This document shows positions 1 to 64,000 of a stretch of 64,000 nucleotides of DNA, one piece after another. The notes under the pieces were generated by a model. The model did not search any database. It was given only the letters and a program-made list of their open reading frames with translations, and was not told where the DNA came from. The stretch is from the IMG/VR virus record IMGVR_UViG_3300036766_000837, positions 50,932-114,931 of that record; one strand, 5' to 3'. The position numbers and the translations under genes are program-made. The stretch comes from a virus. Every line of letters starts with the position of its first letter. Within the stretch, counting starts at the first letter, position 1.

Positions 1-366
1 GCCACCATCTTGAATGTATTGCCCCTTAGGATTCCGTTTTCTTGTGGCAGATAACGTTTGATGCTTTTTTGACATCATAGCACGACTTTTGCGCCCCTGA
101 GTTTTTCCGAGACGATGAATTTGTTGATGTTCACTCGAATTGCAACGGAAAAGATTCCAAATTTCATTACATTGTTTATCTTCGTTAACATGATGGACAA
201 CTTCGATTTCGGGGTCAAGATATCTTTGTAGATAATTTTCCATAACAAGACGATGTAAAAGCATGTAACCGTCATTGTTATATGGGTGTTCGGGGAAATA
301 TACCTCTAAATATCCCGCACTATTCTCTTTAATTAATCTTCCTGTCCATTCATGAGTTTGCCACAT
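1..366 (-). CDS. HNH homing endonuclease (partial, runs off left edge)
   Basis: The minus strand is open from an ATG at 366 to the first base of the window, giving at least 122 residues without a stop. Residues 33-85 hold the arrangement typical of phage HNH endonucleases: a hydrophobic LHRLVMENYL segment, the His pair in VVHHVNEDK (58-59), Asn in CNEIWNL (67) and a later His in SSEHQ (80). Such free-standing enzymes cut a target site and spread by homing. A purine-rich AGGAAG lies just before the start. It follows the tail-tip genes in the same direction, a common insertion place. The C-terminus is outside the window, so I cannot say whether a DNA-binding domain follows. Confidence 0.85.
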   Translation of the reverse strand, partial: MWQTHEWTGRLIKENSAGYLEVYFPEHPYNNDGYMLLHRLVMENYLQRYLDPEIEVVHHVNEDKQCNEIWNLFRCNSSEHQQIHRLGKTQGRKSRAMMSKKHQTLSATRKRNPKGQYIQDGG

Positions 367-375
367 GTCTTCCTC

Positions 376-891
376 TTAAGGTGTCGGATTGGTATCAGAA
401 TCTAATTCATTGTCTTCTACAGGTTTTACTCCTACGGCTAGTATATCAAAATGAAACTCTTTGCCTCGTTCGATAGTCATATCTTTATAGATTGTAGCTC
501 TATACACAACTTTTTCAGGAGTTACATTCGTTAATATTACAGATAATGGGAGGGTTCTGTTATCTCTATGCGTCATAATCACTGCTGGCTGATAATCTCC
601 ATCCCAATAATTATTGCCTGGAAAATCATATGTTTTTTCAAAAGATGGATACTTGCCGTCAATATAAATAAGGTCACTTCCCGGAGTTTCAGTTATCTCT
701 CGCGCAAATAACGCGGCATGATTAACTATCCATTTTGTATCTCTAACTTCTTTAGTTGCCGGATTAACATTACTAATCTTAAATTCTATGAGGTCATCAT
801 TCAAGAAGATATGGTTTTGAATCATCTGGTTCAATAAATCGGCGGTAATGTCCTGATTAGGCTCCCATACGACCGTATTATATTTCGGCAT
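376..891 (-). CDS. putative tail-tip or receptor-binding protein, paralogue of next gene
   Basis: This 171-residue protein of unrecognised family shares its N-terminal pattern with the protein encoded just upstream at 892-1374: W-x-P-x-x-x-I-T-x-x-x-L-N-Q-M-x-x-N-x-x-F-L in residues 8-30. The T-x-x-x-L-N-x-M part is common at the start of phage tail appendage proteins. Later residues (YQPAVIMTHRDNRTLPLSVILTN) resemble a beta-sandwich of the H-type lectin kind, which is inference only. The paralogous tandem at the end of the tail module suggests two tip or fibre variants. The C-terminus is acidic. Confidence 0.65.
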   Translation of the reverse strand: MPKYNTVVWEPNQDITADLLNQMIQNHIFLNDDLIEFKISNVNPATKEVRDTKWIVNHAALFAREITETPGSDLIYIDGKYPSFEKTYDFPGNNYWDGDYQPAVIMTHRDNRTLPLSVILTNVTPEKVVYRATIYKDMTIERGKEFHFDILAVGVKPVEDNELDSDTNPTP

Positions 892-1374
892 TTAGAGCTT
901 AACCCCCATGGCTATATAACAGACAAAGAAATCCATATCCGGATCAAAATCAACATTAGAAACTCCCCTGATACTAACGGTAAATGAGGCATTAGTTATC
1001 TCTCTTAAGACCCAAGTTATCTCCTTCACTTTTTTAATCCCAACACTACATATAACTACAGGTCTAAAATCGGGGTGAAAGAAATCGCGGGGAAAAGGAA
1101 TCTCCCTTTCAAATACGGTAGATGTTTTATCAGAACCTTCTTGCGCCGCATTAGGAGTTTGCTTTACAGGACTGATTTCTTTATACCCGGAAACCAGGGC
1201 AAGATTATCTTTGATATATCTAAGGCCGGTTCTTTCATTGCCATTCGGCGCGATGTTGCGAAGAGCGCCAGATACCTTCCTATCTTTCAGGAAATCATCA
1301 TTTTTCGCCATCTGATTCAATTTTTCACTCGTGATTATCTCTTCAGGAGCCCAAGTTACAGGGTCAAATACCAT
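892..1374 (-). CDS. putative tail-tip protein, paralogue of the downstream gene
   Basis: This 160-residue protein has the same N-terminal motif as its neighbour (TWAPEEIITSEKLNQMAKND, residues 7-26). The segment FHPDFRPVVICSVGI near residues 98-112 aligns with DYQPAVIMT in the paralogue. GGGAGG lies upstream of the ATG, and it ends directly before the next start. Role by position: distal tail appendage. No enzymatic motif is visible. Confidence 0.65.
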   Translation of the reverse strand: MVFDPVTWAPEEIITSEKLNQMAKNDDFLKDRKVSGALRNIAPNGNERTGLRYIKDNLALVSGYKEISPVKQTPNAAQEGSDKTSTVFEREIPFPRDFFHPDFRPVVICSVGIKKVKEITWVLREITNASFTVSIRGVSNVDFDPDMDFFVCYIAMGVKL

Positions 1375-1408
1375 AAAAACCTCCCATTAATTTATTATAC
1401 ATCATTTC

Positions 1409-2416
1409 TTATCCCCACCCATCCCCTATATTTAATGAAATTCCCCAACCAGCCCCACCAACTCCCCCAGGTTGCCTCCAAACAACGGCATGATAACGGG
1501 GAGAGAGATTATTATCATCAGATTGACCAACAATTGTTGTTCCACAAATACCCCAGCTCCCATCTCGTGGATATGTCAATGTAGTACTAAGTTTGGGTAA
1601 CACTATAGGGAGCCCCAATGGGTCTGTTGCGTAATCCCAATATACTCCTCGATATCTAGATGTACCTCCATAAGTAGAAGAACCTACAATAATACTGGAG
1701 TCAGTAATAGCCCGAGCTTCATTATATGTTCCTACAAATGGTAATATAGTTGGCACCCCGGCATTCCAAATTACAGCATTATGATTTCCATAAGTTGAAC
1801 TTTCAGTCCATCCAACAATCTGACCCAAGTTGTTTATTCCAAAAGCTTGACCGTGTATTTGGCCAGGAGGTAATGTTAAAAGAGATGGAGTAATTCCATT
1901 CCAAACAACTGGATAAGGGGCACTTGAATTATTATAAGAATAACCACAAATAACTGCCGAATCATTAATGCCCCTAGCAACACACATATTATAATAAGGA
2001 TTCAAAGAAGTATCTATTGTTCCGTCCCATCTAATGGCGGTCGTCGCATAAGAACCTATTGACTGTCCATTTTGATTAATTCCATAACCATATGCGTGAT
2101 TTCCACTTCCAGGATTATCGAGGGCGGTTGGGGTTGTTCCGCTCCAAACACAAGCTCGTCTATACCCCCCGGTAGCTGTAGAACTACCAACTATTTGTCC
2201 AGAATTATTGATACCATAAGCATTTGCATTTGTCCCTCCAGGAAGGAAACTAAGCTGGGTTGGAATCTCATTGTCCCATCTCACAGCATAAATAGGAAAG
2301 GGAGATACAGGGTTTTCAATCCATCCTACAATTATTCCTGAATTATTAATTCCCAAAGCTGCTGACGTTTCAGGAGAAAATAATGAACCAAGTTGAGTTA
2401 TAGTATATAATTCCAT
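1409..2416 (-). CDS. HAF-repeat tail-associated protein
   Basis: This 335-residue protein consists almost wholly of repeats of the form A-x-G-I-N-x-S-G-x-I-V-G followed by a V-x-W strand (for example ALGINNSGIIVGW, AYGINNSGQIVGS, AFGINNLGQIVGW). This is the extracellular HAF-repeat signature, thought to form beta-propeller-like blades. There are roughly seven units, with strands such as AVRW, CVW, VVW and VIW between them. No signal peptide is visible, as expected for a virion protein. Its start overlaps the stop of the fibronectin-like protein upstream by one base. It probably forms part of the tail tip or a receptor-binding head; that role is inferred from position. Confidence 0.8.
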   Translation of the reverse strand: MELYTITQLGSLFSPETSAALGINNSGIIVGWIENPVSPFPIYAVRWDNEIPTQLSFLPGGTNANAYGINNSGQIVGSSTATGGYRRACVWSGTTPTALDNPGSGNHAYGYGINQNGQSIGSYATTAIRWDGTIDTSLNPYYNMCVARGINDSAVICGYSYNNSSAPYPVVWNGITPSLLTLPPGQIHGQAFGINNLGQIVGWTESSTYGNHNAVIWNAGVPTILPFVGTYNEARAITDSSIIVGSSTYGGTSRYRGVYWDYATDPLGLPIVLPKLSTTLTYPRDGSWGICGTTIVGQSDDNNLSPRYHAVVWRQPGGVGGAGWGISLNIGDGWG

Positions 2417-4170
2417 TATGTTGTCCTTTCAATCTTTAATATGAATTGATAGTCTTTCCCCGCAGTTGCAGCTATTGTTTCACATTCAATCTCAAGCAAA
2501 TCTCCATCCTTAATTGAGATGGTTTGAAAAGCGCTTGTGGAACCCGAAGTATCTCCACTATTAAAAATAAGTTTATCTGCATCATTTGCAAACACACTTG
2601 TAAACGCCCCCGACCCAGATTTAACCAATAAATCAAATCTGTCCTGATTTCCGCTTGGAGCGGTTCCAGCATGCCCCACCCATTTCAAAAGGTCGAAATC
2701 ATACATCGCCTCAAATTGTTTGGGGTATACTTTTATCTCCGCCGAATTATCAATATGGAATAAAATAGTATCGGCATCAATATCTGATTTGCTACCTTCA
2801 GGGGCAACATCGGGATTAGAATTTCCAGTAAGTGTTGCAGGAACCCATTTACTCTTATTTCCGGAATTATCTACATTTCGAACTCTACCGTAGTATTTTG
2901 TCTTTCTGTGTGGAGCTTTAAAACCTCTATGAGTTTTTGGAACGTATTTATCTTTCTTTACGATATGGTCTCGATGAAAACTATCATCATCAGCCATCTG
3001 AATTTGGCTATAAGATATATCTTCGTTCTCACCTTCTATTTCATAGAAAGCATCTGAAAACGTGGTTGCAAAAGTATCATATATATAAAGTATTGTATCA
3101 GGATTGTCAGTATCTAAATAAAACACATCATATTGATAGTTATCAACCCATATGGTATCCCCCTCTCCAAGTTCTGATAAGAATAGTGTTCCCACTCCTG
3201 TAAGGGTGTCTGTTCCAATCGTGGCAGATACCGTTCCTGTCCCTAAATCTTTCTCTATCGGCTGGTCCCAGGTAAATTCGATTCTTTTAACTCCTGGGTC
3301 AATAGTCACATTTATAGGTGTTGGGGGTTTTTCTGTATCTGCCGCTCTTGTTGGTTCAGACCATGCCCAAACTCCTCTTTTCCCGTGCCTAACGGCCCTA
3401 ATTGCAACTTTCCACCATTGCCATTTGTGAATACCTATAAAACGAGCCTTACAAAGAATATCTTCATCTTTATCTTTTGCCTCAACAGTTATTTTTCTGG
3501 CATAATCATCATCTTCAAAGACACCATTTTTCATATCCCATCGCCAAAGTTGAACAACATAAAAATCTACATCTGACTCACAGGAGGGGAGTATTACTTC
3601 GTCCCAAAGAACGGTCATTCGAATTTTTCTTGATTTATTTTTTTCAACAGTATCATAATTAAAGTGAATTCCCGTAACAGCGGGAATATCTGTTGATTTC
3701 ATCGTTTTATAAATAAGAGGAATGTTCAACCAGGGACCATTTTCGGTTCCCAAAACAACTCTGACACTTATCATATAAGTAGTATCATAATCAAGATTCC
3801 TAAAAATTTTTGTTACAATTTCGCCAGAAATTCCCTCAAATCCAGAAGAATCCTGTTCTGGCATGTCGTCAGAAATTTCTTCTATCGAAAACTCATATTC
3901 TATATCGTCAATTGGAGCCTTAAGATATTGGATTTCTATATTTGGCCATGAATGTTTCCCTTCACATTTGACAAATTCATTTAAAACGATTAGGTGTGGA
4001 GGAGTAAAAATTCCTAATACACGGGGGTCCTCATCATTGTCTTCATCATCGCCCGGAGAACCTTCTCCATCAGCACATGACAAAATATCATCAGTTATAT
4101 CCTCTCTAGGAAGATAATATTTCCTTAAGTTTTCTAATATTTCATCGCCGCTATTGAATTCATCAGGCAT
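2416..4170 (-). CDS. tail protein with fibronectin type III-like domains
   Basis: This 584-residue protein has at least two fibronectin type III-like modules: residues about 60-155 (TPPHLIVLN ... YDTTYMISVRVV) and about 160-275 (AVTGIHF ... WWKVAIRAV). A further strand-rich region starts at PPTPINVTID (about 283). The C-terminal 130 residues (ILFHIDNSAEIKVYP onward) look like a capsid or fibre-type beta domain. The N-terminus contains a very acidic linker (PGDDEDNDEDP). GGAGG lies 13 bases before the ATG. Fibronectin modules are usual in siphoviral tail and baseplate proteins, where they help bind host surfaces. Confidence 0.75.
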   Translation of the reverse strand: MPDEFNSGDEILENLRKYYLPREDITDDILSCADGEGSPGDDEDNDEDPRVLGIFTPPHLIVLNEFVKCEGKHSWPNIEIQYLKAPIDDIEYEFSIEEISDDMPEQDSSGFEGISGEIVTKIFRNLDYDTTYMISVRVVLGTENGPWLNIPLIYKTMKSTDIPAVTGIHFNYDTVEKNKSRKIRMTVLWDEVILPSCESDVDFYVVQLWRWDMKNGVFEDDDYARKITVEAKDKDEDILCKARFIGIHKWQWWKVAIRAVRHGKRGVWAWSEPTRAADTEKPPTPINVTIDPGVKRIEFTWDQPIEKDLGTGTVSATIGTDTLTGVGTLFLSELGEGDTIWVDNYQYDVFYLDTDNPDTILYIYDTFATTFSDAFYEIEGENEDISYSQIQMADDDSFHRDHIVKKDKYVPKTHRGFKAPHRKTKYYGRVRNVDNSGNKSKWVPATLTGNSNPDVAPEGSKSDIDADTILFHIDNSAEIKVYPKQFEAMYDFDLLKWVGHAGTAPSGNQDRFDLLVKSGSGAFTSVFANDADKLIFNSGDTSGSTSAFQTISIKDGDLLEIECETIAATAGKDYQFILKIERTT

Positions 4171-4194
4171 TACAAATAAAATTCCTCCATTAAA

Positions 4195-4839
4195 TTATAC
4201 ACTAATCAGACTATCCATATCTTGATCAACAAAGAATATTTCATATACCAACCCATCTATATTTTGATTTATTAGATATTGTTCACTTATTAAACTATCC
4301 ATACTATGATTAATCAAAAATGTCTGACACACCAATCCCTCTATATTTTGACCTATCGAGAACCTTCTAAGTAACAGACTGATGACATTTTGAGGTTTTG
4401 AAGACTGTAGAAGTTTCAAACTGGTTATACTTTGAGTAGCCCTAAATCGGCAGAGTATCAACCCCTCTATATTTTGATTTATCCAAACATGTCCAATAAT
4501 ATCTACTATCATATCTGAATATTTATATACTTGATAGAAAATATTTGCCAATACAACAGAATATTGATGTAATGGTAATCCCCGGATTGAACTATCAAAC
4601 CTATGAGTTCTTCTAATATTATAAGGAATTAATACATCTATTGCCGAAAAAATGGTAGGTTTCTTCAAAAGAGAATCAATATTAGAATATATAGATACCT
4701 GTCCAGAAATATATGAGGAAAGATATGTTTCAATATTTTTATACCCCACTAACACCCTAAGACGATGATACAAAGTATATGTAGTTAACCCTAATTTTAT
4801 ATTAGAATTAACACTAGCATAAACTATTGAACGTCTCAT
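4195..4839 (-). CDS. short 14-residue-repeat protein
   Basis: This 214-residue protein is built from about fourteen units of 14 residues with core I/V/M-D/E-S/G-L-I/V, clearest at the C-terminus (IEGLILCRFRATQS, VISLLLRRFSIGQN, IEGLVCQTFLINHS, MDSLISEQYLINQN, IDGLVYEIFFVDQD). The period and core match the giant repeat protein at 17632-22845, although the two are 13 kb apart. Its start overlaps the stop of the baseplate protein by ATGA. It contains almost no Gly or Pro in the repeats, so a fibrous coiled coil or stacked solenoid is plausible. Probably a tail fibre accessory; not otherwise recognised. Confidence 0.7.
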   Translation of the reverse strand: MRRSIVYASVNSNIKLGLTTYTLYHRLRVLVGYKNIETYLSSYISGQVSIYSNIDSLLKKPTIFSAIDVLIPYNIRRTHRFDSSIRGLPLHQYSVVLANIFYQVYKYSDMIVDIIGHVWINQNIEGLILCRFRATQSITSLKLLQSSKPQNVISLLLRRFSIGQNIEGLVCQTFLINHSMDSLISEQYLINQNIDGLVYEIFFVDQDMDSLISV

Positions 4840-7088
4840 GTTGCCGCCCTACCCAATATTTCATATATCTCTTGTTCTCCCGCTTTAGACCTAAGAGTTA
4901 AACTCTGTGTAAAATTAGAACTATCCATTCCCAAATTTATTGCGGTAATATGGAAATTCCTATTACGCAATCCTAATCTTCCATAATCTATAATAACCAT
5001 ATCTCCGAGTTGTAGATGAGGAACAGCAAAAGTGTTGGCATTCACAAATATAATTGGAGACGAATACACCGCAATAAGATAGTCAAGGAGTTGCTGGGCA
5101 TGTTTTTTCGATTGAACCCATTGTAAATTAAGTTCCAACTTTTGCCGACCATATTTCCTTATGGAATCATCGTTCTGCTTCTTCTTGGTATCAGATGTTG
5201 AATCCTGTTTGAATGCTTTGCCAATTATGATAAAGAATTCGGGAAGATTTTCAATGGCTTTCTTTATCTGCGCGCCCTCAATGATTATCGTCCCGTTATA
5301 ATTATTTAATACATATATTTTTGCACTAGCAGGACTAAAATCGAATGAGATAACCTCGGCATATGCTTCGTTCGTTAATATATAGGTGATATTTTTAGCG
5401 GGGCCGACAGTATAATCTATATCGAATTCTCTAATTTCATATACTATGGTGGTTGGGTCGTGGGAAGCAGGGTTGGTATTTAATTTTCCACGTTCACAGT
5501 TATGTAATCTATTGTTATCCCTGTCATTATCACTATATTTTATTATTTCACTATTAATTTTGAAATAACCTTCATCTGGCCAATCTTCTGAATCAACAAC
5601 AAGGATACTGGTTTCAGTTGTATCCACTACTTCCGTAGTGTTGGTGGCTCTAAGCACCGTAGGATCATCTGCTTCCCACAACGCAACCGTCTCAGACAAC
5701 TCAGGAATGATATATTCCAATGAAAAATCATTTTTAAGGAGTTCTGTTGACCACTGTGCTGTCTGAATCTCGTTATCCTCCATTAAGGTCTTAACTGGCA
5801 CCATATCTGGATATGCCGGGTCGGTTAAGGATTCCTTTATCTTAAAGTTGAAGTATCCATTTTCATCAAAATAATATACACCTAAATCTATAACCGCTAT
5901 CTGCTGTAGGAAGTCCCAAAATGTTTGACCTTCAGTTGTCCAAATAAGATTATGTCCGGGAACACAAACCAGTTCATCTATATTTACGATTGTTGCTCTA
6001 TCGTGTTCTGCCAGATCATTATAGTTCAGCGTTGATGTGTCAATTATGAATTTTAGGATTCCCGCCTTTTCCGCGATATCTCTAACAATATCTGATATGA
6101 GCCATTTATCATAAAGCATTTGGGGGATTTCTGTTTCTTGCAAAATCTTTGACATATCCCTCAAGGAAACTTCCATCGTGGCTGTATTGTCAGACATACT
6201 CCAAGTATCTACATAAAATTCTCCTTGCTTCATATATTCATAAGTGGTATCCGCAAGTTTAAACCCTGAATATATATCAAATTTAGTATTTTGAAGGAGC
6301 AAGGAGAAGTATGGACCAGTCTCATACTCATTATTATATTTATCTTCACTGTTATCAAGACTTATGCTTGCAGAGTTGGCAGAGGAGATTCCGATAGGAT
6401 TCACCGTTGTACTTGAAAGATCACGTTCCTTCCTTACACTCCATGAAATTACATCATCTGATACATCAACCTCAATGGCAGCATCAATCTCATATATCTG
6501 CGCTCTCCCCGGAATCGAGATTGAATTAACTTTGACTCGGATTGCATTTATCTCGGTTGTGTATGTTCTATTTACAATATCAGACCATGTAAGCCCATTA
6601 GCAGTTTGTAGATATATATCTGTCTTATAGTCTCCTGGATCATAGTTAGTAACTGCGTTATAATAACTTCCACCAATTTTTATATCTATAGTTACTGAGG
6701 TTATCATGGAGACAAAAATATCTGAAGTAAGGAGAATTTTATTACAGGTAACCGGCTCTGGGTATGTAACCTCAATCTCTAATGGCGGCGAAAAATCTCC
6801 ACCAGAATCAGATTCCGTATCACTGGACCAAGGAACCCTATTATCCAATTCATCAGTTGGCCAAGTCCTTGCCCAATCATCTGTGCGATAATAATTCGAA
6901 TCCGTTACGGCAAATTTCATCGAAGGATCATATACTCCATCCACAATCCTATTTTTCCTTACATCATTATCACATGTAACTACAGGTTCATATACTCTAT
7001 TATTGGAAAGATACATTATTATTTTTGATTTTGGATAGACACCTGACGCTGCTAATGCGGTTTCGAGGTCATCAGTGATTATCTGCAT
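4836..7088 (-). CDS. baseplate hub / tail-associated protein
   Basis: This 750-residue protein lies two genes after the tape measure, where siphoviruses encode the tail-associated hub protein. Near residues 210-330 it contains an immunoglobulin-like and then hub-like region (WSVRKERDLSSTTVNPIG, SASISLDNSEDKYNNEY, FYVDTWSMSDNTATMEVSLRD). That pattern is familiar from phage minor tail proteins of Gram-positive-type siphoviruses. The C-terminus (HLQLGDMVIIDYGRLGLRNR) resembles the end of hub proteins that return to a beta-barrel. No lytic motif is visible. The start lies three bases after the stop of the preceding gene, so the two are translationally linked. Confidence 0.75.
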   Translation of the reverse strand: MQIITDDLETALAASGVYPKSKIIMYLSNNRVYEPVVTCDNDVRKNRIVDGVYDPSMKFAVTDSNYYRTDDWARTWPTDELDNRVPWSSDTESDSGGDFSPPLEIEVTYPEPVTCNKILLTSDIFVSMITSVTIDIKIGGSYYNAVTNYDPGDYKTDIYLQTANGLTWSDIVNRTYTTEINAIRVKVNSISIPGRAQIYEIDAAIEVDVSDDVISWSVRKERDLSSTTVNPIGISSANSASISLDNSEDKYNNEYETGPYFSLLLQNTKFDIYSGFKLADTTYEYMKQGEFYVDTWSMSDNTATMEVSLRDMSKILQETEIPQMLYDKWLISDIVRDIAEKAGILKFIIDTSTLNYNDLAEHDRATIVNIDELVCVPGHNLIWTTEGQTFWDFLQQIAVIDLGVYYFDENGYFNFKIKESLTDPAYPDMVPVKTLMEDNEIQTAQWSTELLKNDFSLEYIIPELSETVALWEADDPTVLRATNTTEVVDTTETSILVVDSEDWPDEGYFKINSEIIKYSDNDRDNNRLHNCERGKLNTNPASHDPTTIVYEIREFDIDYTVGPAKNITYILTNEAYAEVISFDFSPASAKIYVLNNYNGTIIIEGAQIKKAIENLPEFFIIIGKAFKQDSTSDTKKKQNDDSIRKYGRQKLELNLQWVQSKKHAQQLLDYLIAVYSSPIIFVNANTFAVPHLQLGDMVIIDYGRLGLRNRNFHITAINLGMDSSNFTQSLTLRSKAGEQEIYEILGRAAT

Positions 7089-7091
7089 TGT

Positions 7092-7508
7092 CTATTGCTC
7101 AATCAGGGAGAGCGTTATATCCCAATATTGAGCGCCCCACCTCTTAGTTAAAGTTTCTTGATATTCTTCTATGAAGACCATCACAACAACATCAGTCTGA
7201 ATGTTAGACGAATTAACTTCTTTATATGTAAGAGTTACTGTTGTCCCGATATTAGCATCATAAAAAGCCTTTAAGGAGTTTCTCCCTGCTTTTCCATCTA
7301 CGGTTTGGGTATCTATGGCCGGTAGAAACGTCCAGCTAGTGCTAAATGTTCTTTTTTCCGCAACAAAGTATCTTCGTGTTTTTCCTGTTGCAGTTACATT
7401 ATCCGTCTTAATGGGAATAAAGGCTATTACAAATTGGGCGCGATTATGTTCACTAAGTTCTGTAGAATTTAGTTTTACAAGAGAACCTTTTGGAAGTGTG
7501 AGGACCAT
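7092..7508 (-). CDS. distal tail-type protein
   Basis: This 138-residue protein is encoded between the tape measure and the hub. It is strand-rich, with WTFLPAIDTQTVDG in the middle and WGAQYWDITLSLIEQ at the end, the kind of closing strand seen in small distal tail and minor tail proteins. Position and size fit a protein that closes the tail tube and seats the hub. Its start uses a TAATG overlap with the tape measure stop. The family assignment is inference from position and shape. Confidence 0.65.
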   Translation of the reverse strand: MVLTLPKGSLVKLNSTELSEHNRAQFVIAFIPIKTDNVTATGKTRRYFVAEKRTFSTSWTFLPAIDTQTVDGKAGRNSLKAFYDANIGTTVTLTYKEVNSSNIQTDVVVMVFIEEYQETLTKRWGAQYWDITLSLIEQ

Positions 7509-10500
7509 TAAGAATTGCCTACCTTAACAACCATATTGTTTGCTCCCCTTTCCTTAGATATCTTATTCCCGACCTTTTCTAGTGTACTATATAGTTGTCT
7601 ATAGGACTCATCGTTTCCAAAGAAATGCCCTATATCAACATTTATATTTACGGTACTGTTATTGCCTGCCGCCTTAGAAAGAGCTTTTGAAATATTCGCG
7701 GGGACCACAGTTTCGCCAGCATGAAGGAGTGCGGGAGTATTAAATTTCACAACCCCACCACCATGCATCCCTATTGGGTATCCTGGAGGGGTTCCACCAT
7801 ATTGGGGCATAAAGTCGGCATGGACATGTGTTGTGTGGGGAACCCCGGTATAGGCATGAATAGTTGGATTCTCGTCACTCCATATGCTTGTTTTATATAT
7901 CAAATGCCCCATATGAAGCGGTGCAACATTTTTAAGAGCCCAATTCCATATAGCTGAACGAATCTTTTCACTATTGGACATTCCCAGGTCAACGGCGTTT
8001 CCATAACTATGTTGTGAAAAGATGTTGGTTCCGGCAATATATTTAACATAATTAAATCCGCCCATTGAAGTGTTTGGGAATAGATTCTTAATTTGTTGTA
8101 CGAAAGCCCAAAGAGATTTGGTTATAAGGCCATATGGCGTCTCTATCTTGCCGGGAGCCCCAGGACCGCCAGCAGGATATCCTCTCCCCATTCCTGCGGC
8201 ATAGGCCGTTCCAGCCTGTTCTATAAGGGAGTTTAGAGCCCATTGCCCCATCATTTTTGCCGCAGTCCCAACCATACCTCTTGTCATATCCCCAATTATA
8301 GGGGCAAGAAGTTGATATGCCGTTCCTAATGTTGCCATTGGAACCATAGCGAGGTTATAGAGTTGTTCACCACTCACTACACTATTTGGAATACCACCTA
8401 CATATCCGGTTCCACCAACCATCCCCCCAATATGAAATTTACTAAGGCGTTCTAATGCCCTTGCGCCAAATTTCTTGACTGTCTTCTTTGAGAAAACATA
8501 CTCTCCGGGTTGTGCCATTATCGGAACTTCTTCATGAGAACCTTCTATAAGCCCTCCTGTGTGAGCTTTTGGCCCATATCCAGCGGTGCCCGCATATTTA
8601 ATGGCTGTTTTTGATACCCCAGCTAATGCGGCAGAGATTTGTTGGATGAAACTAAGCATCAAGGCTTTCGGCATAGGTTCATGTAGGCCAGCATACTTTG
8701 CTTGAGCCGAAGCATATTCAGAAAGAAGGGTAAAGAATTTGCGATCTGCTGGTGTTGAAGCATTGGCCAATTCCCCACGCATAGCTTCCGCTGTACTTGC
8801 CCCTATAGCCGTGGCATCTCTTATCGCTGCTTGTTCCGCCCATACTCTTGCCTGACGGAATCCTTCCTGAATGGTTCTGCCATAATCAGCCATAAATATT
8901 GCGGCAACATCGTTTATTTGAATCCCATAGGTATCACCTAAAGCTAGGATATCTTTATATTGTTTCTCCCATTCCTTCTTATTCCTTGGAGTAAATTTAA
9001 GAACTTCATCTAATCTATTTTGAAGTAGTGTTCTTTCCTGGTCTATACTTTCCTGCATCGCCTCTTTTTGCGCATCAAGCGACTCTTGAAGGGCATCTCT
9101 TTGCGCATCAAGCATCTCCTGAAGGGCATCTTTTTCTTTATTAAGTTCGTCTATGCGTTTCTGTCTGCGCCTATCTGCAAGAGTTTGCGTATGTTGTTGG
9201 TCAAGGTCTCTTATACTCTGTTGATTGTCTTTATAGTCCGCCTTGGCTTGCATTTCCAAGATTGCGGCATCATCATATCTTCCTTCGGCAATGGCCTTAA
9301 TACGTTCACGATATGCAATCGCCGAATTTAATTCACCTTGCTGTATTAATTGTTCCCTTTGTTGTCTATATTCTCTTTGTTGTTGTAACCAATCTTCTCT
9401 TTCGTTTACATCCTCAATTTTTGCAATCTGTGCATCATAAACACCAAGTCGTTTTTCTTCCGTTGCAGTAAACGCTTCTAATCTTGCTTCAGAACTTTTA
9501 TCAAATGCGGCGAGTGTTGCTTCGGCATTCTTGTCAAAAGCTTCCAAAACAACATTAGACACATTAGAAGCGAGACTTCCAAGTTCACTTTCAAGAGCAT
9601 CCCAATATGCCTGCCCTTCTTCTGTCCCTTTCTTCTTGAATGCATCTGTATCAACTTCTCCGGCCAAAGTTGCAAAGTCTGCGGCTTGAGCATTAAATGA
9701 ATCAGCCTCGGCATCAAATAATATTCCACTCCGTTCAATAAGAGATAAAAGTCTTTGATAGAAAAGAACCAGTTCTTTAGTGTATTGAACGGATTTGTAC
9801 TCTTCTTGAACCATCTTCTCATTTCCAACGGCCATAGCCTGAAACATCTTTACCAGATGAGGCCCTATTGAGGCTTGCGTTAAAGCAAGGTTGTCTTTTA
9901 TATCACTAATACCCATATTCAATTGGTCTATATCGGCGGTTGATAAGACCTTTAATAAATCTTTGGCCTCTGAATCTATAGCCAGCATTAGACTATCGCC
10001 ATTCTCAACACTATTCATAAAGTCATTAAACACCTGATTCATATTGGTTCCATAATCTGTAATATTTTGGACTTCCTCCGTAATCCCCACAAAATTGGCA
10101 AGGGCCATCCTAGCCTTATCATTTATATTCCCCACGAAATCACCAATAGGAATATCTGTTAATTGCCCCATCAATCGTGACCACTTTTCGACATCTTCTA
10201 TATTCTTTGCAAATTCAACACCCGGAAGGTCGAGGGGACCAGCAGGCCCCTTTACCTCTGCCACACCAGCTATTTCTTTTAATTGTTCTCCCACCGCAGA
10301 TAAAGCACTTGTCCAAGATTGTTCAAATTCTTCTATATCAGCCTTTTCCGTAATTGTTTTGGCCAACTCTTGAAATGCATCACTAATCGCCTGAACATGA
10401 TTAGAGACCGCCTCCGCAATCTCATCTACGTGCCGTCCAAATGTAGAAAAAGCCATTATTACAGTTCCAATCACTGTTGCTAACATCAACCAAGGACTAA

Positions 10501-13500
10501 CTGCTGTAACCAATTTCGATGAGGAGGCAAGAGCTACATTCGCGGTAGTATTCGCTATGGCTGCTCCTGTTGCCGCTCTTTCCATAACTACAACACTCCC
10601 TGTAGCAAGTGCTTGTCGTGTAGCAGCCTCCGCAGTCAAATTTTTAGACACCGCACTAGCTCTCTCTGCAAGAACACTTGCAAGAGTGGCTGTAGTATCA
10701 CCACCCTTTACCGCCTTAGCTAAAGCAGCAACAACGGTAAATGCTTTAATTGCACTTCCTGTAGCAACATATGCCGTTCCTAATGCCTTCATCATCATGG
10801 TTATTTCTTGAATAATCTTAAGCCCCTTAGCAATAACAATAAGGGCCACTAATGAGGCAGTAATTGTTCCGGCAGCATCAGCATCCTTCAAAAATGCTTT
10901 CCCATTTAAAGTTAATAAATCTATGAGGAGTCTAATCCCTTTTGATGCCGCACTAACAACATTTCTTAAAACGGGACCAATCATGCGAAGAAGTCCTGAC
11001 ACGGCCTTAGACATTCCCAATACTGCTCTTCCCACCAATGAACCTAACTTTCTAAAGGCATCTCCGGTACTAACTATACTTTTATCTCCCTGACTAAATA
11101 CACTTACAATATTTCTAACCAAATCGGCTACCGCGCTTTGTATTATCTCTATCGCTTGTGTAACGTAGGGAGCCATACCTTGCCAGATAGCATTCCAATT
11201 CTTTCCTATCGCTAATAACGCTAATCCAACGGCCGCTATTACAGGAAGGAGACTCTTGAATTGCAATATATATTTAGAAAATCCTTCCGCCTGTGTTGAT
11301 TTGCTTATCGCCGTAATCGTTCCTGGACCTTGAAGGAATTGAAATGCTTTCGTTGCCGCAGTTTTAACTTTATCCCAAGCAGTGTTCATTCCCGCTGCAA
11401 TATTTGTTCCAATAGTAGTAAATAAACCCTTATTTTGTGCTACCTCTTTTGCCCCGATTGCCATTCCACCTTCAAGCGCTACAACCTCGGCAGCAGCAAC
11501 GGAGGTTGCTGATGGTATTGTGGCGGCGGCAATGATGGCAGCCTTTGCCGCTGCTTGAGTGGCAAAGGTTCCTTCTATTCCGGCAGCGGTCCATCCCGCC
11601 GCATATCTTCCAGCGGCAGTACGTGTTTGAACTGCCACCGCTTGTGCCGCTTGACTCTTGAATGCTTCCGTCGCCCCTAAAGTCATAACTGCCTGATATC
11701 GTAATTGTGCTGCCTGGAAAGCCTCTAAAGTTCCTGTTGCTCCGCCTTGGGCAGTAGCAAGAGTCCCAAACGCTCCGGCTTGAGCGGCAATGGCTTCCGT
11801 CATAGCATTTGTAGCGAGCATCGCTTCGCCCGCAGTTGCCGCAACACTTTGGTTCATTGCTGGCAATCCGGCAAGAACCATCAATTTGGGATTCTTGGTG
11901 GCACGAGCCAACGCAACTAATCCGAATGGGTCTTCCCGACTTACAATATCTCCAACAACAAGATGTGCCAAACCAGGAACAATTTTTAGTAAACTACCTT
12001 CGATTAGATGTAACTGACCATATAGATATGTTAAGGGGCCAATTGCTGCCGCTATTCCGGCAATAGCCAAGATAGCTTTCTTTGCAGAATCGCTCATGTT
12101 ATTAAAACCATCAACAATCTTAATAATCCAATTAAAGGCTTGTTGGATATATGGAACCATTATTTTTCCAAGAGATGCGGCAGCATTTTCAAGACTAACT
12201 TTCAATCTATCCCAATTTTTTGCCGCACTATTGAGTACGATACTTAACTGTTCTTCGAATACGGCATGAGCCCTTGCCGCATCATTAGAAACGGCCATGG
12301 CCTTGTTGTAGTCAGATGTACTATCATTCATTGCGTCAAATAACTTGGTCATACGGTCAACCTGACGAACACCAAACACATCTGTTAAGAGTCGGGCTGC
12401 GGCTCCCGCCTTCATGCCTGGAGTTTTTTCAATTACTTGAAGTAGTGAGGCAAACTCTTCAAGGGCCGGAATTCCTTTGGCGGCACCCGAAGCCGTATAC
12501 ATCAAATCCCGAAGAGATGTGGTAGAAAATTCCATCTGTTGAGCCATAGCGGCAAATGTCTCCGCAGCCTTATCTGTAGGAGCGGCAAGACGAAGAAGGC
12601 CGAACTTCAATGCATTAGCCGCCTGATTAGCTTGAACACCCTTCTGACGCATACCAGTTAACATCGCGGCGACCTCAGCAACATTAATTCCAAGAAGTTT
12701 TGCGGAAGAAGATACAACGGGAATAGTTATACCCAACTCTTCATATGTTATCGCGGTTTCTGACTGGATTAATTGTAATTTCTCAAGTTCGCTAGTAGTT
12801 TGTTCTATGGTTAGGTTATAGGTTGACATTACCGAACGGATAAGTTCATAAGAACTTGCCAGGTCAAGGTCTCCCTGAGTAACCGCCGCAAGTTGCGTTG
12901 TAAGGGTTGTTAACTGTAGGTTAAGTTTTTCTTCTACAAATCCTGCGGCAGCCCACAGTGAAGCAACCTGTACGATATCTGCCTGATGGATTGCCATTTG
13001 TTCGGATAGTGCCTCAAATGCCGGACCTAATGTACTATCCATCATTTGGGCGAATTCAGAAACACTTACTCCGGCTTGAGCCATATATTTCTGCAATTCT
13101 GTTGTTTGCCTGTTTAGTTCAAGAGTAAGATTGGTTATTACTGCTGCAATGCCAAGAAGAGGAAGGGTAATACCAACCATCATCTGACGACCAACCCACT
13201 GCGCTTGCTTACCAGTGTTTATCAGTTGATTGGACATACCATGGAGTTTTGAAATCCAAAGGTCACCCATAATCCTAAATTTCGCGCCAGGAACCGTAGC
13301 AAGACTTACCAAACTACCTTTAGTGGCATCAGAGACAACTTGAACATCTCGTAGTTCACTACTCATGGAGGCGGCTAATTGTGCAGAAGCCGCCCCACTC
13401 TTAGACATAGATGCCAATACGGCCTTCGAGTTACCAGAGAATACCTGGCCAAATGTATTTTGTCCTTGAGCTAATCTAACAAAAGAAGCGGCGGCTGTAT

Positions 13501-13696
13501 CTCCCATCCCCGCCATAGTCTTCAATGCCGCAATTTGTGCTGGTCCACCAAGATACTTACCAGTTGTTATTGCGCTAGATGCATTGATTGCTGCAAGTTC
13601 TCCATAGGCGCGGGAAACAGATTCAATAGATTTCTTGGTTTCCGCCGCCCCTTCGGACATGAATTTTATAAGTATTGATGCTATATTCTCACTCAA
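7508..13696 (-). CDS. tape measure protein with C-terminal M15-type peptidase domain
   Basis: This 2,062-residue protein sets tail length and is threaded through the tail tube. A TP901-type tape measure core spans about residues 200-430 (SEFAQMMDSTLGPAFEALSEQM ... GMRQKGVQANQAANALKFG, both read with neighbouring helices). Long Ala-rich hydrophobic segments follow, and a charged Gln/Glu coiled coil lies at about 1400-1560. The C-terminal part has the Gly-rich IMAQPGEYVFSKKTV region common in tape measures. It then has SQHSYGNAVDL (about 1895) and HTTHVHADF (about 1957), matching the zinc ligands H-x-x-G-x-A-x-D and H-x-H of M15 (VanY/D-Ala-D-Ala type) peptidases, so the tail probably cuts peptidoglycan on entry. 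The start is TTG after AAGG. Confidence 0.93.
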   Translation of the reverse strand: MSENIASILIKFMSEGAAETKKSIESVSRAYGELAAINASSAITTGKYLGGPAQIAALKTMAGMGDTAAASFVRLAQGQNTFGQVFSGNSKAVLASMSKSGAASAQLAASMSSELRDVQVVSDATKGSLVSLATVPGAKFRIMGDLWISKLHGMSNQLINTGKQAQWVGRQMMVGITLPLLGIAAVITNLTLELNRQTTELQKYMAQAGVSVSEFAQMMDSTLGPAFEALSEQMAIHQADIVQVASLWAAAGFVEEKLNLQLTTLTTQLAAVTQGDLDLASSYELIRSVMSTYNLTIEQTTSELEKLQLIQSETAITYEELGITIPVVSSSAKLLGINVAEVAAMLTGMRQKGVQANQAANALKFGLLRLAAPTDKAAETFAAMAQQMEFSTTSLRDLMYTASGAAKGIPALEEFASLLQVIEKTPGMKAGAAARLLTDVFGVRQVDRMTKLFDAMNDSTSDYNKAMAVSNDAARAHAVFEEQLSIVLNSAAKNWDRLKVSLENAAASLGKIMVPYIQQAFNWIIKIVDGFNNMSDSAKKAILAIAGIAAAIGPLTYLYGQLHLIEGSLLKIVPGLAHLVVGDIVSREDPFGLVALARATKNPKLMVLAGLPAMNQSVAATAGEAMLATNAMTEAIAAQAGAFGTLATAQGGATGTLEAFQAAQLRYQAVMTLGATEAFKSQAAQAVAVQTRTAAGRYAAGWTAAGIEGTFATQAAAKAAIIAAATIPSATSVAAAEVVALEGGMAIGAKEVAQNKGLFTTIGTNIAAGMNTAWDKVKTAATKAFQFLQGPGTITAISKSTQAEGFSKYILQFKSLLPVIAAVGLALLAIGKNWNAIWQGMAPYVTQAIEIIQSAVADLVRNIVSVFSQGDKSIVSTGDAFRKLGSLVGRAVLGMSKAVSGLLRMIGPVLRNVVSAASKGIRLLIDLLTLNGKAFLKDADAAGTITASLVALIVIAKGLKIIQEITMMMKALGTAYVATGSAIKAFTVVAALAKAVKGGDTTATLASVLAERASAVSKNLTAEAATRQALATGSVVVMERAATGAAIANTTANVALASSSKLVTAVSPWLMLATVIGTVIMAFSTFGRHVDEIAEAVSNHVQAISDAFQELAKTITEKADIEEFEQSWTSALSAVGEQLKEIAGVAEVKGPAGPLDLPGVEFAKNIEDVEKWSRLMGQLTDIPIGDFVGNINDKARMALANFVGITEEVQNITDYGTNMNQVFNDFMNSVENGDSLMLAIDSEAKDLLKVLSTADIDQLNMGISDIKDNLALTQASIGPHLVKMFQAMAVGNEKMVQEEYKSVQYTKELVLFYQRLLSLIERSGILFDAEADSFNAQAADFATLAGEVDTDAFKKKGTEEGQAYWDALESELGSLASNVSNVVLEAFDKNAEATLAAFDKSSEARLEAFTATEEKRLGVYDAQIAKIEDVNEREDWLQQQREYRQQREQLIQQGELNSAIAYRERIKAIAEGRYDDAAILEMQAKADYKDNQQSIRDLDQQHTQTLADRRRQKRIDELNKEKDALQEMLDAQRDALQESLDAQKEAMQESIDQERTLLQNRLDEVLKFTPRNKKEWEKQYKDILALGDTYGIQINDVAAIFMADYGRTIQEGFRQARVWAEQAAIRDATAIGASTAEAMRGELANASTPADRKFFTLLSEYASAQAKYAGLHEPMPKALMLSFIQQISAALAGVSKTAIKYAGTAGYGPKAHTGGLIEGSHEEVPIMAQPGEYVFSKKTVKKFGARALERLSKFHIGGMVGGTGYVGGIPNSVVSGEQLYNLAMVPMATLGTAYQLLAPIIGDMTRGMVGTAAKMMGQWALNSLIEQAGTAYAAGMGRGYPAGGPGAPGKIETPYGLITKSLWAFVQQIKNLFPNTSMGGFNYVKYIAGTNIFSQHSYGNAVDLGMSNSEKIRSAIWNWALKNVAPLHMGHLIYKTSIWSDENPTIHAYTGVPHTTHVHADFMPQYGGTPPGYPIGMHGGGVVKFNTPALLHAGETVVPANISKALSKAAGNNSTVNINVDIGHFFGNDESYRQLYSTLEKVGNKISKERGANNMVVKVGNS

Positions 13697-13699
13697 GCC

Positions 13700-14319
13700 T
13701 TATAGTTCTCCCGATTGCTGGTAGTCAAATAACACCTGCCCTTCAGCCATGATTGGACCGGTAGCTACCACAGTCTCATCTTTCTGGTCGGGAACACTTG
13801 CGCCAAGTGCAGAAGCAACGGTCTTAAGCATTCTAGATTGTCGTTCGGTCGCCATTTCATATAATATAAACAACTCATCTAGAGTAAGATTTTCCTCTAA
13901 ATTATCAAAACTATTCCATGCTCCCGATTCACACATCACCTCAGCCTCTACATCATCTAAGGGGAGATCGTCAAATGTTAGGGCGTCCCCCTCGCCCTTT
14001 AAGCGTTTGGGTTTTCTTCAAGACGATTGCCCATAGCTACACTGAACAGTTTCCAGAAGATTTCAACATCAATAGCGTCTTCCAGAGCATCTCGATTTTC
14101 CGCAAGCTTAGTGTCGATACCTTTCATAACAATAGCAGCAGCATCCATCATAAGATCGATATCTTTATCCGTTAATTTCTCGCGCTCTCCAACTAGAAGT
14201 TTGTCCGAAATCTTAACGAATTGTCTAAGTTGCTTGATTGTGAGAGGTTTCACCGTTCGAGTTACACCATCAGCAAATTCCATCTCGACAGCAATCCTAG
14301 CCGATTTCTTGTCTACCAT
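13700..14319 (-). CDS. tail assembly chaperone GT fusion made by -1 frameshift (predicted)
   Basis: The 79-codon frame ending at 13700 is open back to a TGA at 14018-14020, upstream of the stop of the gene before it. Its codons 5' of the GTG at 13939 (GEGDALTFDDLPLDDVEAE) are acidic and protein-like, so it probably begins by frameshift rather than at 13939. A ribosome slipping -1 on A AAC CCA at 14008-14014 would pass the TAA at 13999 and continue to 13700. This gives the GT-type fusion expected directly before the tape measure gene. Chaperones of this kind coat the tape measure during assembly. Independent initiation at GTG 13939 cannot be excluded. Confidence 0.75.
13980..14014 (-). promoter_or_regulatory. 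programmed -1 frameshift signal
   Basis: In the reading frame of the G-type chaperone the heptamer A AAC CCA (14008-14014) fits X XXY YYZ. Nine bases further on is a hairpin with stem AGGGCG / CGCCCT (13993-13998 and 13980-13985) and a seven-base purine loop. The heptamer, spacing and stem are all as expected for bacterial -1 frameshifting. The -1 frame is open to 13700. Confidence 0.8.
13999..14319 (-). CDS. tail assembly chaperone (G-type)
   Basis: This 106-residue protein is encoded between the major tail protein and the tape measure, the usual place of the G chaperone. The start is the ATG at 14319, because AAAGGAGAT sits just ahead of it; a longer frame to 14367 lacks a site. The sequence (EMEFADGVTRTVKPLTIKQL, KLTDKDIDLMMDAAAIVM) is mixed alpha/beta with helices, as in other tail chaperones. 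It ends at TAA 13999-14001, immediately after the slippery heptamer. Confidence 0.85.
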   Translation of the reverse strand: MVDKKSARIAVEMEFADGVTRTVKPLTIKQLRQFVKISDKLLVGEREKLTDKDIDLMMDAAAIVMKGIDTKLAENRDALEDAIDVEIFWKLFSVAMGNRLEENPNA

Positions 14320-14338
14320 GTCATCTCCTTTCAAAGAT

Positions 14339-14367
14339 ATTATGAAGATTTTTTCTATAAAAAGCAA
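14339..14367 (-). promoter_or_regulatory. possible sigma70-like promoter for tail genes
   Basis: On the minus strand TTGCTT (14362-14367) is followed after 17 bases by CATAAT (14339-14344), just downstream of a terminator and 20 bases before the chaperone start. The match to consensus is moderate. Confidence 0.4.
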
Positions 14368-14463
14368 TTGTTGAAGCTAACTTATTTTACCATATCTGTA
14401 AAATATATTAAAATGCAGTCCATGTCTCATCCTCATACATTTCCATGTTTTTAATTATAATAT

Positions 14464-14490
14464 AAAAACAGACCCCCCAACTTGGGGGGC
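14464..14490 (-). terminator. rho-independent terminator after major tail gene
   Basis: A C6/G6 stem with loop AACTT (14473-14489) is followed on the minus strand by a T run (14464-14468). The plus-strand flank also has a T run, so it may work in both directions. It separates the abundant major tail protein from the chaperones. Confidence 0.85.
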
Positions 14491-14520
14491 CTGCTAATTT
14501 TTTTCTAGTTTGTCTTCATA

Positions 14521-15102
14521 TTACAACTCGTCCTCTATAAAACCGTATTGAGCAACCGAGTAGTTCGGGTCGGCTAGGATTCGAAATGCTACGGGGAACA
14601 TGGTTGCTTCAGCACGTTTTAGTGCATGAGAAGAAGTATCAACCGCTACAATTCTACGGCAGAAATACTTCCTTCTCTTCAAAGCACTTGCAGTAGAATT
14701 AGGACTCCTTCCAAATACGACCAATTGCCTTTCAACTGGTTCATCTTCGGGAACCGTAATATTCAGTGTCGCTGTTCCGGCATTTGTAGAGTAGGCGCTA
14801 TCAGGCAAACCCCAAACCATCTTCAGATTTGTTAATGTAGCTTCTGCCAAGTTCGTTCTCACGGTAACCCTGAAACCGTTCTGATAAATAATCGCGGCAT
14901 CCTTAAGTTGGTCAACCACGATATCTGTATAGTCAGGCTCATACGCTACCTCAACGCCGTCCATAGTGGCCCCAAGATGGGAACCATTGGTATCAAGTGT
15001 GGTCTGCGGAAGCGTATTAAATGTAGCCCAATAAGTGTCACCAGGACTGGCGACATATAGGTTACCAGCACCCACAATTATATTTTCAATGTTGATGGTC
15101 AA
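14521..15102 (-). CDS. major tail protein
   Basis: This 193-residue protein forms the tail tube. It lies between the tail terminator and the chaperones and is followed by a strong terminator, as expected for a highly expressed structural gene. NIIVGAGNLYVASPG opens the protein, then YEPDYTDIVVDQLKDAA, the typical N-terminal layout of siphoviral major tail proteins. The rest is strand-rich (LNITVPEDEPVERQLVVFG). The start is TTG at 15102, preceded by AGGAGGTG about 12 bases upstream; no ATG is suitably placed. Confidence 0.85.
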   Translation of the reverse strand: MTINIENIIVGAGNLYVASPGDTYWATFNTLPQTTLDTNGSHLGATMDGVEVAYEPDYTDIVVDQLKDAAIIYQNGFRVTVRTNLAEATLTNLKMVWGLPDSAYSTNAGTATLNITVPEDEPVERQLVVFGRSPNSTASALKRRKYFCRRIVAVDTSSHALKRAEATMFPVAFRILADPNYSVAQYGFIEDEL

Positions 15103-15180
15103 ATCTAGTTTTCACCTCCTAAATTCAAGAGGGGCTACCTCTCGTTATCATAGTTTCAAAGAATCGTTTATATTGCAAAT

Positions 15181-15681
15181 CTATATCAAAACCGTGTCTA
15201 TCAATGTAATCTCCCTATTTCGCGTATAGGCCCCCCATAGATTGTCTCTATCTGAAAATGTGTAAATGACCCCACAAGAGACCATCTGCTCCCATACCCC
15301 CAAATCTTGGGATGGCAAAACAGGATAACCAGATGAATAAAAAATAAGGTCCATAACCTTAACCGTTCCAGTAGAATCTGTGACCGGCAGGTTGGGGTTA
15401 GAATCATCTGCATCGACAAGATAGATGATCCTTTCAACTATTTTGGTGAGATTATCTATATTGGTATCTCCCGCCCAATATTGGATAACATCCCTTCTAA
15501 TCCTCATATTATTGGGTTGTATAACTGGGACCGATAAGTATCTGATATATGGGTATGACTTTCCACCAATCGGTTCCCCGGCAACCCCCGGAAATATATT
15601 CGGAGAGGTTCCCCCAAATAATCTTTTGATTACTATATCATTTTTTATCAAATCATTTACTAATATGGTAGCTGTCTTCAT
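15181..15681 (-). CDS. tail terminator / completion protein
   Basis: This 166-residue protein is encoded just before the major tail protein. The pattern of an N-terminal helix, then PYIRYLSVPVIQPNN, then TKIVERIIYLVDADD fits the small tail-terminator family that caps the tail tube. Its start overlaps the previous stop by ATGA. Assignment rests on gene order and overall shape. Confidence 0.65.
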   Translation of the reverse strand: MKTATILVNDLIKNDIVIKRLFGGTSPNIFPGVAGEPIGGKSYPYIRYLSVPVIQPNNMRIRRDVIQYWAGDTNIDNLTKIVERIIYLVDADDSNPNLPVTDSTGTVKVMDLIFYSSGYPVLPSQDLGVWEQMVSCGVIYTFSDRDNLWGAYTRNREITLIDTVLI

Positions 15682-16307
15682 CTATTGAAGATTCCTCCCC
15701 CGGCTATAAACTGTCCCCCTCCAAAGAATCTCAGGCTCGATGGGTCATATACTCCACCTGCGGGAGCGCGATACCTTCCGCCAGAAATCCTCTCTTCAAC
15801 CGTAACCCCATGAGCCTCCCAATAATTATGAACAGATTCTATAACCGTATTTACCATTTCTGATTGTGTTACCTCTGCTATCCCAGGAGCTATAGTATTA
15901 ATAAGATTTTCAGCATAGTTCATTATCGATGGGCGTCCTGCTGTTGTTACTCCTTTAACGTAGATTCCTTGCTCCCCTTGCTTACCCAACTGCATTGGTC
16001 TTGTAGTCGGCCCTAACTTTTCACTTGGGAGGAATGTCGCCACTCCCATTTTCGGCAAAGCAAAAGTAGCGGCTTCTGCTGTTCCATGCATCACCGTAAC
16101 AAGATATGCACTTTCTGATACAGGAGAAGTACCGACACGTATCTTTCCCTTTATCTCTTCGGGGATGCTCATCATAAAAGCGGAAGTGGCGAAGGCAGCG
16201 GCTTTAGCTAATGCCAAAGTAGCCAATCCCTCGGTTGCATCTATATTGGCTACTAAATCTTTTATCACATCGTCTTTTATAAGAACGTTTGCCGATTTAA
16301 ATACCAT
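15678..16307 (-). CDS. neck / tail-completion protein
   Basis: This 209-residue protein lies between the head-closure and tail-terminator genes, the place of HK97 gp10-like proteins. It has an Ala-rich helical N-terminal half (LATLALAKAAAFATSAFMMSI) and a Gly/Arg-rich C-terminus (SGGRYRAPAGG ... FGGGQFIAGGGIFNR). No catalytic motif. It ends by ATGA overlap with the next gene. Confidence 0.55.
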   Translation of the reverse strand: MVFKSANVLIKDDVIKDLVANIDATEGLATLALAKAAAFATSAFMMSIPEEIKGKIRVGTSPVSESAYLVTVMHGTAEAATFALPKMGVATFLPSEKLGPTTRPMQLGKQGEQGIYVKGVTTAGRPSIMNYAENLINTIAPGIAEVTQSEMVNTVIESVHNYWEAHGVTVEERISGGRYRAPAGGVYDPSSLRFFGGGQFIAGGGIFNR

Positions 16308-16316
16308 TCCTTCTCC

Positions 16317-16661
16317 CTAGTCCAGAATTTTTTGGCAATTTAAGGTTACATGCGTTACTGTTGCCCAACCCCTTTGCGACCTTATACCAATTATGTTAAA
16401 TTCTCCATCATCTACAAATTTTCCATATCTATCTTTTATATTTCTTATCTGGTCACTATTATTTATATCAGTATCGTTCGTAAAAATCAGATAGGAAGTG
16501 GGATTTTGAATCCTTCCAACCAATCTTTCCTCGGCTCTGGAAGGCATATAATCGCATTTTATTGTACGGTCATATTTCCACTCCGAACTTTCCTGTCCAG
16601 AATCATTATAATATATTTCTTTTTCCCAAATTTCGGCCTTAAATGGTAAGTGTGCCCACAT
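16317..16661 (-). CDS. head-closure / head-tail joining protein
   Basis: This 114-residue strand-rich protein resembles head-closure proteins of the SPP1 gp16 type. It begins with a short strand (FKAEIWEKEIYY), has a basic-acidic middle (KCDYMPSRAEERLVGRIQ) and closes with GIRSQRGWATVTHVTLNCQ. Gene order places it between the connector and the neck protein. Assignment is by position and size. Confidence 0.6.
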   Translation of the reverse strand: MWAHLPFKAEIWEKEIYYNDSGQESSEWKYDRTIKCDYMPSRAEERLVGRIQNPTSYLIFTNDTDINNSDQIRNIKDRYGKFVDDGEFNIIGIRSQRGWATVTHVTLNCQKILD

Positions 16662-17558
16662 TTAAATCAGCCTGACCTTATAATTTATAGAGTTAGACAA
16701 AAGAACATCAACATCGTAGTTTCCGGTAGTACCCAATAGGTCTTGACTAAACGTTAAGGTTCTGTCCCCCATACTTGCAACAATAACTCCATGCTGATGA
16801 AGCATATAGTCATCATTGAAGTAATCCGATATAAGTAATCGAGCACTTTCAGAAACCTCTTCTGGAACATATTGCCATCCCCAATTTCCCAATATATGAT
16901 ATTCAACACTCGACGGGAAATAGGCACTCGCTTCTATAATCCCCCTCTTGATATCCGAGAAATATCTTGAAAAGGCATTTTGTGGGCGAATCCAATAATC
17001 ATCGAATATCTCCACCTCAGTTGTGATATCATCTGTTCCATCAATCTTAACTGAGGTAAGTAGATATATCCTCTCATCCAAGAACAAGGTATCCTTATTT
17101 TGTCCTCTGATGATTTTAGTTACATTCTCTTGGAATGAGAATGTATCGTTACAGACCGAATTTATTATCTTCCTTGCCATTCGCTCCTTACGATAGATTT
17201 CCTCATTTGATTTATCCTCCAACTCAAGAAACGTGTCTTTTACCTCTTGAGCAGTGGTATATGGAACAACGACATCATAGTATTCTATCTTAGTATTAAC
17301 GACACCATCTACCGTATATAGCCAAACAGACTTATATTTGCCAACCTTAGAATTAAGTAGGGTGGTGAGAATATATTCATATATCCCCGCCCCCACATGG
17401 TCCGCCAATTGGCCTGTTACTACTGCCGAATTGTCTACAAGATAGGTAATCGTAACGAACACCTGATGAACATTATTCACCACGTCAGCATTCTGTAGCC
17501 TTCCATTTACATATATAGATAATGTTACGGAATCGCTTGTTTGATATAGGTGTTCCAT
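16662..17558 (-). CDS. head-tail connector protein
   Basis: This 298-residue protein begins with an Ig-like strand region (1-100) and continues with a helical connector-type segment (AQEVKDTFLELEDKSNEEIYRK, 104 onward, IINSVCNDTF). The C-terminal half contains SESARLLISDYFNDD, typical of gp6-like adaptor proteins below the portal. The ATG at 17558 is preceded by AAGGAGGTGATCT, a full match to the 3' end of 16S rRNA, so translation should be strong. Confidence 0.65.
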   Translation of the reverse strand: MEHLYQTSDSVTLSIYVNGRLQNADVVNNVHQVFVTITYLVDNSAVVTGQLADHVGAGIYEYILTTLLNSKVGKYKSVWLYTVDGVVNTKIEYYDVVVPYTTAQEVKDTFLELEDKSNEEIYRKERMARKIINSVCNDTFSFQENVTKIIRGQNKDTLFLDERIYLLTSVKIDGTDDITTEVEIFDDYWIRPQNAFSRYFSDIKRGIIEASAYFPSSVEYHILGNWGWQYVPEEVSESARLLISDYFNDDYMLHQHGVIVASMGDRTLTFSQDLLGTTGNYDVDVLLSNSINYKVRLI

Positions 17559-17631
17559 TTTAGATCACCTCCTTGTAATATTTGTTGTAATCTCACCTTA
17601 GATTCTACCTCCTATCTGATTTTTTCTCCAA

Positions 17632-20600
17632 TTAGAATGAGATATTCTTATCTCCACCCCCAGATTCACCGTCGATACTTCGACGCCTTTCAAGAGTTTC
17701 GGAAGTTAGAGATGTTTCTGTACCCCCCTCAGGGTCTATATTTGCCCGTCTTTCAAGAGCCTCAGACGACATTTCCATATGACCGCTAGGCTCAGGGCCA
17801 ATCTTATGTACCTTTCTCTTCAGAGATGTGTACACACCATGAGAAACTCTTCCTCTCCTTACTATGTACGCATCTACACCTGAATGCATTAAGTTCCCGG
17901 TTATAATTATTCCAGCCTCAACCGCTGAAGAAATCCTTATGATTGCAATAGTTGAGACAACCAGGCGAGTATTTACCGTCTCTTGGGCGACAATTCCACA
18001 AACTATATCTGTATCCGCAAAAGACGTTCTAGATATAGAAGACCTAATCGAAGATTCTATAGAAATAGACTTAACTATTAGAGCCTCTATCTGAGTAGTA
18101 GTGACCCCCTGTTCCTCCACCCGAGAATCTACAGAAGTCTCCAAAGAATATCTATTTAATATTAGAGACCTTACGATATTATTAATCGTGATAGTCTTTG
18201 TTATTAAACTAGATATGCTTGTAGATATCTTCTGAATCTTTTCAATTCCAGCAGTTATTTTCGTCTCTATTCTCGACTGAAGAGACAGTAGTGACTCTAT
18301 ATATGTTACATAGGTTTTCGGCGTATAGATTACAAAATCAACTGCCTGACTAACCCTTGATAGCCTTAAGATAGAAGAATCTATATTTGTGGCAATTCTA
18401 ATTGTCTTCTGTATACAAGAATCTATCTGTTGTGATACTCCATATTGATGAGAAATCAAAGACTCTATTTGAGAGGACCGGCCAATTTCTTTTCTTTGGA
18501 TAGCATCGATAGATGAAATTATAGTGCGCGATTTTTGCACTAATACTGTTATTTCAGACGATAACCTTCTGGCGGGAAGAACCAAGGAATCTATACTAGA
18601 TTCCACACAAATCGTCTTTGATATATCAGAATCGACATAATTTTCTACTAGTCGCCTAGTTACGATATAGGAATCAATAGCGGCAAAGATTTCAGATGTT
18701 TCTATAATTGAGGTGTCTACCAGATGAACCCTTATATTTTCTATAAAGGCTACAGTATCGATAAAATGACTGATTGCCGAAGTTGTTTGTCTCAAAAAAT
18801 CAATAGAGGTGTTAACATCAAAAATCTTTACTACCAGAGATTCTTCCGCACTTTCAACAGAATATATATGCTGGATTAGAGCATCAAGATTAGAAATTAT
18901 AGTATTGGATTTCTCAAGTAATACCGCCGTGCCATGAGATTGAGTTTCGGTTGCAATCAATAGGCTATCTATAGAAACGGCAAGAGTTTCTACCTTAAGT
19001 TTTAATGTCTCTATGGTAGTCCAAGAAGAACTAGAAAATTCTATTAGAGACCCTAGACTCGTCTGTTGTTGCAGTATTTGGAGTATATCAGCATCAATCG
19101 AAGAAATTATAGTGCGCGATTTTTGTATTAATGCCTCCACCACAAATGCAACTGTTTGCGTTGAAAGTATCAGAGAATCGGCATAAGATTCTTGACCATT
19201 AGTTTTCTCCACCAAAGAATCGATATCAGATTGCCAGATTCCTCTGATAACTATATCGGTATCGATAGATGTTTCTTCTTGGGAAGTAGAAATTATAGAT
19301 GCATCAATTTGAGAAGTTACAACCGTTCCAATAAATACCACAACATCAACGGAATGTGATATGGCGGAACTAGTAAGAGTTAGAGCATCAATCTCTGAGG
19401 AGGAGATTTCCCCTCTCTGAATGAGAGAACCAATTAAGCTGGCTACTGTTGCAAAACGCAATATCAGGGCCTCTATATCATGGTTAGTAGAGAACCCTTG
19501 CTCGATAAGAGCATCCGCATTACTTTCTACAACAATCGACGCCTTAGATATCACAGTGTCTATCAAATTAACCACGAAGGCAGTTCTTAGTATCGAAGTA
19601 TCAACACTACCACTGGTTATATATGTATGTTTGATAAGGGCGTCTATAGATTCATAAGTCTGGAATGTCGAACCTATCAGGCTCTCTATCTCTGTAGATT
19701 TTATTGTGAAAGAAAGTATGAGAGATTCTATTGTCGAATTTGGCCTCTCCGTCTTAGATATCAGAACCTCAAGGTCATGAGAAACTGTCGGAGTAATTAG
19801 AATCCCGACATCAATACCCGAAGACACTTCACCCCGAACGACTATCTTTGTATCAGCGTTCGAACTTTCCCGAGATGTCTTTTCTATTAACGCCTTAAGA
19901 GATACCGCAACATACCCGGCCTTATCGAGAGAAGAACTAACAGCATGACTTATAGCATTTGTAGTTCTAAGGAGAGACCCAATCTCAAAGTTTATGGTAG
20001 AGAGTTTAAGTATCGAGGCCGATACATCAATTGTCTTCGTATATAGTTTTTGAATCAGAGAGTCTATAATGTTTTCTATCTGATACAAGTGTTGGACTAG
20101 AGTTTCTATCTCTGTATAGATACCTGTAGTCTTTTTGTTCAAAGACTCTGTACCGCTGTATACCCATGCCGACTTTTCAACCAAAGACTCCAGAATATTT
20201 TGAGTCTTGTTCGTTAACAGTATGAGAGAGTCAATAGACGATACCGCAACAAAGGTTGACCGTATCAGAGATTGTATGGTCGAGGATACAGACAGCCTCA
20301 TAGAAATACGAGAATCTATTAAACTGTATCTTGATATCGAAAAAAGAATCAGAGAATCGATTGCTGTCGTTTTCTCTCCCTGTTTTTGTTGGAGAGCGTC
20401 TACAACGCTTTCTATCCGAGATACCTTCCTTATCAGAACGTCAATCGCAGTAGAGGCAATACTTGTTCTCCACACCAAAGAATCTATAGTGGTTAACAGA
20501 AGAATCCAATTTACCAGATATCCCTCAATGGAATGGAAAATTCTACCCGTTATTTGTATTACTGCCTCTACGTTGTATGCAGAGTATCCATAGACCTCTA

Positions 20601-22845
20601 TTGCCGCATCAACATCATGAGACAATACCTCGGTTCTACTGGTTAGAGATTCAATAGAATGACTTGATGTTTCCGTCTTCTTGACAAGAGTATTGATATT
20701 AGAGAAAACTATTGTGGCTTTTCCAATCAAGGCGTCGGCAGAAGAAATTATAGTCTTCGATTTTTGAAGGGTTGCATCTACAGAGTTTGTTGCCATTCTG
20801 GTTTGCAATATCAAAGAGGCAACACTTGAAGCCGCGACCGTCTGTTTCTGAAGACCAGAATCTATTTCCGTGGATACTATTGGAGTCTTCTGTACCAATG
20901 CAGTTATATCGTCTTGTATTCTTCCCCTTATTTGTATTAGAGATTCAACCGAAGAATTAGTGGCCCCAGATTTCTTTATAGAGGAATCTATCGAACCAAT
21001 AATTGTGGTCGTCTTTTTGATTAAAACATCAAGGGTCGAGATTGCCGGGAAGGACTTCTTTATTAAGGCATCAAGGAAGTTGGCATTTATCTGAGTTTTC
21101 TCTATAGAAGAGTCAACATTATTAGATGCCGCATTTCTTGTAACGATATAGGAATCAAGAATTGAGTATGGATTTAGAACCTTCTTGATTAAGGCGACGA
21201 TAGTGGTTGTCCATATACGCTCTATGTCTAATATGGCATCAGCATTTGCAAAGAGAGTTATAGTTTTTCGAATATCAGAATCTATACTAGTAGTAATCGA
21301 TTGAGTCTTTAAAATTCCAGAGTCAACATTAGAGTTGACATAGAATGCTTTCCTCACCAAAGCATCAATAGAAAAAATTATAGTAGTTGATTTTTTCAGT
21401 AATCCGTCAACCGAAGAATCAACCGTTTGAGTCTTTTTGATTAAAACATCAAGACTATTACTTACAGTTTGGGATTTCTTTATCAAAGTATCGACATTAT
21501 TAACTGTTTGAATCGTTTTATTTCTTAAGGCGTCGATACTATCTATGACGGTCTGAGTTTTTTTGCGTAACGAATCTATACTATTAACTATCTGGCTTCT
21601 TTTTGTTGGTAGAGAATCGATTGTGGATGATATTATTGCCGATTTTTTAATCAGGGTATCAATGCTATTAGAAATAGATAAAGTTTTCTTGATGTCAGTG
21701 TCGAGAGAATGAGTTTTTGTATATGTGCCGCCGCTGGTCTTACGAGCTTGGAAGGAGAACCCATATCCACCCTGCTCCGTCCACGTGGACCCGCTGTAGT
21801 ACCAGTAGGTCCAGGGTGAGGATGCAATACCCACCTTGTAGTAGTTAGTATCGCTAAGGGTTGAAGTGCGTGCGATGTTCACCCAATAGGTGGTCTCTGC
21901 GGTAACGGCGTATGGCGAGGTGAAGGTGACTTCATACCAGGCCACCGTCTGGACATCAACCGTCGCCGAGACGGCATTTGCTCCATCCTTGGATGTGCGG
22001 ATAGAGACCTGCACGTCATCGGTAGGGGTTCCCTGCTTCTGCATGAGGATTGCAATCTTCTCTACAGAACAGGATTCCCGTGGAACGAATGAACAAGAAT
22101 CCTCCTGGTTACCGCTTGCCATTCCAAATGAGGAGAGAAGCGCGGGGGCGGCTAGTGCTCCGCTTTCCGCCACCACCGGAGAGAGGTCCCCTAGAACAGC
22201 AACGGTCCAGGCTACCGTTTCCTCAGAACCCGATAGGGCGAAAGTGCCGGGGTCTTCCGCTATCGCGGTGGCCGAGATGGTCCGCTGTGAGACAGCCCCG
22301 CCGCAGTCGCCGGAGCCAGTACCCGAGTTGCCCGATTGAACTACCGCGTAGTTCGTCGGGCTTGTGGAGTATGTGTCGGTGTGGTCATTGGATTCTGCCG
22401 CGAGATAGAGGACATCGCGGGCTTCCTTCAGCGCGGGGACGGCTGGCGGGTCCGGGTTCGCGGTGGTCGCTACAACGGCCGCCGGGATGATGAGCGGGTA
22501 CTCGCGGGTGACGCCCGAGATCCGCATGGCGATGGCCTCGCAGGTCTCGCTCTTCGTCCCGAGGATGTGAACGTCTACATCGAGTTCAACCCCGGTGCAC
22601 CAACGGTAGAACCAGGTACTCGATGGCGTATCGCCGCCGCTGTAACCGATGACGGTCAATGCCTGGTCTCCACCGACCACGTTGAAGTGCGCCGTCAGCG
22701 CGTTACCCGCACCGTCCGTCGAACAGAAGATGAGGCACAGGTCCCCGGCGGCGAAGTTCGGAAGTGTCGTCCCGGTGATGGTGTACGAGGTCGCGTTCGA
22801 GGCGAAGGCGTGCTTAGTGGATTCCTCAATCACCGGCGCAGCCAC
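17632..22845 (-). CDS. giant 14-residue-repeat fibre-like protein (mosaic)
   Basis: This 1,737-residue protein starts at GTG 22845. Residues 1-220 (ATSYTITGTTLPNFAAGDLC) and 230-372 (CSFVPRESCSVEKIAILMQK ... YEVTFTSPYAV) read as two beta-sandwich domains and are encoded by GC-rich DNA. From residue 381 to about 1670 there are about 92 tandem 14-residue units with core I-D-S/A-L-I-x-K followed by S/T-rich sequence and a hydrophobic residue at position 11; these are encoded by AT-rich DNA. The spacing (1, 4, 8 polar, 11) reads as two heptads, with almost no Pro or Gly, so a very long coiled-coil stalk is possible; a beta solenoid is the alternative. The last 60 residues carry two copies of S-x-E-x-L-E-R-R-x-x-I-D. 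It lies between connector and capsid genes, an odd place for a tail fibre, so a head fibre is possible. Confidence 0.75.
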   Translation of the reverse strand: MAAPVIEESTKHAFASNATSYTITGTTLPNFAAGDLCLIFCSTDGAGNALTAHFNVVGGDQALTVIGYSGGDTPSSTWFYRWCTGVELDVDVHILGTKSETCEAIAMRISGVTREYPLIIPAAVVATTANPDPPAVPALKEARDVLYLAAESNDHTDTYSTSPTNYAVVQSGNSGTGSGDCGGAVSQRTISATAIAEDPGTFALSGSEETVAWTVAVLGDLSPVVAESGALAAPALLSSFGMASGNQEDSCSFVPRESCSVEKIAILMQKQGTPTDDVQVSIRTSKDGANAVSATVDVQTVAWYEVTFTSPYAVTAETTYWVNIARTSTLSDTNYYKVGIASSPWTYWYYSGSTWTEQGGYGFSFQARKTSGGTYTKTHSLDTDIKKTLSISNSIDTLIKKSAIISSTIDSLPTKRSQIVNSIDSLRKKTQTVIDSIDALRNKTIQTVNNVDTLIKKSQTVSNSLDVLIKKTQTVDSSVDGLLKKSTTIIFSIDALVRKAFYVNSNVDSGILKTQSITTSIDSDIRKTITLFANADAILDIERIWTTTIVALIKKVLNPYSILDSYIVTRNAASNNVDSSIEKTQINANFLDALIKKSFPAISTLDVLIKKTTTIIGSIDSSIKKSGATNSSVESLIQIRGRIQDDITALVQKTPIVSTEIDSGLQKQTVAASSVASLILQTRMATNSVDATLQKSKTIISSADALIGKATIVFSNINTLVKKTETSSHSIESLTSRTEVLSHDVDAAIEVYGYSAYNVEAVIQITGRIFHSIEGYLVNWILLLTTIDSLVWRTSIASTAIDVLIRKVSRIESVVDALQQKQGEKTTAIDSLILFSISRYSLIDSRISMRLSVSSTIQSLIRSTFVAVSSIDSLILLTNKTQNILESLVEKSAWVYSGTESLNKKTTGIYTEIETLVQHLYQIENIIDSLIQKLYTKTIDVSASILKLSTINFEIGSLLRTTNAISHAVSSSLDKAGYVAVSLKALIEKTSRESSNADTKIVVRGEVSSGIDVGILITPTVSHDLEVLISKTERPNSTIESLILSFTIKSTEIESLIGSTFQTYESIDALIKHTYITSGSVDTSILRTAFVVNLIDTVISKASIVVESNADALIEQGFSTNHDIEALILRFATVASLIGSLIQRGEISSSEIDALTLTSSAISHSVDVVVFIGTVVTSQIDASIISTSQEETSIDTDIVIRGIWQSDIDSLVEKTNGQESYADSLILSTQTVAFVVEALIQKSRTIISSIDADILQILQQQTSLGSLIEFSSSSWTTIETLKLKVETLAVSIDSLLIATETQSHGTAVLLEKSNTIISNLDALIQHIYSVESAEESLVVKIFDVNTSIDFLRQTTSAISHFIDTVAFIENIRVHLVDTSIIETSEIFAAIDSYIVTRRLVENYVDSDISKTICVESSIDSLVLPARRLSSEITVLVQKSRTIISSIDAIQRKEIGRSSQIESLISHQYGVSQQIDSCIQKTIRIATNIDSSILRLSRVSQAVDFVIYTPKTYVTYIESLLSLQSRIETKITAGIEKIQKISTSISSLITKTITINNIVRSLILNRYSLETSVDSRVEEQGVTTTQIEALIVKSISIESSIRSSISRTSFADTDIVCGIVAQETVNTRLVVSTIAIIRISSAVEAGIIITGNLMHSGVDAYIVRRGRVSHGVYTSLKRKVHKIGPEPSGHMEMSSEALERRANIDPEGGTETSLTSETLERRRSIDGESGGGDKNISF
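17836..21705 (-). repeat. array of about 92 diverged 42-bp coding repeats
   Basis: The region encodes tandem 14-residue units, each 42 bp. Units are diverged at DNA level, but some share long identical runs: the segment around 18511-18540 matches that around 19096-19125 for more than 20 bp. That indicates recent internal duplication. Occasional one-residue insertions (for example before ADALIEQGF) break the period. Confidence 0.85.
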
Positions 22846-22846
22846 G

Positions 22847-23236
22847 TCACGCCCCCATCGTCAACGGGACGATGTAGACGACGCTGGTTCCTGCCGTTCC
22901 CTGTAGCCCACCGAGGAACGGGACCACACCCGTCGGGGACTGCTTGTTGAACCAGTTGTACGCCTCGCAGGTATGCACGAACGCGCCCACCACGTAGGCC
23001 GTGCCGGTGCGGGTGATGGTGGCGTACACCTTCTGGCCGATATCTAGGCTGGTCGGGTCCTGGGTATCGGCGAGTGGGATACCATAGGCGCGGAGTTTTC
23101 CTGACGTGCCCAGGCTCACGACCGCCTCATGGTAGGTGTCGTCGGTCAGGGCAGACGCGAGTGCGGGGGGTGCGTGAGCACCCGTGATCGCACTCGGGGT
23201 CGTGGATGACTTTACGAGCGTGAAGGTGACGAACAT
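22847..23236 (-). CDS. small structural protein in GC-rich island
   Basis: This 129-residue protein is not recognised. It is rich in Gly, Ala, Thr and Val with alternating strand pattern (VVSLGTSGKLRAYGIP, YATITRTGTAYVVGAF) and ends in GTSVVYIVPLTMGA. It lies wholly in GC-rich DNA and stops one base before the GTG of the giant repeat protein, so the two probably moved and work together. It may be a capsid or fibre accessory. Confidence 0.55.
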   Translation of the reverse strand: MFVTFTLVKSSTTPSAITGAHAPPALASALTDDTYHEAVVSLGTSGKLRAYGIPLADTQDPTSLDIGQKVYATITRTGTAYVVGAFVHTCEAYNWFNKQSPTGVVPFLGGLQGTAGTSVVYIVPLTMGA

Positions 23237-23313
23237 CCCACGCCCCCGATGCCGCCGCCTGAAGTCGAGACGATCTGATGCTCGAACCCATCGATGTGGG
23301 TGAGGGTAGGCAA
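23212..23313 (-). pseudogene. possible remnant of a structural protein N-terminus
   Basis: A 33-codon frame starts at TTG 23313 behind AGAAGGAT and reads PTLTHIDGFEHQIVSTSGGGI before ending at 23212 inside the next gene. The opening through the Gly run resembles the N-terminus of longer phage virion proteins, here cut short. It sits exactly on the AT-rich to GC-rich boundary, so it could be debris of the recombination that placed the island. It may also be a genuine short peptide. Confidence 0.4.
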
Positions 23314-23416
23314 ACTATCCTTCTATATTAAAGATGCCTTTCATCATTGTATTGAGTCTCCGTTTCCCATTGTATTGGGTATGTTTATTATGGCAGTTAT
23401 TTATCTTTGCCGCAAA

Positions 23417-23845
23417 TTACTCTATGCTGATATCCTCATTGGGGAATAACTGAATACCATAGAATATTGGATGCTCCTCCTTAAATTTCCCCGTTGCGAT
23501 TATGGAGCCATCTGGGAATATCCAGTTAAGTGATTGGATATTCTTCCCGCCCACCGTCTGTTGCCAACCAACCAGATAGATTGTCCAATTCATATCTCCA
23601 GTTGAGGCATTGAGGGAATTCCTACGCCGAAATATCAAACGTTGTTCAGGTTCAAGAGCAAGAGCAAAAACGGTCTTCCCAGTTCCTCTATCTAAAATAT
23701 GGAATTCAATAAGTTTTTTTCTGTCGATATCCATATATTTATTTTCAGTATCATCTTCATTAAATTGACGAAAAAATTCATCTTGTCCATATACCGCAAC
23801 CCATTCTATTTCCACGATTATCCTTTCAAATTCATATTTTGCCAT
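23417..23845 (-). CDS. hypothetical protein
   Basis: This 142-residue protein is not recognised. It is strand-rich with aromatic residues (MNWTIYLVGWQQTVGGKN, SLNWIFPDGSIIATGKF) and has an acidic C-terminus. It overlaps the end of the transglutaminase-like gene upstream by about 28 bases, so both belong to one transcript. No membrane segment or signal peptide. Confidence 0.6.
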   Translation of the reverse strand: MAKYEFERIIVEIEWVAVYGQDEFFRQFNEDDTENKYMDIDRKKLIEFHILDRGTGKTVFALALEPEQRLIFRRRNSLNASTGDMNWTIYLVGWQQTVGGKNIQSLNWIFPDGSIIATGKFKEEHPIFYGIQLFPNEDISIE

Positions 23846-24276
23846 TCCTCAAAAGCTGGTTTCCACCGCTCCATCCAAGCGGCGGAAGATTCAAATTGCG
23901 CAAAATCACAATCCTTAAAATATATTACAACATGATCCCCCAATTGGCAAGCCATGGGAAAATCCTTCAATTCAAATACGGCAGCGGGAAGAATCCCTGT
24001 TTGGTCTAGTGTCATATCCAGCAATAATTCATTTTCCACAATGGCAACTAGATGACCGTTCCAATTTCCCTGCGGCACAATATTTGATGGATTTCGGCCA
24101 ATAATGATAAACGGTGAAGGAATCACCACATGAACCGGAAGGGGATATGCTTCGTATCCCTGTAGTTTTAGACACTCGACGGCAAATCTGGTGGAGGAAA
24201 CACATGAGGAGGCAGGGAGATGCTTCAACAATATTTCTCTTCCCTCATTCAATAATAACTCAAAATACCTATTCAT
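23818..24276 (-). CDS. transglutaminase / cysteine-peptidase-like protein
   Basis: This protein of about 152 residues (ATG at 24276; a TTG at 24288 is also possible) carries the order of a papain-like transglutaminase core. A helix opens with Cys in ASSCVSSTRFAVECLKLQG, a strand carries His in WNGHLVAIVENELLLDMTLDQ, and an Asp lies in the same segment. The Cys-His-Asp order and GHLVA-then-LLD spacing are what I rely on; no search was possible. Such a protein could crosslink or cleave virion or host proteins. It sits between a homing endonuclease and a hypothetical gene in the head module. Confidence 0.6.
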   Translation of the reverse strand: MNRYFELLLNEGREILLKHLPASSCVSSTRFAVECLKLQGYEAYPLPVHVVIPSPFIIIGRNPSNIVPQGNWNGHLVAIVENELLLDMTLDQTGILPAAVFELKDFPMACQLGDHVVIYFKDCDFAQFESSAAWMERWKPAFEEWQNMNLKG

Positions 24277-24763
24277 ATATCTCTTCAATCCTTGAAATAA
24301 CCTCTGATAGCTCCATAGTAGACTTTCTTACAGGATTTAGAGTATATGCAGCAGTAGCAACTTCTTCAAGCAATTCTTTGCTCCAGACCTTCTCTCCCAA
24401 TGCTGATGCCACTCCTTTTCTAGATGGAAATTTTTCTAAAGTTAGAACAAATTTCCTGCCTATATCATCTTTTATAGAAAGATAAGGAATCAAAATATTT
24501 GACACATTTAGCAAATTCTTCTTTTTTCCTAAACTCCATCTTGTAAGTCCTGTTTTATCTGGATATAATTTTCCGCCGAATTTATTGACACAGCGTTTAA
24601 GGGCGTTATTATTTTTTTCTGTATCGAGTAATGTTATAGTAATTCGGGGATTCACCATGACAGAATCCACGCCAGTCTTTTTATTCCTTCTAAATAATAC
24701 CTGAATAGAAAAACTTCCTTCGCCATCAAATAATCCGGCTATATACGAAACTTCAGGGTCCAT
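24269..24763 (-). CDS. LAGLIDADG homing endonuclease
   Basis: This 164-residue protein starts with YIAGLFDGEGSFSIQV, a clear LAGLIDADG motif including the catalytic acidic residue. It is followed by the expected beta-strands (RITITLLDTEKNN, FGGKLYPDKTGLTRWSL). One motif means it acts as a homodimer. AGGAGGTG lies just before the ATG. It is free-standing, not inside an intron as far as I can see, and overlaps the start of the next gene slightly. It is a selfish element within the head operon. Confidence 0.9.
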   Translation of the reverse strand: MDPEVSYIAGLFDGEGSFSIQVLFRRNKKTGVDSVMVNPRITITLLDTEKNNNALKRCVNKFGGKLYPDKTGLTRWSLGKKKNLLNVSNILIPYLSIKDDIGRKFVLTLEKFPSRKGVASALGEKVWSKELLEEVATAAYTLNPVRKSTMELSEVISRIEEIYE

Positions 24764-24832
24764 ATGAACACCTCCTAGATTGTATTCTAGGAGATATTCG
24801 CCAATAAGTCAAGTTTCATTGGTACAAGCAAA

Positions 24833-25387
24833 TTAGGTCTGATCATATTGCCAAGTTAATGTCTCAGCCGTTGTTACACCGGGACCAGCACTTGAAGAAA
24901 CCTCAACCTGATACACAACAAAGTCACCGAAATCGCCCGTGGCTGATCCAATAGAACCAGTCACCGTAAGCATGGTGCCAGAAGAAGCAAAGTTAAAGGC
25001 ACCTGAAGCAGCACTCTGAGAGAAACTCCATCCCGCGCCATAACCCGCAGATGTGAGCGCAGTTCCGGTTGTGCCAGGAGTTCCTGTCGCCATTGCATAT
25101 GCCGATGCCGTCGCAACCTTCAAACTAACACCTGTACCCATCGAGTTGGTTCCGTCTGAATACCACTTGATGTTGTTGATTGCCGTAGCGGGAGCAGCAG
25201 TAGCGGAAAGCCTCGTGCAAACCCAATACGAGTAGTTAAGGTCCGCTGTTGGAACCGGAATCGGATTAGCATTGCCAGGAGCCGGGTCATCTGCCGTGGC
25301 AGCACGGTTGGTTGCAGATGTAATATCCGTCTTAACCGGGGCGCCCGATGTGCTGGTCCATCTAAAAATCTTTACAGTAGCAGCCAA
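24833..25387 (-). CDS. capsid-associated (decoration-like) protein
   Basis: This 184-residue protein is very rich in Ala, Gly, Ser and Thr with regular strands (NYSYWVCTRL, DFVVYQVEVSSSAGPG, TLTWQYDQT). The start is TTG at 25387 with GGAGG nine bases upstream. It is encoded shortly after the major capsid gene, so it may decorate the capsid. The role is inferred from position and composition. Confidence 0.55.
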   Translation of the reverse strand: MAATVKIFRWTSTSGAPVKTDITSATNRAATADDPAPGNANPIPVPTADLNYSYWVCTRLSATAAPATAINNIKWYSDGTNSMGTGVSLKVATASAYAMATGTPGTTGTALTSAGYGAGWSFSQSAASGAFNFASSGTMLTVTGSIGSATGDFGDFVVYQVEVSSSAGPGVTTAETLTWQYDQT

Positions 25388-25409
25388 AAATTAACACCTC
25401 CATTTTTTA

Positions 25410-25727
25410 TTATTTTTTATAATATTCGGCCATTTCCTCAGGAGAAGCCTTTTTGAATTGCATGGTATAAAGTAACATTTCCGCTTCCCCTTCAGATACA
25501 AACTGGAATGGGTGTTCTCTCAAGAAAGTAACCCCTTCCGCCGTTTCATAACTATAATTATCTGATACCATTCTGAGTAATATTTTCCCAACAGTCAAGT
25601 TTGCAACTATCTCTTTTTTTGTCATTTTTTGTTTTTTGGGTGGTTCTTCAGGTTTTTCACCCATATCCCCCAAAACCTCTGTTGCCGGTCTTCCTCTCCT
25701 AGGAACATCTTTTGATGTAACGACCAT
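25410..25727 (-). CDS. small head-module protein
   Basis: This 105-residue protein has a basic, Pro-rich N-terminus (VPRRGRPATEVLGD ... PPKKQKMTKKE) and a helical C-terminal half (SEGEAEMLLYTMQFKKASPEEM). AAAGGAGAT precedes the ATG. It has its own promoter-like sequence upstream and follows the capsid terminator. Not recognised; a head completion or regulatory role is possible. Confidence 0.55.
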   Translation of the reverse strand: MVVTSKDVPRRGRPATEVLGDMGEKPEEPPKKQKMTKKEIVANLTVGKILLRMVSDNYSYETAEGVTFLREHPFQFVSEGEAEMLLYTMQFKKASPEEMAEYYKK

Positions 25728-25748
25728 ATATATCTCCTTTCAAGATAA

Positions 25749-25777
25749 ATTATAGTACAAGAACTTTTAATAAACCA
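25749..25777 (-). promoter_or_regulatory. possible promoter between capsid and small head gene
   Basis: On the minus strand a consensus TATAAT occurs at 25749-25754, with only a weak -35 about 17 bases upstream. It lies between a terminator hairpin and the gene at 25727, so a new transcript here is reasonable. Confidence 0.4.
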
Positions 25778-25817
25778 CTTTTTCACGCAATCTTAGATAT
25801 GCTATGGCTCTCTCCAA

Positions 25818-25844
25818 AGAAAGGCCCCTACACGGGGCCTTTCT
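25818..25844 (-). terminator. terminator hairpin after major capsid gene
   Basis: A perfect 11-bp stem (AGAAAGGCCCC and its complement) with a five-base loop lies 30 bases past the capsid stop. The minus-strand flank has only TTT, while the plus-strand flank is AT-rich. It may attenuate rather than end transcription. Confidence 0.75.
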
Positions 25845-25873
25845 CATATATTTTTATTCACCTATAGTTTACA

Positions 25874-26869
25874 TTATTGAATACGTATATCTTTTACGAA
25901 AACCCACGCGTCCAAATTCTCCACCGCATTGCAAACCCTCACAAATACAGTATATTCAATAGCATCCTTCTTCGGTTTAAACTCACGATAAACCTTAACC
26001 TCTCTCTGAACACCAACAATCCTGTTCTGAGGGAACGTTAAGTCCATGAACGTATGGTTACCCGTTTGCCCTGAATACGTACCGGCAAGAGTTTCATCAT
26101 ACAGAGGAACTTCAATAACCGGAATCCCGAATGGACGGAGATTTGTAACTCCACCACCCTGAGAGTTCGTCGGGCTACCAAAGATAACTGAGTCTCCAAG
26201 CGGGGTTGAACGGTCAGTAAGAGCGTTCAGCCAGTCCTGAAGAGGACTAGTCCCCGTATAGAAACGAAGTTGCGACCTCTGTTGCATATATTTCTTCGGC
26301 ATAGCCTTGATAGCAGTATTGAATGTAGCTTTGTCAAGACGATGCGATACATCGGTAAGGGCCGGGGCAGAAACGACATGCGCCCCGTTAAGAGCCCTCT
26401 TATACCATCCATCAAGAGCCTTGAGCAGTGGATCGCCAGTGTTGGTAACGTCGCCGCTGATATATAGGTCTTCAAGGTCGTTGGCAAACTGACCCGACAT
26501 CAAACGAGCGATATGATCTTCAAGGGCTGCACCCTCAAGGTTGTCCTCAAGAGACTCTGTGGTGAGGCTCCAGTCCAAACGAAGCTTCACTGTCTGAAGA
26601 GTAATCTTGGAGAACGACGGATCGGCATCAACATGGTCGTCAACATTCTCCGTCGCCTTACGAACTTTCCTCGTACCAATGGCAATCTTGTCAATCTCAC
26701 GTGTAGGAGCGTTCATTCTAATAAAACGAACTTCCTTAACGAGGACGGACTGATCTACCATATAGTCAATAAAGCGGTCGGCCTGCTCAGGATTAAGAGT
26801 TCCACCACCACCCGAACCGATTAGAGTTGTATCTACAACTTTCTGTAGAAGTTCATTATTGTCGCCCAA
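25874..26869 (-). CDS. major capsid protein (HK97 fold)
   Basis: This protein of about 331 residues forms the capsid shell. It follows portal and protease genes. It has the look of an HK97-type capsid protein: a helical/Gly-rich N-terminus (LIGSGGGGTLNPEQADRF), E-loop-like region (TRKVRKATENVDD) and a long P-domain stretch (TVKLRLDWSLTTESLEDNL). The end is strand-rich (AIEYTVFVRVCNAVENLDAW). No ATG lies near the N-terminus. AGGAGGTG at about 26887-26894 is 16 bases before TTG 26869, which I chose; GTG 26905 lies ahead of the site and ATT 26881 is close behind it. The start is therefore uncertain. Confidence 0.88.
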   Translation of the reverse strand: MGDNNELLQKVVDTTLIGSGGGGTLNPEQADRFIDYMVDQSVLVKEVRFIRMNAPTREIDKIAIGTRKVRKATENVDDHVDADPSFSKITLQTVKLRLDWSLTTESLEDNLEGAALEDHIARLMSGQFANDLEDLYISGDVTNTGDPLLKALDGWYKRALNGAHVVSAPALTDVSHRLDKATFNTAIKAMPKKYMQQRSQLRFYTGTSPLQDWLNALTDRSTPLGDSVIFGSPTNSQGGGVTNLRPFGIPVIEVPLYDETLAGTYSGQTGNHTFMDLTFPQNRIVGVQREVKVYREFKPKKDAIEYTVFVRVCNAVENLDAWVFVKDIRIQ

Positions 26870-26892
26870 TTTAGTTTTAATTTCACCTCCTA

Positions 26893-29244
26893 TTATTTGT
26901 CCCACTCATCAGAGTAGAACGCTCCACCCCAGATTGAATCTGAAGTTTCTGCTTTTACTAAATCTTCTGTGTTAACTTCGGAAGATTTCTTCCCACCGCC
27001 AGAATTCTCAATGGCATCTATTCTCTTAGCCAATTCAGAAAATTTATCATCGAAATAATCTGCGATAACTTTCTTTAAATCTTCAGGTTGTTCGGCTGCG
27101 CCTAGATCGGCATGAGGGAGAACGTTCGCAGGAGTAAAATCATTAGTCCCTACATCCGCCCCAACACCGTCTGTTGAAATCGCGTCGGGAGTAACTTTCT
27201 CCGGACCAACATCAGCAGCGGGAAGGGCCGTTTCCTTTGCAACGGTTACCTCTACCGCATTAAGCGTGGCTCCACCATCATTTGCATTAGAAGTGCCGAC
27301 ACCGGCTTCGCCAGGATCAGAACCAACGGTCTTTCCAGCACCATCTTCGCTGTTCAAATCTTGAACACCGGCAAACGCCTTAAGAACCTCTTCGGCTTCT
27401 CTCTTGGCAACTTCAAAGATATCGGCAATCTTTTCTAGTACCTGTTCGTAGTTTTCCAAACCGGATATTTCACCTCCCTTATCATTGGAAGCATCTTTGG
27501 TATGCAAAAGTGGAAATATTGTCCTTAACATTTCAACAATATTACCAGAACTATCCTTTTGCAACTTAAGCACCAAATCAGCCTTCTTTGCATCATTAGA
27601 AGTGTTAGGTCCTACAACCCTCCCTCCAGAGAACTTATGTCCCGAACCAAATGCCTTATTTGCGGCAGAAGCAATTTTTCTTCCTATCGCGGCCCATTGA
27701 GACATGGAATAACCACCTGCTTGTCTTTGATTGGGATGATTGAAATACACCATAGCCGCCCTTACCCTCGCCGAAGAATCTATCGGATATTTATAATTGG
27801 CAGGGTCGGCATATTGACTTCTATTTGTAGGTTTGCCCTTAGGAGGAGTCTTACTAGCATTGGTAATTGCTTTATACAAATCCTCTTCAGTCAAAGCCTC
27901 AAAAAATGCAACCTCTTCATCGTCATATATTTTTTTATATTGAACCTCATCATTAGATTTGGTGCGGCCCTTTAGGACTTCAAGTATTTTTTCGGCAGCC
28001 TCTTTGAGACCATCATAGGAATCCTTGTTACCTTCCGCTTTCATCGCACCCTGTTGCGGGCCTCCCTCTGGGAGACTAGTTTGTGTAATAAGTTCTGGGT
28101 TCGCATTTTCTATCTTAGGAGTTGGCGATACTTCTGTCATTTCAAATTGGTTTGTCTCCTTATTATATATTTCTGTCTGATTTGTGCCACCTGTCATATC
28201 AAAATCTTCGGTAACAACATATTTATCTGGATTCTGTATCATCTCGCTGCCACTAATGTCTTCTGTATATACATCGCCAGCCTTATTAAGTTTGAATTCG
28301 TCAACCATCTTTTTCAAATCACTCACTCCCAAAACTTCTGAAACCTCGCCAATCTTAATCATCATGGCGTCACAACTAACACATTCAATGGTAGTTGCTT
28401 CTATATTATCAGTCTTTGCAACATCACAAGGTTCACAATAAAATAAAGCACGGTTTTCAATAATCGCATCCCCAACAGTTAATTCATCATCTTCTAACTT
28501 TAGCAAGGTAGCCCCTTTAGATATATCTTGGAATACTGTTAGGGGATTCATTGGATTATCTACAACCGAAAGTTCTGCTAAATGGTATTTAGTAATCCTC
28601 ATAATATTTCTTACCGAATATTTATCGTCATTTACTGGTTTAACAATATCTGGCCTTCTTTCGAGAACCTTTCCTCCGACCGAATAACCGGAAAGGGTTC
28701 CATCTAAAACTTTCTGCCAGGTATCTTCTGCCCCTTTAGAAATTCTAGACTTTACCCATACACCGTTATAAGAATTTCCGGATTCATCGGTATATTTCTT
28801 CTCTGAAATATCAATAGCTTTTCCAACCGCTATTGGCGCGTGCATCTCACGAATATTTCCAATCCAGGTTTTAAAAGCTTCTTGTGAGGCAGTAAAATCT
28901 ACAACCTCCCCAACCTTATCAATATTGTCTAGAGTTGCAAAGCCCTCAACGGTTCTATCTTTAACGTTAATTTTCGAGAAAGGAATCCCAAAAGCAATAT
29001 TGTCACCATCAATTGCTATGGTTGCTTTCAGAACATCTTCAGTCATTTTCACCCACCTTTCTCCTTTTTTATGATATCCAGCATTTTTAACAGCAAACCA
29101 AGCAATTCTGGCCGCTGAAGAATCATCCGCCCCTCCACCCTTTGCGGAATTAAATGCCGAGGTCCATACGCGTTTAGCGTGACCTGGAAGTTTTTTAATG
29201 CCGGGATTTCTGGCTTCCGCTTCTGCAACACTTTTATAGGGCAT
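26893..29244 (-). CDS. ChaB domain - XkdF-like prohead protease - scaffold-like fusion
   Basis: This 783-residue multidomain protein begins with a ChaB-type domain in residues 1-65 (KLPGHAKRVWTSAFNSA ... ARIAWFAVKNAG). A prohead protease domain of the XkdF type follows at about 68-250 (VEGFATLDNIDKVGEVVDF, YHLAELSVVDNPMNP). Next come a CxxC...CxxC zinc ribbon (CEPCDVAKT ... CVSCDAMM) and a second domain at about 480-555 (SSARVRAAMVYFNHPNQ, WAAIGRKIASAANKAFGSGHKFSG). The C-terminus is acidic and coiled-coil-like (DDKFSELAKRIDAIEN), suiting a scaffold. No clear ribosome site precedes ATG 29244, but a strong one precedes the internal ATG at 29046, so a shorter product lacking ChaB is likely too. 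Confidence 0.82.
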   Translation of the reverse strand: MPYKSVAEAEARNPGIKKLPGHAKRVWTSAFNSAKGGGADDSSAARIAWFAVKNAGYHKKGERWVKMTEDVLKATIAIDGDNIAFGIPFSKINVKDRTVEGFATLDNIDKVGEVVDFTASQEAFKTWIGNIREMHAPIAVGKAIDISEKKYTDESGNSYNGVWVKSRISKGAEDTWQKVLDGTLSGYSVGGKVLERRPDIVKPVNDDKYSVRNIMRITKYHLAELSVVDNPMNPLTVFQDISKGATLLKLEDDELTVGDAIIENRALFYCEPCDVAKTDNIEATTIECVSCDAMMIKIGEVSEVLGVSDLKKMVDEFKLNKAGDVYTEDISGSEMIQNPDKYVVTEDFDMTGGTNQTEIYNKETNQFEMTEVSPTPKIENANPELITQTSLPEGGPQQGAMKAEGNKDSYDGLKEAAEKILEVLKGRTKSNDEVQYKKIYDDEEVAFFEALTEEDLYKAITNASKTPPKGKPTNRSQYADPANYKYPIDSSARVRAAMVYFNHPNQRQAGGYSMSQWAAIGRKIASAANKAFGSGHKFSGGRVVGPNTSNDAKKADLVLKLQKDSSGNIVEMLRTIFPLLHTKDASNDKGGEISGLENYEQVLEKIADIFEVAKREAEEVLKAFAGVQDLNSEDGAGKTVGSDPGEAGVGTSNANDGGATLNAVEVTVAKETALPAADVGPEKVTPDAISTDGVGADVGTNDFTPANVLPHADLGAAEQPEDLKKVIADYFDDKFSELAKRIDAIENSGGGKKSSEVNTEDLVKAETSDSIWGGAFYSDEWDK

Positions 29245-29284
29245 TCTAGTTCATTTTATAGTTTTATTGTATAAAAATGCAAGT

Positions 29285-30880
29285 TTACTTTGCTGGTTCC
29301 TCTCCTAAATCTTGCGCTTCTCCCCGCTGTTTCCTTTGACCAATCTGATCGGCCGGACTGGGAGTTCGTGGTTTTGCTCCTTCTGATGTCTTCTGTCCTG
29401 GACCACCCGCATTCGGTCCTTTCTGGAACGGAAGCATGTCATCTCCCCCCAGAGTTGTTGGATATCCGATTTCTGACCTAATCTCATTAGGTTTAAGGGC
29501 TTGAATTCTGGCATACCTATCATGGATTCTGGATTTGATATCTGCATCAATAATATTCGACTGAATGAATTCCAACTTGAAGTGTTTAGTAAATTCCTTA
29601 ACAATCTTATTTACCCTCTTCTCAATCCGTTTCTGTTCAGGCTCACATACCTGTTCTTTAAATGTTTTATCCGCATCTCTAGAAACCGCAAGGTTCATAT
29701 CCGAAAAAATGGAAACTTTGCCAGGTGGAACCCTATGGGCCATAAGAATTTCTGTTCTATTCTCCTTAAGGTAATTTATGAATGAAGATTCTTGAACCCC
29801 AACCTCAAGAGCCTTAAACTCCGCATCCACTTGCTGACCAATACTTGCAGGCAACGGAATGTATAGAGTTCCGTGGTTATTTCCCTTAAGTTCATTCCTG
29901 AAATAATTTATAAGATTTTCTTCCGCTTTTGCCGAAAGTTTCGCGCCCTTTAAAATGAAGGCGTATCTCGGTATCGATTTATTTTCGAAATAGTCGATAT
30001 TATATTGTTTCGCAAGTTTGTCTCCCAAAACTGCCGAAAGCGCGGGAATTATATCGGGAATACCATAGTATGTAGAATTCGGAGAATACTTCTTGAAATG
30101 AATTATTTCATTTGGTTGGTTATCATTCTTAAGCGGATTTGAAGTTTCGATATCTCCAAAATTCCTAAAGAAAGTATATTTATTCGAAACAAGTTGTATG
30201 AAGCCATCCCTTAACGCCCGAATCCTCATAGTTTGCCCCGGAACATGCCCCAAATAACCAATAGTTTCGTTTAGGTTTCTGCCAACTTCAAGATAGCCAT
30301 TTCCCATAGATTCAACATCTGTCCAAACATTGGTCATTATTTCATTGAATTCTTCTTCTCCAGTAATTTCATCAACAGTTTCATCTAAACGAATCTTTTC
30401 TTGTTTCAATTTTTTCATCAAATCTTGGAGGTCTTGTTCTCCATTTATCTGGGCTTGTTCGATATCCATTTGGGTTCGTGGATTCTCCACCCATTTATAT
30501 CCCAACCCAACGATATTGATTGCCTTCATCGTAACCGCAGCATTGTGGGCAGCATTTTGCTCATATACCTTTGCCAAATTATCTAAGTTATATGGGGGAG
30601 AAACTATCTGTAAAATATCATACCCCGTAATAACCTCTAATGATTTTGCCTTTGATTTAACTCCATCACTCTTTGCCAGTCTGGCGGCTCGCCTTTTTAT
30701 ATGTTGAGGAAGCCCCGTCATATCTAATTTCAAAAAGGGATCGGAAATCTTTTCCTTTCTTTTAGGAGCCTTTATATTATAAACTTCAATTTCAGCCTGT
30801 TCTCCCTCTAAATCTAAAGAAATCTCCTCAATTTTCTCTCCATGCTTAATAACATCATTGATTTCTTTTTTAGTTACCAT
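29285..30880 (-). CDS. portal protein
   Basis: This 531-residue protein forms the dodecameric portal through which DNA passes. It shows the PBSX/HK97 portal pattern: a wing region (NLAKVYEQNAAHNAAVTMKA), YLEVGRN, GIPDIIPALSAVLGDKLAKQYN and the stem region LMAHRVPPGKVSI. The C-terminus is Pro/Gly-rich and disordered. It overlaps the previous gene by 11 bases; GGAGAG precedes the ATG. The gene order portal, protease, capsid is standard. Confidence 0.92.
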   Translation of the reverse strand: MVTKKEINDVIKHGEKIEEISLDLEGEQAEIEVYNIKAPKRKEKISDPFLKLDMTGLPQHIKRRAARLAKSDGVKSKAKSLEVITGYDILQIVSPPYNLDNLAKVYEQNAAHNAAVTMKAINIVGLGYKWVENPRTQMDIEQAQINGEQDLQDLMKKLKQEKIRLDETVDEITGEEEFNEIMTNVWTDVESMGNGYLEVGRNLNETIGYLGHVPGQTMRIRALRDGFIQLVSNKYTFFRNFGDIETSNPLKNDNQPNEIIHFKKYSPNSTYYGIPDIIPALSAVLGDKLAKQYNIDYFENKSIPRYAFILKGAKLSAKAEENLINYFRNELKGNNHGTLYIPLPASIGQQVDAEFKALEVGVQESSFINYLKENRTEILMAHRVPPGKVSIFSDMNLAVSRDADKTFKEQVCEPEQKRIEKRVNKIVKEFTKHFKLEFIQSNIIDADIKSRIHDRYARIQALKPNEIRSEIGYPTTLGGDDMLPFQKGPNAGGPGQKTSEGAKPRTPSPADQIGQRKQRGEAQDLGEEPAK

Positions 30881-31229
30881 TTTTTCTCTCCATACGTTTA
30901 TCTTCTATCTCTATAAGAGCGGCGTCCTGTTCATCAGGAATTTCGCCCTCAAGAAGTCTTGCCATCTGCTCATCTGCTTCCATATGAGAAATCTTGCGCC
31001 CAATTCGCCAGGCGGGACGCCCCCCTTTGATTCCCATAGACCTAATCATTTGTCTCATCTTATATTCAACAAGTTTATCCCCCATGGTTAAACTTTCTGA
31101 ACATAAGAACTCTCCCCCTTCATTACCTACAAAAGTTCCATCCGGCATTACCCATACACATACATATTTCTGTTTATAGCCAGGAGGTAGCCACAATGCC
31201 TCACCTTTAAGTCCTTTTGATCTATTCAT
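30870..31229 (-). CDS. small protein upstream of portal
   Basis: This 119-residue protein is not recognised. It contains LPPGYKQKYVCVWVMPDGTFV, then a basic middle (GIKGGRPAWRIGRKISHME), and a charged C-terminal helix. It is first in the structural operon, behind a good promoter, in the place where a terminase subunit would often lie, but no ATPase or nuclease motif is present. Confidence 0.6.
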   Translation of the reverse strand: MNRSKGLKGEALWLPPGYKQKYVCVWVMPDGTFVGNEGGEFLCSESLTMGDKLVEYKMRQMIRSMGIKGGRPAWRIGRKISHMEADEQMARLLEGEIPDEQDAALIEIEDKRMERKNGN

Positions 31230-31246
31230 TAGTCATCATCGTCTAA

Positions 31247-31276
31247 ATTATACAAAATCTGGCCCTACAAATGCAA
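31247..31276 (-). promoter_or_regulatory. sigma70-like promoter for the structural operon
   Basis: On the minus strand TTGCAT (31271-31276) and a consensus TATAAT (31247-31252) are 18 bases apart and end 17 bases before the first head gene. It lies directly downstream of the tRNA pair and its hairpin. Confidence 0.65.
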
Positions 31277-31329
31277 ATTTTGTCGATATGAATTATTCAA
31301 CAATCTGACTAAATTTGTTCAATAAACGC

Positions 31330-31353
31330 GGAGGCCCGCCGAAGCGGGCCTCC
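31330..31353 (-). terminator. stem-loop after tRNA pair
   Basis: A perfect 10-bp GC-rich stem (GGAGGCCCGC) with loop CGAA lies 30 bases past the tRNA-Trp gene. The T run after it is short (GTTTATT), so it may end the tRNA transcript or shape its 3' end. Confidence 0.6.
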
Positions 31354-31382
31354 ACCCAGCCGTCGAAGCGGCCAGGTCTGCG

Positions 31383-31450
31383 CATCGGGCCAAGGAATCG
31401 AACCCTGTCTCACGGCTTTGGAGGCCGTTACGCTCCCCAGCGTGCCCGAT
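31383..31450 (-). tRNA. tRNA-Trp (CCA anticodon), short D arm
   Basis: The acceptor stem ATCGGGC/GCCCGAT pairs fully, and the discriminator is G as in tRNA-Trp. The anticodon stem ACGGC/GCCGT encloses CTCCAAA, giving anticodon CCA. The T arm is CAGGG-TTCGATT-CCTTG. The D region is only 15 bases long with a four-base GGGG loop, several bases shorter than normal. CCA is not encoded. Confidence 0.82.
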
Positions 31451-31488
31451 AACCTACCTTGATTCGCAAAGCACCAAGCCTTCAACCG

Positions 31489-31560
31489 TCGCGGCGGCGA
31501 GATTCGAACTCGCGGCTTCGGAGAATGAGTCCGATATGCTACCTATTGCACCACACCGCA
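31489..31560 (-). tRNA. tRNA-Met-like (CAT anticodon)
   Basis: The acceptor TGCGGTG/CGCCGCG pairs with two G-T wobbles, and the discriminator is A. The anticodon stem TCGGA/TCCGA encloses CTCATTC, giving CAT with T at position 37, which is unusual. The T arm GCGAG-TTCGAAT-CTCGC is perfect. CAT can belong to elongator, initiator or modified Ile tRNA; the T1-G72 pair does not settle this. CCA is not encoded. Confidence 0.8.
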
Positions 31561-31563
31561 ATA

Positions 31564-31707
31564 TTATTCAACAGGTAAATATTTATGAAATTCATTACAC
31601 TGTTCGCAATATAACATTATACTAGGTAAAAGTTCCCAAAGTTCAATTTCGTCTCCACATTCTGCAACATATATTAAACTATAGTCATCTTCATGGTTAT
31701 TCTTCAT
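31564..31707 (-). CDS. small hypothetical protein
   Basis: This 47-residue protein starts at ATG 31707, with GGGGAA just upstream and within four bases of the previous stop. It is acidic with a C-terminal CEQC pair (MLYCEQCNEFHKYLP) that may bind metal with His. Function unknown. Confidence 0.6.
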   Translation of the reverse strand: MKNNHEDDYSLIYVAECGDEIELWELLPSIMLYCEQCNEFHKYLPVE

Positions 31708-31709
31708 AT

Positions 31710-31934
31710 TTATTCCCCGTGAAATTCCATATAGTCTTCTTTGGTTGGCCATACTCCAGATTCCAAGCCAAGATTTTTTTCTATAGAAGAATTTTCTATA
31801 AAAATAAATAGTCCGTGATAATTTACAGGACATTTATTATGTGCGCCCCATGCTTCGGAATATGGACCGGCCGTAGACGGTATTTCTATCCCCCATCTTC
31901 TACAAAATGAAACTGACTTTAATTCTTGAGTCAT
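31710..31934 (-). CDS. small hypothetical protein
   Basis: This 74-residue protein begins by ATGA overlap with the glycosyltransferase upstream. It contains AGPYSEAWGAHNKCPVNYHG in the middle and an acidic C-terminus. No known domain. Its coupling to the sugar cluster may be only positional. Confidence 0.55.
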   Translation of the reverse strand: MTQELKSVSFCRRWGIEIPSTAGPYSEAWGAHNKCPVNYHGLFIFIENSSIEKNLGLESGVWPTKEDYMEFHGE

Positions 31935-32602
31935 ACCAACCCCCCATATCTTTTAAGGGCATCAAGATAATCATTTGGAGGTTCCCCATTCCAAGGAATC
32001 AAAAATATCTCTTGTTTGGGAGGGCCTCCCCACTTAACTGCATATCTTTCTCTATTTAAAGCAAAATATCTTTGATGTTTTAATTTGACATCTCCCGGAA
32101 GCCTCTTAAGGGTTTCACTTCCCAGATGTTGAAGATTGGCGGGGATATAACCAACTTTATCTTTGTTTTTTATATCCATTCTATATGCGAAATCATTATC
32201 TTCAAAATAGGCTGGATAAAACCCTTCATCAAAAAAACCTACATCTGAAAAAACAATGGGATTAACCACAAATGTATCCCATCCAGAACAATTTACCCCT
32301 TGTGCGCCACAAAACCATAAATCTTCTTCCACAACTTTATTTATTATTGTTTGCAAACAATCTTCCCCAATAATCGTATCATCAGCAGAATAGACTATAT
32401 AATTACAGTTCTCATTGATAGCTCTCTTAAATCCCTTATTGAGAGTAGTAGCAAGCGACACCTCAAAATTGAAATTGGGAACAATATAGAATTCCTTGGG
32501 ATATGGATAAGTTCTTACGATACTATCAAGATGATTAGGCATCAAATCCCAGTTTCCCACCGTTAAGGTTACAATCCCGACCTTTATCGAACTAAAATCC
32601 AT
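31931..32602 (-). CDS. family 2-like glycosyltransferase
   Basis: This protein of about 223 residues starts at ATG 32602 behind GGAGG; an earlier ATG lies at 32614. It has the GT-A layout: IVTLTVGNWDLMPNHLDSI near the start, a DD metal-binding pair in YSADDTIIGEDCL, and FEDNDFAYRM later, which is typical of family 2 enzymes acting on surface glycans. It overlaps the aminotransferase end and closes the first sugar operon. The sugar and acceptor are unknown. Confidence 0.75.
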   Translation of the reverse strand: MDFSSIKVGIVTLTVGNWDLMPNHLDSIVRTYPYPKEFYIVPNFNFEVSLATTLNKGFKRAINENCNYIVYSADDTIIGEDCLQTIINKVVEEDLWFCGAQGVNCSGWDTFVVNPIVFSDVGFFDEGFYPAYFEDNDFAYRMDIKNKDKVGYIPANLQHLGSETLKRLPGDVKLKHQRYFALNRERYAVKWGGPPKQEIFLIPWNGEPPNDYLDALKRYGGLV

Positions 32603-33716
32603 ATAATCCTCCATCAAAATTATACTTGGCAATCCATTGCTTCACAAGTTGTATTATCAATTCAATATCTTCATCTCTGAGCCACCAACCAACGGGTATA
32701 CACACCATAGTTTCGAACCACTTGTCCAAATATGGCAATTTGGCTCTATATTCACTGAAACAAGAAAATCTGTCATTCCTATTATGGGTTTGAGATACTC
32801 CCACCCCATTTTGCTTCATAAATTTCTCAAATTTTATCGGGTGAGGAACATGTATGGTATATAACCAGAAGGATGATTCTCTATCCTTGGGCCATTCAGG
32901 GAGAAGTTTCATCTGAACAAGTTCATCATATTTCGCGGCATTTTCTCTATGAGATTTAACAATATTCGTTGAGGCGTAGTGGATATTTGCAAGTCCTATC
33001 GTTGCATTGATATCATTCATATGAAACTTGAAACCTACCTCTGGAATATCTTGCCGACACCGCATAGCATCACCGCTAGTTCTATCCAATCCATACCATC
33101 TCAAGAGTTTTGCTCTTTCATATTGCTCGGCAGGAGTAATAAGCAACCCTCCATCTCCAGTAGTTAGATTCTTAATTGCTTGGAATGAATAACAAATATA
33201 ATTTCCTCCGCCCACCGATAGGGGTTGACCTTTGTATGTAGCCATAAATGCATGGGCAGCATCTTCGATTATTGGAATCCCATTGGCAACTTCTCTCAGG
33301 GTAGAATAGTCACAAGGTAATCCTCCCCAATCTACCACCATAATCGCCTTTATCTGATTTCTACCCCAACGGTTAATAGCCCATTTTAACGATTCAGGAG
33401 ACATATTCCCATACTTATCTACATCTGTCCAAACTATATCTGCCCCTCTTGCGGCAATAACTTCGTTCGTTGCTGAACAGGTCATCGGTGTCGAAATAAT
33501 ATAATCTCCTGGACCAACACCGATGAGATGGAGGGCAAGATATAAAGCCGAAGTTCCTGAATTTACGGTAACCCCATATTCAAATTGCAAACATTCCTTC
33601 AATTTTGATTCGAACTCATCTACCTTCGGCCCTTGACCGATATATCCAGATTCTAAAACTTCGCCAACCATATATCTTGCCAATGGATTCATATAAACCT
33701 GGAATTGTGAGATCAT
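32592..33716 (-). CDS. DegT/DnrJ/EryC1/StrS-family sugar aminotransferase
   Basis: This protein of about 374 residues is a PLP-dependent enzyme that aminates keto-sugars bound to nucleotides. GTSALYLALHLIGVGPGD binds cofactor phosphate, IIEDAAHAF holds the PLP-ring Asp, and SFQAIKNLTTGDGG holds the Schiff-base Lys. Start: ATG 33716 with GGAG ahead, three bases after the stop of the upstream gene. It should work with a nucleotide-sugar dehydratase or epimerase; an epimerase is encoded at 43.5 kb and the GNAT at 35.3 kb could acetylate the amine. Confidence 0.9.
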   Translation of the reverse strand: MISQFQVYMNPLARYMVGEVLESGYIGQGPKVDEFESKLKECLQFEYGVTVNSGTSALYLALHLIGVGPGDYIISTPMTCSATNEVIAARGADIVWTDVDKYGNMSPESLKWAINRWGRNQIKAIMVVDWGGLPCDYSTLREVANGIPIIEDAAHAFMATYKGQPLSVGGGNYICYSFQAIKNLTTGDGGLLITPAEQYERAKLLRWYGLDRTSGDAMRCRQDIPEVGFKFHMNDINATIGLANIHYASTNIVKSHRENAAKYDELVQMKLLPEWPKDRESSFWLYTIHVPHPIKFEKFMKQNGVGVSQTHNRNDRFSCFSEYRAKLPYLDKWFETMVCIPVGWWLRDEDIELIIQLVKQWIAKYNFDGGLYGF

Positions 33717-33718
33717 TT

Positions 33719-34501
33719 TTACTCCATCCAGCCAGTCACATCTGATATTTTTAAATCTTCTGGAGGACAACCATATATCGCATCTTCGCTCATCGCATCT
33801 CCTGAAAGTCTACCCATCTTCACGCTCAAAGCCTTCCTATGTTCTCGTCTATATACCGCAGGAGTCTTGAGATACCCATAACTCATATGGAGACCCGCCA
33901 AGTTATAAATATATTCTATATCCCAGGAATGGGCCTGGTCAACTGGTCTTGGAATCCATCGTAAACCTTCATCATGAATACAATTAGTCCTATGAACGAA
34001 ACATCCTAGATTCCACCAATAAATATCATCTGCCTTAAGTTTTGTCACATCATAATTTCCCTTGAATCCCACCTTCCCCTCTGTGAAAGGATTTTGACCA
34101 TCATAGAAATACATCGGCTCCCCGACAACAACATGATAGCTTGAAGAATTCTCAATAAATCTATTTGCGGCCCCTAAGAATTCCGGGGCAAGAATATCAT
34201 CATCACAAAGATATACTATCAACTCATTATTTGGAATCTCTAAAATAACAACATTAGTGTTTTCTACAAATCTTTGGTCGTTTGGGTCTATCCTTTGTTC
34301 TAGAGATATCTGAGGCGCCTTGCATAGTATCAATTTATCATTATCATATTCTTTGGATAATTCTAACACATCAAAATCCGAACCATCATCTAATACCCAA
34401 ACTACAACATCTTGATGAGTTTGATTTACGATAGCACTATCTATAGCCTCACGAAGCATTCTTGGCCGATTATAGGAAAAAAGACAAACATTCACGCGCA
34501 T
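33719..34501 (-). CDS. family 2 glycosyltransferase, tandem copy A
   Basis: This 260-residue GT-A enzyme has CLFSYNRPRMLREAIDSA at the start, DDGSDF for nucleotide binding and YLCDDDILAPEF with the D-x-D metal site. It is a close paralogue of the next gene: SYNRPRML, DDGSDF, CDDDIL and VYRREHRKALS recur in the same order. The genes overlap by about 10 bases. It transfers a sugar from a nucleotide donor; donor and acceptor are unknown. Confidence 0.88.
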   Translation of the reverse strand: MRVNVCLFSYNRPRMLREAIDSAIVNQTHQDVVVWVLDDGSDFDVLELSKEYDNDKLILCKAPQISLEQRIDPNDQRFVENTNVVILEIPNNELIVYLCDDDILAPEFLGAANRFIENSSSYHVVVGEPMYFYDGQNPFTEGKVGFKGNYDVTKLKADDIYWWNLGCFVHRTNCIHDEGLRWIPRPVDQAHSWDIEYIYNLAGLHMSYGYLKTPAVYRREHRKALSVKMGRLSGDAMSEDAIYGCPPEDLKISDVTGWME

Positions 34502-35343
34502 GATTCCATCACTCCAAGAATCTCCTCAGATATAGGGGGCGGAATATAACCGGGCTTATATCTACCATATTTATCTTTTCTTCCCAAAAGAGAACTTAAT
34601 GATTTCTCATGTTCCCTTCTATACACCACCGGAGATTCTAAAACCAAAAATTGGGGATGCATATTCATCATATCATTTATAAATCTGATATCTTGGCTAT
34701 GCCCAAAATTATTACTTTGCCACCTTATATCTTCATCTTTGAAACACAATACTTTATGCGCAAATGTTCCCGTTCCCCAATATAAAGCTTTATCGGAAAA
34801 GTCTCCTGGCATCCCAAATATAGATTCGGTATATGGGTCTTGATTATCATTAAATGTAAATGCTTGGCCCACAGCCACATGCATCTTTGGAGTAGAATCT
34901 AGGGCTTTTGCCGCCCGACTTACCCAATTAACACCTAATATATCATCATCACAAAGATAATTAACTATATCTTCTTTCGAAAGAGTTTCTATAACAGCAT
35001 TTATATTATCTGATAACCTATTATTTTTAACTCGTTCAGTATTATCCATCTTAGGATGTTGATAATATACAACATCAAAATCATGTTCTTTTAATATCTC
35101 ATTATAGAAATAGTCTGAAGAAAAATCCGATCCATCATCTATGATATGCAAAATCAGAGTTTGGTCATTCTGTTTCTTTACACTATCTACCGCATCTTTA
35201 AGCATTCTTGGACGGTTATAACTAAGGAGAAGAACATGCGATTTGGAAATAGCAAGGCTACTACTGTCATTAAGGGTTTGTTTATACCTTCCGATGGCAA
35301 TTTCTCTTTGCTGTTCAAATTGAGGATCGGTTAATTCTGCCAT
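34492..35343 (-). CDS. family 2 glycosyltransferase, tandem copy B
   Basis: This 283-residue paralogue of the gene downstream has a 35-residue N-terminal extension before VLLLSYNRPRMLKDAVDSV. IIDDGSDF and YLCDDDILGVNW hold the donor and metal sites, and VYRREHEKSLS matches the partner. It starts right after the stop of the GNAT gene. The pair probably arose by duplication and may add two sugars in series. Confidence 0.88.
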   Translation of the reverse strand: MAELTDPQFEQQREIAIGRYKQTLNDSSSLAISKSHVLLLSYNRPRMLKDAVDSVKKQNDQTLILHIIDDGSDFSSDYFYNEILKEHDFDVVYYQHPKMDNTERVKNNRLSDNINAVIETLSKEDIVNYLCDDDILGVNWVSRAAKALDSTPKMHVAVGQAFTFNDNQDPYTESIFGMPGDFSDKALYWGTGTFAHKVLCFKDEDIRWQSNNFGHSQDIRFINDMMNMHPQFLVLESPVVYRREHEKSLSSLLGRKDKYGRYKPGYIPPPISEEILGVMESCA

Positions 35344-35892
35344 TTAAGTCCCTTTATCAACCAATCCCATTAATAGATAATCTAGATATTTCCCATCACG
35401 ATATAGATGCTCAACCATCTTTCCTTCATATTTCATTCCGGCTTTTTCATATACCTTCCTTGCCTTTTCATTAAGTTCTGCCACCAATAACCATATTCTG
35501 TGTAAACCCAAAACATTAAATGAATAATCAACTAATAAGGAAAAGGCTTCTACGGCATGTCCTTTCCCGCGAAAAGGTTCAAATGTGTCTACCCCTACAC
35601 AAGCATTCCTATTTATCCAATCTATTTCATTTATTCTTGCAATACCAACATCTAACCATCCAACATCTTCTGGTTTTCGCGGAACATTATCCTTAGTCCT
35701 ATATTGTGTAATAAAATACATATTATTATTACCAACTGTTTTAAACCATTCATCTTGATTAGATGGCCAAACAGGAAAGACTGAAGTTAGATAATGCCAT
35801 GTCGTCGGATTGTTACGGTGCGCGGCCAATAAACGCAAATCTGTTTCTTCTACTACCCTGAAGGCATAGTTTTTCTTTTTGTATACTTGCAC
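35344..35892 (-). CDS. GNAT-family N-acetyltransferase
   Basis: This 182-residue protein carries the acetyl-CoA site in FEPFRGKGHAVEAFSLLVDY (R-G-x-G-x-A form), then LGLHRIWLLVAELNEKARKVYEKAGMKYEG, the closing strand-helix of the GNAT fold. The start is GTG 35892 with AAAGGGG upstream. Lying with a sugar aminotransferase, it may N-acetylate an amino sugar, as WecD-like enzymes do. It might also act on a protein terminus, as RimI/RimJ-like members do. Confidence 0.82.
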   Translation of the reverse strand: MQVYKKKNYAFRVVEETDLRLLAAHRNNPTTWHYLTSVFPVWPSNQDEWFKTVGNNNMYFITQYRTKDNVPRKPEDVGWLDVGIARINEIDWINRNACVGVDTFEPFRGKGHAVEAFSLLVDYSFNVLGLHRIWLLVAELNEKARKVYEKAGMKYEGKMVEHLYRDGKYLDYLLMGLVDKGT

Positions 35893-35906
35893 CTGTTCCC
35901 CTTTCT

Positions 35907-37658
35907 TTAAGTATACCCCAAGGTGGCATCCTTTTCCATCGAATCACAACCGCCACCTATTGAGCAAGAAAGATTCTCATATTCTTTAATATCCAGGATT
36001 GTATTATCTAATAATCTTCCAGATTCATCTCTTTTTTCATTATCTCTTTTCTCATAATAAACGGCATCTCTAGAAGAATCAACATAAGTAGTTAATCCTT
36101 TACATCCAAGTCTCCATGCCTCTAAATATGCCTCTTTAAGTTCGGACTCTGCTACTCCTGCCGGAGCATTATTAGTCTTTGAAATAGATTGTCCCACCAT
36201 GTTCTCATCCATAGCATTTTGCCATACTGATTGCATCTTAATATGTGCCGAAAATGGAACCTCATAAGTGGTGATGAAAGAAGTATTATCCGCCAACCGA
36301 TGCTTCCATGTTGAGGCCCCTATCCCATTAGAAGTTCGTACTATCTCTCGCCCAAAATTAGGTTCTATAGATGCACTCGTATTAGATATCAAAGAACGTG
36401 TTCCTTCCGGCGCAATAGCAAGAAGACTTATATTTCTCAATTTCAAATCCATCTGTTTATGTTGAGATTTATCCCATAGGGGATATGTACCCTTTCTTTC
36501 AGCAATCCTACATGATTCATCTACTACAATTTTATTCATGAAAGACCCTATATTTCTGGCAATCTCATATGAAGATTCTTGGCCATAGATGGAACCCATC
36601 ATTACTAATATGTCGGCAAACCCTGTAATACCCAACCCAATCCTTCGAGTATCTTTACTAGCCTTCTCAAATTCTGGGGCAACATGAACATTGGCATCTA
36701 TAACATTGTCTAAAAATCTTATCCCTATTCTTATAGTCCTTTCAAGTTTTTTCCAATCGATATCCCTATTAGATATATGATTGACAAGATTTATTGACCC
36801 TAAACAACAATTTTCATAATTTAGCAAAGTTGTTTCGCCGCATGGATTAACTCCCTTAATCTCATATTCGGGATACAAAGGATTATTTCTATTAATCGCA
36901 TCTCTCCAAACCATACCCGGTTCTGCCATAAGATAATTGTTTCTAATTATCAAATCAAACATCTCTCTAGCATCTACCGTATCAACGGTACGTCTACCTA
37001 CACGAGAGACTAAATTCCAAGAAGAACCATCCTCAACGGCTCGCATAAATCTATCGGAAGTGAAGACAGATATATTAAAATTGGGCAGAGAATTTTCTTG
37101 ACTCTTCAGTGTAATAAATTTTCTAAGTTCGGGATGGTCATCATCAAGAAGGCCCATCATCGCCGCTCTTCGGCGCCCCCCCTGTTTAACAACCTCTCCT
37201 ATAGAATTGAAGATATTTGTCATGAATGAAACAGCTCCCGAAGAAAGTCTCATCGATGATTTAACATTCTCCACTTCAGACCTTAGATTAGAAAAATTAT
37301 AACCTACCCCAGCTCCTGCTTGAAATAACTTTGCTGAATGCCATGCGTGTTGCATGATTGAATCCAAAGAATCTTCTGGTATCTGAACAAAACAAGCCGA
37401 TAAAAGCCTCAGCCCTCCCCTTGACCCGGCATTCATTAAGGTCGGGCTATTAGGCAAAAAGTCTAATTCATATATTGCATTAAAAAATTCTTCTTCATAA
37501 GCATCTGGAGAGAATCCATATTTAGTCTCTTGAGACGCTATTGTTTTTGCAACCCTCCTCGAAAGCCCTTCCCAATCTTCTAAAAAATTGCCATTTTCAT
37601 CTCGATCATAATATCTACTTTTAAGCACCTCTTCTGCAAGAGGGGTAAGCTTGGGCAA
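35907..37658 (-). CDS. nrdJ: class II (adenosylcobalamin-dependent) ribonucleotide reductase
   Basis: This protein of about 583 residues reduces ribonucleotides to deoxyribonucleotides for phage DNA synthesis. Motifs: DFLPNSPTLMNAG, LLSACFVQIPEDS (redox Cys), GVNPCGETTLLNYENCCLGSINL (active site), IAPEGTRSLISNTSASIEP and a C-terminal Cys pair (SCSIGGGC). Single-chain size and the missing second subunit indicate class II, which needs B12 but not oxygen. Start: TTG 37658 with GGAGG seven bases upstream; the GTG at 37667 touches the ribosome site. It sits inside the sugar cluster. Confidence 0.93.
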   Translation of the reverse strand: MPKLTPLAEEVLKSRYYDRDENGNFLEDWEGLSRRVAKTIASQETKYGFSPDAYEEEFFNAIYELDFLPNSPTLMNAGSRGGLRLLSACFVQIPEDSLDSIMQHAWHSAKLFQAGAGVGYNFSNLRSEVENVKSSMRLSSGAVSFMTNIFNSIGEVVKQGGRRRAAMMGLLDDDHPELRKFITLKSQENSLPNFNISVFTSDRFMRAVEDGSSWNLVSRVGRRTVDTVDAREMFDLIIRNNYLMAEPGMVWRDAINRNNPLYPEYEIKGVNPCGETTLLNYENCCLGSINLVNHISNRDIDWKKLERTIRIGIRFLDNVIDANVHVAPEFEKASKDTRRIGLGITGFADILVMMGSIYGQESSYEIARNIGSFMNKIVVDESCRIAERKGTYPLWDKSQHKQMDLKLRNISLLAIAPEGTRSLISNTSASIEPNFGREIVRTSNGIGASTWKHRLADNTSFITTYEVPFSAHIKMQSVWQNAMDENMVGQSISKTNNAPAGVAESELKEAYLEAWRLGCKGLTTYVDSSRDAVYYEKRDNEKRDESGRLLDNTILDIKEYENLSCSIGGGCDSMEKDATLGYT

Positions 37659-37713
37659 AAGAATCACCTCCAGATGATATTTCTATTCTAGTAATTTTAG
37701 TTTATTTCGCTAT

Positions 37714-39783
37714 TTACTTGACTTTAAAAAACCTCTTGGGGATACGGCCTTCTAGATCGTCAATCTCTTTGGATATAATTTTTTTCCAATCAAACTTTTT
37801 CCGAATAAGTTTGGCGTTACTATATGCTTGTTTAGATACTTCATCATAATTTTCATATACATAAACCATCTTGTCACAAAGGTCATTGAAATCTGGCCGA
37901 GCCCAGTTTCCTAAATGAAAATCATGACTACTTGGCCCTTCAGTATATTTAAGTTTGATACCATATTCCGCAAATTCGGACATACCAGAATAATCGGGCA
38001 ATATGGTTGGCATTCCTGTAGCCATGGCTTGTAAAGGAATCATGCCGAACCCTTCACCAGAATTTCCAGTAATAAAAACTTTGCCATTTCGTTCTGCAAT
38101 AATTGTATGATTTTTGTTTGTAACACACCAAACCATACCAGAATATTCTGTATATGTTATATCATAAGCTTTAATACTTCCTGCGATTTTTGTTTTTTTA
38201 ACCGAAATTTGATAGTTCAATTGGGTATTGTCCTTAGAAACAAACCTTCCTTCTATAAGCCTATTAATTGGTTCCCTTTTAAATACTGAATTTGTGTATC
38301 CCAATTTAACACATAATTCAATAAAATCATCACAGAGTTGTTCAGAAGAGGTATAATAAGACACATTATGACCACTAAAGGTTCCATCACCCGCCATTAA
38401 TCCATTAAACAAATGTTCAAGCAATCTAGGAGAAAATTCAAAACACCATCTTGGTATTTTTTTATTTAAAGCTCCCTTCCCGCAAGATTTAAAAATTTCA
38501 AGTAAAGACTTAGAAACCACTCGGACATCAAATTTTTGAATGAAGGGATTAAGTTCAAAATATTTAAGTAGTTTAAAGATATGTTCCAAATTTTCCCTAT
38601 TTCTGTTTGAAATGCTTATATATGAATTTCCCTCCTCATCATCAAAATAACATCCTTCGGATATATACCACCCTAGAAGTTCAAAGAATAATGGAAGATA
38701 AATCTTTTCTGGCAATTTCTTTGCCCTATGCCATAAATTCGTTTGGTCATATATTTCATTAGTGGTTATGTAATCATCATCCCTTCCTTCCCACTTGCAA
38801 GTTAATGGAATATACCTCTTAGTTTTATTTTTCTGAACAAAATCTCCAGCATATTTTACCTGTAAATTCTCATAATTACGTGGGTTGATCGTTCCCCCCT
38901 GAGATGGCCAATAATATACTCTATGGTTTGGAGTTAATAACATATCCATTGATGCATTATCAAAATGAATCATCTGTCCGTTATACATAGTTTGATTTAT
39001 ATCAATAATAGGACAAAATTCCATCTTTCCGCTTGAATTAATCGTCGCCACGTTTTGACCAATAAATACCTCTGATCTATTTTTCCATCCATTTTCTGTA
39101 AGAATCCTTGTATCATCAGAAAAACAAGAAGGATAAACTAAACAATGCAAACTATGAAACATGGCGTTCATTTCAGGAATACTCAAGATACTTCTATAAG
39201 CTTCCACCTGAGGATGGTCTGTAACCGGACCGATTATAGAGGTTCCCTGTTTCATTCTACATTCCAACCATCCATTGGCTTTATAAAACAAACGAACATT
39301 GTTATTACCGGAAAATACCTTATTAAATGCATCGAAAACCATCTGGCCATTTTTCCTATCAGCGGGTTCCCCCATGTGAAAAAAAATAAGATAATCAGAA
39401 ATTATTCTTTTTGATAAGGTATAGTCTTTTGGGTCTATTCCATGAATAACTGTTCGGATAGGAATCTTAACCCCGGCAGCTTTAAACACTTTAGTACACC
39501 AATGAGAAGTAGTCCAAAATAAATTACGAGAATTGATACGGTCAATCCATTCATCAGGAACATAGGTGGATTCCCAAGGAGTATATCCAATCTTGAATTG
39601 ATGGTCTTCACCCCCATAGTCTGGGGGTTGTTTGAATGATAGAGAAATAGGGGCTGTCTCGTCTTCCCAATATGTTTTAATGCCCATAGAATTAAGAGTT
39701 TTACATATCTTAAATCCGGCATAACCGTAACCATCGTTCAATCCACTTGCAGCATTACCCCAAATTCCGATTTTTTCTATCAA
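37714..39783 (-). CDS. family 4-like glycosyltransferase interrupted by an intein
   Basis: The 689-residue precursor has exteins of residues 1-219 and 575-689, which would join to 334 residues. The N-terminal half (GIWGNAASGLNDGYGYAGF, VIHGIDPKDY, FFHMGEPADRKNG) and the C-terminal SGEGFGMIPLQAMATGMP with PDYSGMSEF are those of a GT-B family 4 enzyme. The intein sits directly before the E-G-F-G motif that binds the donor, so the unspliced protein should be inactive. Its start overlaps the upstream stop by ATGA. Confidence 0.9.
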   Translation of the reverse strand: MIEKIGIWGNAASGLNDGYGYAGFKICKTLNSMGIKTYWEDETAPISLSFKQPPDYGGEDHQFKIGYTPWESTYVPDEWIDRINSRNLFWTTSHWCTKVFKAAGVKIPIRTVIHGIDPKDYTLSKRIISDYLIFFHMGEPADRKNGQMVFDAFNKVFSGNNNVRLFYKANGWLECRMKQGTSIIGPVTDHPQVEAYRSILSIPEMNAMFHSLHCLVYPSCFSDDTRILTENGWKNRSEVFIGQNVATINSSGKMEFCPIIDINQTMYNGQMIHFDNASMDMLLTPNHRVYYWPSQGGTINPRNYENLQVKYAGDFVQKNKTKRYIPLTCKWEGRDDDYITTNEIYDQTNLWHRAKKLPEKIYLPLFFELLGWYISEGCYFDDEEGNSYISISNRNRENLEHIFKLLKYFELNPFIQKFDVRVVSKSLLEIFKSCGKGALNKKIPRWCFEFSPRLLEHLFNGLMAGDGTFSGHNVSYYTSSEQLCDDFIELCVKLGYTNSVFKREPINRLIEGRFVSKDNTQLNYQISVKKTKIAGSIKAYDITYTEYSGMVWCVTNKNHTIIAERNGKVFITGNSGEGFGMIPLQAMATGMPTILPDYSGMSEFAEYGIKLKYTEGPSSHDFHLGNWARPDFNDLCDKMVYVYENYDEVSKQAYSNAKLIRKKFDWKKIISKEIDDLEGRIPKRFFKVK
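38062..39126 (-). mobile_element. intein with LAGLIDADG endonuclease domain
   Basis: Residues 220-574 of the glycosyltransferase precursor (355 residues) form an intein. Splicing blocks: Cys1 in CFSDDTRILTENGW, block B in LLTPNHRVYYW (T-x-x-H), a terminal Asn in VFITGN and Ser as the first residue of the C-extein. Endonuclease blocks: FFELLGWYISEG and LFNGLMAGDGTFSG, the two LAGLIDADG motifs. The residue before the terminal Asn is Gly instead of the usual His, which is known to be tolerated in some inteins but deserves testing. Confidence 0.93.
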
Positions 39784-40559
39784 GAAGATTCCTTTTTGAT
39801 ATTTTCCAAGAAATCTTCTATATTTTTCTCAAAATTTGCCATAAAAGTATCTATATCTTGTTCTTCTATTTTCTCTCCGCGCGCAAAGGAGAATGGAAAT
39901 GCTTTACATCCTACCCTATCGAATAGATATGCATTTACCCAAGTGATATTAACTGTATATTTTGTTCCACAATTTTCACACTCAACGATAGCAAAAGGAT
40001 TCGTTAATCCTTTGGGATAATGGACCTCAAATTTATTAATATCCGTAATAGGAACAAGTTTATTGCAGTTAGGACAAGGAGAATTTCCTATAGTTCTTTT
40101 TTCATTCATATTTTTTGTTATTTCCTTCACTTCCTCGTTAGAATCTAATAGTTGTTTTTCTAAAAAATCCTCACTAAACTTCATTTTTAACTCATCTACT
40201 GCCTTTCTAAGATGAGAATGTTCACCAGACTTTCCAAGTTGATATGATTCTGTTTTTTCATTACAAAAATTATTTATATGACCTAAATCGTTGTTTATTA
40301 TTCTTAATACTCCTGTCCCACAGTAAAAATTGGTTAACTCTTGCAAAGTATTATAATTCCCTGGATCGCTCATGTCAAACCCGGCATAGGCAAGTAACAT
40401 TAACAAATTATATTCTGATATATCCCCTCCGATAGCGATTCCATAGGCTAAGACGGATAAGATTTTATCTTCTTGATCGGAAGAATCTTTTATTTTGTCT
40501 AAATTATCTTTTAAATACCTAAAAGCATAGAATTCTATGGACATTTCTTTTCTAATCAT
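39780..40559 (-). CDS. zinc-ribbon protein of unknown function
   Basis: This 259-residue protein is largely helical in its first 130 residues (AYGIAIGGDISEYNLLMLLAYAGF), then has a four-Cys zinc ribbon (CPNCNKLV ... CENCGTKY), and ends with an acidic helix. It is the first gene of the minus-strand operon leaving the divergent region at 40.6 kb. It overlaps the next gene by ATGA. Zinc ribbons at operon heads are often nucleic-acid binding, but I cannot assign a role. Confidence 0.6.
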   Translation of the reverse strand: MIRKEMSIEFYAFRYLKDNLDKIKDSSDQEDKILSVLAYGIAIGGDISEYNLLMLLAYAGFDMSDPGNYNTLQELTNFYCGTGVLRIINNDLGHINNFCNEKTESYQLGKSGEHSHLRKAVDELKMKFSEDFLEKQLLDSNEEVKEITKNMNEKRTIGNSPCPNCNKLVPITDINKFEVHYPKGLTNPFAIVECENCGTKYTVNITWVNAYLFDRVGCKAFPFSFARGEKIEEQDIDTFMANFEKNIEDFLENIKKESS

Positions 40560-40797
40560 ATCATATAAGACACATAGATTTATAAATTTTGGACTGATAA
40601 TCCTATATATTAAAACAAAACCATTAACTTTGGCCCTATAGTCCTATCTTTTAGTTTCTTAGTCTTATATAGAGAGTCACATCTTTTTTCTTGCCGCCCT
40701 ACGCGATTATACATCTTTTTTGAGGGTTTTGTCAAATCGGCAGAAAATGTTTAAAACTTTTTCTTTACATGATATACTATCATGGAAAGGAGAACGG
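40560..40797. promoter_or_regulatory. divergent intergenic control region
   Basis: This AT-rich stretch of 238 bases separates the two divergent halves of the window. The right part holds a good plus-strand promoter. A minus-strand promoter must exist but only weak candidates are visible (TATATG near 40562-40572). Confidence 0.6.
40750..40778 (+). promoter_or_regulatory. extended -10 promoter for the ThyX-like and lysis operon
   Basis: TTTAAA (40750-40755) is followed after 17 bases by TATACT (40773-40778) with TGA ahead of it, an extended -10. It lies 20 bases before the chosen start at 40798. Confidence 0.6.
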
Positions 40798-41415
40798 GTG
40801 TCCGGTTCGTATACAAATGAAATCGAGTTAGTTAATATTACTTCAGACGCCGAATTTTTGATTGAGGATATAATTTGGTTTCAAAATGTTTTTTCTGACC
40901 AATGCGATCATTCAATCGAATGTGCTAGAGAGAAAATCCGATTAGAAATCGCAAACTCACGCCTTGATTGTCTCAAACATGCTTCCGCGACGTTTAGGAT
41001 ATCATGTTCTTTGTCCTGTCGAGAGTTATTATCACCTAATATTATAAATCTTTCATCAGAAAATGAAGAAAAACTTAAATATGAAAAGGAAACCTTCATT
41101 TATCCCGAAATTTTAGGCAGAGAAGATATACAAGGTAAATATCTATTTGAAGAACACATGAAAATCTGTTTTGAAGTGTATCAAAAGATGATGGAATATG
41201 GTTGGAATGAGGCAAATGCAGGGTTCGTTCTTCCAAGAGCGTGGAAGGTTCAAGTTTTTGCGACGATGAACTTCCTTGAATGGAGAAAATTTATCGAAAA
41301 ATGGTCGAAAAAGCCGATGGAGGCTGAAATTCGACAGATTTCAGATGAAATTTTTAAGACTTTATTCGAAAAAGCACCATCTTGCTTCGAAATTTTAATG
41401 AAGAGGCCAACTTAA
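40798..41415 (+). CDS. ThyX-like flavin-dependent thymidylate synthase homologue
   Basis: This protein of about 205 residues starts at GTG 40798, with AAAGGAGA directly upstream and the opening IELVNITSDAEFLIED matching the usual ThyX start. Also typical are TFRISCSLSCRELL, TFIYPEIL and the end block AGFVLPRAWKVQVFATMNFLEWRKFI ... AEIRQISDEIF (read in two parts). The RHRxxS motif that binds dUMP and flavin is not found where expected: the positions read SPNIINLSSENE. It may therefore be a divergent synthase, a different pyrimidine modifier or an inactive form. It leads the plus-strand operon, away from the RNR gene. Confidence 0.72.
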   Translation: MSGSYTNEIELVNITSDAEFLIEDIIWFQNVFSDQCDHSIECAREKIRLEIANSRLDCLKHASATFRISCSLSCRELLSPNIINLSSENEEKLKYEKETFIYPEILGREDIQGKYLFEEHMKICFEVYQKMMEYGWNEANAGFVLPRAWKVQVFATMNFLEWRKFIEKWSKKPMEAEIRQISDEIFKTLFEKAPSCFEILMKRPT

Positions 41416-41424
41416 GGAGGGAAA

Positions 41425-41712
41425 ATGGCGGAGATTAGTGATTTCGGCAATCTAGCCGGACTAAAATTGAAAAAGGTATCAAAACAAAAAGAGCAAACGG
41501 CCAAAAATGTAATATTATTAGGAATAATAGCACTTTTATTTAAATTTGTTGTTTTTTTAGGGACTTGGGTTGTTTATAACCATGTAATGCCAATTTTTAA
41601 CTTTCCCCATCTTAATTTTTGGGAATTTTTAGGTACAATTTATATTATTTTCTATACTGGAGGAGTTTTTCTACACAAAGGGTATCGTTTCAATAATAAT
41701 ATTGCAAAATAA
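41425..41712 (+). CDS. holin-like membrane protein
   Basis: This 95-residue protein has two membrane segments: residues about 29-50 (VILLGIIALLFKFVVFLGTWVV) and about 65-85 (FWEFLGTIYIIFYTGGVFL, then a basic end). AAGGAGGG precedes the ATG. It lies two genes before an endolysin, so a pore-forming holin role is likely. It might instead be an antiholin. Confidence 0.6.
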   Translation: MAEISDFGNLAGLKLKKVSKQKEQTAKNVILLGIIALLFKFVVFLGTWVVYNHVMPIFNFPHLNFWEFLGTIYIIFYTGGVFLHKGYRFNNNIAK

Positions 41713-41768
41713 TTTCTATATTCTTATTATGAAAATAGAAGTAAATATTAAATATAGTGAGGGGTTGC

Positions 41769-42152
41769 ATGATTGAAATAGGGTCAATATTAACAGGAAA
41801 TATCAAAGATATTATAGTAGCATGTATAACCGGAACAGCATTACTTGGTGCCAGTTATATTGCGGCAAAAAAGGGAGCTACTAAGGGGTCTTCAAAAGGA
41901 AGTAAGGAATTGGGTGATCGGTTAGAGACTGGAAATGGAGACACCCTTGGAACAACTATTCATCATATAGAGCAAACACAAGAATTGATGGTTACACAAC
42001 TTCATTCTAATTCTCGTGATCTAACAAAACTTCATGATAAGATTGATAGTACATGTAGTAAACTTGATAACCACTTAATTGAAACCAAACCCCTATTAAA
42101 ATTTGTAACCAAACAAATGGAATCTAAAGTATCAAAAAGAAAGGATAGATAA
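41769..42152 (+). CDS. membrane-anchored lysis-cassette protein
   Basis: This protein of about 127 residues (ATG 41769 behind GAGGGG; GTG 41757 possible) has one N-terminal membrane segment (DIIVACITGTALLGASYIAA). A basic Gly/Lys linker and a long helical tail (THHIEQTQELMV ... KLHDKIDSTCSKLDN, approximate) follow. Single-span proteins of this kind are common as second holins or spanin-like partners. Its stop overlaps the endolysin start (TAATG). Confidence 0.55.
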   Translation: MIEIGSILTGNIKDIIVACITGTALLGASYIAAKKGATKGSSKGSKELGDRLETGNGDTLGTTIHHIEQTQELMVTQLHSNSRDLTKLHDKIDSTCSKLDNHLIETKPLLKFVTKQMESKVSKRKDR

Positions 42153-42814
42153 TGAGGAAGTATAGAATAAAATTAAGCAATAGAGATTCATGGTCTAAGA
42201 CATTAGATTTGAAACCCTTGATGGAGAGATGGACTTCTCTTGCCACAAATATGGGGGGTCCATATCGCCTTCGTCAACGAGACGTTAAAGATGCCGAATG
42301 GTCTCCTGCTAGAGCATTAAGTCCGACAAAGAAAAGATTGAATGCCCATATGATTCATGGAACCATCGGGGAGATATGGCTTACTGATACGGTAAAAACT
42401 CCTAATATCTCTACTATGATTGTAGATGTAAAACCTGATATTCCAGATTCTCCAGGAACTAAAGCTATAGATATTGTGAGATGGCAATTGTTCCATAATT
42501 TTAATTTGGAATCTTGGGGTATATGTGTTTGTAAAGATATTGCGGGGTCTTCTTCATATAGCCAACATGCCTATTGTAATGCTGAAGACTATCATGCAAT
42601 ATTTACAATAATGAGCAATGCCGCACATTGGTTGGCCACTAATGCAGCGAAAGATATCGTGAATTTTCCTGCCGCAGAAATTATATTCAATCGGCAGATT
42701 TGGACTCCATCGCAAGGATGGCATTATTATGGCGGAATAAATCCACATACCGATCATATCCATGTTTCAGGTTATCCTTTGCAATCTGGGTCCAATCTGG
42801 AGGCTTGCCACTAA
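42152..42814 (+). CDS. putative endolysin, M15-type peptidase
   Basis: This 220-residue protein has a C-terminal half with SSYSQHAYCNAEDYHA and NPHTDHIHVSGYP, matching the S-x-H-x-x-x-x-A-x-D and H-x-H zinc-binding pattern of M15 peptidases. The same signatures end the tape measure protein. The usual Gly of H-x-x-G is Cys here. With two membrane proteins directly upstream this should be the endolysin cutting peptidoglycan peptides. The N-terminal 100 residues show no known cell-wall-binding repeat. Confidence 0.75.
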   Translation: MRKYRIKLSNRDSWSKTLDLKPLMERWTSLATNMGGPYRLRQRDVKDAEWSPARALSPTKKRLNAHMIHGTIGEIWLTDTVKTPNISTMIVDVKPDIPDSPGTKAIDIVRWQLFHNFNLESWGICVCKDIAGSSSYSQHAYCNAEDYHAIFTIMSNAAHWLATNAAKDIVNFPAAEIIFNRQIWTPSQGWHYYGGINPHTDHIHVSGYPLQSGSNLEACH

Positions 42815-42907
42815 TTTGACAAACATATTCTGGCCGAAGATAATGGGAGAGAAAGTTTAACAGATTAGGGACAAAAATTCATTTTGGCCAAAATGGAGGT
42901 GAATTAA

Positions 42908-43159
42908 TTGGCAAATGTAATAGCTGATAATGCAAAGTTTGGAGAGATGTTGGTATGGGCAAATATAGCGGCCGATACTCCTATAGTCTATGCATATATA
43001 TGCCCAGTAGGAACCCATCCCGTGGTTTCTGCGGTAAGACTTCAATATTATGATGCAGATTATGATGGGGCTGTTGATGATGCTACTGAGGGTGTCGCGA
43101 TTTGCCCATCCCACTCCGCAACATTAACATCAGAAACGGCAGTTGATGTAAGTCCCTAG
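42908..43159 (+). CDS. small hypothetical protein
   Basis: This 83-residue protein starts at TTG 42908 with GGAGG eight bases upstream. It is Ala/Val-rich and strand-like (MLVWANIAADTPIVYAYICP, VVSAVRLQYYDADYDG). It is followed by a terminator, so it ends the lysis transcript. Not recognised; could be a small virion protein. Confidence 0.6.
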   Translation: MANVIADNAKFGEMLVWANIAADTPIVYAYICPVGTHPVVSAVRLQYYDADYDGAVDDATEGVAICPSHSATLTSETAVDVSP

Positions 43160-43183
43160 TTAATATAAAATATCTGTCGAAGA

Positions 43184-43214
43184 GGGGGGAAGTCACCAAA
43201 ATTTCCCCCTTTTT
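43184..43214 (+). terminator. rho-independent terminator
   Basis: Stem GGGGGAA (43185-43191) / TTCCCCC (43203-43209) is followed by TTTTT. It ends the lysis transcript and lies directly before tRNA-His. Confidence 0.85.
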
Positions 43215-43225
43215 GATATAATCAT

Positions 43226-43299
43226 GGAGATGCAAGCTCTGAGGCTGAGCGTCCGGTTGTGGTCCGGAAGGTCGGTGGGTTCAAATCCCCCGCATCTCC
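43226..43299 (+). tRNA. tRNA-His (GTG anticodon) with encoded G-1
   Basis: The acceptor is GAGATGC/GCATCTC. It is extended by G at 43226 opposite C at 43299, the G-1:C73 pair that histidyl-tRNA synthetase needs. The D arm is GCTC-TGAGGCT-GAGC. The anticodon stem TCCGG/CCGGA encloses TTGTGGT, giving GTG. The T loop is TTCAAAT, with one mismatch in its stem. CCA is not encoded. Confidence 0.92.
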
Positions 43300-43325
43300 C
43301 GACCTATATAGAATAGGAGGAAGTT

Positions 43326-43550
43326 ATGTTTTGTTGCGTATGTGCTGGAAGTTGTTGCCATACAGGACCACATTCATATTGTTGGAAACATAGTCAGAAT
43401 TTATTGGAAAGAATTTGGCCGCCCATTCCTCAAGTTTATTGTAATCATTGTTATTGTATTGATGTCCCCCCTACATTTAATAGACCCCGATTGCATACTA
43501 GGTGTTGCAAATGTTGGAACATACAGTTAAAACATGGAATATTGAAGTGA
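43326..43550 (+). CDS. small Cys/His-rich protein
   Basis: This 74-residue protein starts with FCCVCAGSCCHTGPHSYCWKH, then has YCNHCYCIDVPP and CCKCW, clearly arranged for binding two or more zinc ions. AGGAGG precedes the ATG. The stop overlaps the epimerase start. Function unknown; small zinc proteins of this kind recur in the plus-strand half. Confidence 0.65.
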   Translation: MFCCVCAGSCCHTGPHSYCWKHSQNLLERIWPPIPQVYCNHCYCIDVPPTFNRPRLHTRCCKCWNIQLKHGILK

Positions 43551-44437
43551 AAATTCTTCTTATTGGTGGTTGCGGATACATAGGTTCTAAATTATATGAA
43601 GAATTAATTAATAATTCGTATGACGTAGATACCGTAGATATTGAGTGGTTTGGAAATTATGTCAATAAGAATAATCAAAAAATCTTATATAGTGAATTAC
43701 GGGAAAGCACTCTTCGGAATTATCAGATTATAATCTTGACTGCTGCTTATTCTAGTGTTGCTATGTGTGAGATTAATCCCCTGGCTTCTGTTGTAAGTAA
43801 TGTTAACAATTTCATACAATTGTTGGACAAAATAAGTAATGGCCGAAAATTTATATATATGAGTAGTTCAAGTGTATATAATGGAAGATTTTTTGCATCG
43901 GAGGAGACTCCTATAAATGAGGCCACAAACTATTACGACCTTACTAAATTTTTTGCGGACTTATGGGCAAAGATTTCCGACAAAGAGTTTTATGGACTTC
44001 GACTTGGGACGGTAAACGGATTTTCTCCGAATCTTCGCTCCGATATCATGATAAACAAGATGGTTTTATCCGCAAAAGATTCTGGTAAAATTGAGGTATA
44101 TAATCCATATAATGCGCGACCAATTCTTGGCATTAACGATCTTTGCCGCGCAATTATTGCTATAATAGAAGGGGATGACCGTCGAGGCATTTATAATCTT
44201 TCCAGTTTTGACGATATGATAGGAAATATTGCAGAAGATGTTGCTAAAATACTTAACATACCGATTTATGATATGGGGGAAAATAAGGCATATGATTTCA
44301 GTATCAGAACGGTAAAGTTTCAAAAAACATACGATTTCATTTTTAATGACACTATCGAATCAATCGTTGAGTCTTTAAATGGGGGATTGGAGAATGGGAC
44401 CATCAAAAACATACAAGGCAGGCCAATATCTGTATGA
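43547..44437 (+). CDS. NAD-dependent nucleotide-sugar epimerase/dehydratase
   Basis: This 296-residue extended short-chain dehydrogenase starts at GTG 43547 (GTGA overlap). KILLIGGCGYIGSKLYEEL binds NAD, YMSSSSVYNG holds the catalytic Ser, and NYYDLTKFFAD gives the Y-x-x-x-K pair. GLRLGTVNGFSPNLRSD follows as in UDP-sugar epimerases. It acts on nucleotide sugars in the cytoplasm and opens the second sugar operon. The exact substrate is not clear. Confidence 0.88.
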   Translation: MKILLIGGCGYIGSKLYEELINNSYDVDTVDIEWFGNYVNKNNQKILYSELRESTLRNYQIIILTAAYSSVAMCEINPLASVVSNVNNFIQLLDKISNGRKFIYMSSSSVYNGRFFASEETPINEATNYYDLTKFFADLWAKISDKEFYGLRLGTVNGFSPNLRSDIMINKMVLSAKDSGKIEVYNPYNARPILGINDLCRAIIAIIEGDDRRGIYNLSSFDDMIGNIAEDVAKILNIPIYDMGENKAYDFSIRTVKFQKTYDFIFNDTIESIVESLNGGLENGTIKNIQGRPISV

Positions 44438-45653
44438 ACAAATAGATAGATGCCGATGTTGTGGTAAGGCGTGGTTGACCCAATATCTTGATTTGGGATA
44501 TCAACCATTGGCGAATGAATATTCCAAAACAGACTCTATCATCGAAAAAAGATTTCCACTTAAAGTAAATTTATGCGAGAATTGTTTCCATTCTCAATTA
44601 TCTATTGTAGTTAATCCAGATTTAATATTTAAAGAATATCTATATGTAAGTGGGACAACATGGACTTTACATAATCATTTTAAACTTTTGGCTGAAGATG
44701 CGATGAGGCGTGTAGGACAAAACCATCCGATGGTTCTTGATATAGCCTGTAATGATGGAACCCTTCTGCAAAAATTTAAGGCTTTTGGGGCTGAGGTTTA
44801 TGGTGTTGATCCGGCAAAGAATCTTCGCAAAATAACTACAGAGAAAAATCTTAACGTGATAGTGGATTATTGGAACTCTGAAACAGCTAAGAGGCTAAGT
44901 AAAAGATTTGATATCATAACAGCTACTAATGTTTTTGCCCATGTTGATAATATACAAGAATTTCTAATAACATGTATGGGATATCTCAATCCGGATGGTA
45001 TTATCATTTTGGAGTTTCCATACTGCAATGAATTAATTGTCAACAATGAGTTCGACACGATATATCATGAACACTTATCCTATTTTCTAGTAAACTCATT
45101 TTCTTTTTTGGCCGACTCAGTTGGCTTGATAATAGACGATATCATAACTACTTCAATTCACGGAGGAAGCATCAGATTTTTCTTAAAGTTGTCAAAAGAA
45201 TACAAAAGGTATCAAACCGATACGCAATTGGCATATATCGAGAAGGAGAGAAAGGCCGGACTTCTTGAAAAGAAAACCTATGAGAAGTTCTCCCGCAATA
45301 TAGTTGGGATTAAATATGAGATACTAAATGTCCTGTCTAAATTCGACGGGATGGGTATTCCAGTTGTGGGATATGGAGCATCAGCTAAGGGAAATACGAT
45401 GCTTAATTATATTGATTCCCCATTAAAATATATAGTTGACGATAATCCGTTGAAATATGGGCACTTCACTCCTGGCCAGCATATACCAATTGTTGAGACA
45501 AAAATTCTTTCAACCGATAAATCGCCTTTGGCAATAGTCATATTGTCTTGGAATTTCTATGATGAGATTAAACAAAAGATTCTTGAACGGCGTAGGGGGT
45601 TGACGACATATCTAATTAGATATATACCAAAAGTGGAGGCCGAAGAATTATAA
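44394..45653 (+). CDS. sugar C-methyltransferase (SAM-dependent)
   Basis: This protein of about 419 residues (start ATG 44394; another at 44379) has the three-part layout of NDP-hexose C-methyltransferases. An N-terminal zinc site (CRCCG ... CENCFH) comes first, then a SAM-binding Rossmann domain (MVLDIACNDGTLLQKFKAFG, VDPAKN). The C-terminal region contains FPYCNELIVNNEFDTIYHEH and VVGYGASAKGNTML. It would add a methyl branch to a deoxy-sugar, a step typical of O-antigen or antibiotic sugars. It overlaps the epimerase gene. Confidence 0.85.
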   Translation: MGPSKTYKAGQYLYEQIDRCRCCGKAWLTQYLDLGYQPLANEYSKTDSIIEKRFPLKVNLCENCFHSQLSIVVNPDLIFKEYLYVSGTTWTLHNHFKLLAEDAMRRVGQNHPMVLDIACNDGTLLQKFKAFGAEVYGVDPAKNLRKITTEKNLNVIVDYWNSETAKRLSKRFDIITATNVFAHVDNIQEFLITCMGYLNPDGIIILEFPYCNELIVNNEFDTIYHEHLSYFLVNSFSFLADSVGLIIDDIITTSIHGGSIRFFLKLSKEYKRYQTDTQLAYIEKERKAGLLEKKTYEKFSRNIVGIKYEILNVLSKFDGMGIPVVGYGASAKGNTMLNYIDSPLKYIVDDNPLKYGHFTPGQHIPIVETKILSTDKSPLAIVILSWNFYDEIKQKILERRRGLTTYLIRYIPKVEAEEL

Positions 45654-46391
45654 ATGATAGATATTATTATGCCAGTATATTATAATTATGATATAGCAGA
45701 ACTTAATATTAAACATTTTTCAAAAAATATCTTTGGTGATTATCGATTATTGGTTTGTGATAATACCGATCCATCAAGAAGAGATATTGCAAGGTTTGAG
45801 GGATTTAAGGTATTGGATTCAAATGTAGAATTATTTGATTTTCCCCCGTCTGGCAGTGATGGGGTCAACCATGGAACTACCATAGATTTTATGAAAGAAT
45901 TTACTAAAACAGATATTGTAGGAACTATCGATAGTGATTTCTTTTGGTTGATGCCGGAAATTTTGGATTATGTTCAGGAACTTTTTGCCGAAGGATATCT
46001 TGCCATTGGTTGTGCCGGATGGTATCCTGATTGGCAAGCTAGAATAGATTTGGTACATCCCCAAAGGGCCGGTCATCTTGCCCCTGTTATTTGGGGACAA
46101 TTTTTAACTAAAGAACTTATGGCGGTAGATACTTTTGTATGCACAAGCGAGGAGGGGGGAACGGTACATGAAACGGGTTGGAGGATAAGGGAATATATAA
46201 TTAAAAATAAAATTAAAAATAAGATATTCCCCGGATTTTTCAAAGAAAATCAATCTGATAGAAATTGGTGTTTCTTTGGAGAGGAAGAATGTCCCATTGG
46301 ATTTCATGTTATGAAAACTACCCATCGGTCGGTTGATTATGATATGATATTCAAGGAATTGGAAATCGGGGTTGGCGAATGGTTGATTTAG
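45654..46391 (+). CDS. glycosyltransferase-like protein (GT-A)
   Basis: This 245-residue protein has MPVYYNYDIAELNIKHF at the start, VCDNTDPS as donor site and GTIDSDFFWLMPEI with the D-x-D metal motif. It starts one base after the stop of the methyltransferase gene. It probably transfers the sugar made by the neighbours. The acceptor is unknown. Confidence 0.75.
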   Translation: MIDIIMPVYYNYDIAELNIKHFSKNIFGDYRLLVCDNTDPSRRDIARFEGFKVLDSNVELFDFPPSGSDGVNHGTTIDFMKEFTKTDIVGTIDSDFFWLMPEILDYVQELFAEGYLAIGCAGWYPDWQARIDLVHPQRAGHLAPVIWGQFLTKELMAVDTFVCTSEEGGTVHETGWRIREYIIKNKIKNKIFPGFFKENQSDRNWCFFGEEECPIGFHVMKTTHRSVDYDMIFKELEIGVGEWLI

Positions 46392-47179
46392 TAGTTATAT
46401 CTCATTTCTATAATGAGGAATTTTTACTACCATTTTGGTTAGATCATCATAGGCGTATATTCGACCACGGAATTTTAATAGATTATCAATCTACTGACAA
46501 ATCTATCGATATCATCAACGATTTAGTTCCTGATTGGGAGATACGGTCTTCTAGAAATAAGATGTTTTCTGCCATAGATTGTGATTCAGAGGTTATGGAT
46601 ATAGAATCGGAATTTTCTGGATGGAAGATTGCCCTTAACATCACTGAATTTATTCTTCATCCAGCACTTAAGAAATATTGTGAAGATTATGAAGATTTCT
46701 ATAAAGAAAAAAGTGTGGGATTTAAGATGATGGGTATCGATATGATTGATAAATATGAAGATAAAGATAGAGAAATTTCTATGGAAGTTCCTTTAATAAC
46801 CCAATGTCATACAGGGCAGGCAAATCTAGCCGGACCTAGGAATCGTTTTATCCACCATGCTTCTCATGGATCATATTTATGGGGTAGACATTTCACACAA
46901 CATCAAGGATATATTCCTATAAGTTCTCAGGTTGCCTGTTTATGGTATGGGTGGTCTCCTTTCAGATATATAAAAGAAAGAAAACTACAGATTCAAACAA
47001 AGATTCCTCAATGGGATAAAGAGAGGGGATTAGGAAGTGAACATATACTAACCCCAGAAAGTCTTGAAGAAAAATTTATTCAGGAATCTTCTAGGGCTGA
47101 AGATATCTTCAATAATTTTTATCTAAAGATGCTATTCAGAGCAACATCACTGAGTCTGTATGGGTTGGATATTGTATGA
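46379..47179 (+). CDS. glycosyltransferase-like protein
   Basis: This 266-residue protein opens with VVISHFYNEEFLLPFWLDHH and ILIDYQSTDKSIDII, the pattern of family 2/92-like transferases that act on surface sugars. AIDCDSEVMDIES contains an acidic metal-type site. It overlaps the preceding gene by 13 bases and the next by four. No membrane segment. Confidence 0.68.
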   Translation: MVDLVVISHFYNEEFLLPFWLDHHRRIFDHGILIDYQSTDKSIDIINDLVPDWEIRSSRNKMFSAIDCDSEVMDIESEFSGWKIALNITEFILHPALKKYCEDYEDFYKEKSVGFKMMGIDMIDKYEDKDREISMEVPLITQCHTGQANLAGPRNRFIHHASHGSYLWGRHFTQHQGYIPISSQVACLWYGWSPFRYIKERKLQIQTKIPQWDKERGLGSEHILTPESLEEKFIQESSRAEDIFNNFYLKMLFRATSLSLYGLDIV

Positions 47180-48051
47180 AGATATTATTTTGCGGTGCAT
47201 ACGGATATGGGAATGTTGGTGATGATATCTATAAAAATATCGTGGTTGATAATCTACCAGGTCATGAATGTGTTTTCGATTCGCCATATCCAGATGTCGA
47301 AGCGGTTTCTCATGTAGATGCCGTCGTTATGGGCGGCGGAGGAATCATCTATAAGACAGCAACTTCTCATTTTCGTTACATGAAGATGTATATGGATGAA
47401 TGTTTGGAACAAGAAAAACCTCTCTGCTTCTTAAGTTGTGGATTGCAATTTCAGGCAGAGATAGATTACGATGATTCTGAAAGTGTTAGAGAGGTTATGA
47501 AGGAATGGATTCCCTATTTTGAAGCGGCAAAACTCATAACTCTTCGTTCCCCAAAATGTGTAGAGATAGTAAAGGAATTATGTCCAGAATCTAATGCGCA
47601 TTATTTTCCAGATTTGGGGTATGCGGTGGAGCCGTCAAAATATCGACTGTGTTCAGATGATAACTATCCACTATTTATTCCGCGAACAAATCCTCTCCAC
47701 GATAAAGCTTGGGATGAGATGATTATCATTTCCACAACCTATAGTCGGCCGATATTTGTGGCCATAGCCGCTGAAGATGTCGATATAATAGATATGATGG
47801 TTAAGGAACGTAAGTTTGAGGATGGTGCCAGAAGCAGAAAATATATTACTCCAGAAGAGATGGCATCGTTGATAATTCATTCCGAGATAGTGTATACTCA
47901 AAGATACCACGCGATGGTTATGGCACATGCATTCGGGATACCAGTTATCACGTTCAGTAATGCATACAAGGTTGTAAATGAGATTATTCCGCCGAATAGA
48001 ATGATGGCATTAGAGGCTATAAATAAATTAAAGGAGGCATTGAAGGTTTGA
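47176..48051 (+). CDS. polysaccharide pyruvyl transferase family protein
   Basis: This 291-residue protein carries the family signature. FCGAYGYGNVGDDIYKNIVV comes at the start, VVMGGGGIIYK in the middle, LITLRSPKCVEIVKEL next, and SEIVYTQRYHAMVMAHAFG near the end. Members (CsaB-like) add pyruvate ketals to cell-wall or capsule sugars. It starts by ATGA overlap. A phage copy could alter host-surface or virion glycans. Confidence 0.86.
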   Translation: MKILFCGAYGYGNVGDDIYKNIVVDNLPGHECVFDSPYPDVEAVSHVDAVVMGGGGIIYKTATSHFRYMKMYMDECLEQEKPLCFLSCGLQFQAEIDYDDSESVREVMKEWIPYFEAAKLITLRSPKCVEIVKELCPESNAHYFPDLGYAVEPSKYRLCSDDNYPLFIPRTNPLHDKAWDEMIIISTTYSRPIFVAIAAEDVDIIDMMVKERKFEDGARSRKYITPEEMASLIIHSEIVYTQRYHAMVMAHAFGIPVITFSNAYKVVNEIIPPNRMMALEAINKLKEALKV

Positions 48052-48275
48052 TTCTAACAGAAGTAGCGAAAGAATATATCTCAAAGTGCCCTTATTGTGC
48101 TGGTTGTGGACATAAACAAACTTTATTCGCCGCTCTCGAAACTTCTATAAATGAGACAATCATCTTAAGGTCTTTGGTTCAAGAAGTTATTGATGGTTAT
48201 AATGCTCCTGAAATTGAGGATTTTGATTGGGAAGGTTGGTATAAGCGGGCAATTGATGACATAGCAGGGGGGTAA
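48048..48275 (+). CDS. small hypothetical protein with CxxC motifs
   Basis: This 75-residue protein starts at TTG 48048, overlapping the upstream stop. It has CPYCAGCGHKQTLF near residue 14 and an acidic C-terminus (APEIEDFDWEGWY). It may bind zinc. Function unknown. Confidence 0.55.
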   Translation: MILTEVAKEYISKCPYCAGCGHKQTLFAALETSINETIILRSLVQEVIDGYNAPEIEDFDWEGWYKRAIDDIAGG

Positions 48276-48277
48276 GT

Positions 48278-49399
48278 ATGGGGAATAAAATAGTTTCTCC
48301 AGAGGTCGAATTTACATCAGATGTGGGAGTCTGGAACCTTTTACAAATTCCATTTTATGCAACCCATCTTAAAAAGGATAGCCCTGTTTTAATGTTATTT
48401 AATTGGCTTACTTCAAACAGGGTTTTTAATGGAGAAATAAAAGGAACCATCCTTACTTCATCGAATATGAAACTCTTAATAGAAATTGATAATTGTTTAG
48501 TATATGTTACCCTCTATACCTCAACAGGAGAAATTTCCGTAGAAATATCTGCCCCTACAATTGATATTGGAAATAAAGTGTTGGCTAGCCTTAAAGAAAA
48601 ATTTCCTGAACTTGAACCGCATAAGACACATGAAGTTCCTGTGTCTTTTTGGTCACTAAGTCCTAATGGCCCTACATCTGTTGTTAGGAACCTCTTAGTT
48701 CCAGAATGGAATAATATGTGTATAAATTATGCGGCCCAAACCAGACAAAGCATTCAAGACTTTATTAATAAACCTTTACTTACTGCTGGTCATTTAATTT
48801 TGTGGTCAGGAGAACCAGGAACGGGAAAGACATATGCTATTCGCGCCTTGGGTTGGGAATGGAAGGATTGGTGTAAGATTCACTACATTACTGATCCTGA
48901 AATATTTTTTGGCGAAAGTGCTACATATATGATTCAAGTCCTTCTCAACAATGAAGATGAAAAAAAATGGCGGCTACTTCTTTTAGAAGATACAGGAGAA
49001 CTTCTTGCTGCGGATGCTAAAATGAATACGGGGCAAGGACTTTCTAGACTGTTAAATACAGTGGATGGCCTTATTGGACAAGGGTTAAAGATTTTAACCA
49101 TGATTACAACAAATGAAAATGTAGGTAAGTTCCACCCCGCCATTTCTCGCCCAGGAAGATGTGTTAATCACATTAAATTTAACAAACTTGATATTCAAGA
49201 AGCTAATAATTGGCTGATTAATAAAAATATAGATAAAGAAGTTTCTCAACCAATTACAATAGCAGAACTTTATAATTTTATTGGGGAACAAAGACTTTTT
49301 ATAGAAGAGGAAAGGAAAGTAGGTTTTCTTCCTTTTTCATATAGAGAATCTTCGATTGAGGTATCTCCACTGATGATTCCAGATATGGTAGAATCTTAA
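48278..49399 (+). CDS. AAA+ ATPase
   Basis: This 373-residue protein has an N-terminal 120 residues forming an unassigned domain and an AAA+ module after them. It has Walker A GEPGTGKT (178-185), Walker B LLLLED (233-238), sensor 1 TTNE (277-280) and Arg finger SRPGR (290-294). Walker B ends in E-D rather than D-E. The family remodels proteins using ATP; the closest general shape is the FtsH/BCS1-type clade. GGGGGG precedes the ATG. It leads the block of small genes, so it may act in DNA or protein remodelling during infection. Confidence 0.85.
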   Translation: MGNKIVSPEVEFTSDVGVWNLLQIPFYATHLKKDSPVLMLFNWLTSNRVFNGEIKGTILTSSNMKLLIEIDNCLVYVTLYTSTGEISVEISAPTIDIGNKVLASLKEKFPELEPHKTHEVPVSFWSLSPNGPTSVVRNLLVPEWNNMCINYAAQTRQSIQDFINKPLLTAGHLILWSGEPGTGKTYAIRALGWEWKDWCKIHYITDPEIFFGESATYMIQVLLNNEDEKKWRLLLLEDTGELLAADAKMNTGQGLSRLLNTVDGLIGQGLKILTMITTNENVGKFHPAISRPGRCVNHIKFNKLDIQEANNWLINKNIDKEVSQPITIAELYNFIGEQRLFIEEERKVGFLPFSYRESSIEVSPLMIPDMVES

Positions 49400-49411
49400 A
49401 GGAGGAAGATT

Positions 49412-49528
49412 ATGGGGAACATCGGAAAGGTTAAGAGGATTATCCAGGTGGAACCTGTTCCGGAAGAAGTTCCGGTAACCGTTCCTGAGGAAGTTCCAGA
49501 AGAAGAGAGAGTTCCCGCCAATGGATGA
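49412..49528 (+). CDS. short acidic Pro-Glu-Val-rich protein
   Basis: This 38-codon gene starts at ATG 49412 behind AAAGGAGGAAG. After a basic start (MGNIGKVKRII) it consists of repeats of V-P-E-E-V-P. It overlaps the next gene by eight bases. Such a chain is unlikely to fold alone and may be a binding linker or a translation-coupling leader. Unknown role. Confidence 0.65.
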   Translation: MGNIGKVKRIIQVEPVPEEVPVTVPEEVPEEERVPANG

Positions 49529-50492
49529 AATGATAGTTCCAGATATAATTGGAAAGATTGAGGGCTGGCGATTATTCACCCTAGACTCTAGTGGGTTGAA
49601 ATCATATTCTGCCAATTATTATTGGAAACCCGGAGTAAATGAAGCGACTTGTATTTCTGCCGGACAGAAGATTCAAACAGTTTGGAAAAATGGTCCCAAC
49701 GGCAAACTTATAGAAGAGACAGTTATGACCCATACTTCTATTCCCGACCCAGATTGTGGGTGTGGATTCTGGATATATAAGAAATATGAGACATGTAAAA
49801 ATAAGACACATTATAATCTTGGTAATAATTTTTTTGGAGGTCTTGGAAGTTTCACCAAGAGTTTTTATATCGATGGAATGGTAAATGGTTGGGGTAAGGT
49901 GATTGAGGGAGAAGATGGATATAGAACTGAATTTGCCGAAATTGTTAAATTATATACCCATGATAAAATGGGTGGAGCAGAGAAGAATATGGTTGTTGCT
50001 ACCGCTCAAAAATATAATGTTCCCATAGAAGAGGCCCCACGCCCCATTGTCGCCGAAAAAGCAACGATGATGGTAAAGGTTAAGGCAATTGGCCCTTTAA
50101 TATTAGGGGCCTCTGGGAGATATCGCCCGAGGGAAATATTTATCCTCCCAAAAGATACTAAATCTTGGAAGAAGAAGGATAGTGTGGTTTATTATTGTTG
50201 GGAAAATATGGAAAATATGGATATCCTAACCGAGGCACAAGATTCCAAAGAAGTTGTTAAGATTGAATATGAGATAAATACATATCTTGATAAAGAACAG
50301 AAAATGATTATTTCGGCAAAAAAAGTGGGGGAAGATCGCCAATATGATTATGGCCTTCCTAGTCAACAGTTTGCTGGAGGATTCACATATTCCCCTAACC
50401 ATAATTTGGGCTCCGCATTTGATATATTTGATATATATAGTAAACCTCTGAATAGAATAACTCTTGAGGGGGATATAGTAGATGGAGAATAA
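49521..50492 (+). CDS. hypothetical protein with Cys cluster
   Basis: This 323-residue protein contains RLFTLDSSGLKSYSANYYWK near the start, then DPDCGCGFWIYKK and VNGWGKVIEGEDGYRTEFAEI. I recall similar runs (C-x-C-G-x-x, W-G-x-V-x-E-x-x-x-G-Y-R-x-E) from proteins of actinobacterial phages, but cannot confirm it here. The C-terminal 100 residues are rich in charged and aromatic residues. The function is unknown. Confidence 0.65.
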   Translation: MDEMIVPDIIGKIEGWRLFTLDSSGLKSYSANYYWKPGVNEATCISAGQKIQTVWKNGPNGKLIEETVMTHTSIPDPDCGCGFWIYKKYETCKNKTHYNLGNNFFGGLGSFTKSFYIDGMVNGWGKVIEGEDGYRTEFAEIVKLYTHDKMGGAEKNMVVATAQKYNVPIEEAPRPIVAEKATMMVKVKAIGPLILGASGRYRPREIFILPKDTKSWKKKDSVVYYCWENMENMDILTEAQDSKEVVKIEYEINTYLDKEQKMIISAKKVGEDRQYDYGLPSQQFAGGFTYSPNHNLGSAFDIFDIYSKPLNRITLEGDIVDGE

Positions 50493-50784
50493 AGGTTCCA
50501 TCGTTATAGATGAAAAGATATATCCCGTAAAAGATATAAGATTAGCTGTGGGAGGAATTATCGTTACCGCCTTTCCCCCAAAACCAATGGAAGGATTAAA
50601 GAGGGGAACTTATGCAATCACATTATTTGGGGGTGATGGCCAATTTGTATATTCTGATATTGCAATCTTAGAAATCCCGGCAGTTTATGACAATGTAGAC
50701 ATTGAACTTTATTTAACAATAGATACAGTAAATGGAAGGGTAAATGATCGGAAGATGTTAAATAAGTATATGGAGAAAAAATGA
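50482..50784 (+). CDS. hypothetical protein
   Basis: This 100-residue strand-rich protein (SIVIDEKIYPVKDIRLAVGG, DNVDIELYLTIDTVNG) has a basic C-terminus. It overlaps both neighbours (11 and 4 bases). No known motif. Confidence 0.6.
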   Translation: MENKGSIVIDEKIYPVKDIRLAVGGIIVTAFPPKPMEGLKRGTYAITLFGGDGQFVYSDIAILEIPAVYDNVDIELYLTIDTVNGRVNDRKMLNKYMEKK

Positions 50785-51050
50785 TAAAAACAAATTGTGA
50801 TGCGTGCGAAAAATCCATCAGACGAGATATCTATCGATGGATTTTAAACTGGAACCGTCCGGATACATTGGGCGCTCCTCGCGCATTTGAGGTAGTGTTT
50901 CATAACAACCCTGAATGTATACGTATTATGACAGCAAGATTGGACGATTACGCCTATGACCAACAGATGGCAATCTTTCTTATGAAAACGGCGAAGGAGA
51001 ATAGAGATGACGAAAGTGAAAGTTTCATGGAACACCGACCCGTTCGGTAA
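50781..51050 (+). CDS. hypothetical protein
   Basis: This 89-residue protein starts by ATGA overlap. CDACEKSIRRDIYRW at the start and HNNPECIRIM later give three Cys and a His that might bind zinc. Its last 44 bases overlap the next gene. Unknown function. Confidence 0.55.
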   Translation: MIKTNCDACEKSIRRDIYRWILNWNRPDTLGAPRAFEVVFHNNPECIRIMTARLDDYAYDQQMAIFLMKTAKENRDDESESFMEHRPVR

Positions 51051-51540
51051 TGTTCAGTTTGAACCCGAGGAGGAATTTGAGGCGGAAGTTATTCCCAAAG
51101 AAGGTCCTTACGGGCCATTCTATGAAGTGACGGTGAGGGCCAAGGTAAAATCTTTGCCCGAACCAACAACGTTGGGCGAAGTATTTAAGGAATCGGTGCC
51201 GAATCCATATGGCGACGACTTTGCCGAGGGCGATACTTTTGATGCCGGGGTTGATGCAACGAAGGCATTATTCGAGAAAGTTGTCTATGGCACCGATGAA
51301 CCATGTCCGAAGTGTGGAGGCAATGGCATACTTGGGCGTCAAGCATATATCGGTTTGGGCAACTGTCTTGATTGTGGTGGCACCGAACACCACTATGGCA
51401 CCGGCCGCATCAAGACGCCGGGGATGGTGGAGCGGGTGGAAGCCGCACTTCCCGCCGTGGGAGCCGCCATCAACGCAGCGGCTGCCGACTACGAGTGGCG
51501 CGAATCTCTCCGCCGCGAGATAGGGAAGGTAACTACATGA
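51007..51540 (+). CDS. zinc-ribbon / DnaJ-like Cys-rich protein
   Basis: This 177-residue protein has an acidic N-terminus, then CPKCGGNGILG and CLDCGGTEHHYGTG, a CxxCxGxG-type pair as in DnaJ zinc fingers. Its last third lies in GC-rich DNA, and codon use there (GCC, CGC) differs from neighbours, suggesting acquired sequence. GAAGGAG precedes the ATG. Confidence 0.65.
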   Translation: MTKVKVSWNTDPFGNVQFEPEEEFEAEVIPKEGPYGPFYEVTVRAKVKSLPEPTTLGEVFKESVPNPYGDDFAEGDTFDAGVDATKALFEKVVYGTDEPCPKCGGNGILGRQAYIGLGNCLDCGGTEHHYGTGRIKTPGMVERVEAALPAVGAAINAAAADYEWRESLRREIGKVTT

Positions 51541-51842
51541 GCCGAACGAAGAGGTTGCGATGCCGGACATGGTACTGTGTTTTACCCCGCAAACACAAGG
51601 AGTTGTGCCGTGACCGCAACGGCGGGCTCTTGGTGATTCAATCCGGCTCAAAACTCTTACGCATGGTTGCAACTCCCCGCCCAAGACAAGTCCTGGATCG
51701 TATCGAAACCCATGAGAAGAAATTGCAAGCGGAGGCATGGAATGTTGTGGCTTGGTTTGATACGGCTAATGTGTCTGAAAAACAATATCTTGAACGATTA
51801 GCTTTTGCAATCGAAGGTCTCCGTGCTGTTCTTGAGGAGTAG
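51537..51842 (+). CDS. hypothetical protein
   Basis: This 101-residue protein starts by ATGA overlap at 51537. A basic, Cys-containing N-terminus (RTKRLRCRTWYCVLPRKH) is followed by a helical half (DRIETHEKKLQAEAWNVVAW, LERLAFAIEGLRAVLEE). Unknown role; possibly nucleic-acid binding. Confidence 0.6.
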   Translation: MSRTKRLRCRTWYCVLPRKHKELCRDRNGGLLVIQSGSKLLRMVATPRPRQVLDRIETHEKKLQAEAWNVVAWFDTANVSEKQYLERLAFAIEGLRAVLEE

Positions 51843-51847
51843 GGAAA

Positions 51848-52090
51848 ATGAGTGTTTTCTATGATGCCCTATTTGAGGACACAGACCAACGGTATATATG
51901 TGAGTCTAAAGCCGTATTTCTCGATGAACCATCCGCGCAACGCGCATTGACCCGTATTCGCCATCGCGCCGAGTCTGGCAAAGTCGTGTCGGGTTGGCCA
52001 ACATCATATTATAGGTGCCGGTTCGGTGCCCACTGGCATCTCACGTCACATAACAAAAGAGGTAAAAATAGAAAGAAGGTTATGGCATGA
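51848..52090 (+). CDS. hypothetical protein
   Basis: This 80-residue basic protein has SYYRCRFGAHWHLTSHNKRG near the end. Its pattern of a Cys followed by spaced His residues recurs in small phage proteins. It overlaps the next start by ATGA. Function unknown. Confidence 0.6.
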   Translation: MSVFYDALFEDTDQRYICESKAVFLDEPSAQRALTRIRHRAESGKVVSGWPTSYYRCRFGAHWHLTSHNKRGKNRKKVMA

Positions 52091-52278
52091 AAAAATGTCC
52101 ATGCGCCCACTCAACCTGTGGAACTTTAGGTAAATGGCACTTTCGTTTTTGGCGACTATCCATTGGATGGGTACATAAGGGGCGATATTGTATGGAATGT
52201 TGGGCGTTATTTGGAGACCCGGTACATTCTATGAAAGTGTGTCCTAGATTTATATCCAAGGAAGGAGATTCAACATGA
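52087..52278 (+). CDS. small Cys/His-rich protein
   Basis: This 63-residue protein has CPCAHSTCGTLGKWH, then YCMECWALFGDP and CPRF, which suggests a zinc site. It is ATGA-linked on both sides. Unknown role. Confidence 0.55.
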   Translation: MKKCPCAHSTCGTLGKWHFRFWRLSIGWVHKGRYCMECWALFGDPVHSMKVCPRFISKEGDST

Positions 52279-52544
52279 TTGTTATGGATATAGATGATGT
52301 TCAAACATTTGTCGTCGTAAATGAGGTTGAAGCAGCCTTTGTACGAGAATATCATCCATATGAATCATATCATGAACGTAAACGTCGTAAAAAAATTGGA
52401 AAAGAGCCTCCATGCGCTTTCCATCTTCAGATTAATTTAAAATCTGGAAAAGTATTCGAGGGGTTTGCTATTGCAACACGAGAACGGGCCAACGAACTTA
52501 TTACTAATCTTAGAAATGCAATTATTATAGAGAAAATGCGATGA
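52275..52544 (+). CDS. hypothetical protein
   Basis: This 89-residue mixed alpha/beta protein has FHLQINLKSGKVFEGFAIA in the middle and a helical end (RERANELITNLRNAI). It is ATGA-linked with both neighbours. No motif recognised. Confidence 0.55.
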   Translation: MIVMDIDDVQTFVVVNEVEAAFVREYHPYESYHERKRRKKIGKEPPCAFHLQINLKSGKVFEGFAIATRERANELITNLRNAIIIEKMR

Positions 52545-52726
52545 AGGTCCATGTCCCAGTTATACATGATTTCGGTTTAGGAGCTGATCATGACCATGCC
52601 TGTAGTGTATGTTATGTCAATCCTTCAGTCCTCAATCTGGATACCGGTATCTTTGAACCATGCTGGGATTGCCAACGATTTGGATGGCGTGTTATTAGAA
52701 GGCGATATAGATGGGGGAAAAGATAA
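52541..52726 (+). CDS. small Cys-rich protein
   Basis: This 61-residue protein has HDHACSVCYVNPSVLNL and CWDCQRFGW, forming a CxxC...CxxC zinc ribbon, then a basic tail. ATGA overlap at its start. Unknown function. Confidence 0.6.
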   Translation: MKVHVPVIHDFGLGADHDHACSVCYVNPSVLNLDTGIFEPCWDCQRFGWRVIRRRYRWGKR

Positions 52727-52728
52727 AT

Positions 52729-52932
52729 ATGGTTGAATTCCACGTACTTCCAACTAATGATCTGATTGAACATGAACGCCCAGGAGATGATTGTTTATGC
52801 GGCCCTGATGTTGAGTTCGTTGAGAATGGCGTTGTGATGGTGCATCACTCACTTGATGGGCGAGAACTGCACGATATTCCACAACAATACAAGATTGGTT
52901 TTGGGGTGGATAAAGATGTGGAGGGAGAATAA
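52729..52932 (+). CDS. small conserved phage-type protein
   Basis: This protein of about 67 residues starts at ATG 52729 behind GGGGGAAAAG. It reads VEFHVLPTNDLIEHERPGDDC, then CLCGPDVEFVENG and VHHSLDGRE. The combination of HxxPxxDLxEH, C-x-C and HHSLDGRE is one I recall from many small proteins of siphoviruses of Gram-positive hosts. Function unknown. Confidence 0.7.
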   Translation: MVEFHVLPTNDLIEHERPGDDCLCGPDVEFVENGVVMVHHSLDGRELHDIPQQYKIGFGVDKDVEGE

Positions 52933-53129
52933 TGAAGTGTGAGACATATCTACAACAGACTTGCATCACTGGCGGAAATGACTATCGTACTTGGTGTTCT
53001 ATGTGTGTCAGGCGTGCGATAAAACGCGAGAGAGCTATTTGGACTCTGACTGGTTTCCGTATGCATTGGGCATGGATTGTTGCGTGGTGCCATCACAAAA
53101 TGGTCGTGCAGCCCTTCGAAGGACAATAG
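52932..53129 (+). CDS. small Cys/Trp-rich protein
   Basis: This 65-residue protein starts where the previous one stops. It has four Cys in its N-terminal half and a Trp-rich end (WTLTGFRMHWAWIVAWCHHK). It may bind metal. A competing frame from 52991 overlaps it, but the next gene more likely begins at 53135. Confidence 0.5.
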   Translation: MKCETYLQQTCITGGNDYRTWCSMCVRRAIKRERAIWTLTGFRMHWAWIVAWCHHKMVVQPFEGQ

Positions 53130-53134
53130 AAGGA

Positions 53135-53920
53135 ATGAAAACAAACATTAATCTTGTGGTTCCTCTCTATTGCGGACCTCGTGCTTCTCATCATAGGAAA
53201 TATGCTTTAGATAATACGGTAAATATTAAAACCATAATACAGGAATTGAATATTGTTCCTTACGATCTTTCTCAAATTACATTTGTTATAAATGAATATC
53301 CAGAATCCCCTTCAAATTTTTTAGATGCCATTGATTCTATTCCCCCAAAATTGAGAGACACTGAGGTTGTAGTCTTGCAAAGAGAAAATATCGGTATGTC
53401 TTATGGTGCACTTTCATATGTATATGGTATATATCGACAACAGTTCGACTACTACATATTTTGCGAAGATGATTACATTTTTCCCCAATCTAATTTTGAT
53501 ACAAAATTAGTAGAGATGTTGTCATTTTATAAAAATATAGACAGTTCGTATGGATATCTATGTATGTTGGCAATTCCATGGGGCAATATTCCCTATCATG
53601 TTTCCATTTCTAATGGATTGATTGATTCTGAAAGTTGTGAAAAAGTATGGAAGAAATATGGAGAGTTGCCTAATGCTGCTAAACCAGAACAAATAACATT
53701 TTCCCTAGGGTTTACCTCTGTTGGGGTAAAAATTTGTGATGTTACACAATGGTATAAAGTTGGCTTTATTGATAATCAATTCGGAACATGGTTTGGTAAT
53801 TTGGCAGGAGAATCCTTTTGTACCCCAATAGATTTTTGTAATCCTTCATCATATACACTAGATGAAATTATTGACCCTCCCCAAAATTATCAGGGAAAGG
53901 GGCTTAGGCGATACGATTAG
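53135..53920 (+). CDS. glycosyltransferase-like protein
   Basis: This protein of about 261 residues, taken from ATG 53135, has INLVVPLYCGPRASHHRKYA at the start, VVLQRENIGMSYGALSYVYG in the middle and YYIFCEDDYIFPQSNF with an E-D-D metal site. It ends in ITFSLGFTSVGVKICD. This is the order of a GT-A sugar transferase. It stands apart from the two sugar clusters, between tiny genes, and its AT-rich DNA differs from the GC-rich genes nearby. Donor and acceptor unknown. Confidence 0.62.
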   Translation: MKTNINLVVPLYCGPRASHHRKYALDNTVNIKTIIQELNIVPYDLSQITFVINEYPESPSNFLDAIDSIPPKLRDTEVVVLQRENIGMSYGALSYVYGIYRQQFDYYIFCEDDYIFPQSNFDTKLVEMLSFYKNIDSSYGYLCMLAIPWGNIPYHVSISNGLIDSESCEKVWKKYGELPNAAKPEQITFSLGFTSVGVKICDVTQWYKVGFIDNQFGTWFGNLAGESFCTPIDFCNPSSYTLDEIIDPPQNYQGKGLRRYD

Positions 53921-53950
53921 GACTGTTATAATAAGAGAAAGGGAGAAATC

Positions 53951-54154
53951 ATGTTTAACAAACGCGAACGTGAGGAGAAGCGCAAAAAACGTGATGAATA
54001 TCGGATTTGGCGCCAAGAAGAAAATGAATTCTGGAAATGGCTTTATAAACAGGAACAAAAAGATTATGATGCGGCTGTATCTCGTATGCGCGCCAGATAT
54101 AAGGCGGAACTTAAGAAGGTTCCTTCAAAATTTAGTGATGGTTCTCTTCCATGA
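53951..54154 (+). CDS. small highly charged helical protein
   Basis: This 67-residue protein is almost entirely charged helix (NKREREEKRKKRDEYRIWRQ). GGGAG precedes the ATG. A single coiled coil is likely; it may bind nucleic acid or another protein. Unknown role. Confidence 0.6.
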   Translation: MFNKREREEKRKKRDEYRIWRQEENEFWKWLYKQEQKDYDAAVSRMRARYKAELKKVPSKFSDGSLP

Positions 54155-54171
54155 TTTGCAGACCCGGAGGA

Positions 54172-54294
54172 ATGATGTTTGATATTCTTGAAATTGTTTA
54201 CTTCTGCGAATTTCATGACGAGTATGTTATCGATGATATGGCCCACCATTGGTGTTTTGAGAATGGATTTGTAAGTAGGTGGGAACGTGTTTGA
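54172..54294 (+). CDS. small hypothetical protein
   Basis: A 40-residue frame starts at ATG 54172 behind CGGAGGA. It is acidic with two Cys and several His (IVYFCEFHDEYVIDDMAHHW). It overlaps the next gene by eight bases. Its good ribosome site and tight packing support it. Confidence 0.55.
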   Translation: MMFDILEIVYFCEFHDEYVIDDMAHHWCFENGFVSRWERV

Positions 54295-54427
54295 CCTCAA
54301 TAAATATCGGCAAGAACAATTCTCTAATTATATTCTTAAGGCACGAGAACAGGGCGTTCAGGCGGGTCAAGAGCGCATCGAGCAATTGCGCTACGAGGTT
54401 CTGCTGATGAGAAGAGGCTGGAGATGA
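54287..54427 (+). CDS. small hypothetical protein
   Basis: A 46-residue frame starts at GTG 54287 behind AGGTGGG and ends by ATGA overlap with the next gene. One long amphipathic helix (LNKYRQEQFSNYILKAREQG, then GQERIEQLRYEVLLMRR). Unknown role. Confidence 0.55.
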   Translation: MFDLNKYRQEQFSNYILKAREQGVQAGQERIEQLRYEVLLMRRGWR

Positions 54428-54693
54428 GCGAGGTGGGCTTCGGCTGCTTCGGCAACGAGACTATCACGGTTTGCTCGCCGCGCGGTATTCGCTATCGCGC
54501 CATCCGCTACTGCCGCAAGTGCAAGCGCCGCCGCCGATCTCTGGTGACGCTATTCGACTGGTACGACCCAGGAGTTGAGTGCTGCACCTGCCGCAAGTCG
54601 GGGGCCAAGTGGCGCGAGGAACGCACGACCCGCAAACAAGCGGTCCGTGCCATCTGTGACTGGGCCTTGCTCCAGAAGAAGGAGGAGCCATGA
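54424..54693 (+). CDS. zinc-ribbon protein in GC-rich DNA
   Basis: This 89-residue basic protein has YCRKCKRRRRSLVTLFDWY and CCTCRKSGAKW, a four-Cys ribbon around Arg-rich sequence. It probably binds nucleic acid. The DNA is GC-rich, unlike the gene before it. ATGA overlaps on both sides. Confidence 0.65.
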   Translation: MSEVGFGCFGNETITVCSPRGIRYRAIRYCRKCKRRRRSLVTLFDWYDPGVECCTCRKSGAKWREERTTRKQAVRAICDWALLQKKEEP

Positions 54694-54956
54694 CTGACCC
54701 TCGGCTGGTCACGGACGCGGATGCCGAGGCTATCGGTGCGTCTTTCTCCATCGACACACCTATCTCCTACAAGTATGCGCGCCGCTGCGCTTTCCGACTC
54801 CTCTCCACTCGCGCCGCGCTGATGGAAAAGGCAAGCGCCGTGGTTGGACTTACGCGAGTCGACCCAAGGGAACCTGGTTGGGAGAAGGTAGAGGCGGCCT
54901 CGCTCGCCGAACTTTCTGCCCTCCTCGCCGAACTCCACAGAAAGGAGAAGAAATGA
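54690..54956 (+). CDS. hypothetical helical protein in GC-rich DNA
   Basis: This 88-residue Ala/Glu-rich helical protein (AARRCAFRLLSTRAAL-type helix, SLAELSALLAELHRKEKK at the end) is ATGA-linked with both neighbours. Codon use is strongly GC-biased. Unknown role. Confidence 0.6.
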   Translation: MTDPRLVTDADAEAIGASFSIDTPISYKYARRCAFRLLSTRAALMEKASAVVGLTRVDPREPGWEKVEAASLAELSALLAELHRKEKK

Positions 54957-55303
54957 GAACCATCTTGCGAGACGTAGTTCGACACCCATCATGGTTGGTG
55001 GGATGGTGGTTGGAATGGCCGTGTCGGCACCTTAATTTTTGGCGCCTCCTGTTGTTCGAACCGGGGCAAGGATGGTTACGATGGGGCAAAGATGAACGTT
55101 CGAGTCGGTTGTCTTACATGGAACCGCCTGAGACATATGTTGTCGCGCCGCCCCTTCATCGGCTTGTTTGGAATTTTAGGGGAATTGTGGATTGGTTGCT
55201 AAATCGTGATGGCTTGCGAGATGATGCGCCATTCGATTGGGCCGTCTGCCGTGGGTTCTATCGAGACGAGGACCGCAAACAAAATCTTTGGAGCAGACCA
55301 TGA
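54953..55303 (+). CDS. hypothetical Trp-rich protein
   Basis: This 116-residue protein starts at ATG 54953 by overlap. It is very rich in Trp and Arg (WLVGWWLEWPCRHLNFWRLL) and may associate with membranes, though it is too charged for a clear span. The DNA grades back toward AT-rich. Unknown role. Confidence 0.55.
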   Translation: MRTILRDVVRHPSWLVGWWLEWPCRHLNFWRLLLFEPGQGWLRWGKDERSSRLSYMEPPETYVVAPPLHRLVWNFRGIVDWLLNRDGLRDDAPFDWAVCRGFYRDEDRKQNLWSRP

Positions 55304-55761
55304 AACGTGCTATCCTATTTGTTATTGTTTTATTGGCTAGTTCCCCGATGTATCGTCCACCGGACCCATCTTCAAGAAAACCATCAAAGTCAAAATCTAA
55401 ACCTCACGGTGCAAAATTTTTTGTAGCGATGACCGATGTATATGATGGTTATCCTCTTGCTATTTTTGAAAATGAGTATGAAGCACAACTTTATGTTGAT
55501 GCACGACAAGATGGTGGTTCTGTAGTAGAGGTTCCTTATGTTCCTGCCAGAACATACCCATTACCGAAACGAGTATTTTGTATTGCATTCTCGAAAAATA
55601 ATAAGCCTACCCCTATCATATGGGATTTTGAGGTTGACGCCTGGAATGAACGAGCCAACCCACTTAATGAAGTTATACCTGGCGAAACCATTAGTGGTAC
55701 TGATCCCAATCTAGTCCGTGAGGCAGCTATTGAAGCTGGATACTTTCAGGATAAACGATGA
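55300..55761 (+). CDS. secreted or membrane-anchored hypothetical protein
   Basis: This 153-residue protein starts at ATG 55300 (ATGA). It has a signal-like N-terminus (KRAILFVIVLLASSPMY), a basic Ser/Lys/Pro linker, then a small domain (KFFVAMTDVYDGYPLAIFEN, EAQLYVDARQDGGSVVEVP). It probably acts outside the cytoplasm. Not recognised. Confidence 0.6.
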   Translation: MKRAILFVIVLLASSPMYRPPDPSSRKPSKSKSKPHGAKFFVAMTDVYDGYPLAIFENEYEAQLYVDARQDGGSVVEVPYVPARTYPLPKRVFCIAFSKNNKPTPIIWDFEVDAWNERANPLNEVIPGETISGTDPNLVREAAIEAGYFQDKR

Positions 55762-55943
55762 AAAGATTCATTGCCGCACTTCGTAATCCAAAAAATTATT
55801 TTGGCTCGGCAGCGATGGCGGTTATATTCACTCTTATCTTCCACGGAGGGATGGATATGTGGGCGGAATATACCCTTATAGGATACCCGGTATGGGCATT
55901 CTGTGACGTATGGTTCAATCTTGACGGAAAGGATAAGAAATGA
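55758..55943 (+). CDS. small membrane protein
   Basis: This 61-residue protein has one or two membrane spans (YFGSAAMAVIFTLIFHGG and TLIGYPVWAFCDVWF) and short charged ends. It is ATGA-linked. Could act in superinfection exclusion or lysis timing; this is inference only. Confidence 0.6.
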   Translation: MKRFIAALRNPKNYFGSAAMAVIFTLIFHGGMDMWAEYTLIGYPVWAFCDVWFNLDGKDKK

Positions 55944-56140
55944 TTATTGATGATATGCACTTTGGCCGTCATTGGAACGGTCCTGGAGAATTTGAGAAGG
56001 ATTGTCCATGCCATAAGGCGGAATGCGGGCTTGTTGATATTCCGGTTCAAGAATGTGATCAGCATTGGCCTGGGGTGGCAAAAACAATGCGTTCGATTCA
56101 TGATGCGGCTGATTGTCCCACAAGGAGGAAAGATGAGTGA
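55940..56140 (+). CDS. small Cys/His-rich protein
   Basis: This 66-residue protein contains FEKDCPCHKAECGLVD, ECDQHWP and DAADCP, with six Cys and several His. It probably binds zinc. ATGA overlap at the start; its end overlaps the next gene. Unknown role. Confidence 0.6.
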   Translation: MIIDDMHFGRHWNGPGEFEKDCPCHKAECGLVDIPVQECDQHWPGVAKTMRSIHDAADCPTRRKDE

Positions 56141-56471
56141 GGTGGAAAGGTTGAGGGAATTTGCAGTTCGAGCAAATCAAATGGTCAAAGATTATGAGGA
56201 TGGCAAGAGATATAATATAGCCTTCTCTTGTGGTTGTATGGTTAAATTGGAGGAAGATAGAATTGTTGGGGTATCTGCGGGAAGGGGATGCAACATTGAG
56301 GATGGCGATAATTTGCGTAATCATATGTTAAAGAATAGTGGTTCAGAACTTGGCGAGCGGGCGGCAAAGGTTCTTGCCCCCCATATCAATTCAACCGTTA
56401 TTGATTTCTGTCCAAATGAAGATGAGAGGCGCGCTCTTGAGCAATTCGTTAAATTCTTTAAGGGGGATTGA
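56133..56471 (+). CDS. hypothetical protein
   Basis: This 112-residue protein is taken from ATG 56133, directly behind AAGGAGG. It has a helical start, YNIAFSCGCMVKLEEDRIVG in the middle and a helical end (NEDERRALEQFVKFFKGD). The C-G-C pair may bind metal. Unknown role. Confidence 0.6.
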   Translation: MSEVERLREFAVRANQMVKDYEDGKRYNIAFSCGCMVKLEEDRIVGVSAGRGCNIEDGDNLRNHMLKNSGSELGERAAKVLAPHINSTVIDFCPNEDERRALEQFVKFFKGD

Positions 56472-56662
56472 TGGAAGATTTCGAGAAAGAGATAATAAGA
56501 CGTTCTCTTGAAAATATGAGTAAAGCTACTTCCCGTCTTAAGGGGCTTCTAACTCCCGGTGCGATTACCCAACCCAAGAAGCATGAGGTTCGTACTGAGG
56601 TGAATGAGGCGGGAAGAGTTATTCACTACTATGACGATGGTTCATTCTATTATGAGGATTGA
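56471..56662 (+). CDS. small hypothetical protein
   Basis: This 63-residue protein begins in a TGATG overlap at 56471. Helical start (KEIIRRSLENMSKATSRLKG) and a strand-like end (GRVIHYYDDGSFYYED). Unknown role. Confidence 0.55.
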   Translation: MEDFEKEIIRRSLENMSKATSRLKGLLTPGAITQPKKHEVRTEVNEAGRVIHYYDDGSFYYED

Positions 56663-56664
56663 AT

Positions 56665-56895
56665 ATGAATGCATTTGAATTGGATTTCATCTTGCAAATG
56701 GCAGAAGTTAAGCCCAATTGTCGGGGTAATGATGGTGGTTGTGGGCATGGTCTTGAAGACCACGACTTAGATGACCCAGAGGGACCTTGTAAATTGTGTG
56801 GGTGCCCAGCTTACTTACCAATGTTATGTTCTGGAGAAATAGGATTTGGTCCATGTTCTAAAGTTCTAGACCATATTAGGAGGAGTGTTATATAA
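56665..56895 (+). CDS. small Cys-rich protein
   Basis: This protein of about 76 residues starts at ATG 56665 with GAGG ahead. It has CRGNDGGCGHGLEDHDLDDP and CKLCGCPAYLP, a Cys/His cluster followed by a further Cys pair. A zinc site is likely. Unknown role. Confidence 0.6.
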   Translation: MNAFELDFILQMAEVKPNCRGNDGGCGHGLEDHDLDDPEGPCKLCGCPAYLPMLCSGEIGFGPCSKVLDHIRRSVI

Positions 56896-56932
56896 ATAGA
56901 TTACTTGAGGCATCATACTCGGGAGATGCAAG

Positions 56933-57103
56933 ATGGGCAAAAGGCTGATGAGTGACTTACGTTACTGTGTCATTTGCGACGAGTATTACGAGCCGATGAC
57001 CCGTATCGGAATCTACGCCCAGGTGTGGGATAATGGTAAGGCATGGGCATTTTATCGCTGTGATAATTGTGGAGATAGGTATGCAGAACCATACGAACCC
57101 TGA
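56933..57103 (+). CDS. small zinc-ribbon protein
   Basis: A 56-residue frame starts at ATG 56933, with GGGAG seven bases ahead. YCVICDEYYEPMTRIG and YRCDNCGDRYAEPYEP give a clean four-Cys ribbon. Its end overlaps the next gene by 23 bases. Confidence 0.68.
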   Translation: MGKRLMSDLRYCVICDEYYEPMTRIGIYAQVWDNGKAWAFYRCDNCGDRYAEPYEP

Positions 57104-57236
57104 GTCCAACTGTTACTATATATGTAATACCCATTTTGCGCCAAAATTATACCTGCGATTTTGTACTTGGCCCGTGCGCCCAATATATTTTGATATATAC
57201 GATACCGGCGAAGTTGTCTGGAAACGAAACATATAG
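57081..57236 (+). CDS. small hypothetical protein
   Basis: This 51-residue protein starts at ATG 57081 behind GGAGATAGG. It contains SNCYYICNTHFAPKLYLRFC and ends in DIYDTGEVVWKRNI. It is the last plus-strand gene; its stop is directly followed by a 13-bp palindrome and then a minus-strand terminator. Confidence 0.55.
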   Translation: MQNHTNPESNCYYICNTHFAPKLYLRFCTWPVRPIYFDIYDTGEVVWKRNI

Positions 57237-57247
57237 GAAAGTTTCCT
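57235..57247. repeat. 13-bp palindrome, left border of GC-rich cassette
   Basis: AGGAAAGTTTCCT is a perfect palindrome around a central G and is followed by AA. The same element, with C at the centre, occurs at 59013-59025. The two bracket the GC-rich minus-strand genes. Confidence 0.7.
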
Positions 57248-57263
57248 AACTATCTCAGGTTAC

Positions 57264-57295
57264 AAAAAAAGACCGGGGGATAATCTCCCCCGGTC
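57264..57295 (-). terminator. rho-independent terminator of the GC-rich cassette
   Basis: A 10-bp stem (GACCGGGGGA and complement, loop TAATC, 57271-57295) is followed on the minus strand by seven T (57264-57270). It ends the minus-strand transcript converging on the plus-strand genes. Confidence 0.9.
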
Positions 57296-57323
57296 CCTGA
57301 CCAGAAAGCGTCAAGCTGGGCGG

Positions 57324-57473
57324 CTAGGATTTTCGGGCCGACCCGTTCAGCCAAGCGACACGCGCAGCAGCATCATCCTCTGAGGCATGGTCGGATTCTG
57401 GGTGCCACTTGCCGGTGGGATCGTAGAATCCCACCGTCCACAAACGCGCTTCAGACTTGATGTAGACGTACAT
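57324..57473 (-). CDS. small hypothetical protein
   Basis: A 49-residue frame (MYVYIKSEARLWTVGFYDP, GKWHPESDHASEDDAAARV) reads like a small strand-helix domain. It starts inside the end of the previous gene and stops 29 bases before the terminator. Function unknown. Confidence 0.6.
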   Translation of the reverse strand: MYVYIKSEARLWTVGFYDPTGKWHPESDHASEDDAAARVAWLNGSARKS

Positions 57474-57612
57474 TCTCGGCCCCCTCTCTACCCAGGCTGA
57501 TGCGCCACTCCTGCACTTGCGAAACGGTCAGGCCCGTGTGCATCAGGGCGCGACAGTCGATGCGGAAGCGCATCGGGCATCTTCTACCGTGTTCACACTT
57601 CGGCGTTTTCAT
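57451..57612 (-). CDS. small basic protein
   Basis: A 53-residue frame starts at ATG 57612 behind GGGGAGGAGGGGGAG. It has a Cys/His start (KTPKCEHGRRCPMRFRIDC) with three Cys and a His that may bind zinc, then a helix. Overlaps the next gene by 23 bases. Confidence 0.55.
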   Translation of the reverse strand: MKTPKCEHGRRCPMRFRIDCRALMHTGLTVSQVQEWRISLGREGAENVRLHQV

Positions 57613-57617
57613 CTCCC

Positions 57618-57639
57618 CCTCCTCCCCTCACGCCCCCCG
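57618..57639 (-). repeat. 22-bp direct repeat, copy 1 (stop plus ribosome site module)
   Basis: The 22 bases at 57618-57639 recur exactly at 57912-57933. On the minus strand each copy contains GCGTGA followed by GGGGAGGAGG. At the second copy this is a stop codon and the next ribosome site. Confidence 0.75.
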
Positions 57640-57675
57640 GTCCCGGCCGGGGAGCGTCAAGCTGGGCGGTGGCGG

Positions 57676-57903
57676 TCAGGCCGTCGTCACCGGATCGTTC
57701 AGCGCTTCCGTGTATCCCCGCCCGAGCACCATGACCTCAACAAACTCCTCGACCATTCCCGGCTTGATGTCATACTCCGCTTCTCCGACCTGCTTGCCGG
57801 GCGCATCGGGGTAGGGCGAAACGGACCACTCCCGGACATGTTGCCCGTCGATGTCGATGCCGGTTCTGATGAGACCCGTTCCCCGGATGAAGTGTCGCTC
57901 CAC
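57676..57903 (-). CDS. hypothetical protein
   Basis: This protein of about 75 residues starts at GTG 57903 with GGAGG ahead; GTG 57912 is also open. It is strand-rich and acidic (TGLIRTGIDIDGQHVREW, DIKPGMVEEFVEVMVLGRGY). The duplicated 22-bp ribosome-site segment precedes it. Unknown role. Confidence 0.55.
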   Translation of the reverse strand: MERHFIRGTGLIRTGIDIDGQHVREWSVSPYPDAPGKQVGEAEYDIKPGMVEEFVEVMVLGRGYTEALNDPVTTA

Positions 57904-57911
57904 CTCTCCCA

Positions 57912-57933
57912 CCTCCTCCCCTCACGCCCCCCG
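57912..57933 (-). repeat. 22-bp direct repeat, copy 2
   Basis: Identical to 57618-57639. Here it holds the stop of the small membrane protein gene (TGA 57922-57924) and the ribosome site of the gene at 57903. Confidence 0.75.
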
Positions 57934-58026
57934 TTCTTTGCACGACCGCCAGAACACGATGAGGCCCAAGAATATCCATATCCCGATGATGGCCCATGAT
58001 GCTGCGACCAGCACGTAGGGAATCAT
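57922..58026 (-). CDS. very small membrane protein
   Basis: A 34-residue frame starts by ATGA overlap at 58026. Residues 3-27 form one membrane span (YVLVAASWAIIGIWIFLGLI), followed by a basic tail. Small single-span phage proteins often act in lysis control or exclusion; the role here is unknown. Confidence 0.65.
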   Translation of the reverse strand: MIPYVLVAASWAIIGIWIFLGLIVFWRSCKERGA

Positions 58027-58220
58027 CGCGCGCCTCGTTCTATCTCATCAAGTGATGGACAACGAGCCGCACGACCGTCTACCACGTCGAGCCCGCGTCG
58101 ATTCTTTGTAATGCTTGCGGCCTCAAGTCTGACCCTGCTCTTTCTTTCCGAAAAAGTTGGGCCATCGTACCAGGATGCGAACATAGCCGTTTTACCGATA
58201 ACTATTCGATACCCTGTCAT
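58023..58220 (-). CDS. hypothetical protein
   Basis: This 65-residue protein is taken from ATG 58220 behind GGGGGAG; the frame opens further up to 58262, inside the inverted repeat. Short strands (TGYRIVIGKTAMFASWYDGP), then basic helical sequence. ATGA overlap with the next gene. Unknown role. Confidence 0.5.
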   Translation of the reverse strand: MTGYRIVIGKTAMFASWYDGPTFSERKSRVRLEAASITKNRRGLDVVDGRAARCPSLDEIERGAR

Positions 58221-58238
58221 AACTCCCCCGTTCAGTCT

Positions 58239-58266
58239 GCAATCCCGATAGGGGACTCGCATCTTG
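58239..58266. repeat. 28-bp perfect inverted repeat, left copy
   Basis: These 28 bases are the exact reverse complement of 58801-58828. Both copies read outward as CAAGATGCGAGTCCCC... from the enclosed gene. Together they flank one gene (58306-58782). Confidence 0.9.
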
Positions 58267-58305
58267 TTGGATGGATAGCTGATTATTGACTTGCTTTGCT
58301 TGATG

Positions 58306-58782
58306 CTACTTCTTTGCGCCCACCTTCCTGGTCGTGGTGGACTTCTTACGAGTTACTTTCGCGGTCACTTCCGACTTCGCGGGTCGGGCCGGAACCTTGA
58401 CTTTCGGAGCCGACTTCGACATCACGATGACCGGAACCTCGTTTCCTTCGGCGTCTTTGAACCGAAGGATTGTGAAACTTGCCTCGTGGTCCCCACGGCC
58501 TAGCCTTGCGACTTCGTTGGCCGCTCCGGGCGTCAAGGGCCGCCCGTTCGATCCACCGTGCCGAGTTAGCTCGATGGGACATACCTTTGCCTCATTGGGG
58601 AGCATCGGCAAAGACCCGTCTTCTAGCTGCAACAGGTCCTCTACCTTCCCCACCTTGCCCACGACGATCTTCGTGGGAACGTCGGCCGTCGAAAGCTTGA
58701 GGCTTCCTACGGTCTGTTCCACCCACAAGCGAACGGCCGACTTGGGCCGTCCACGCTTGAGCTGGCCTAGTATGCGTGCCAT
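58306..58782 (-). CDS. Lys-rich DNA-binding-like protein inside inverted repeats
   Basis: This 158-residue protein starts at ATG 58782 behind AAAGGTG; the frame is open to 58803. The N-terminal part is basic (RILGQLKRGRPKSAVRLWVE), the middle is a small strand-rich domain (TILRFKDAEGNEVPVIVMS). The last 35 residues are a Lys/Ala/Pro/Thr tail (SAPKVKVPARPAKSEVTAKV, KKSTTTRKVGAKK) like the tails of HU- or histone H1-type proteins. It may bind DNA. GC-rich DNA and flanking inverted repeats suggest recent gain. Confidence 0.65.
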   Translation of the reverse strand: MARILGQLKRGRPKSAVRLWVEQTVGSLKLSTADVPTKIVVGKVGKVEDLLQLEDGSLPMLPNEAKVCPIELTRHGGSNGRPLTPGAANEVARLGRGDHEASFTILRFKDAEGNEVPVIVMSKSAPKVKVPARPAKSEVTAKVTRKKSTTTRKVGAKK

Positions 58783-58800
58783 CTTGACACCTTTCCACGT

Positions 58801-58828
58801 CAAGATGCGAGTCCCCTATCGGGATTGC
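58801..58828. repeat. 28-bp perfect inverted repeat, right copy
   Basis: Exact reverse complement of 58239-58266. It lies just upstream of the start of the enclosed gene. Confidence 0.9.
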
Positions 58829-58887
58829 TTGTGCAGCGCTTGCCTAGCTGCATTGCATACCGGATTAGTAGTCCCGTTCGGGCCGTT

Positions 58888-58949
58888 CCGGTGATGGCCC
58901 TCTGACGGCCGAATCACCGGCGGCTAGCCGGGGTGCTTTCGCACACCCC
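58888..58949 (-). other. two GC-rich hairpins in the leader of the Lys-rich protein gene
   Basis: CCGGTGAT (58888-58895) pairs with ATCACCGG (58913-58920), with an inner GGCC/GGCC stem. GGGGTG (58930-58935) pairs with CACCCC (58944-58949). Neither is followed by a T run, so they are RNA or DNA structures rather than terminators. Confidence 0.6.
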
Positions 58950-59012
58950 AAGCGTAGTCACTCGCGCGGCCGATTGCAAGTCTTTTTCCGTAACCGTTCA
59001 CGTGGCCTAGAC

Positions 59013-59025
59013 AGGAAACTTTCCT
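59013..59025. repeat. 13-bp palindrome, right border of GC-rich cassette
   Basis: AGGAAACTTTCCT followed by AA, the partner of 57235-57247. AT-rich DNA begins directly to its right. Confidence 0.7.
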
Positions 59026-59178
59026 AATCATTGCGATTGTAGCAATACAATCAGCCCGTAAGAATGCTCAAGATTTATTGAATCAAACATTGGCCCAAAT
59101 AAATGGGCAAAAAAGATTATAATGATTGATTATAATTTTGGCCCATAGATTGCCGCGCGGGTTTATGGGTTGAGATTA

Positions 59179-59739
59179 TTGGACCAATTATTGCCACAAT
59201 GATTGTGCGCGATTGATTATATGAACTCCATTATTTGTTCCAAATATTGGCGCAAAGAGATTATAAGAGAGTCATACAAAGTATAGGGTAGAATCAATAT
59301 TTCGCGCGAAAAGTATAGACTATACCTTATACAGCTTACTATCCAACTTATCTACCTCGGCATCCGCTCAACCATCGGGGAAATACGATGGCCGCCTTCA
59401 TTTTTGGGCCAAATAATGGGCAAATCTATTGTTTATGATTATTTAAGTTGTTATACGAAGTATAATAGGTGAATTATTGGGGTAATAATTGGACCAATCA
59501 ATATAGGAGATTATATGGGCAATAATTGCGTGAGACCCCCGTATACCCTGGAATGATTTATTTATTCCATATAGGGATATTTCTTGGCCTCCAGAATGCC
59601 ATCCATGTCATTTCCGCCAATCGCCATCAATCGCCCGGACCATAGTTTGAGCCAATGATTTAAGGATTGGGATTATAAAGCCCTTCTATAAGTATCTGGA
59701 ATATTAGGTATTATCTTTCCCGCCAAATTTTGGACCAAT
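59179..59739. repeat. dispersed ATTGG-A-CCAAT palindromes
   Basis: TTGGACCAAT occurs at 59179-59188, 59489-59498 and 59730-59739; the first two have the preceding A, giving the full palindrome ATTGG-A-CCAAT, and the third has T there. Related GCCAAT and GGCCAAAT forms lie between. The form suits a dimeric DNA-binding protein. Confidence 0.6.
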
Positions 59740-59749
59740 TAATAGGCAC

Positions 59750-59797
59750 AAAAAGGGGGACGCTCCTGCCTCGTGTATCAAAGGCAGGAACGCCCCA
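59750..59797 (-). terminator. terminator of the right-hand minus-strand operon
   Basis: A long stem (AGGCAGGA with its complement, extended by GGGG/CCCC with a small bulge) lies at 59756-59796 and is followed on the minus strand by a T run (59750-59754). It lies 135 bases past the last gene of the operon. Confidence 0.85.
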
Positions 59798-59931
59798 ACC
59801 TTTCCGCAGGGTAAAAGTCCTGTCGTCCGGCATTTCCCTTACCCAACTTTTGAGAGTTTAGCAACCCCCAACCTTTCCGGGTGTCCCTCCTATGCCTTAT
59901 CATATCATAAATAGGAACGTTCCCAACCTAT

Positions 59932-60078
59932 TTACGATTTTCTCCCGACTGAACTGACAATCCCATGCGCGCTCAACATTTCGGCCAAACTCTCGATGTT
60001 ATCAACAAATTCAGCAAATTCCGCTTCTTCACCATCCTCATAATTGATGGTAATAATACCAATGTAATCCTGGTCCAT
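59932..60078 (-). CDS. small acidic protein
   Basis: A 48-residue frame from ATG 60078 (an in-frame GTG lies 12 bases earlier, behind GGGGGG) reads DQDYIGIITINYEDGEEAEF followed by a helix. It is the last gene of its operon. Unknown role. Confidence 0.6.
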   Translation of the reverse strand: MDQDYIGIITINYEDGEEAEFAEFVDNIESLAEMLSAHGIVSSVGRKS

Positions 60079-60095
60079 CTCGTTTTTCACCCCCC

Positions 60096-60296
60096 CTATT
60101 TCCACGCGAAATAACCATTGAAAGCAACAAAGAAGTATGTTTTATCTTCCTCCGCATTTTTGGCCTGTTCTAGCGCGTGTTCGGAACCTTCGGCCATAAA
60201 TTTGCCGATATATTCCCAACCCTCTGTAAAGCATTCATTCAATTCAGTATTTATACCAAAAACCACATACTCTCTTAGCGGCAAAATTGTATCCAT
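60096..60296 (-). CDS. small hypothetical protein
   Basis: This protein of about 66 residues starts at ATG 60296, one base after the previous stop. It contains EYVVFGINTELNECFTEGWE and a strand end (KTYFFVAFNGYFAWK). Unknown role. Confidence 0.6.
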   Translation of the reverse strand: MDTILPLREYVVFGINTELNECFTEGWEYIGKFMAEGSEHALEQAKNAEEDKTYFFVAFNGYFAWK

Positions 60297-60297
60297 C

Positions 60298-60432
60298 CTA
60301 GAAAAATCTCCAAATTTTCTCACCAAAACTCAAGATTTTCTCGCCAAGATTTATCCCAATCGCCATGTAGACTAGGACGCCCAAGATTACTATTGTAACT
60401 ACCACCTTGAAATAATACTCAAACTTTGACAT
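60298..60432 (-). CDS. very small membrane protein
   Basis: A 44-residue frame starts at ATG 60432 behind GGGAGA. One membrane span at residues 8-26 (FKVVVTIVILGVLVYMAIGI), then a basic amphipathic tail. Unknown role. Confidence 0.65.
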   Translation of the reverse strand: MSKFEYYFKVVVTIVILGVLVYMAIGINLGEKILSFGEKIWRFF

Positions 60433-60518
60433 CTGATTCTCCCATGTCCCCCGATTTTATATGCGCCGAAACGATGGCCAACCAATTTCTCAACAACCCA
60501 TTCTCTTATTTCAGCCAT
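60399..60518 (-). CDS. small basic protein
   Basis: A 39-residue frame starts at ATG 60518 behind GGGAGG. AEIREWVVEKLVGHRFGAYK is followed by a basic end. It overlaps both neighbours. Unknown role. Confidence 0.5.
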   Translation of the reverse strand: MAEIREWVVEKLVGHRFGAYKIGGHGRIRCQSLSIISRW

Positions 60519-60777
60519 TTATTAATCCTCCCATTAGAAGGAAATAATGCGAATATACACAGGGACAATTTTCAATTTTACAACCGTCACTTGGCCGTAT
60601 CCCATTCATTGGATGACAACAAGCAATACAAAAACGCACTTCATCATCATCCATATTATTGCCCACGGCATCATCTACCGTCATAAGGATTTCTTGGACA
60701 ATTTCCGGTACAATTCCTGTCGCCGTCATGGCAAGTTCAAATGATTCGCGGATATCTTGGTATTCAAACTCCCTCAT
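60511..60777 (-). CDS. Cys-rich hypothetical protein
   Basis: This protein of about 88 residues starts at ATG 60777 behind AGGAGATAGG. The N-terminal half is helical and acidic; the C-terminal half has FCIACCHPMNGI and CKIENCPCVYSH, suggesting a zinc site. Unknown role. Confidence 0.6.
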   Translation of the reverse strand: MREFEYQDIRESFELAMTATGIVPEIVQEILMTVDDAVGNNMDDDEVRFCIACCHPMNGIRPSDGCKIENCPCVYSHYFLLMGGLING

Positions 60778-60787
60778 TCCTATCTCC

Positions 60788-60964
60788 TCATTCCTTCCAC
60801 ACAATCTCTTCTTCTTTGAGCAAGCTTTCATCGCCATATTGCTGACTCAATGAAACCATCAAAAGGTCAAACTCATCTTGCTCAGACATGGCACAAGCAA
60901 TATTGTCAGCTTCCCCCAAATTTACATCGTCAGGAACTTTGAATATCACCTTCAAGAATCTCAT
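60788..60964 (-). CDS. small acidic protein
   Basis: A 58-residue frame starts by ATGA overlap at 60964. MRFLKVIFKVPDDVNLGEAD then a helical acidic end. Unknown role. Confidence 0.6.
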   Translation of the reverse strand: MRFLKVIFKVPDDVNLGEADNIACAMSEQDEFDLLMVSLSQQYGDESLLKEEEIVWKE

Positions 60965-61257
60965 AGTTCAGAATCCTCCAAATACATATCGGGAGTATAA
61001 TCATCATAATCATCAGGAATCTTTCCAGTTCCTCGGTCCAAATCATTTTCGGGACAGTACAAGTCATCTCTGCCTGATATGGAGTCAAGTTCTCTGCGAT
61101 AATCTTCTGCCAACCTATCGGCAAAATTTAGAGCCTTCTCTAGTTCCTTATTCTCTTCGGCATAATCTAGAGTCTTTATTGCATATTCTGTAAACAAACC
61201 AACGAGGGGTATTACCAGAGATTCAAGTTCTCTAATTCGTCTTCTTTGACAGAACAT
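60961..61257 (-). CDS. helical hypothetical protein
   Basis: This protein of about 98 residues starts at ATG 61257 behind GGAAGGAGAC. A coiled-coil-like helix (EENKELEKALNFADRLAEDY) is followed by an acidic, Tyr/Asp-rich tail. Unknown role. Confidence 0.6.
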   Translation of the reverse strand: MFCQRRRIRELESLVIPLVGLFTEYAIKTLDYAEENKELEKALNFADRLAEDYRRELDSISGRDDLYCPENDLDRGTGKIPDDYDDYTPDMYLEDSEL

Positions 61258-61507
61258 TGATTGTCTCCTTCCTTCTTCCAAATGTCTCATGAGACATACG
61301 ATCATCTGCACGATTCACAGCCTTTTGGATTGCTTCTTCCCTTGTAATTCCCCAAGAAGGAAGAAGGAAAGAATAGTCCAATTCTTGTTTTTCTCTAGTT
61401 TCATAAAAACAAATCAATTTTTTGATTCTTGCCCGCCACCGATTATTGGAAAACATACGATGGGTAAAATCTTCTACTTCAACAACCCATTCCTCATGGT
61501 GCTTCAT
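61232..61507 (-). CDS. hypothetical protein
   Basis: This protein of about 91 residues starts at ATG 61507 in a TAATG overlap. Basic and aromatic (EEWVVEVEDFTHRMFSNNRW), then SFLLPSWGITREEAIQKAVN. Unknown role. Confidence 0.6.
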   Translation of the reverse strand: MKHHEEWVVEVEDFTHRMFSNNRWRARIKKLICFYETREKQELDYSFLLPSWGITREEAIQKAVNRADDRMSHETFGRRKETINVLSKKTN

Positions 61508-61836
61508 TATTTTCCCCATTCTTCTTGTAGTGGATTGTCCATTAGTTCGCCGACAAAGATATTCACTTTGCCGAGATTTACTACGGCATCATCTACCGCA
61601 ATATCTATTGGCAACCTCTTGTATTCGGTCTTTGAGGCAGTATCCCAAACACAATCTTCAAGGTCCAATTTCTGAACCCAATGTTCGGCATATTCTCTGC
61701 CACCACCAGACCAAACGATTACAAGGCAACCTAACATATGAAATTGGCGAAGTAATTGTATCACATCTAACTTTGGCATATCTTCGCTGTCAATTAGGGT
61801 GCCGTCTACATCGAATGCTACCCAAGTGCGCTCCAT
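61507..61836 (-). CDS. HAD-like phosphatase
   Basis: This protein of about 109 residues starts at ATG 61836 with AAAGGA ahead. WVAFDVDGTLIDSED is motif I (nucleophile and acid Asp), LVIVWSGGGREY is motif II, and PIDIAVDDAVVNLG matches motif IV. It is shorter than most members and has no large cap domain. The substrate might be a nucleotide or sugar phosphate; the family alone does not settle it. Confidence 0.82.
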   Translation of the reverse strand: MERTWVAFDVDGTLIDSEDMPKLDVIQLLRQFHMLGCLVIVWSGGGREYAEHWVQKLDLEDCVWDTASKTEYKRLPIDIAVDDAVVNLGKVNIFVGELMDNPLQEEWGK

Positions 61837-61893
61837 TATTTGTCCTTTTCTTTGCCTCGCCCTTTCTCTTTGGACCAAACCTCTTAGTGATCT

Positions 61894-62307
61894 TTAGTCA
61901 GGAATTGGTACAACCATCTCTTCATTTTCCGCCATCTGTAAGCCTGTGTAGATAATCAATTGTCCGTCATTATCTACACTAAAATCTGCCAAGGGGAAAC
62001 AATCAAGCATCTTGGTCACGAATTCATTAAAGGTCATTTTATTTACTTTCTTCTTTGGGCCAAAACTCCATTCTTCATGCAATCTTTTGGGAAAAGATTT
62101 GAGAAGTGGATTTGTCTCTTTTTCTATGACTTGTTCTGCATCATCACTAAAAAGAATTACAAGGTCGGAACTATCCTTGAAATGAATGTTTATTTCTCCA
62201 CGGTATGTATGAGAATCCTCATTGTATCCGAAATCCACCCAAGCATTTCCCACATCAGGATTCCCCTTTATAACCTCGCAAAGAATATGAGCATAAAAAG
62301 TATCCAT
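61894..62307 (-). CDS. hypothetical protein
   Basis: This 137-residue protein starts at ATG 62307 behind ACAGGAG. Strands dominate the first half (NAWVDFGYNEDSHTYRGEIN), and an acidic end follows (SVDNDGQLIIYTGLQM). Unknown role. Confidence 0.6.
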   Translation of the reverse strand: MDTFYAHILCEVIKGNPDVGNAWVDFGYNEDSHTYRGEINIHFKDSSDLVILFSDDAEQVIEKETNPLLKSFPKRLHEEWSFGPKKKVNKMTFNEFVTKMLDCFPLADFSVDNDGQLIIYTGLQMAENEEMVVPIPD

Positions 62308-62435
62308 TATTTCTCCTGTCCTATCTCGCTATAATACAAATCTCTGGCAACAAGTCTTGGGCAACATTTCGAACAACATCCGCAATTCCAGCATTCAGCT
62401 TTTCTAAACCAGCATTTGCGACACCAATACCACAT
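62307..62435 (-). CDS. very small Cys-rich protein
   Basis: A 42-residue frame starts at ATG 62435 behind GGGGG and ends in a TAATG overlap. WYWCRKCWFRKAECWNCGCC has seven Cys within 22 residues, with SKCCPR next, so a metal-binding knot is likely. Confidence 0.62.
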   Translation of the reverse strand: MWYWCRKCWFRKAECWNCGCCSKCCPRLVARDLYYSEIGQEK

Positions 62436-62445
62436 TATTTTCCCC

Positions 62446-62505
62446 CTACCAATCATTCGTCTTTTTAGCTATCCAGAAGATAAATATGCCCCACAAAAGC
62501 AACAC
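62446..62505 (-). CDS. possible 19-residue membrane peptide
   Basis: GTG 62505 with AAGG just ahead opens a short frame (LLLWGIFIFWIAKKTNDW) that would span a membrane. Composition supports it, but length and start are weak. Confidence 0.3.
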   Translation of the reverse strand: MLLLWGIFIFWIAKKTNDW

Positions 62506-62534
62506 CTTAGTCCAATTTCTCACATTCAGTCATT

Positions 62535-63134
62535 TCAATTCCTCTCCTTTATTTGAAGAGTAAAAAACTCCATTGCCAGAATTGCCGCTTTTGCATCATA
62601 TCCCGCATCATGCCATTGGGGATTTATGCCGATTTCTTCAAGTTCCGATTCGGCATACTCTTTGCTTGCTTTTTTCCAAGCCTTGTATCCCCACTCATTC
62701 TTTGAATGATTCCATCCAAACGCCATAGCTACTTGGCTCAAATCTACAACCCTGTATGAATAAATTGGGGCTTTTTGCGGCTTGACGAAGTATTCCATTA
62801 TCCAGGGAAATGTTTGGGCCATGAACGGCATATCGAATGACCCTACGGCAAATCCGCAAGGAATCACCTTGCCCTTTTGCGCCCCCATTTCCTCAAAGAA
62901 AGAGGCAATCCTGTCCCCAACTATGATAAAAGATGGACCGGATTCTATGCGCGAAAAATCCCACCTAATTACTTGAAGAGCTTCTTCCTGGTATTCATAG
63001 TTCCCTTTTGCCCACCCTACATCTGAGACGAAATTCTTAGTTTCATCTCTTGGGTCAAAACTTATACCAACCTGGATAAGTCTGTGTTCCCAAACATCAG
63101 TTCCGGTCATCTCCAAGTCAAGACCACAGTACAT
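62535..63134 (-). CDS. DEDD-type 3'-5' exonuclease
   Basis: This protein of about 199 residues starts at ATG 63134, just after the previous stop. YCGLDLEMTGTDVW is Exo I (D-x-E), CGFAVGSFDMPFMAQ is Exo II, and WHDAGYDAKAAILA is the H-x(4)-D Exo III form, so the DEDDh set is complete. Enzymes like RNase T, oligoribonuclease or DnaQ proofreading domains share it. It may process RNA or DNA ends during replication. Confidence 0.85.
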   Translation of the reverse strand: MYCGLDLEMTGTDVWEHRLIQVGISFDPRDETKNFVSDVGWAKGNYEYQEEALQVIRWDFSRIESGPSFIIVGDRIASFFEEMGAQKGKVIPCGFAVGSFDMPFMAQTFPWIMEYFVKPQKAPIYSYRVVDLSQVAMAFGWNHSKNEWGYKAWKKASKEYAESELEEIGINPQWHDAGYDAKAAILAMEFFTLQIKERN

Positions 63135-63135
63135 T

Positions 63136-63339
63136 CTACCCACTGAAATCCTCCCATTTCTTAGTGATTTTGCTCCAAACTTTAATATATAGATTTGGGG
63201 TGGGATTGCATACGCAACAATCACACGGTTCCGCAATGTCACAATTCGGACAAAGAATAAATATTCCTACATTCTCTGCCGATTTCTCAATCATTGGTCC
63301 AAGGCAGATTCCGCAAAAGATGGCAAACCCGGTTTCCAT
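63136..63339 (-). CDS. small zinc-binding protein
   Basis: This 67-residue protein has FCGICLGPMIEKSAEN and CPNCDIAEPCDCCVCNP, with eight Cys in all. GAAGGAG precedes the ATG. It directly precedes the exonuclease gene and may pair with it. Unknown role. Confidence 0.62.
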   Translation of the reverse strand: METGFAIFCGICLGPMIEKSAENVGIFILCPNCDIAEPCDCCVCNPTPNLYIKVWSKITKKWEDFSG

Positions 63340-63351
63340 TTTTTACTCCTT

Positions 63352-63459
63352 CTAGAAATGATGCTTTTTCCTGCAATGAAAAGCCTGTCTAAACTGCCCA
63401 AGAATCATCCCCCCTACAAAGACATAGGAATAACCAAGGATTGTCCAATAAAGACGCAT
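63352..63459 (-). CDS. very small membrane protein
   Basis: A 35-residue frame starts at ATG 63459 behind GAGGAGG. One span (YWTILGYSYVFVGGMILG) is followed by a basic His/Lys tail. Unknown role. Confidence 0.62.
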   Translation of the reverse strand: MRLYWTILGYSYVFVGGMILGQFRQAFHCRKKHHF

Positions 63460-63621
63460 TTATTCCTCCTCATCATTCATACTGATAAGGATTCTATGAA
63501 TTTGGCGCTGAATTTCAAAGACTAAATCCGTCTTGACAAAAATCTTATTTAGATTCAAATTCTCCACATTTTCGGCCACTTCATGAACGACACCCTCATT
63601 ATCTACCAAACAAAGTCGCAT
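63460..63621 (-). CDS. small acidic protein
   Basis: A 53-residue frame from ATG 63621 reads RLCLVDNEGVVHEVAENVEN and then a helical half (LVFEIQRQIHRILISMN). It ends directly before the next start. Unknown role. Confidence 0.6.
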   Translation of the reverse strand: MRLCLVDNEGVVHEVAENVENLNLNKIFVKTDLVFEIQRQIHRILISMNDEEE

Positions 63622-63633
63622 TATTTGTCCCTT

Positions 63634-63798
63634 TCAGTCACTATTCCTGGCAAGCAAATTGACCAATAAATCAACAATCTTGAGCAATTCCTTGCGGTCC
63701 TCATCTAGGGGATTTATGCGGAAACACATCTGGAGCATTTCATCGAGCATTTCTTGGAGACGTTCTCGGTTCACAGGAACAAGAAGTATCGTTGCCAT
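63634..63798 (-). CDS. small helical protein
   Basis: A 54-residue frame starts at ATG 63798 behind AAGGGG. Almost all helix (RERLQEMLDEMLQMCFRINP, ELLKIVDLLVNLLAR). Possibly a dimeric coiled coil. Unknown role. Confidence 0.6.
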   Translation of the reverse strand: MATILLVPVNRERLQEMLDEMLQMCFRINPLDEDRKELLKIVDLLVNLLARNSD

Positions 63799-63974
63799 TT
63801 ATTGCCCCTTCTTTTTTGGTAGGAAAACCAAAGTAGTCCATCGCCACAATTAGGGCATTTGTCTACCTTTTCTTGCAGGATTCCGCACTTGACGCAATAA
63901 GTATGGGAATATACAAAATCTCCCAAACTACAACCGTAAAGCCAGACACCTTTTCGATCCCAAATGAACGGCAT
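63771..63974 (-). CDS. small zinc-ribbon protein
   Basis: This 67-residue protein has YCVKCGILQEKVDKCPNCGD, a clear four-Cys ribbon, then a basic aromatic end. AAAGGA precedes the ATG. Its end overlaps the next gene. It is the rightmost complete gene; the last 26 bases hold only its ribosome site and flank. Confidence 0.65.
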   Translation of the reverse strand: MPFIWDRKGVWLYGCSLGDFVYSHTYCVKCGILQEKVDKCPNCGDGLLWFSYQKRRGNKWQRYFLFL

Positions 63975-64000
63975 GTTATTATTCCTTTCTCTGGGCCGCT

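What the first reader, a model, noticed from the sequence alone, without database searches (positions are those of the whole stretch)
38062..39126. Intein inside a phage glycosyltransferase
The GT4-like gene at 37714-39783 contains a 355-residue intein with all splicing blocks and two LAGLIDADG endonuclease motifs (seen directly). Known inteins sit mostly in replication, repair and terminase proteins, so a sugar-transferring enzyme is an unusual host. It is inserted directly before the E-G-F-G donor-binding motif, so splicing would be needed for activity and could act as a switch. The residue before the terminal Asn is Gly instead of His.
Basis: partly seen in the sequence, partly recalled or inferred. 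Interest (0 to 1): 0.85.

Follow-up and report, generated by a model that had tools for sequence, protein, structure and literature searches.

The report
Self-splicing intein in phage glycosyltransferase
A phage gene for a sugar-transferring enzyme carries a self-removing protein insert (an intein with its own homing endonuclease) next to the enzyme's most conserved motif; the insert is an ordinary phage type, but this host enzyme is rarely seen and the closest relative sits almost exactly there in a different enzyme of the same broad kind.

Summary
ORF 37714-39783(-) is a GT4-type glycosyltransferase (334 aa once spliced) interrupted by a 355-aa intein at 38062-39126(-). It has Cys1, TPNH (block B), Cys at F:4, terminal Gly-Asn, Ser+1 and two intact LAGLIDADG motifs. 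AlphaFold gives pLDDT 92, and the best fold matches are inteins. Orthologues in related phages lack it; seven read YPS|SGEGFG, an exact empty site. The site lies in the most conserved 12 residues of the enzyme. It is a class 1 homing intein. The penultimate Gly is normal: 41 of 41 aligned inteins have it, and a published mycobacteriophage intein with native Gly splices fully. No evidence supports a switch. The host is rare but not unique: the nearest relative (38-40% identity, 100/98 support) is in a different GT4 of an unrelated phage, one codon away at the same EGFG motif, with a dead endonuclease. A third GT4 intein lies elsewhere, and NDP-sugar enzymes also carry them. No GT intein was found in 50,697 phage records, nor by motif in about 85,000 species. 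Verdict: a new insertion site for a known kind of element; the interesting part is a possible GT4-targeting intein lineage.

The parts
37714..39783 (-). GT4-like glycosyltransferase precursor, 689 aa, TTG start overlapping the stop of the upstream gene (TTGA); Shine-Dalgarno-like AAAAGG at 39791-39796
39127..39783 (-). N-extein, 219 aa, ends ...LVYPS
38062..39126 (-). Intein, 355 aa, class 1 with LAGLIDADG homing endonuclease
39124..39126 (-). Cys1, first nucleophile (41 of 41 aligned inteins)
38923..38934 (-). Block B T-P-N-H (residues 65-68; His68 invariant)
38653..38679 (-). LAGLIDADG motif 1, LLGWYISEG (acidic E157 present)
38383..38400 (-). LAGLIDADG motif 2, LMAGDG (acidic D247 present)
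38119..38133 (-). Block F VWCVT with invariant Cys at F:4 (residue 334)
38062..38067 (-). Terminal Gly-Asn; Asn cyclisation releases the intein
38059..38061 (-). Ser +1, second nucleophile, first residue of the C-extein
37714..38061 (-). C-extein, 115 aa plus stop
38044..38055 (-). E-G-F-G motif of GT4 enzymes, start of the E-x7-E region; invariant in 25 aligned relatives

Best explanation
A class 1 self-splicing intein with an apparently intact LAGLIDADG homing endonuclease has invaded a phage GT4-like glycosyltransferase gene between codons for VYPS and SGEGFG. After translation, Cys1 starts an N-S acyl shift, Ser+1 takes over the N-extein by transesterification, the terminal Asn cyclises (with Gly, not His, before it) and the exteins are rejoined into a 334-aa glycosyltransferase. 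At the DNA level the endonuclease would cut intein-free copies around the EGFG-coding stretch and copy the element in by recombination. Shown: anatomy, homology, predicted fold, empty sites in orthologues, and a sister intein near the same motif of another GT4. Inferred: that it splices, that the endonuclease cuts, that it moved by homing, and that the spliced enzyme is active.
For: Exact frame and junctions. Full-length intein homologues ending G-N in Lak phages, E. coli phage TH47, mycobacteriophage nucleotidyltransferase, DNA methylases and an archaeal plasmid radical SAM gene. C1, block B His, F:4 Cys and G:6 Gly are each 41 of 41 in aligned inteins; LAGLIDADG acids E157 and D247 present. 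AlphaFold pLDDT 92, pTM 0.92; top Foldseek hits are TliVMA and PhoVMA inteins, intein endonuclease II (2cw7) and PI-SceI. Spliced product matches intein-free glycosyltransferases of Streptomyces and Rhodococcus phages over more than 90%; six records with such intein-free genes share the portal protein at 42-49% identity. Seven intein-free loci encode YPSSGEGFG with Ser at +1. The site lies in the lowest-entropy 12-residue window of the family, rank 1 of 229.
Against: No splicing or cleavage assay. The nearest intein-free glycosyltransferases are only about 34-42% identical, so no empty allele of the same phage species was seen. The precursor model is poor at the N-extein junction, so site geometry was not modelled. 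The terminal Gly departs from the textbook His, although this is normal for the group.
Confidence: 0.93

Rival explanations
1. Conditional intein: splicing is held back by the precursor or by a signal (redox, metal, temperature) and acts as a switch on glycosylation during infection.
For: The site is next to the EGFG motif, so the precursor should be inactive; Cys1 and Cys334 (F:4) could in principle make splicing redox-sensitive; conditional splicing is known for other inteins (PMC5790916, abstract).
Against: All features are shared with ordinary homing inteins in terminases, portals, methylases and other hosts. A mycobacteriophage intein with native penultimate Gly splices fully and is slowed by a Gly-to-His change (PMC5050341). 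An apparently intact endonuclease points to a selfish element. Orthologues do without it.
Confidence: 0.05
2. Degenerate or non-splicing insert that inactivates the gene (dead allele).
For: The gene is accessory in appearance (sugar cluster); non-canonical penultimate residue.
Against: Open frame throughout, all catalytic residues of intein and endonuclease present, extein motifs intact.
Confidence: 0.03
3. Class 3 intein, initiating splicing from the block F Cys (WCT triplet) rather than from Cys1.
For: Cys at F:4 and Thr at G:5 are present.
Against: Position 1 is Cys; B:12 is Val, not Trp; G:5 varies in relatives while Cys1 is invariant.
Confidence: 0.03

Closest known systems
Intein in the GT4 gene of IMGVR_UViG_3300033149_001352 (locus L114)
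   Same: Closest intein found: 38-40% identity end to end, 100/98 branch support with the window intein; same EGFG motif; Cys1, F:4 Cys, G-N, Ser+1
   Different: Inserted one codon earlier relative to EGFG (P|SVTEGFG, not S|SGEGFG); in a GT4 that BLASTP aligns only in the C-terminal part; in a phage with no portal or RNR homologue of this one; both endonuclease acids lost (K, G)
Class 1 mycobacteriophage inteins without penultimate His (RDF, nucleotidyltransferase, DNA methylases; PMC5050341)
   Same: Cys1, block B T..H, LAGLIDADG, Gly-Asn end, inserted at conserved motifs of phage proteins; 26-28% identity to the nucleotidyltransferase and methylase inteins
   Different: No glycosyltransferase host is listed there (Table 1; 'glycosyl' does not occur in the text)
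Glycosyltransferases of Stanwilliamsviridae (e.g. Streptomyces phages Mildred21, Comrade) and of Rhodococcus phage Trina
   Same: Intein-free homologues at 29-40% identity with the same PSxGEG[FW]G motif; same records carry a homologous portal
   Different: W or Y at the +1 position, which cannot serve as splicing nucleophile; no insert
VMA inteins TliVMA/PhoVMA and PI-SceI
   Same: Same predicted fold: Hint domain plus two-motif LAGLIDADG endonuclease
   Different: 11-17% identity; different hosts; VMA inteins have penultimate His (own knowledge)

Membership tests
Class 1 intein | Cys/Ser/Thr at position 1 at a precise N-junction | tested here: met
   Cys1; invariant in 41 aligned inteins
Class 1 intein | Block B T-x-x-H | tested here: met
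   T65-P-N-H68
Class 1 intein | C-terminal Asn followed by Cys/Ser/Thr | tested here: met
   N355 | Ser+1
Class 1 intein | Penultimate His (canonical, not required) | tested here: not met
   Gly354; but Gly in 41 of 41 aligned inteins, and native Gly splices in PMC5050341; not a defining requirement
Class 1 intein | Hint fold | tested here: met
   AlphaFold pLDDT 92; Foldseek hits TliVMA, PI-SceI, Hedgehog
Class 1 intein | Intein-free homologues of the host protein | tested here: met
   136 phage records align over at least 80% of the spliced protein in one place; empty site YPSSGEGFG in 7 viral loci
Class 1 intein | Autocatalytic splicing | not testable with these tools
   Needs expression
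LAGLIDADG homing endonuclease | Two LAGLIDADG motifs with catalytic acids | tested here: met
   E157 and D247 present; Pfam PF14528 E=5.5e-10
LAGLIDADG homing endonuclease | Site-specific cleavage of the empty site | not testable with these tools
   Needs a cleavage assay
Class 3 intein | No nucleophile at position 1 plus W(B:12)-C(F:4)-T(G:5) | tested here: not met
   Cys1 present, B:12 is Val
GT4-type glycosyltransferase (extein) | Pfam Glycos_transf_1 / Glyco_trans_1_4 above cut-off after removal of the intein | tested here: met
   PF13692 35.4 bits (cut-off 27), PF00534 34.5 (26.4)
GT4-type glycosyltransferase (extein) | E-x7-E motif | tested here: inconclusive
   First Glu invariant; second is Gln here and in 14 of 25 aligned sequences, Glu in 11
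GT4-type glycosyltransferase (extein) | Sugar transfer activity and substrates | not testable with these tools
   Needs an enzyme assay

The most novel reading that the evidence does not exclude
A lineage of phage inteins has specialised on the EGFG-coding stretch of GT4 glycosyltransferases and has crossed between unrelated phages and divergent GT4 subfamilies, using the one DNA stretch these enzymes share (12 of 14 bases identical, GAAGG[G/A]TTCGG[C/A]AT), with a one-codon shift of insertion point between the two known members.
Probability: 0.4. Interest if true: 0.5.

Novelty: new member of a known kind. Interest (0 to 1): 0.36.

Why it matters
It adds glycosyltransferases, and with the other finds here NDP-sugar enzymes, to the known host range of phage inteins, which has been described mainly as nucleic-acid and packaging proteins. 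The pair of sister inteins at almost the same motif of two different GT4 enzymes offers a test of how inteins jump between host genes (target sharing at a conserved motif), with one endonuclease apparently intact and one apparently dead. The practical use is modest: annotation pipelines split or misname such genes.

Tried and rejected
Close-relative scans of IMG/VR with the intein or the spliced enzyme alone found nothing. A scan for G-N-[SCT]-GEGFG in IMG/VR gave 21 hits, all unrelated proteins. A stricter motif with one residue before EGFG gave one false hit; with two residues before EGFG it gave only L114 again. The same motif in genome contigs (about 85,000 species) gave 4 false hits, and a protein scan there gave none. 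These motif scans miss inteins ending in His-Asn or lacking the NG spacing, so they bound rather than exclude further cases. Class 3 membership was considered because of F:4 Cys and G:5 Thr and rejected. Precursor modelling gave low confidence at the N-extein junction because the alignment was displaced there, so no structural claim about the site is made; its fold search showed only intein and homing-endonuclease matches among those listed. Literature searches found no report of a glycosyltransferase intein in the open-access library, which misses most subscription papers and intein databases.

Full report
OBSERVATION. The reading frame 37714-39783 lies on the minus strand. It encodes 689 aa from a TTG that overlaps the stop of the upstream gene (TTGA) and has an AAAAGG seven bases upstream. 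Residues 220-574, exactly 355 codons at 38062-39126, form an insert with junctions LVYPS|CFSDDTRIL and VFITGN|SGEGFG. The intein is poorer in G+C (31.5%) than the exteins (about 37.5%).

INTEIN. Pfam finds LAGLIDADG_3 (E=5.5e-10). tblastn against 50,697 phage records finds full-length homologues, E down to 3e-28: Lak-A1, E. coli phage TH47, mycobacteriophage nucleotidyltransferase gp3, DNA methylases of EBPR siphovirus 2 and Bobi. An archaeal plasmid radical SAM gene has one too. In an alignment of 41 such inteins Cys1, block B His, F:4 Cys and the Gly before the terminal Asn are invariant, and the two LAGLIDADG acids are present in the window intein. AlphaFold from 35 sequences gives pLDDT 92 and pTM 0.92; Foldseek's best PDB hits are TliVMA (1.7e-20), PhoVMA, 2cw7 and PI-SceI inteins. 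This is a class 1 intein. The class 3 signature fails at position 1 (Cys present) and at B:12 (Val, not Trp).

GLY-ASN END. In this group it is the rule: 41 of 41 aligned inteins, and 70 of 79 parsed loci end G-N. Kelley et al. (PMC5050341) report that mycobacteriophage class 1 inteins vary at this position, that the Bethlehem RDF intein with native Gly splices completely, and that changing it to His slows splicing greatly.

HOST ENZYME. With the intein removed the Pfam GT scores rise above their cut-offs. The joined protein matches glycosyltransferases of Streptomyces and Rhodococcus phages over more than 90% of its length at up to 40% identity. Six records with intein-free relatives also carry a portal homologous to the window's (42-49% identity), and the GT gene is close to a ribonucleotide reductase gene in the window and in Mildred21 and Trina, though the reductases themselves match weakly or not at all. 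So this is a lineage gene with an insert, not an odd fusion. At the insertion point relatives read PS[W/Y/S]GEGFG, or T, M or N variants; seven viral loci read YPS|SGEGFG, an empty site that already has the Ser needed at +1. The insertion lies in the most conserved 12-residue window of the family (rank 1 of 229), as is usual for inteins (PMC2814812).

HOW UNUSUAL IS THE HOST. No record among 50,697 phages has an intein-bearing homologue (no match over 80% of the precursor). A profile scan of IMG/VR for related inteins returned 335 relatives, 80 kept. The best by far, L114, is again in a GT4: PF00534 E=1.5e-31 when spliced, with GT4 genes on both sides. The two inteins are 38-40% identical and form a 100/98 supported pair; the exteins align only in the C-terminal third (31% over 112 residues), and the phage record has no homologue of the window phage's portal or reductase. 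The insertion is P|SVTEGFG there and S|SGEGFG here, one codon apart; the DNA over EGFG agrees at 12 of 14 bases. Both endonuclease acids are lost in L114. A second relative, L123, is in a GT4 at another place, downstream of EGFG. Other relatives sit in NDP-sugar SDR enzymes: L195 and L201 within S|TDEV[FY]G of an RmlB-like dehydratase, and L141 before CYDESKR, the YxxxK region. The remaining hosts include terminase gpA, RNA polymerase beta, DNA methylase, tape measure and portal. So sugar enzymes are a minor but real part of the host range.

MECHANISM. Established for the class: acyl shift at Cys1, transesterification to Ser+1, Asn cyclisation, and a final shift to a peptide bond. Inferred here from conserved residues; no assay was possible. 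Homing is inferred from the intact endonuclease motifs, patchy presence and the empty site. A switch role is possible for any intein at an active site, but nothing here favours it.

LIMITS. Motif scans catch only inteins with the NG-x5-GN ending. No empty allele of the same phage species was found. The open-access library cannot exclude an earlier report of a glycosyltransferase intein.

Noticed in passing
G000:C1:44687-46946 (-), same virus record, outside the window (L219): DnaB/gp41-like helicase interrupted after the Walker A motif (GWTESAKS|IPVKTLL...NYIPTHN|TWLAIFF); no nucleophile at position 1, W at B:12, C at F:4, T at G:5: class 3 intein signature.
   Followed up: partly
G000:C1:29468-32291 (-), same virus record, outside the window (L218): Terminase large subunit with an insert in its Walker A region ending NILTHN|SIKAAF; Cys at F:4 and Thr at G:5 but Gln at B:12. 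Exact N-junction not settled. The phage thus carries three inteins.
   Followed up: partly
window 31931-35892 (-) and 43502-44437 (+): Sugar gene set beside the GT: DegT-type aminotransferase, GNAT acetyltransferase, two GT2 glycosyltransferases, a galactosyltransferase-like gene, and a nucleotide-sugar epimerase match on the other strand; suggests synthesis and transfer of an N-acetylated amino sugar.
   Followed up: no
window 35907-37667 (-): Class II (B12-dependent) ribonucleotide reductase NrdJ, only 586 aa, directly downstream of the GT.
   Followed up: no
L195:3596-5650, L201:2879-5056, L141:2461-4941: Phage inteins inside NDP-sugar SDR enzymes, at the catalytic TDEV[FY]G motif (RmlB-like) or at CYDESKR (YxxxK region).
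   Followed up: partly
G001 (record of L114, 136445 bases): Seven LAGLIDADG_3 matches in six open frames, the GT4 intein included; this phage appears rich in inteins or homing endonucleases.
   Followed up: no
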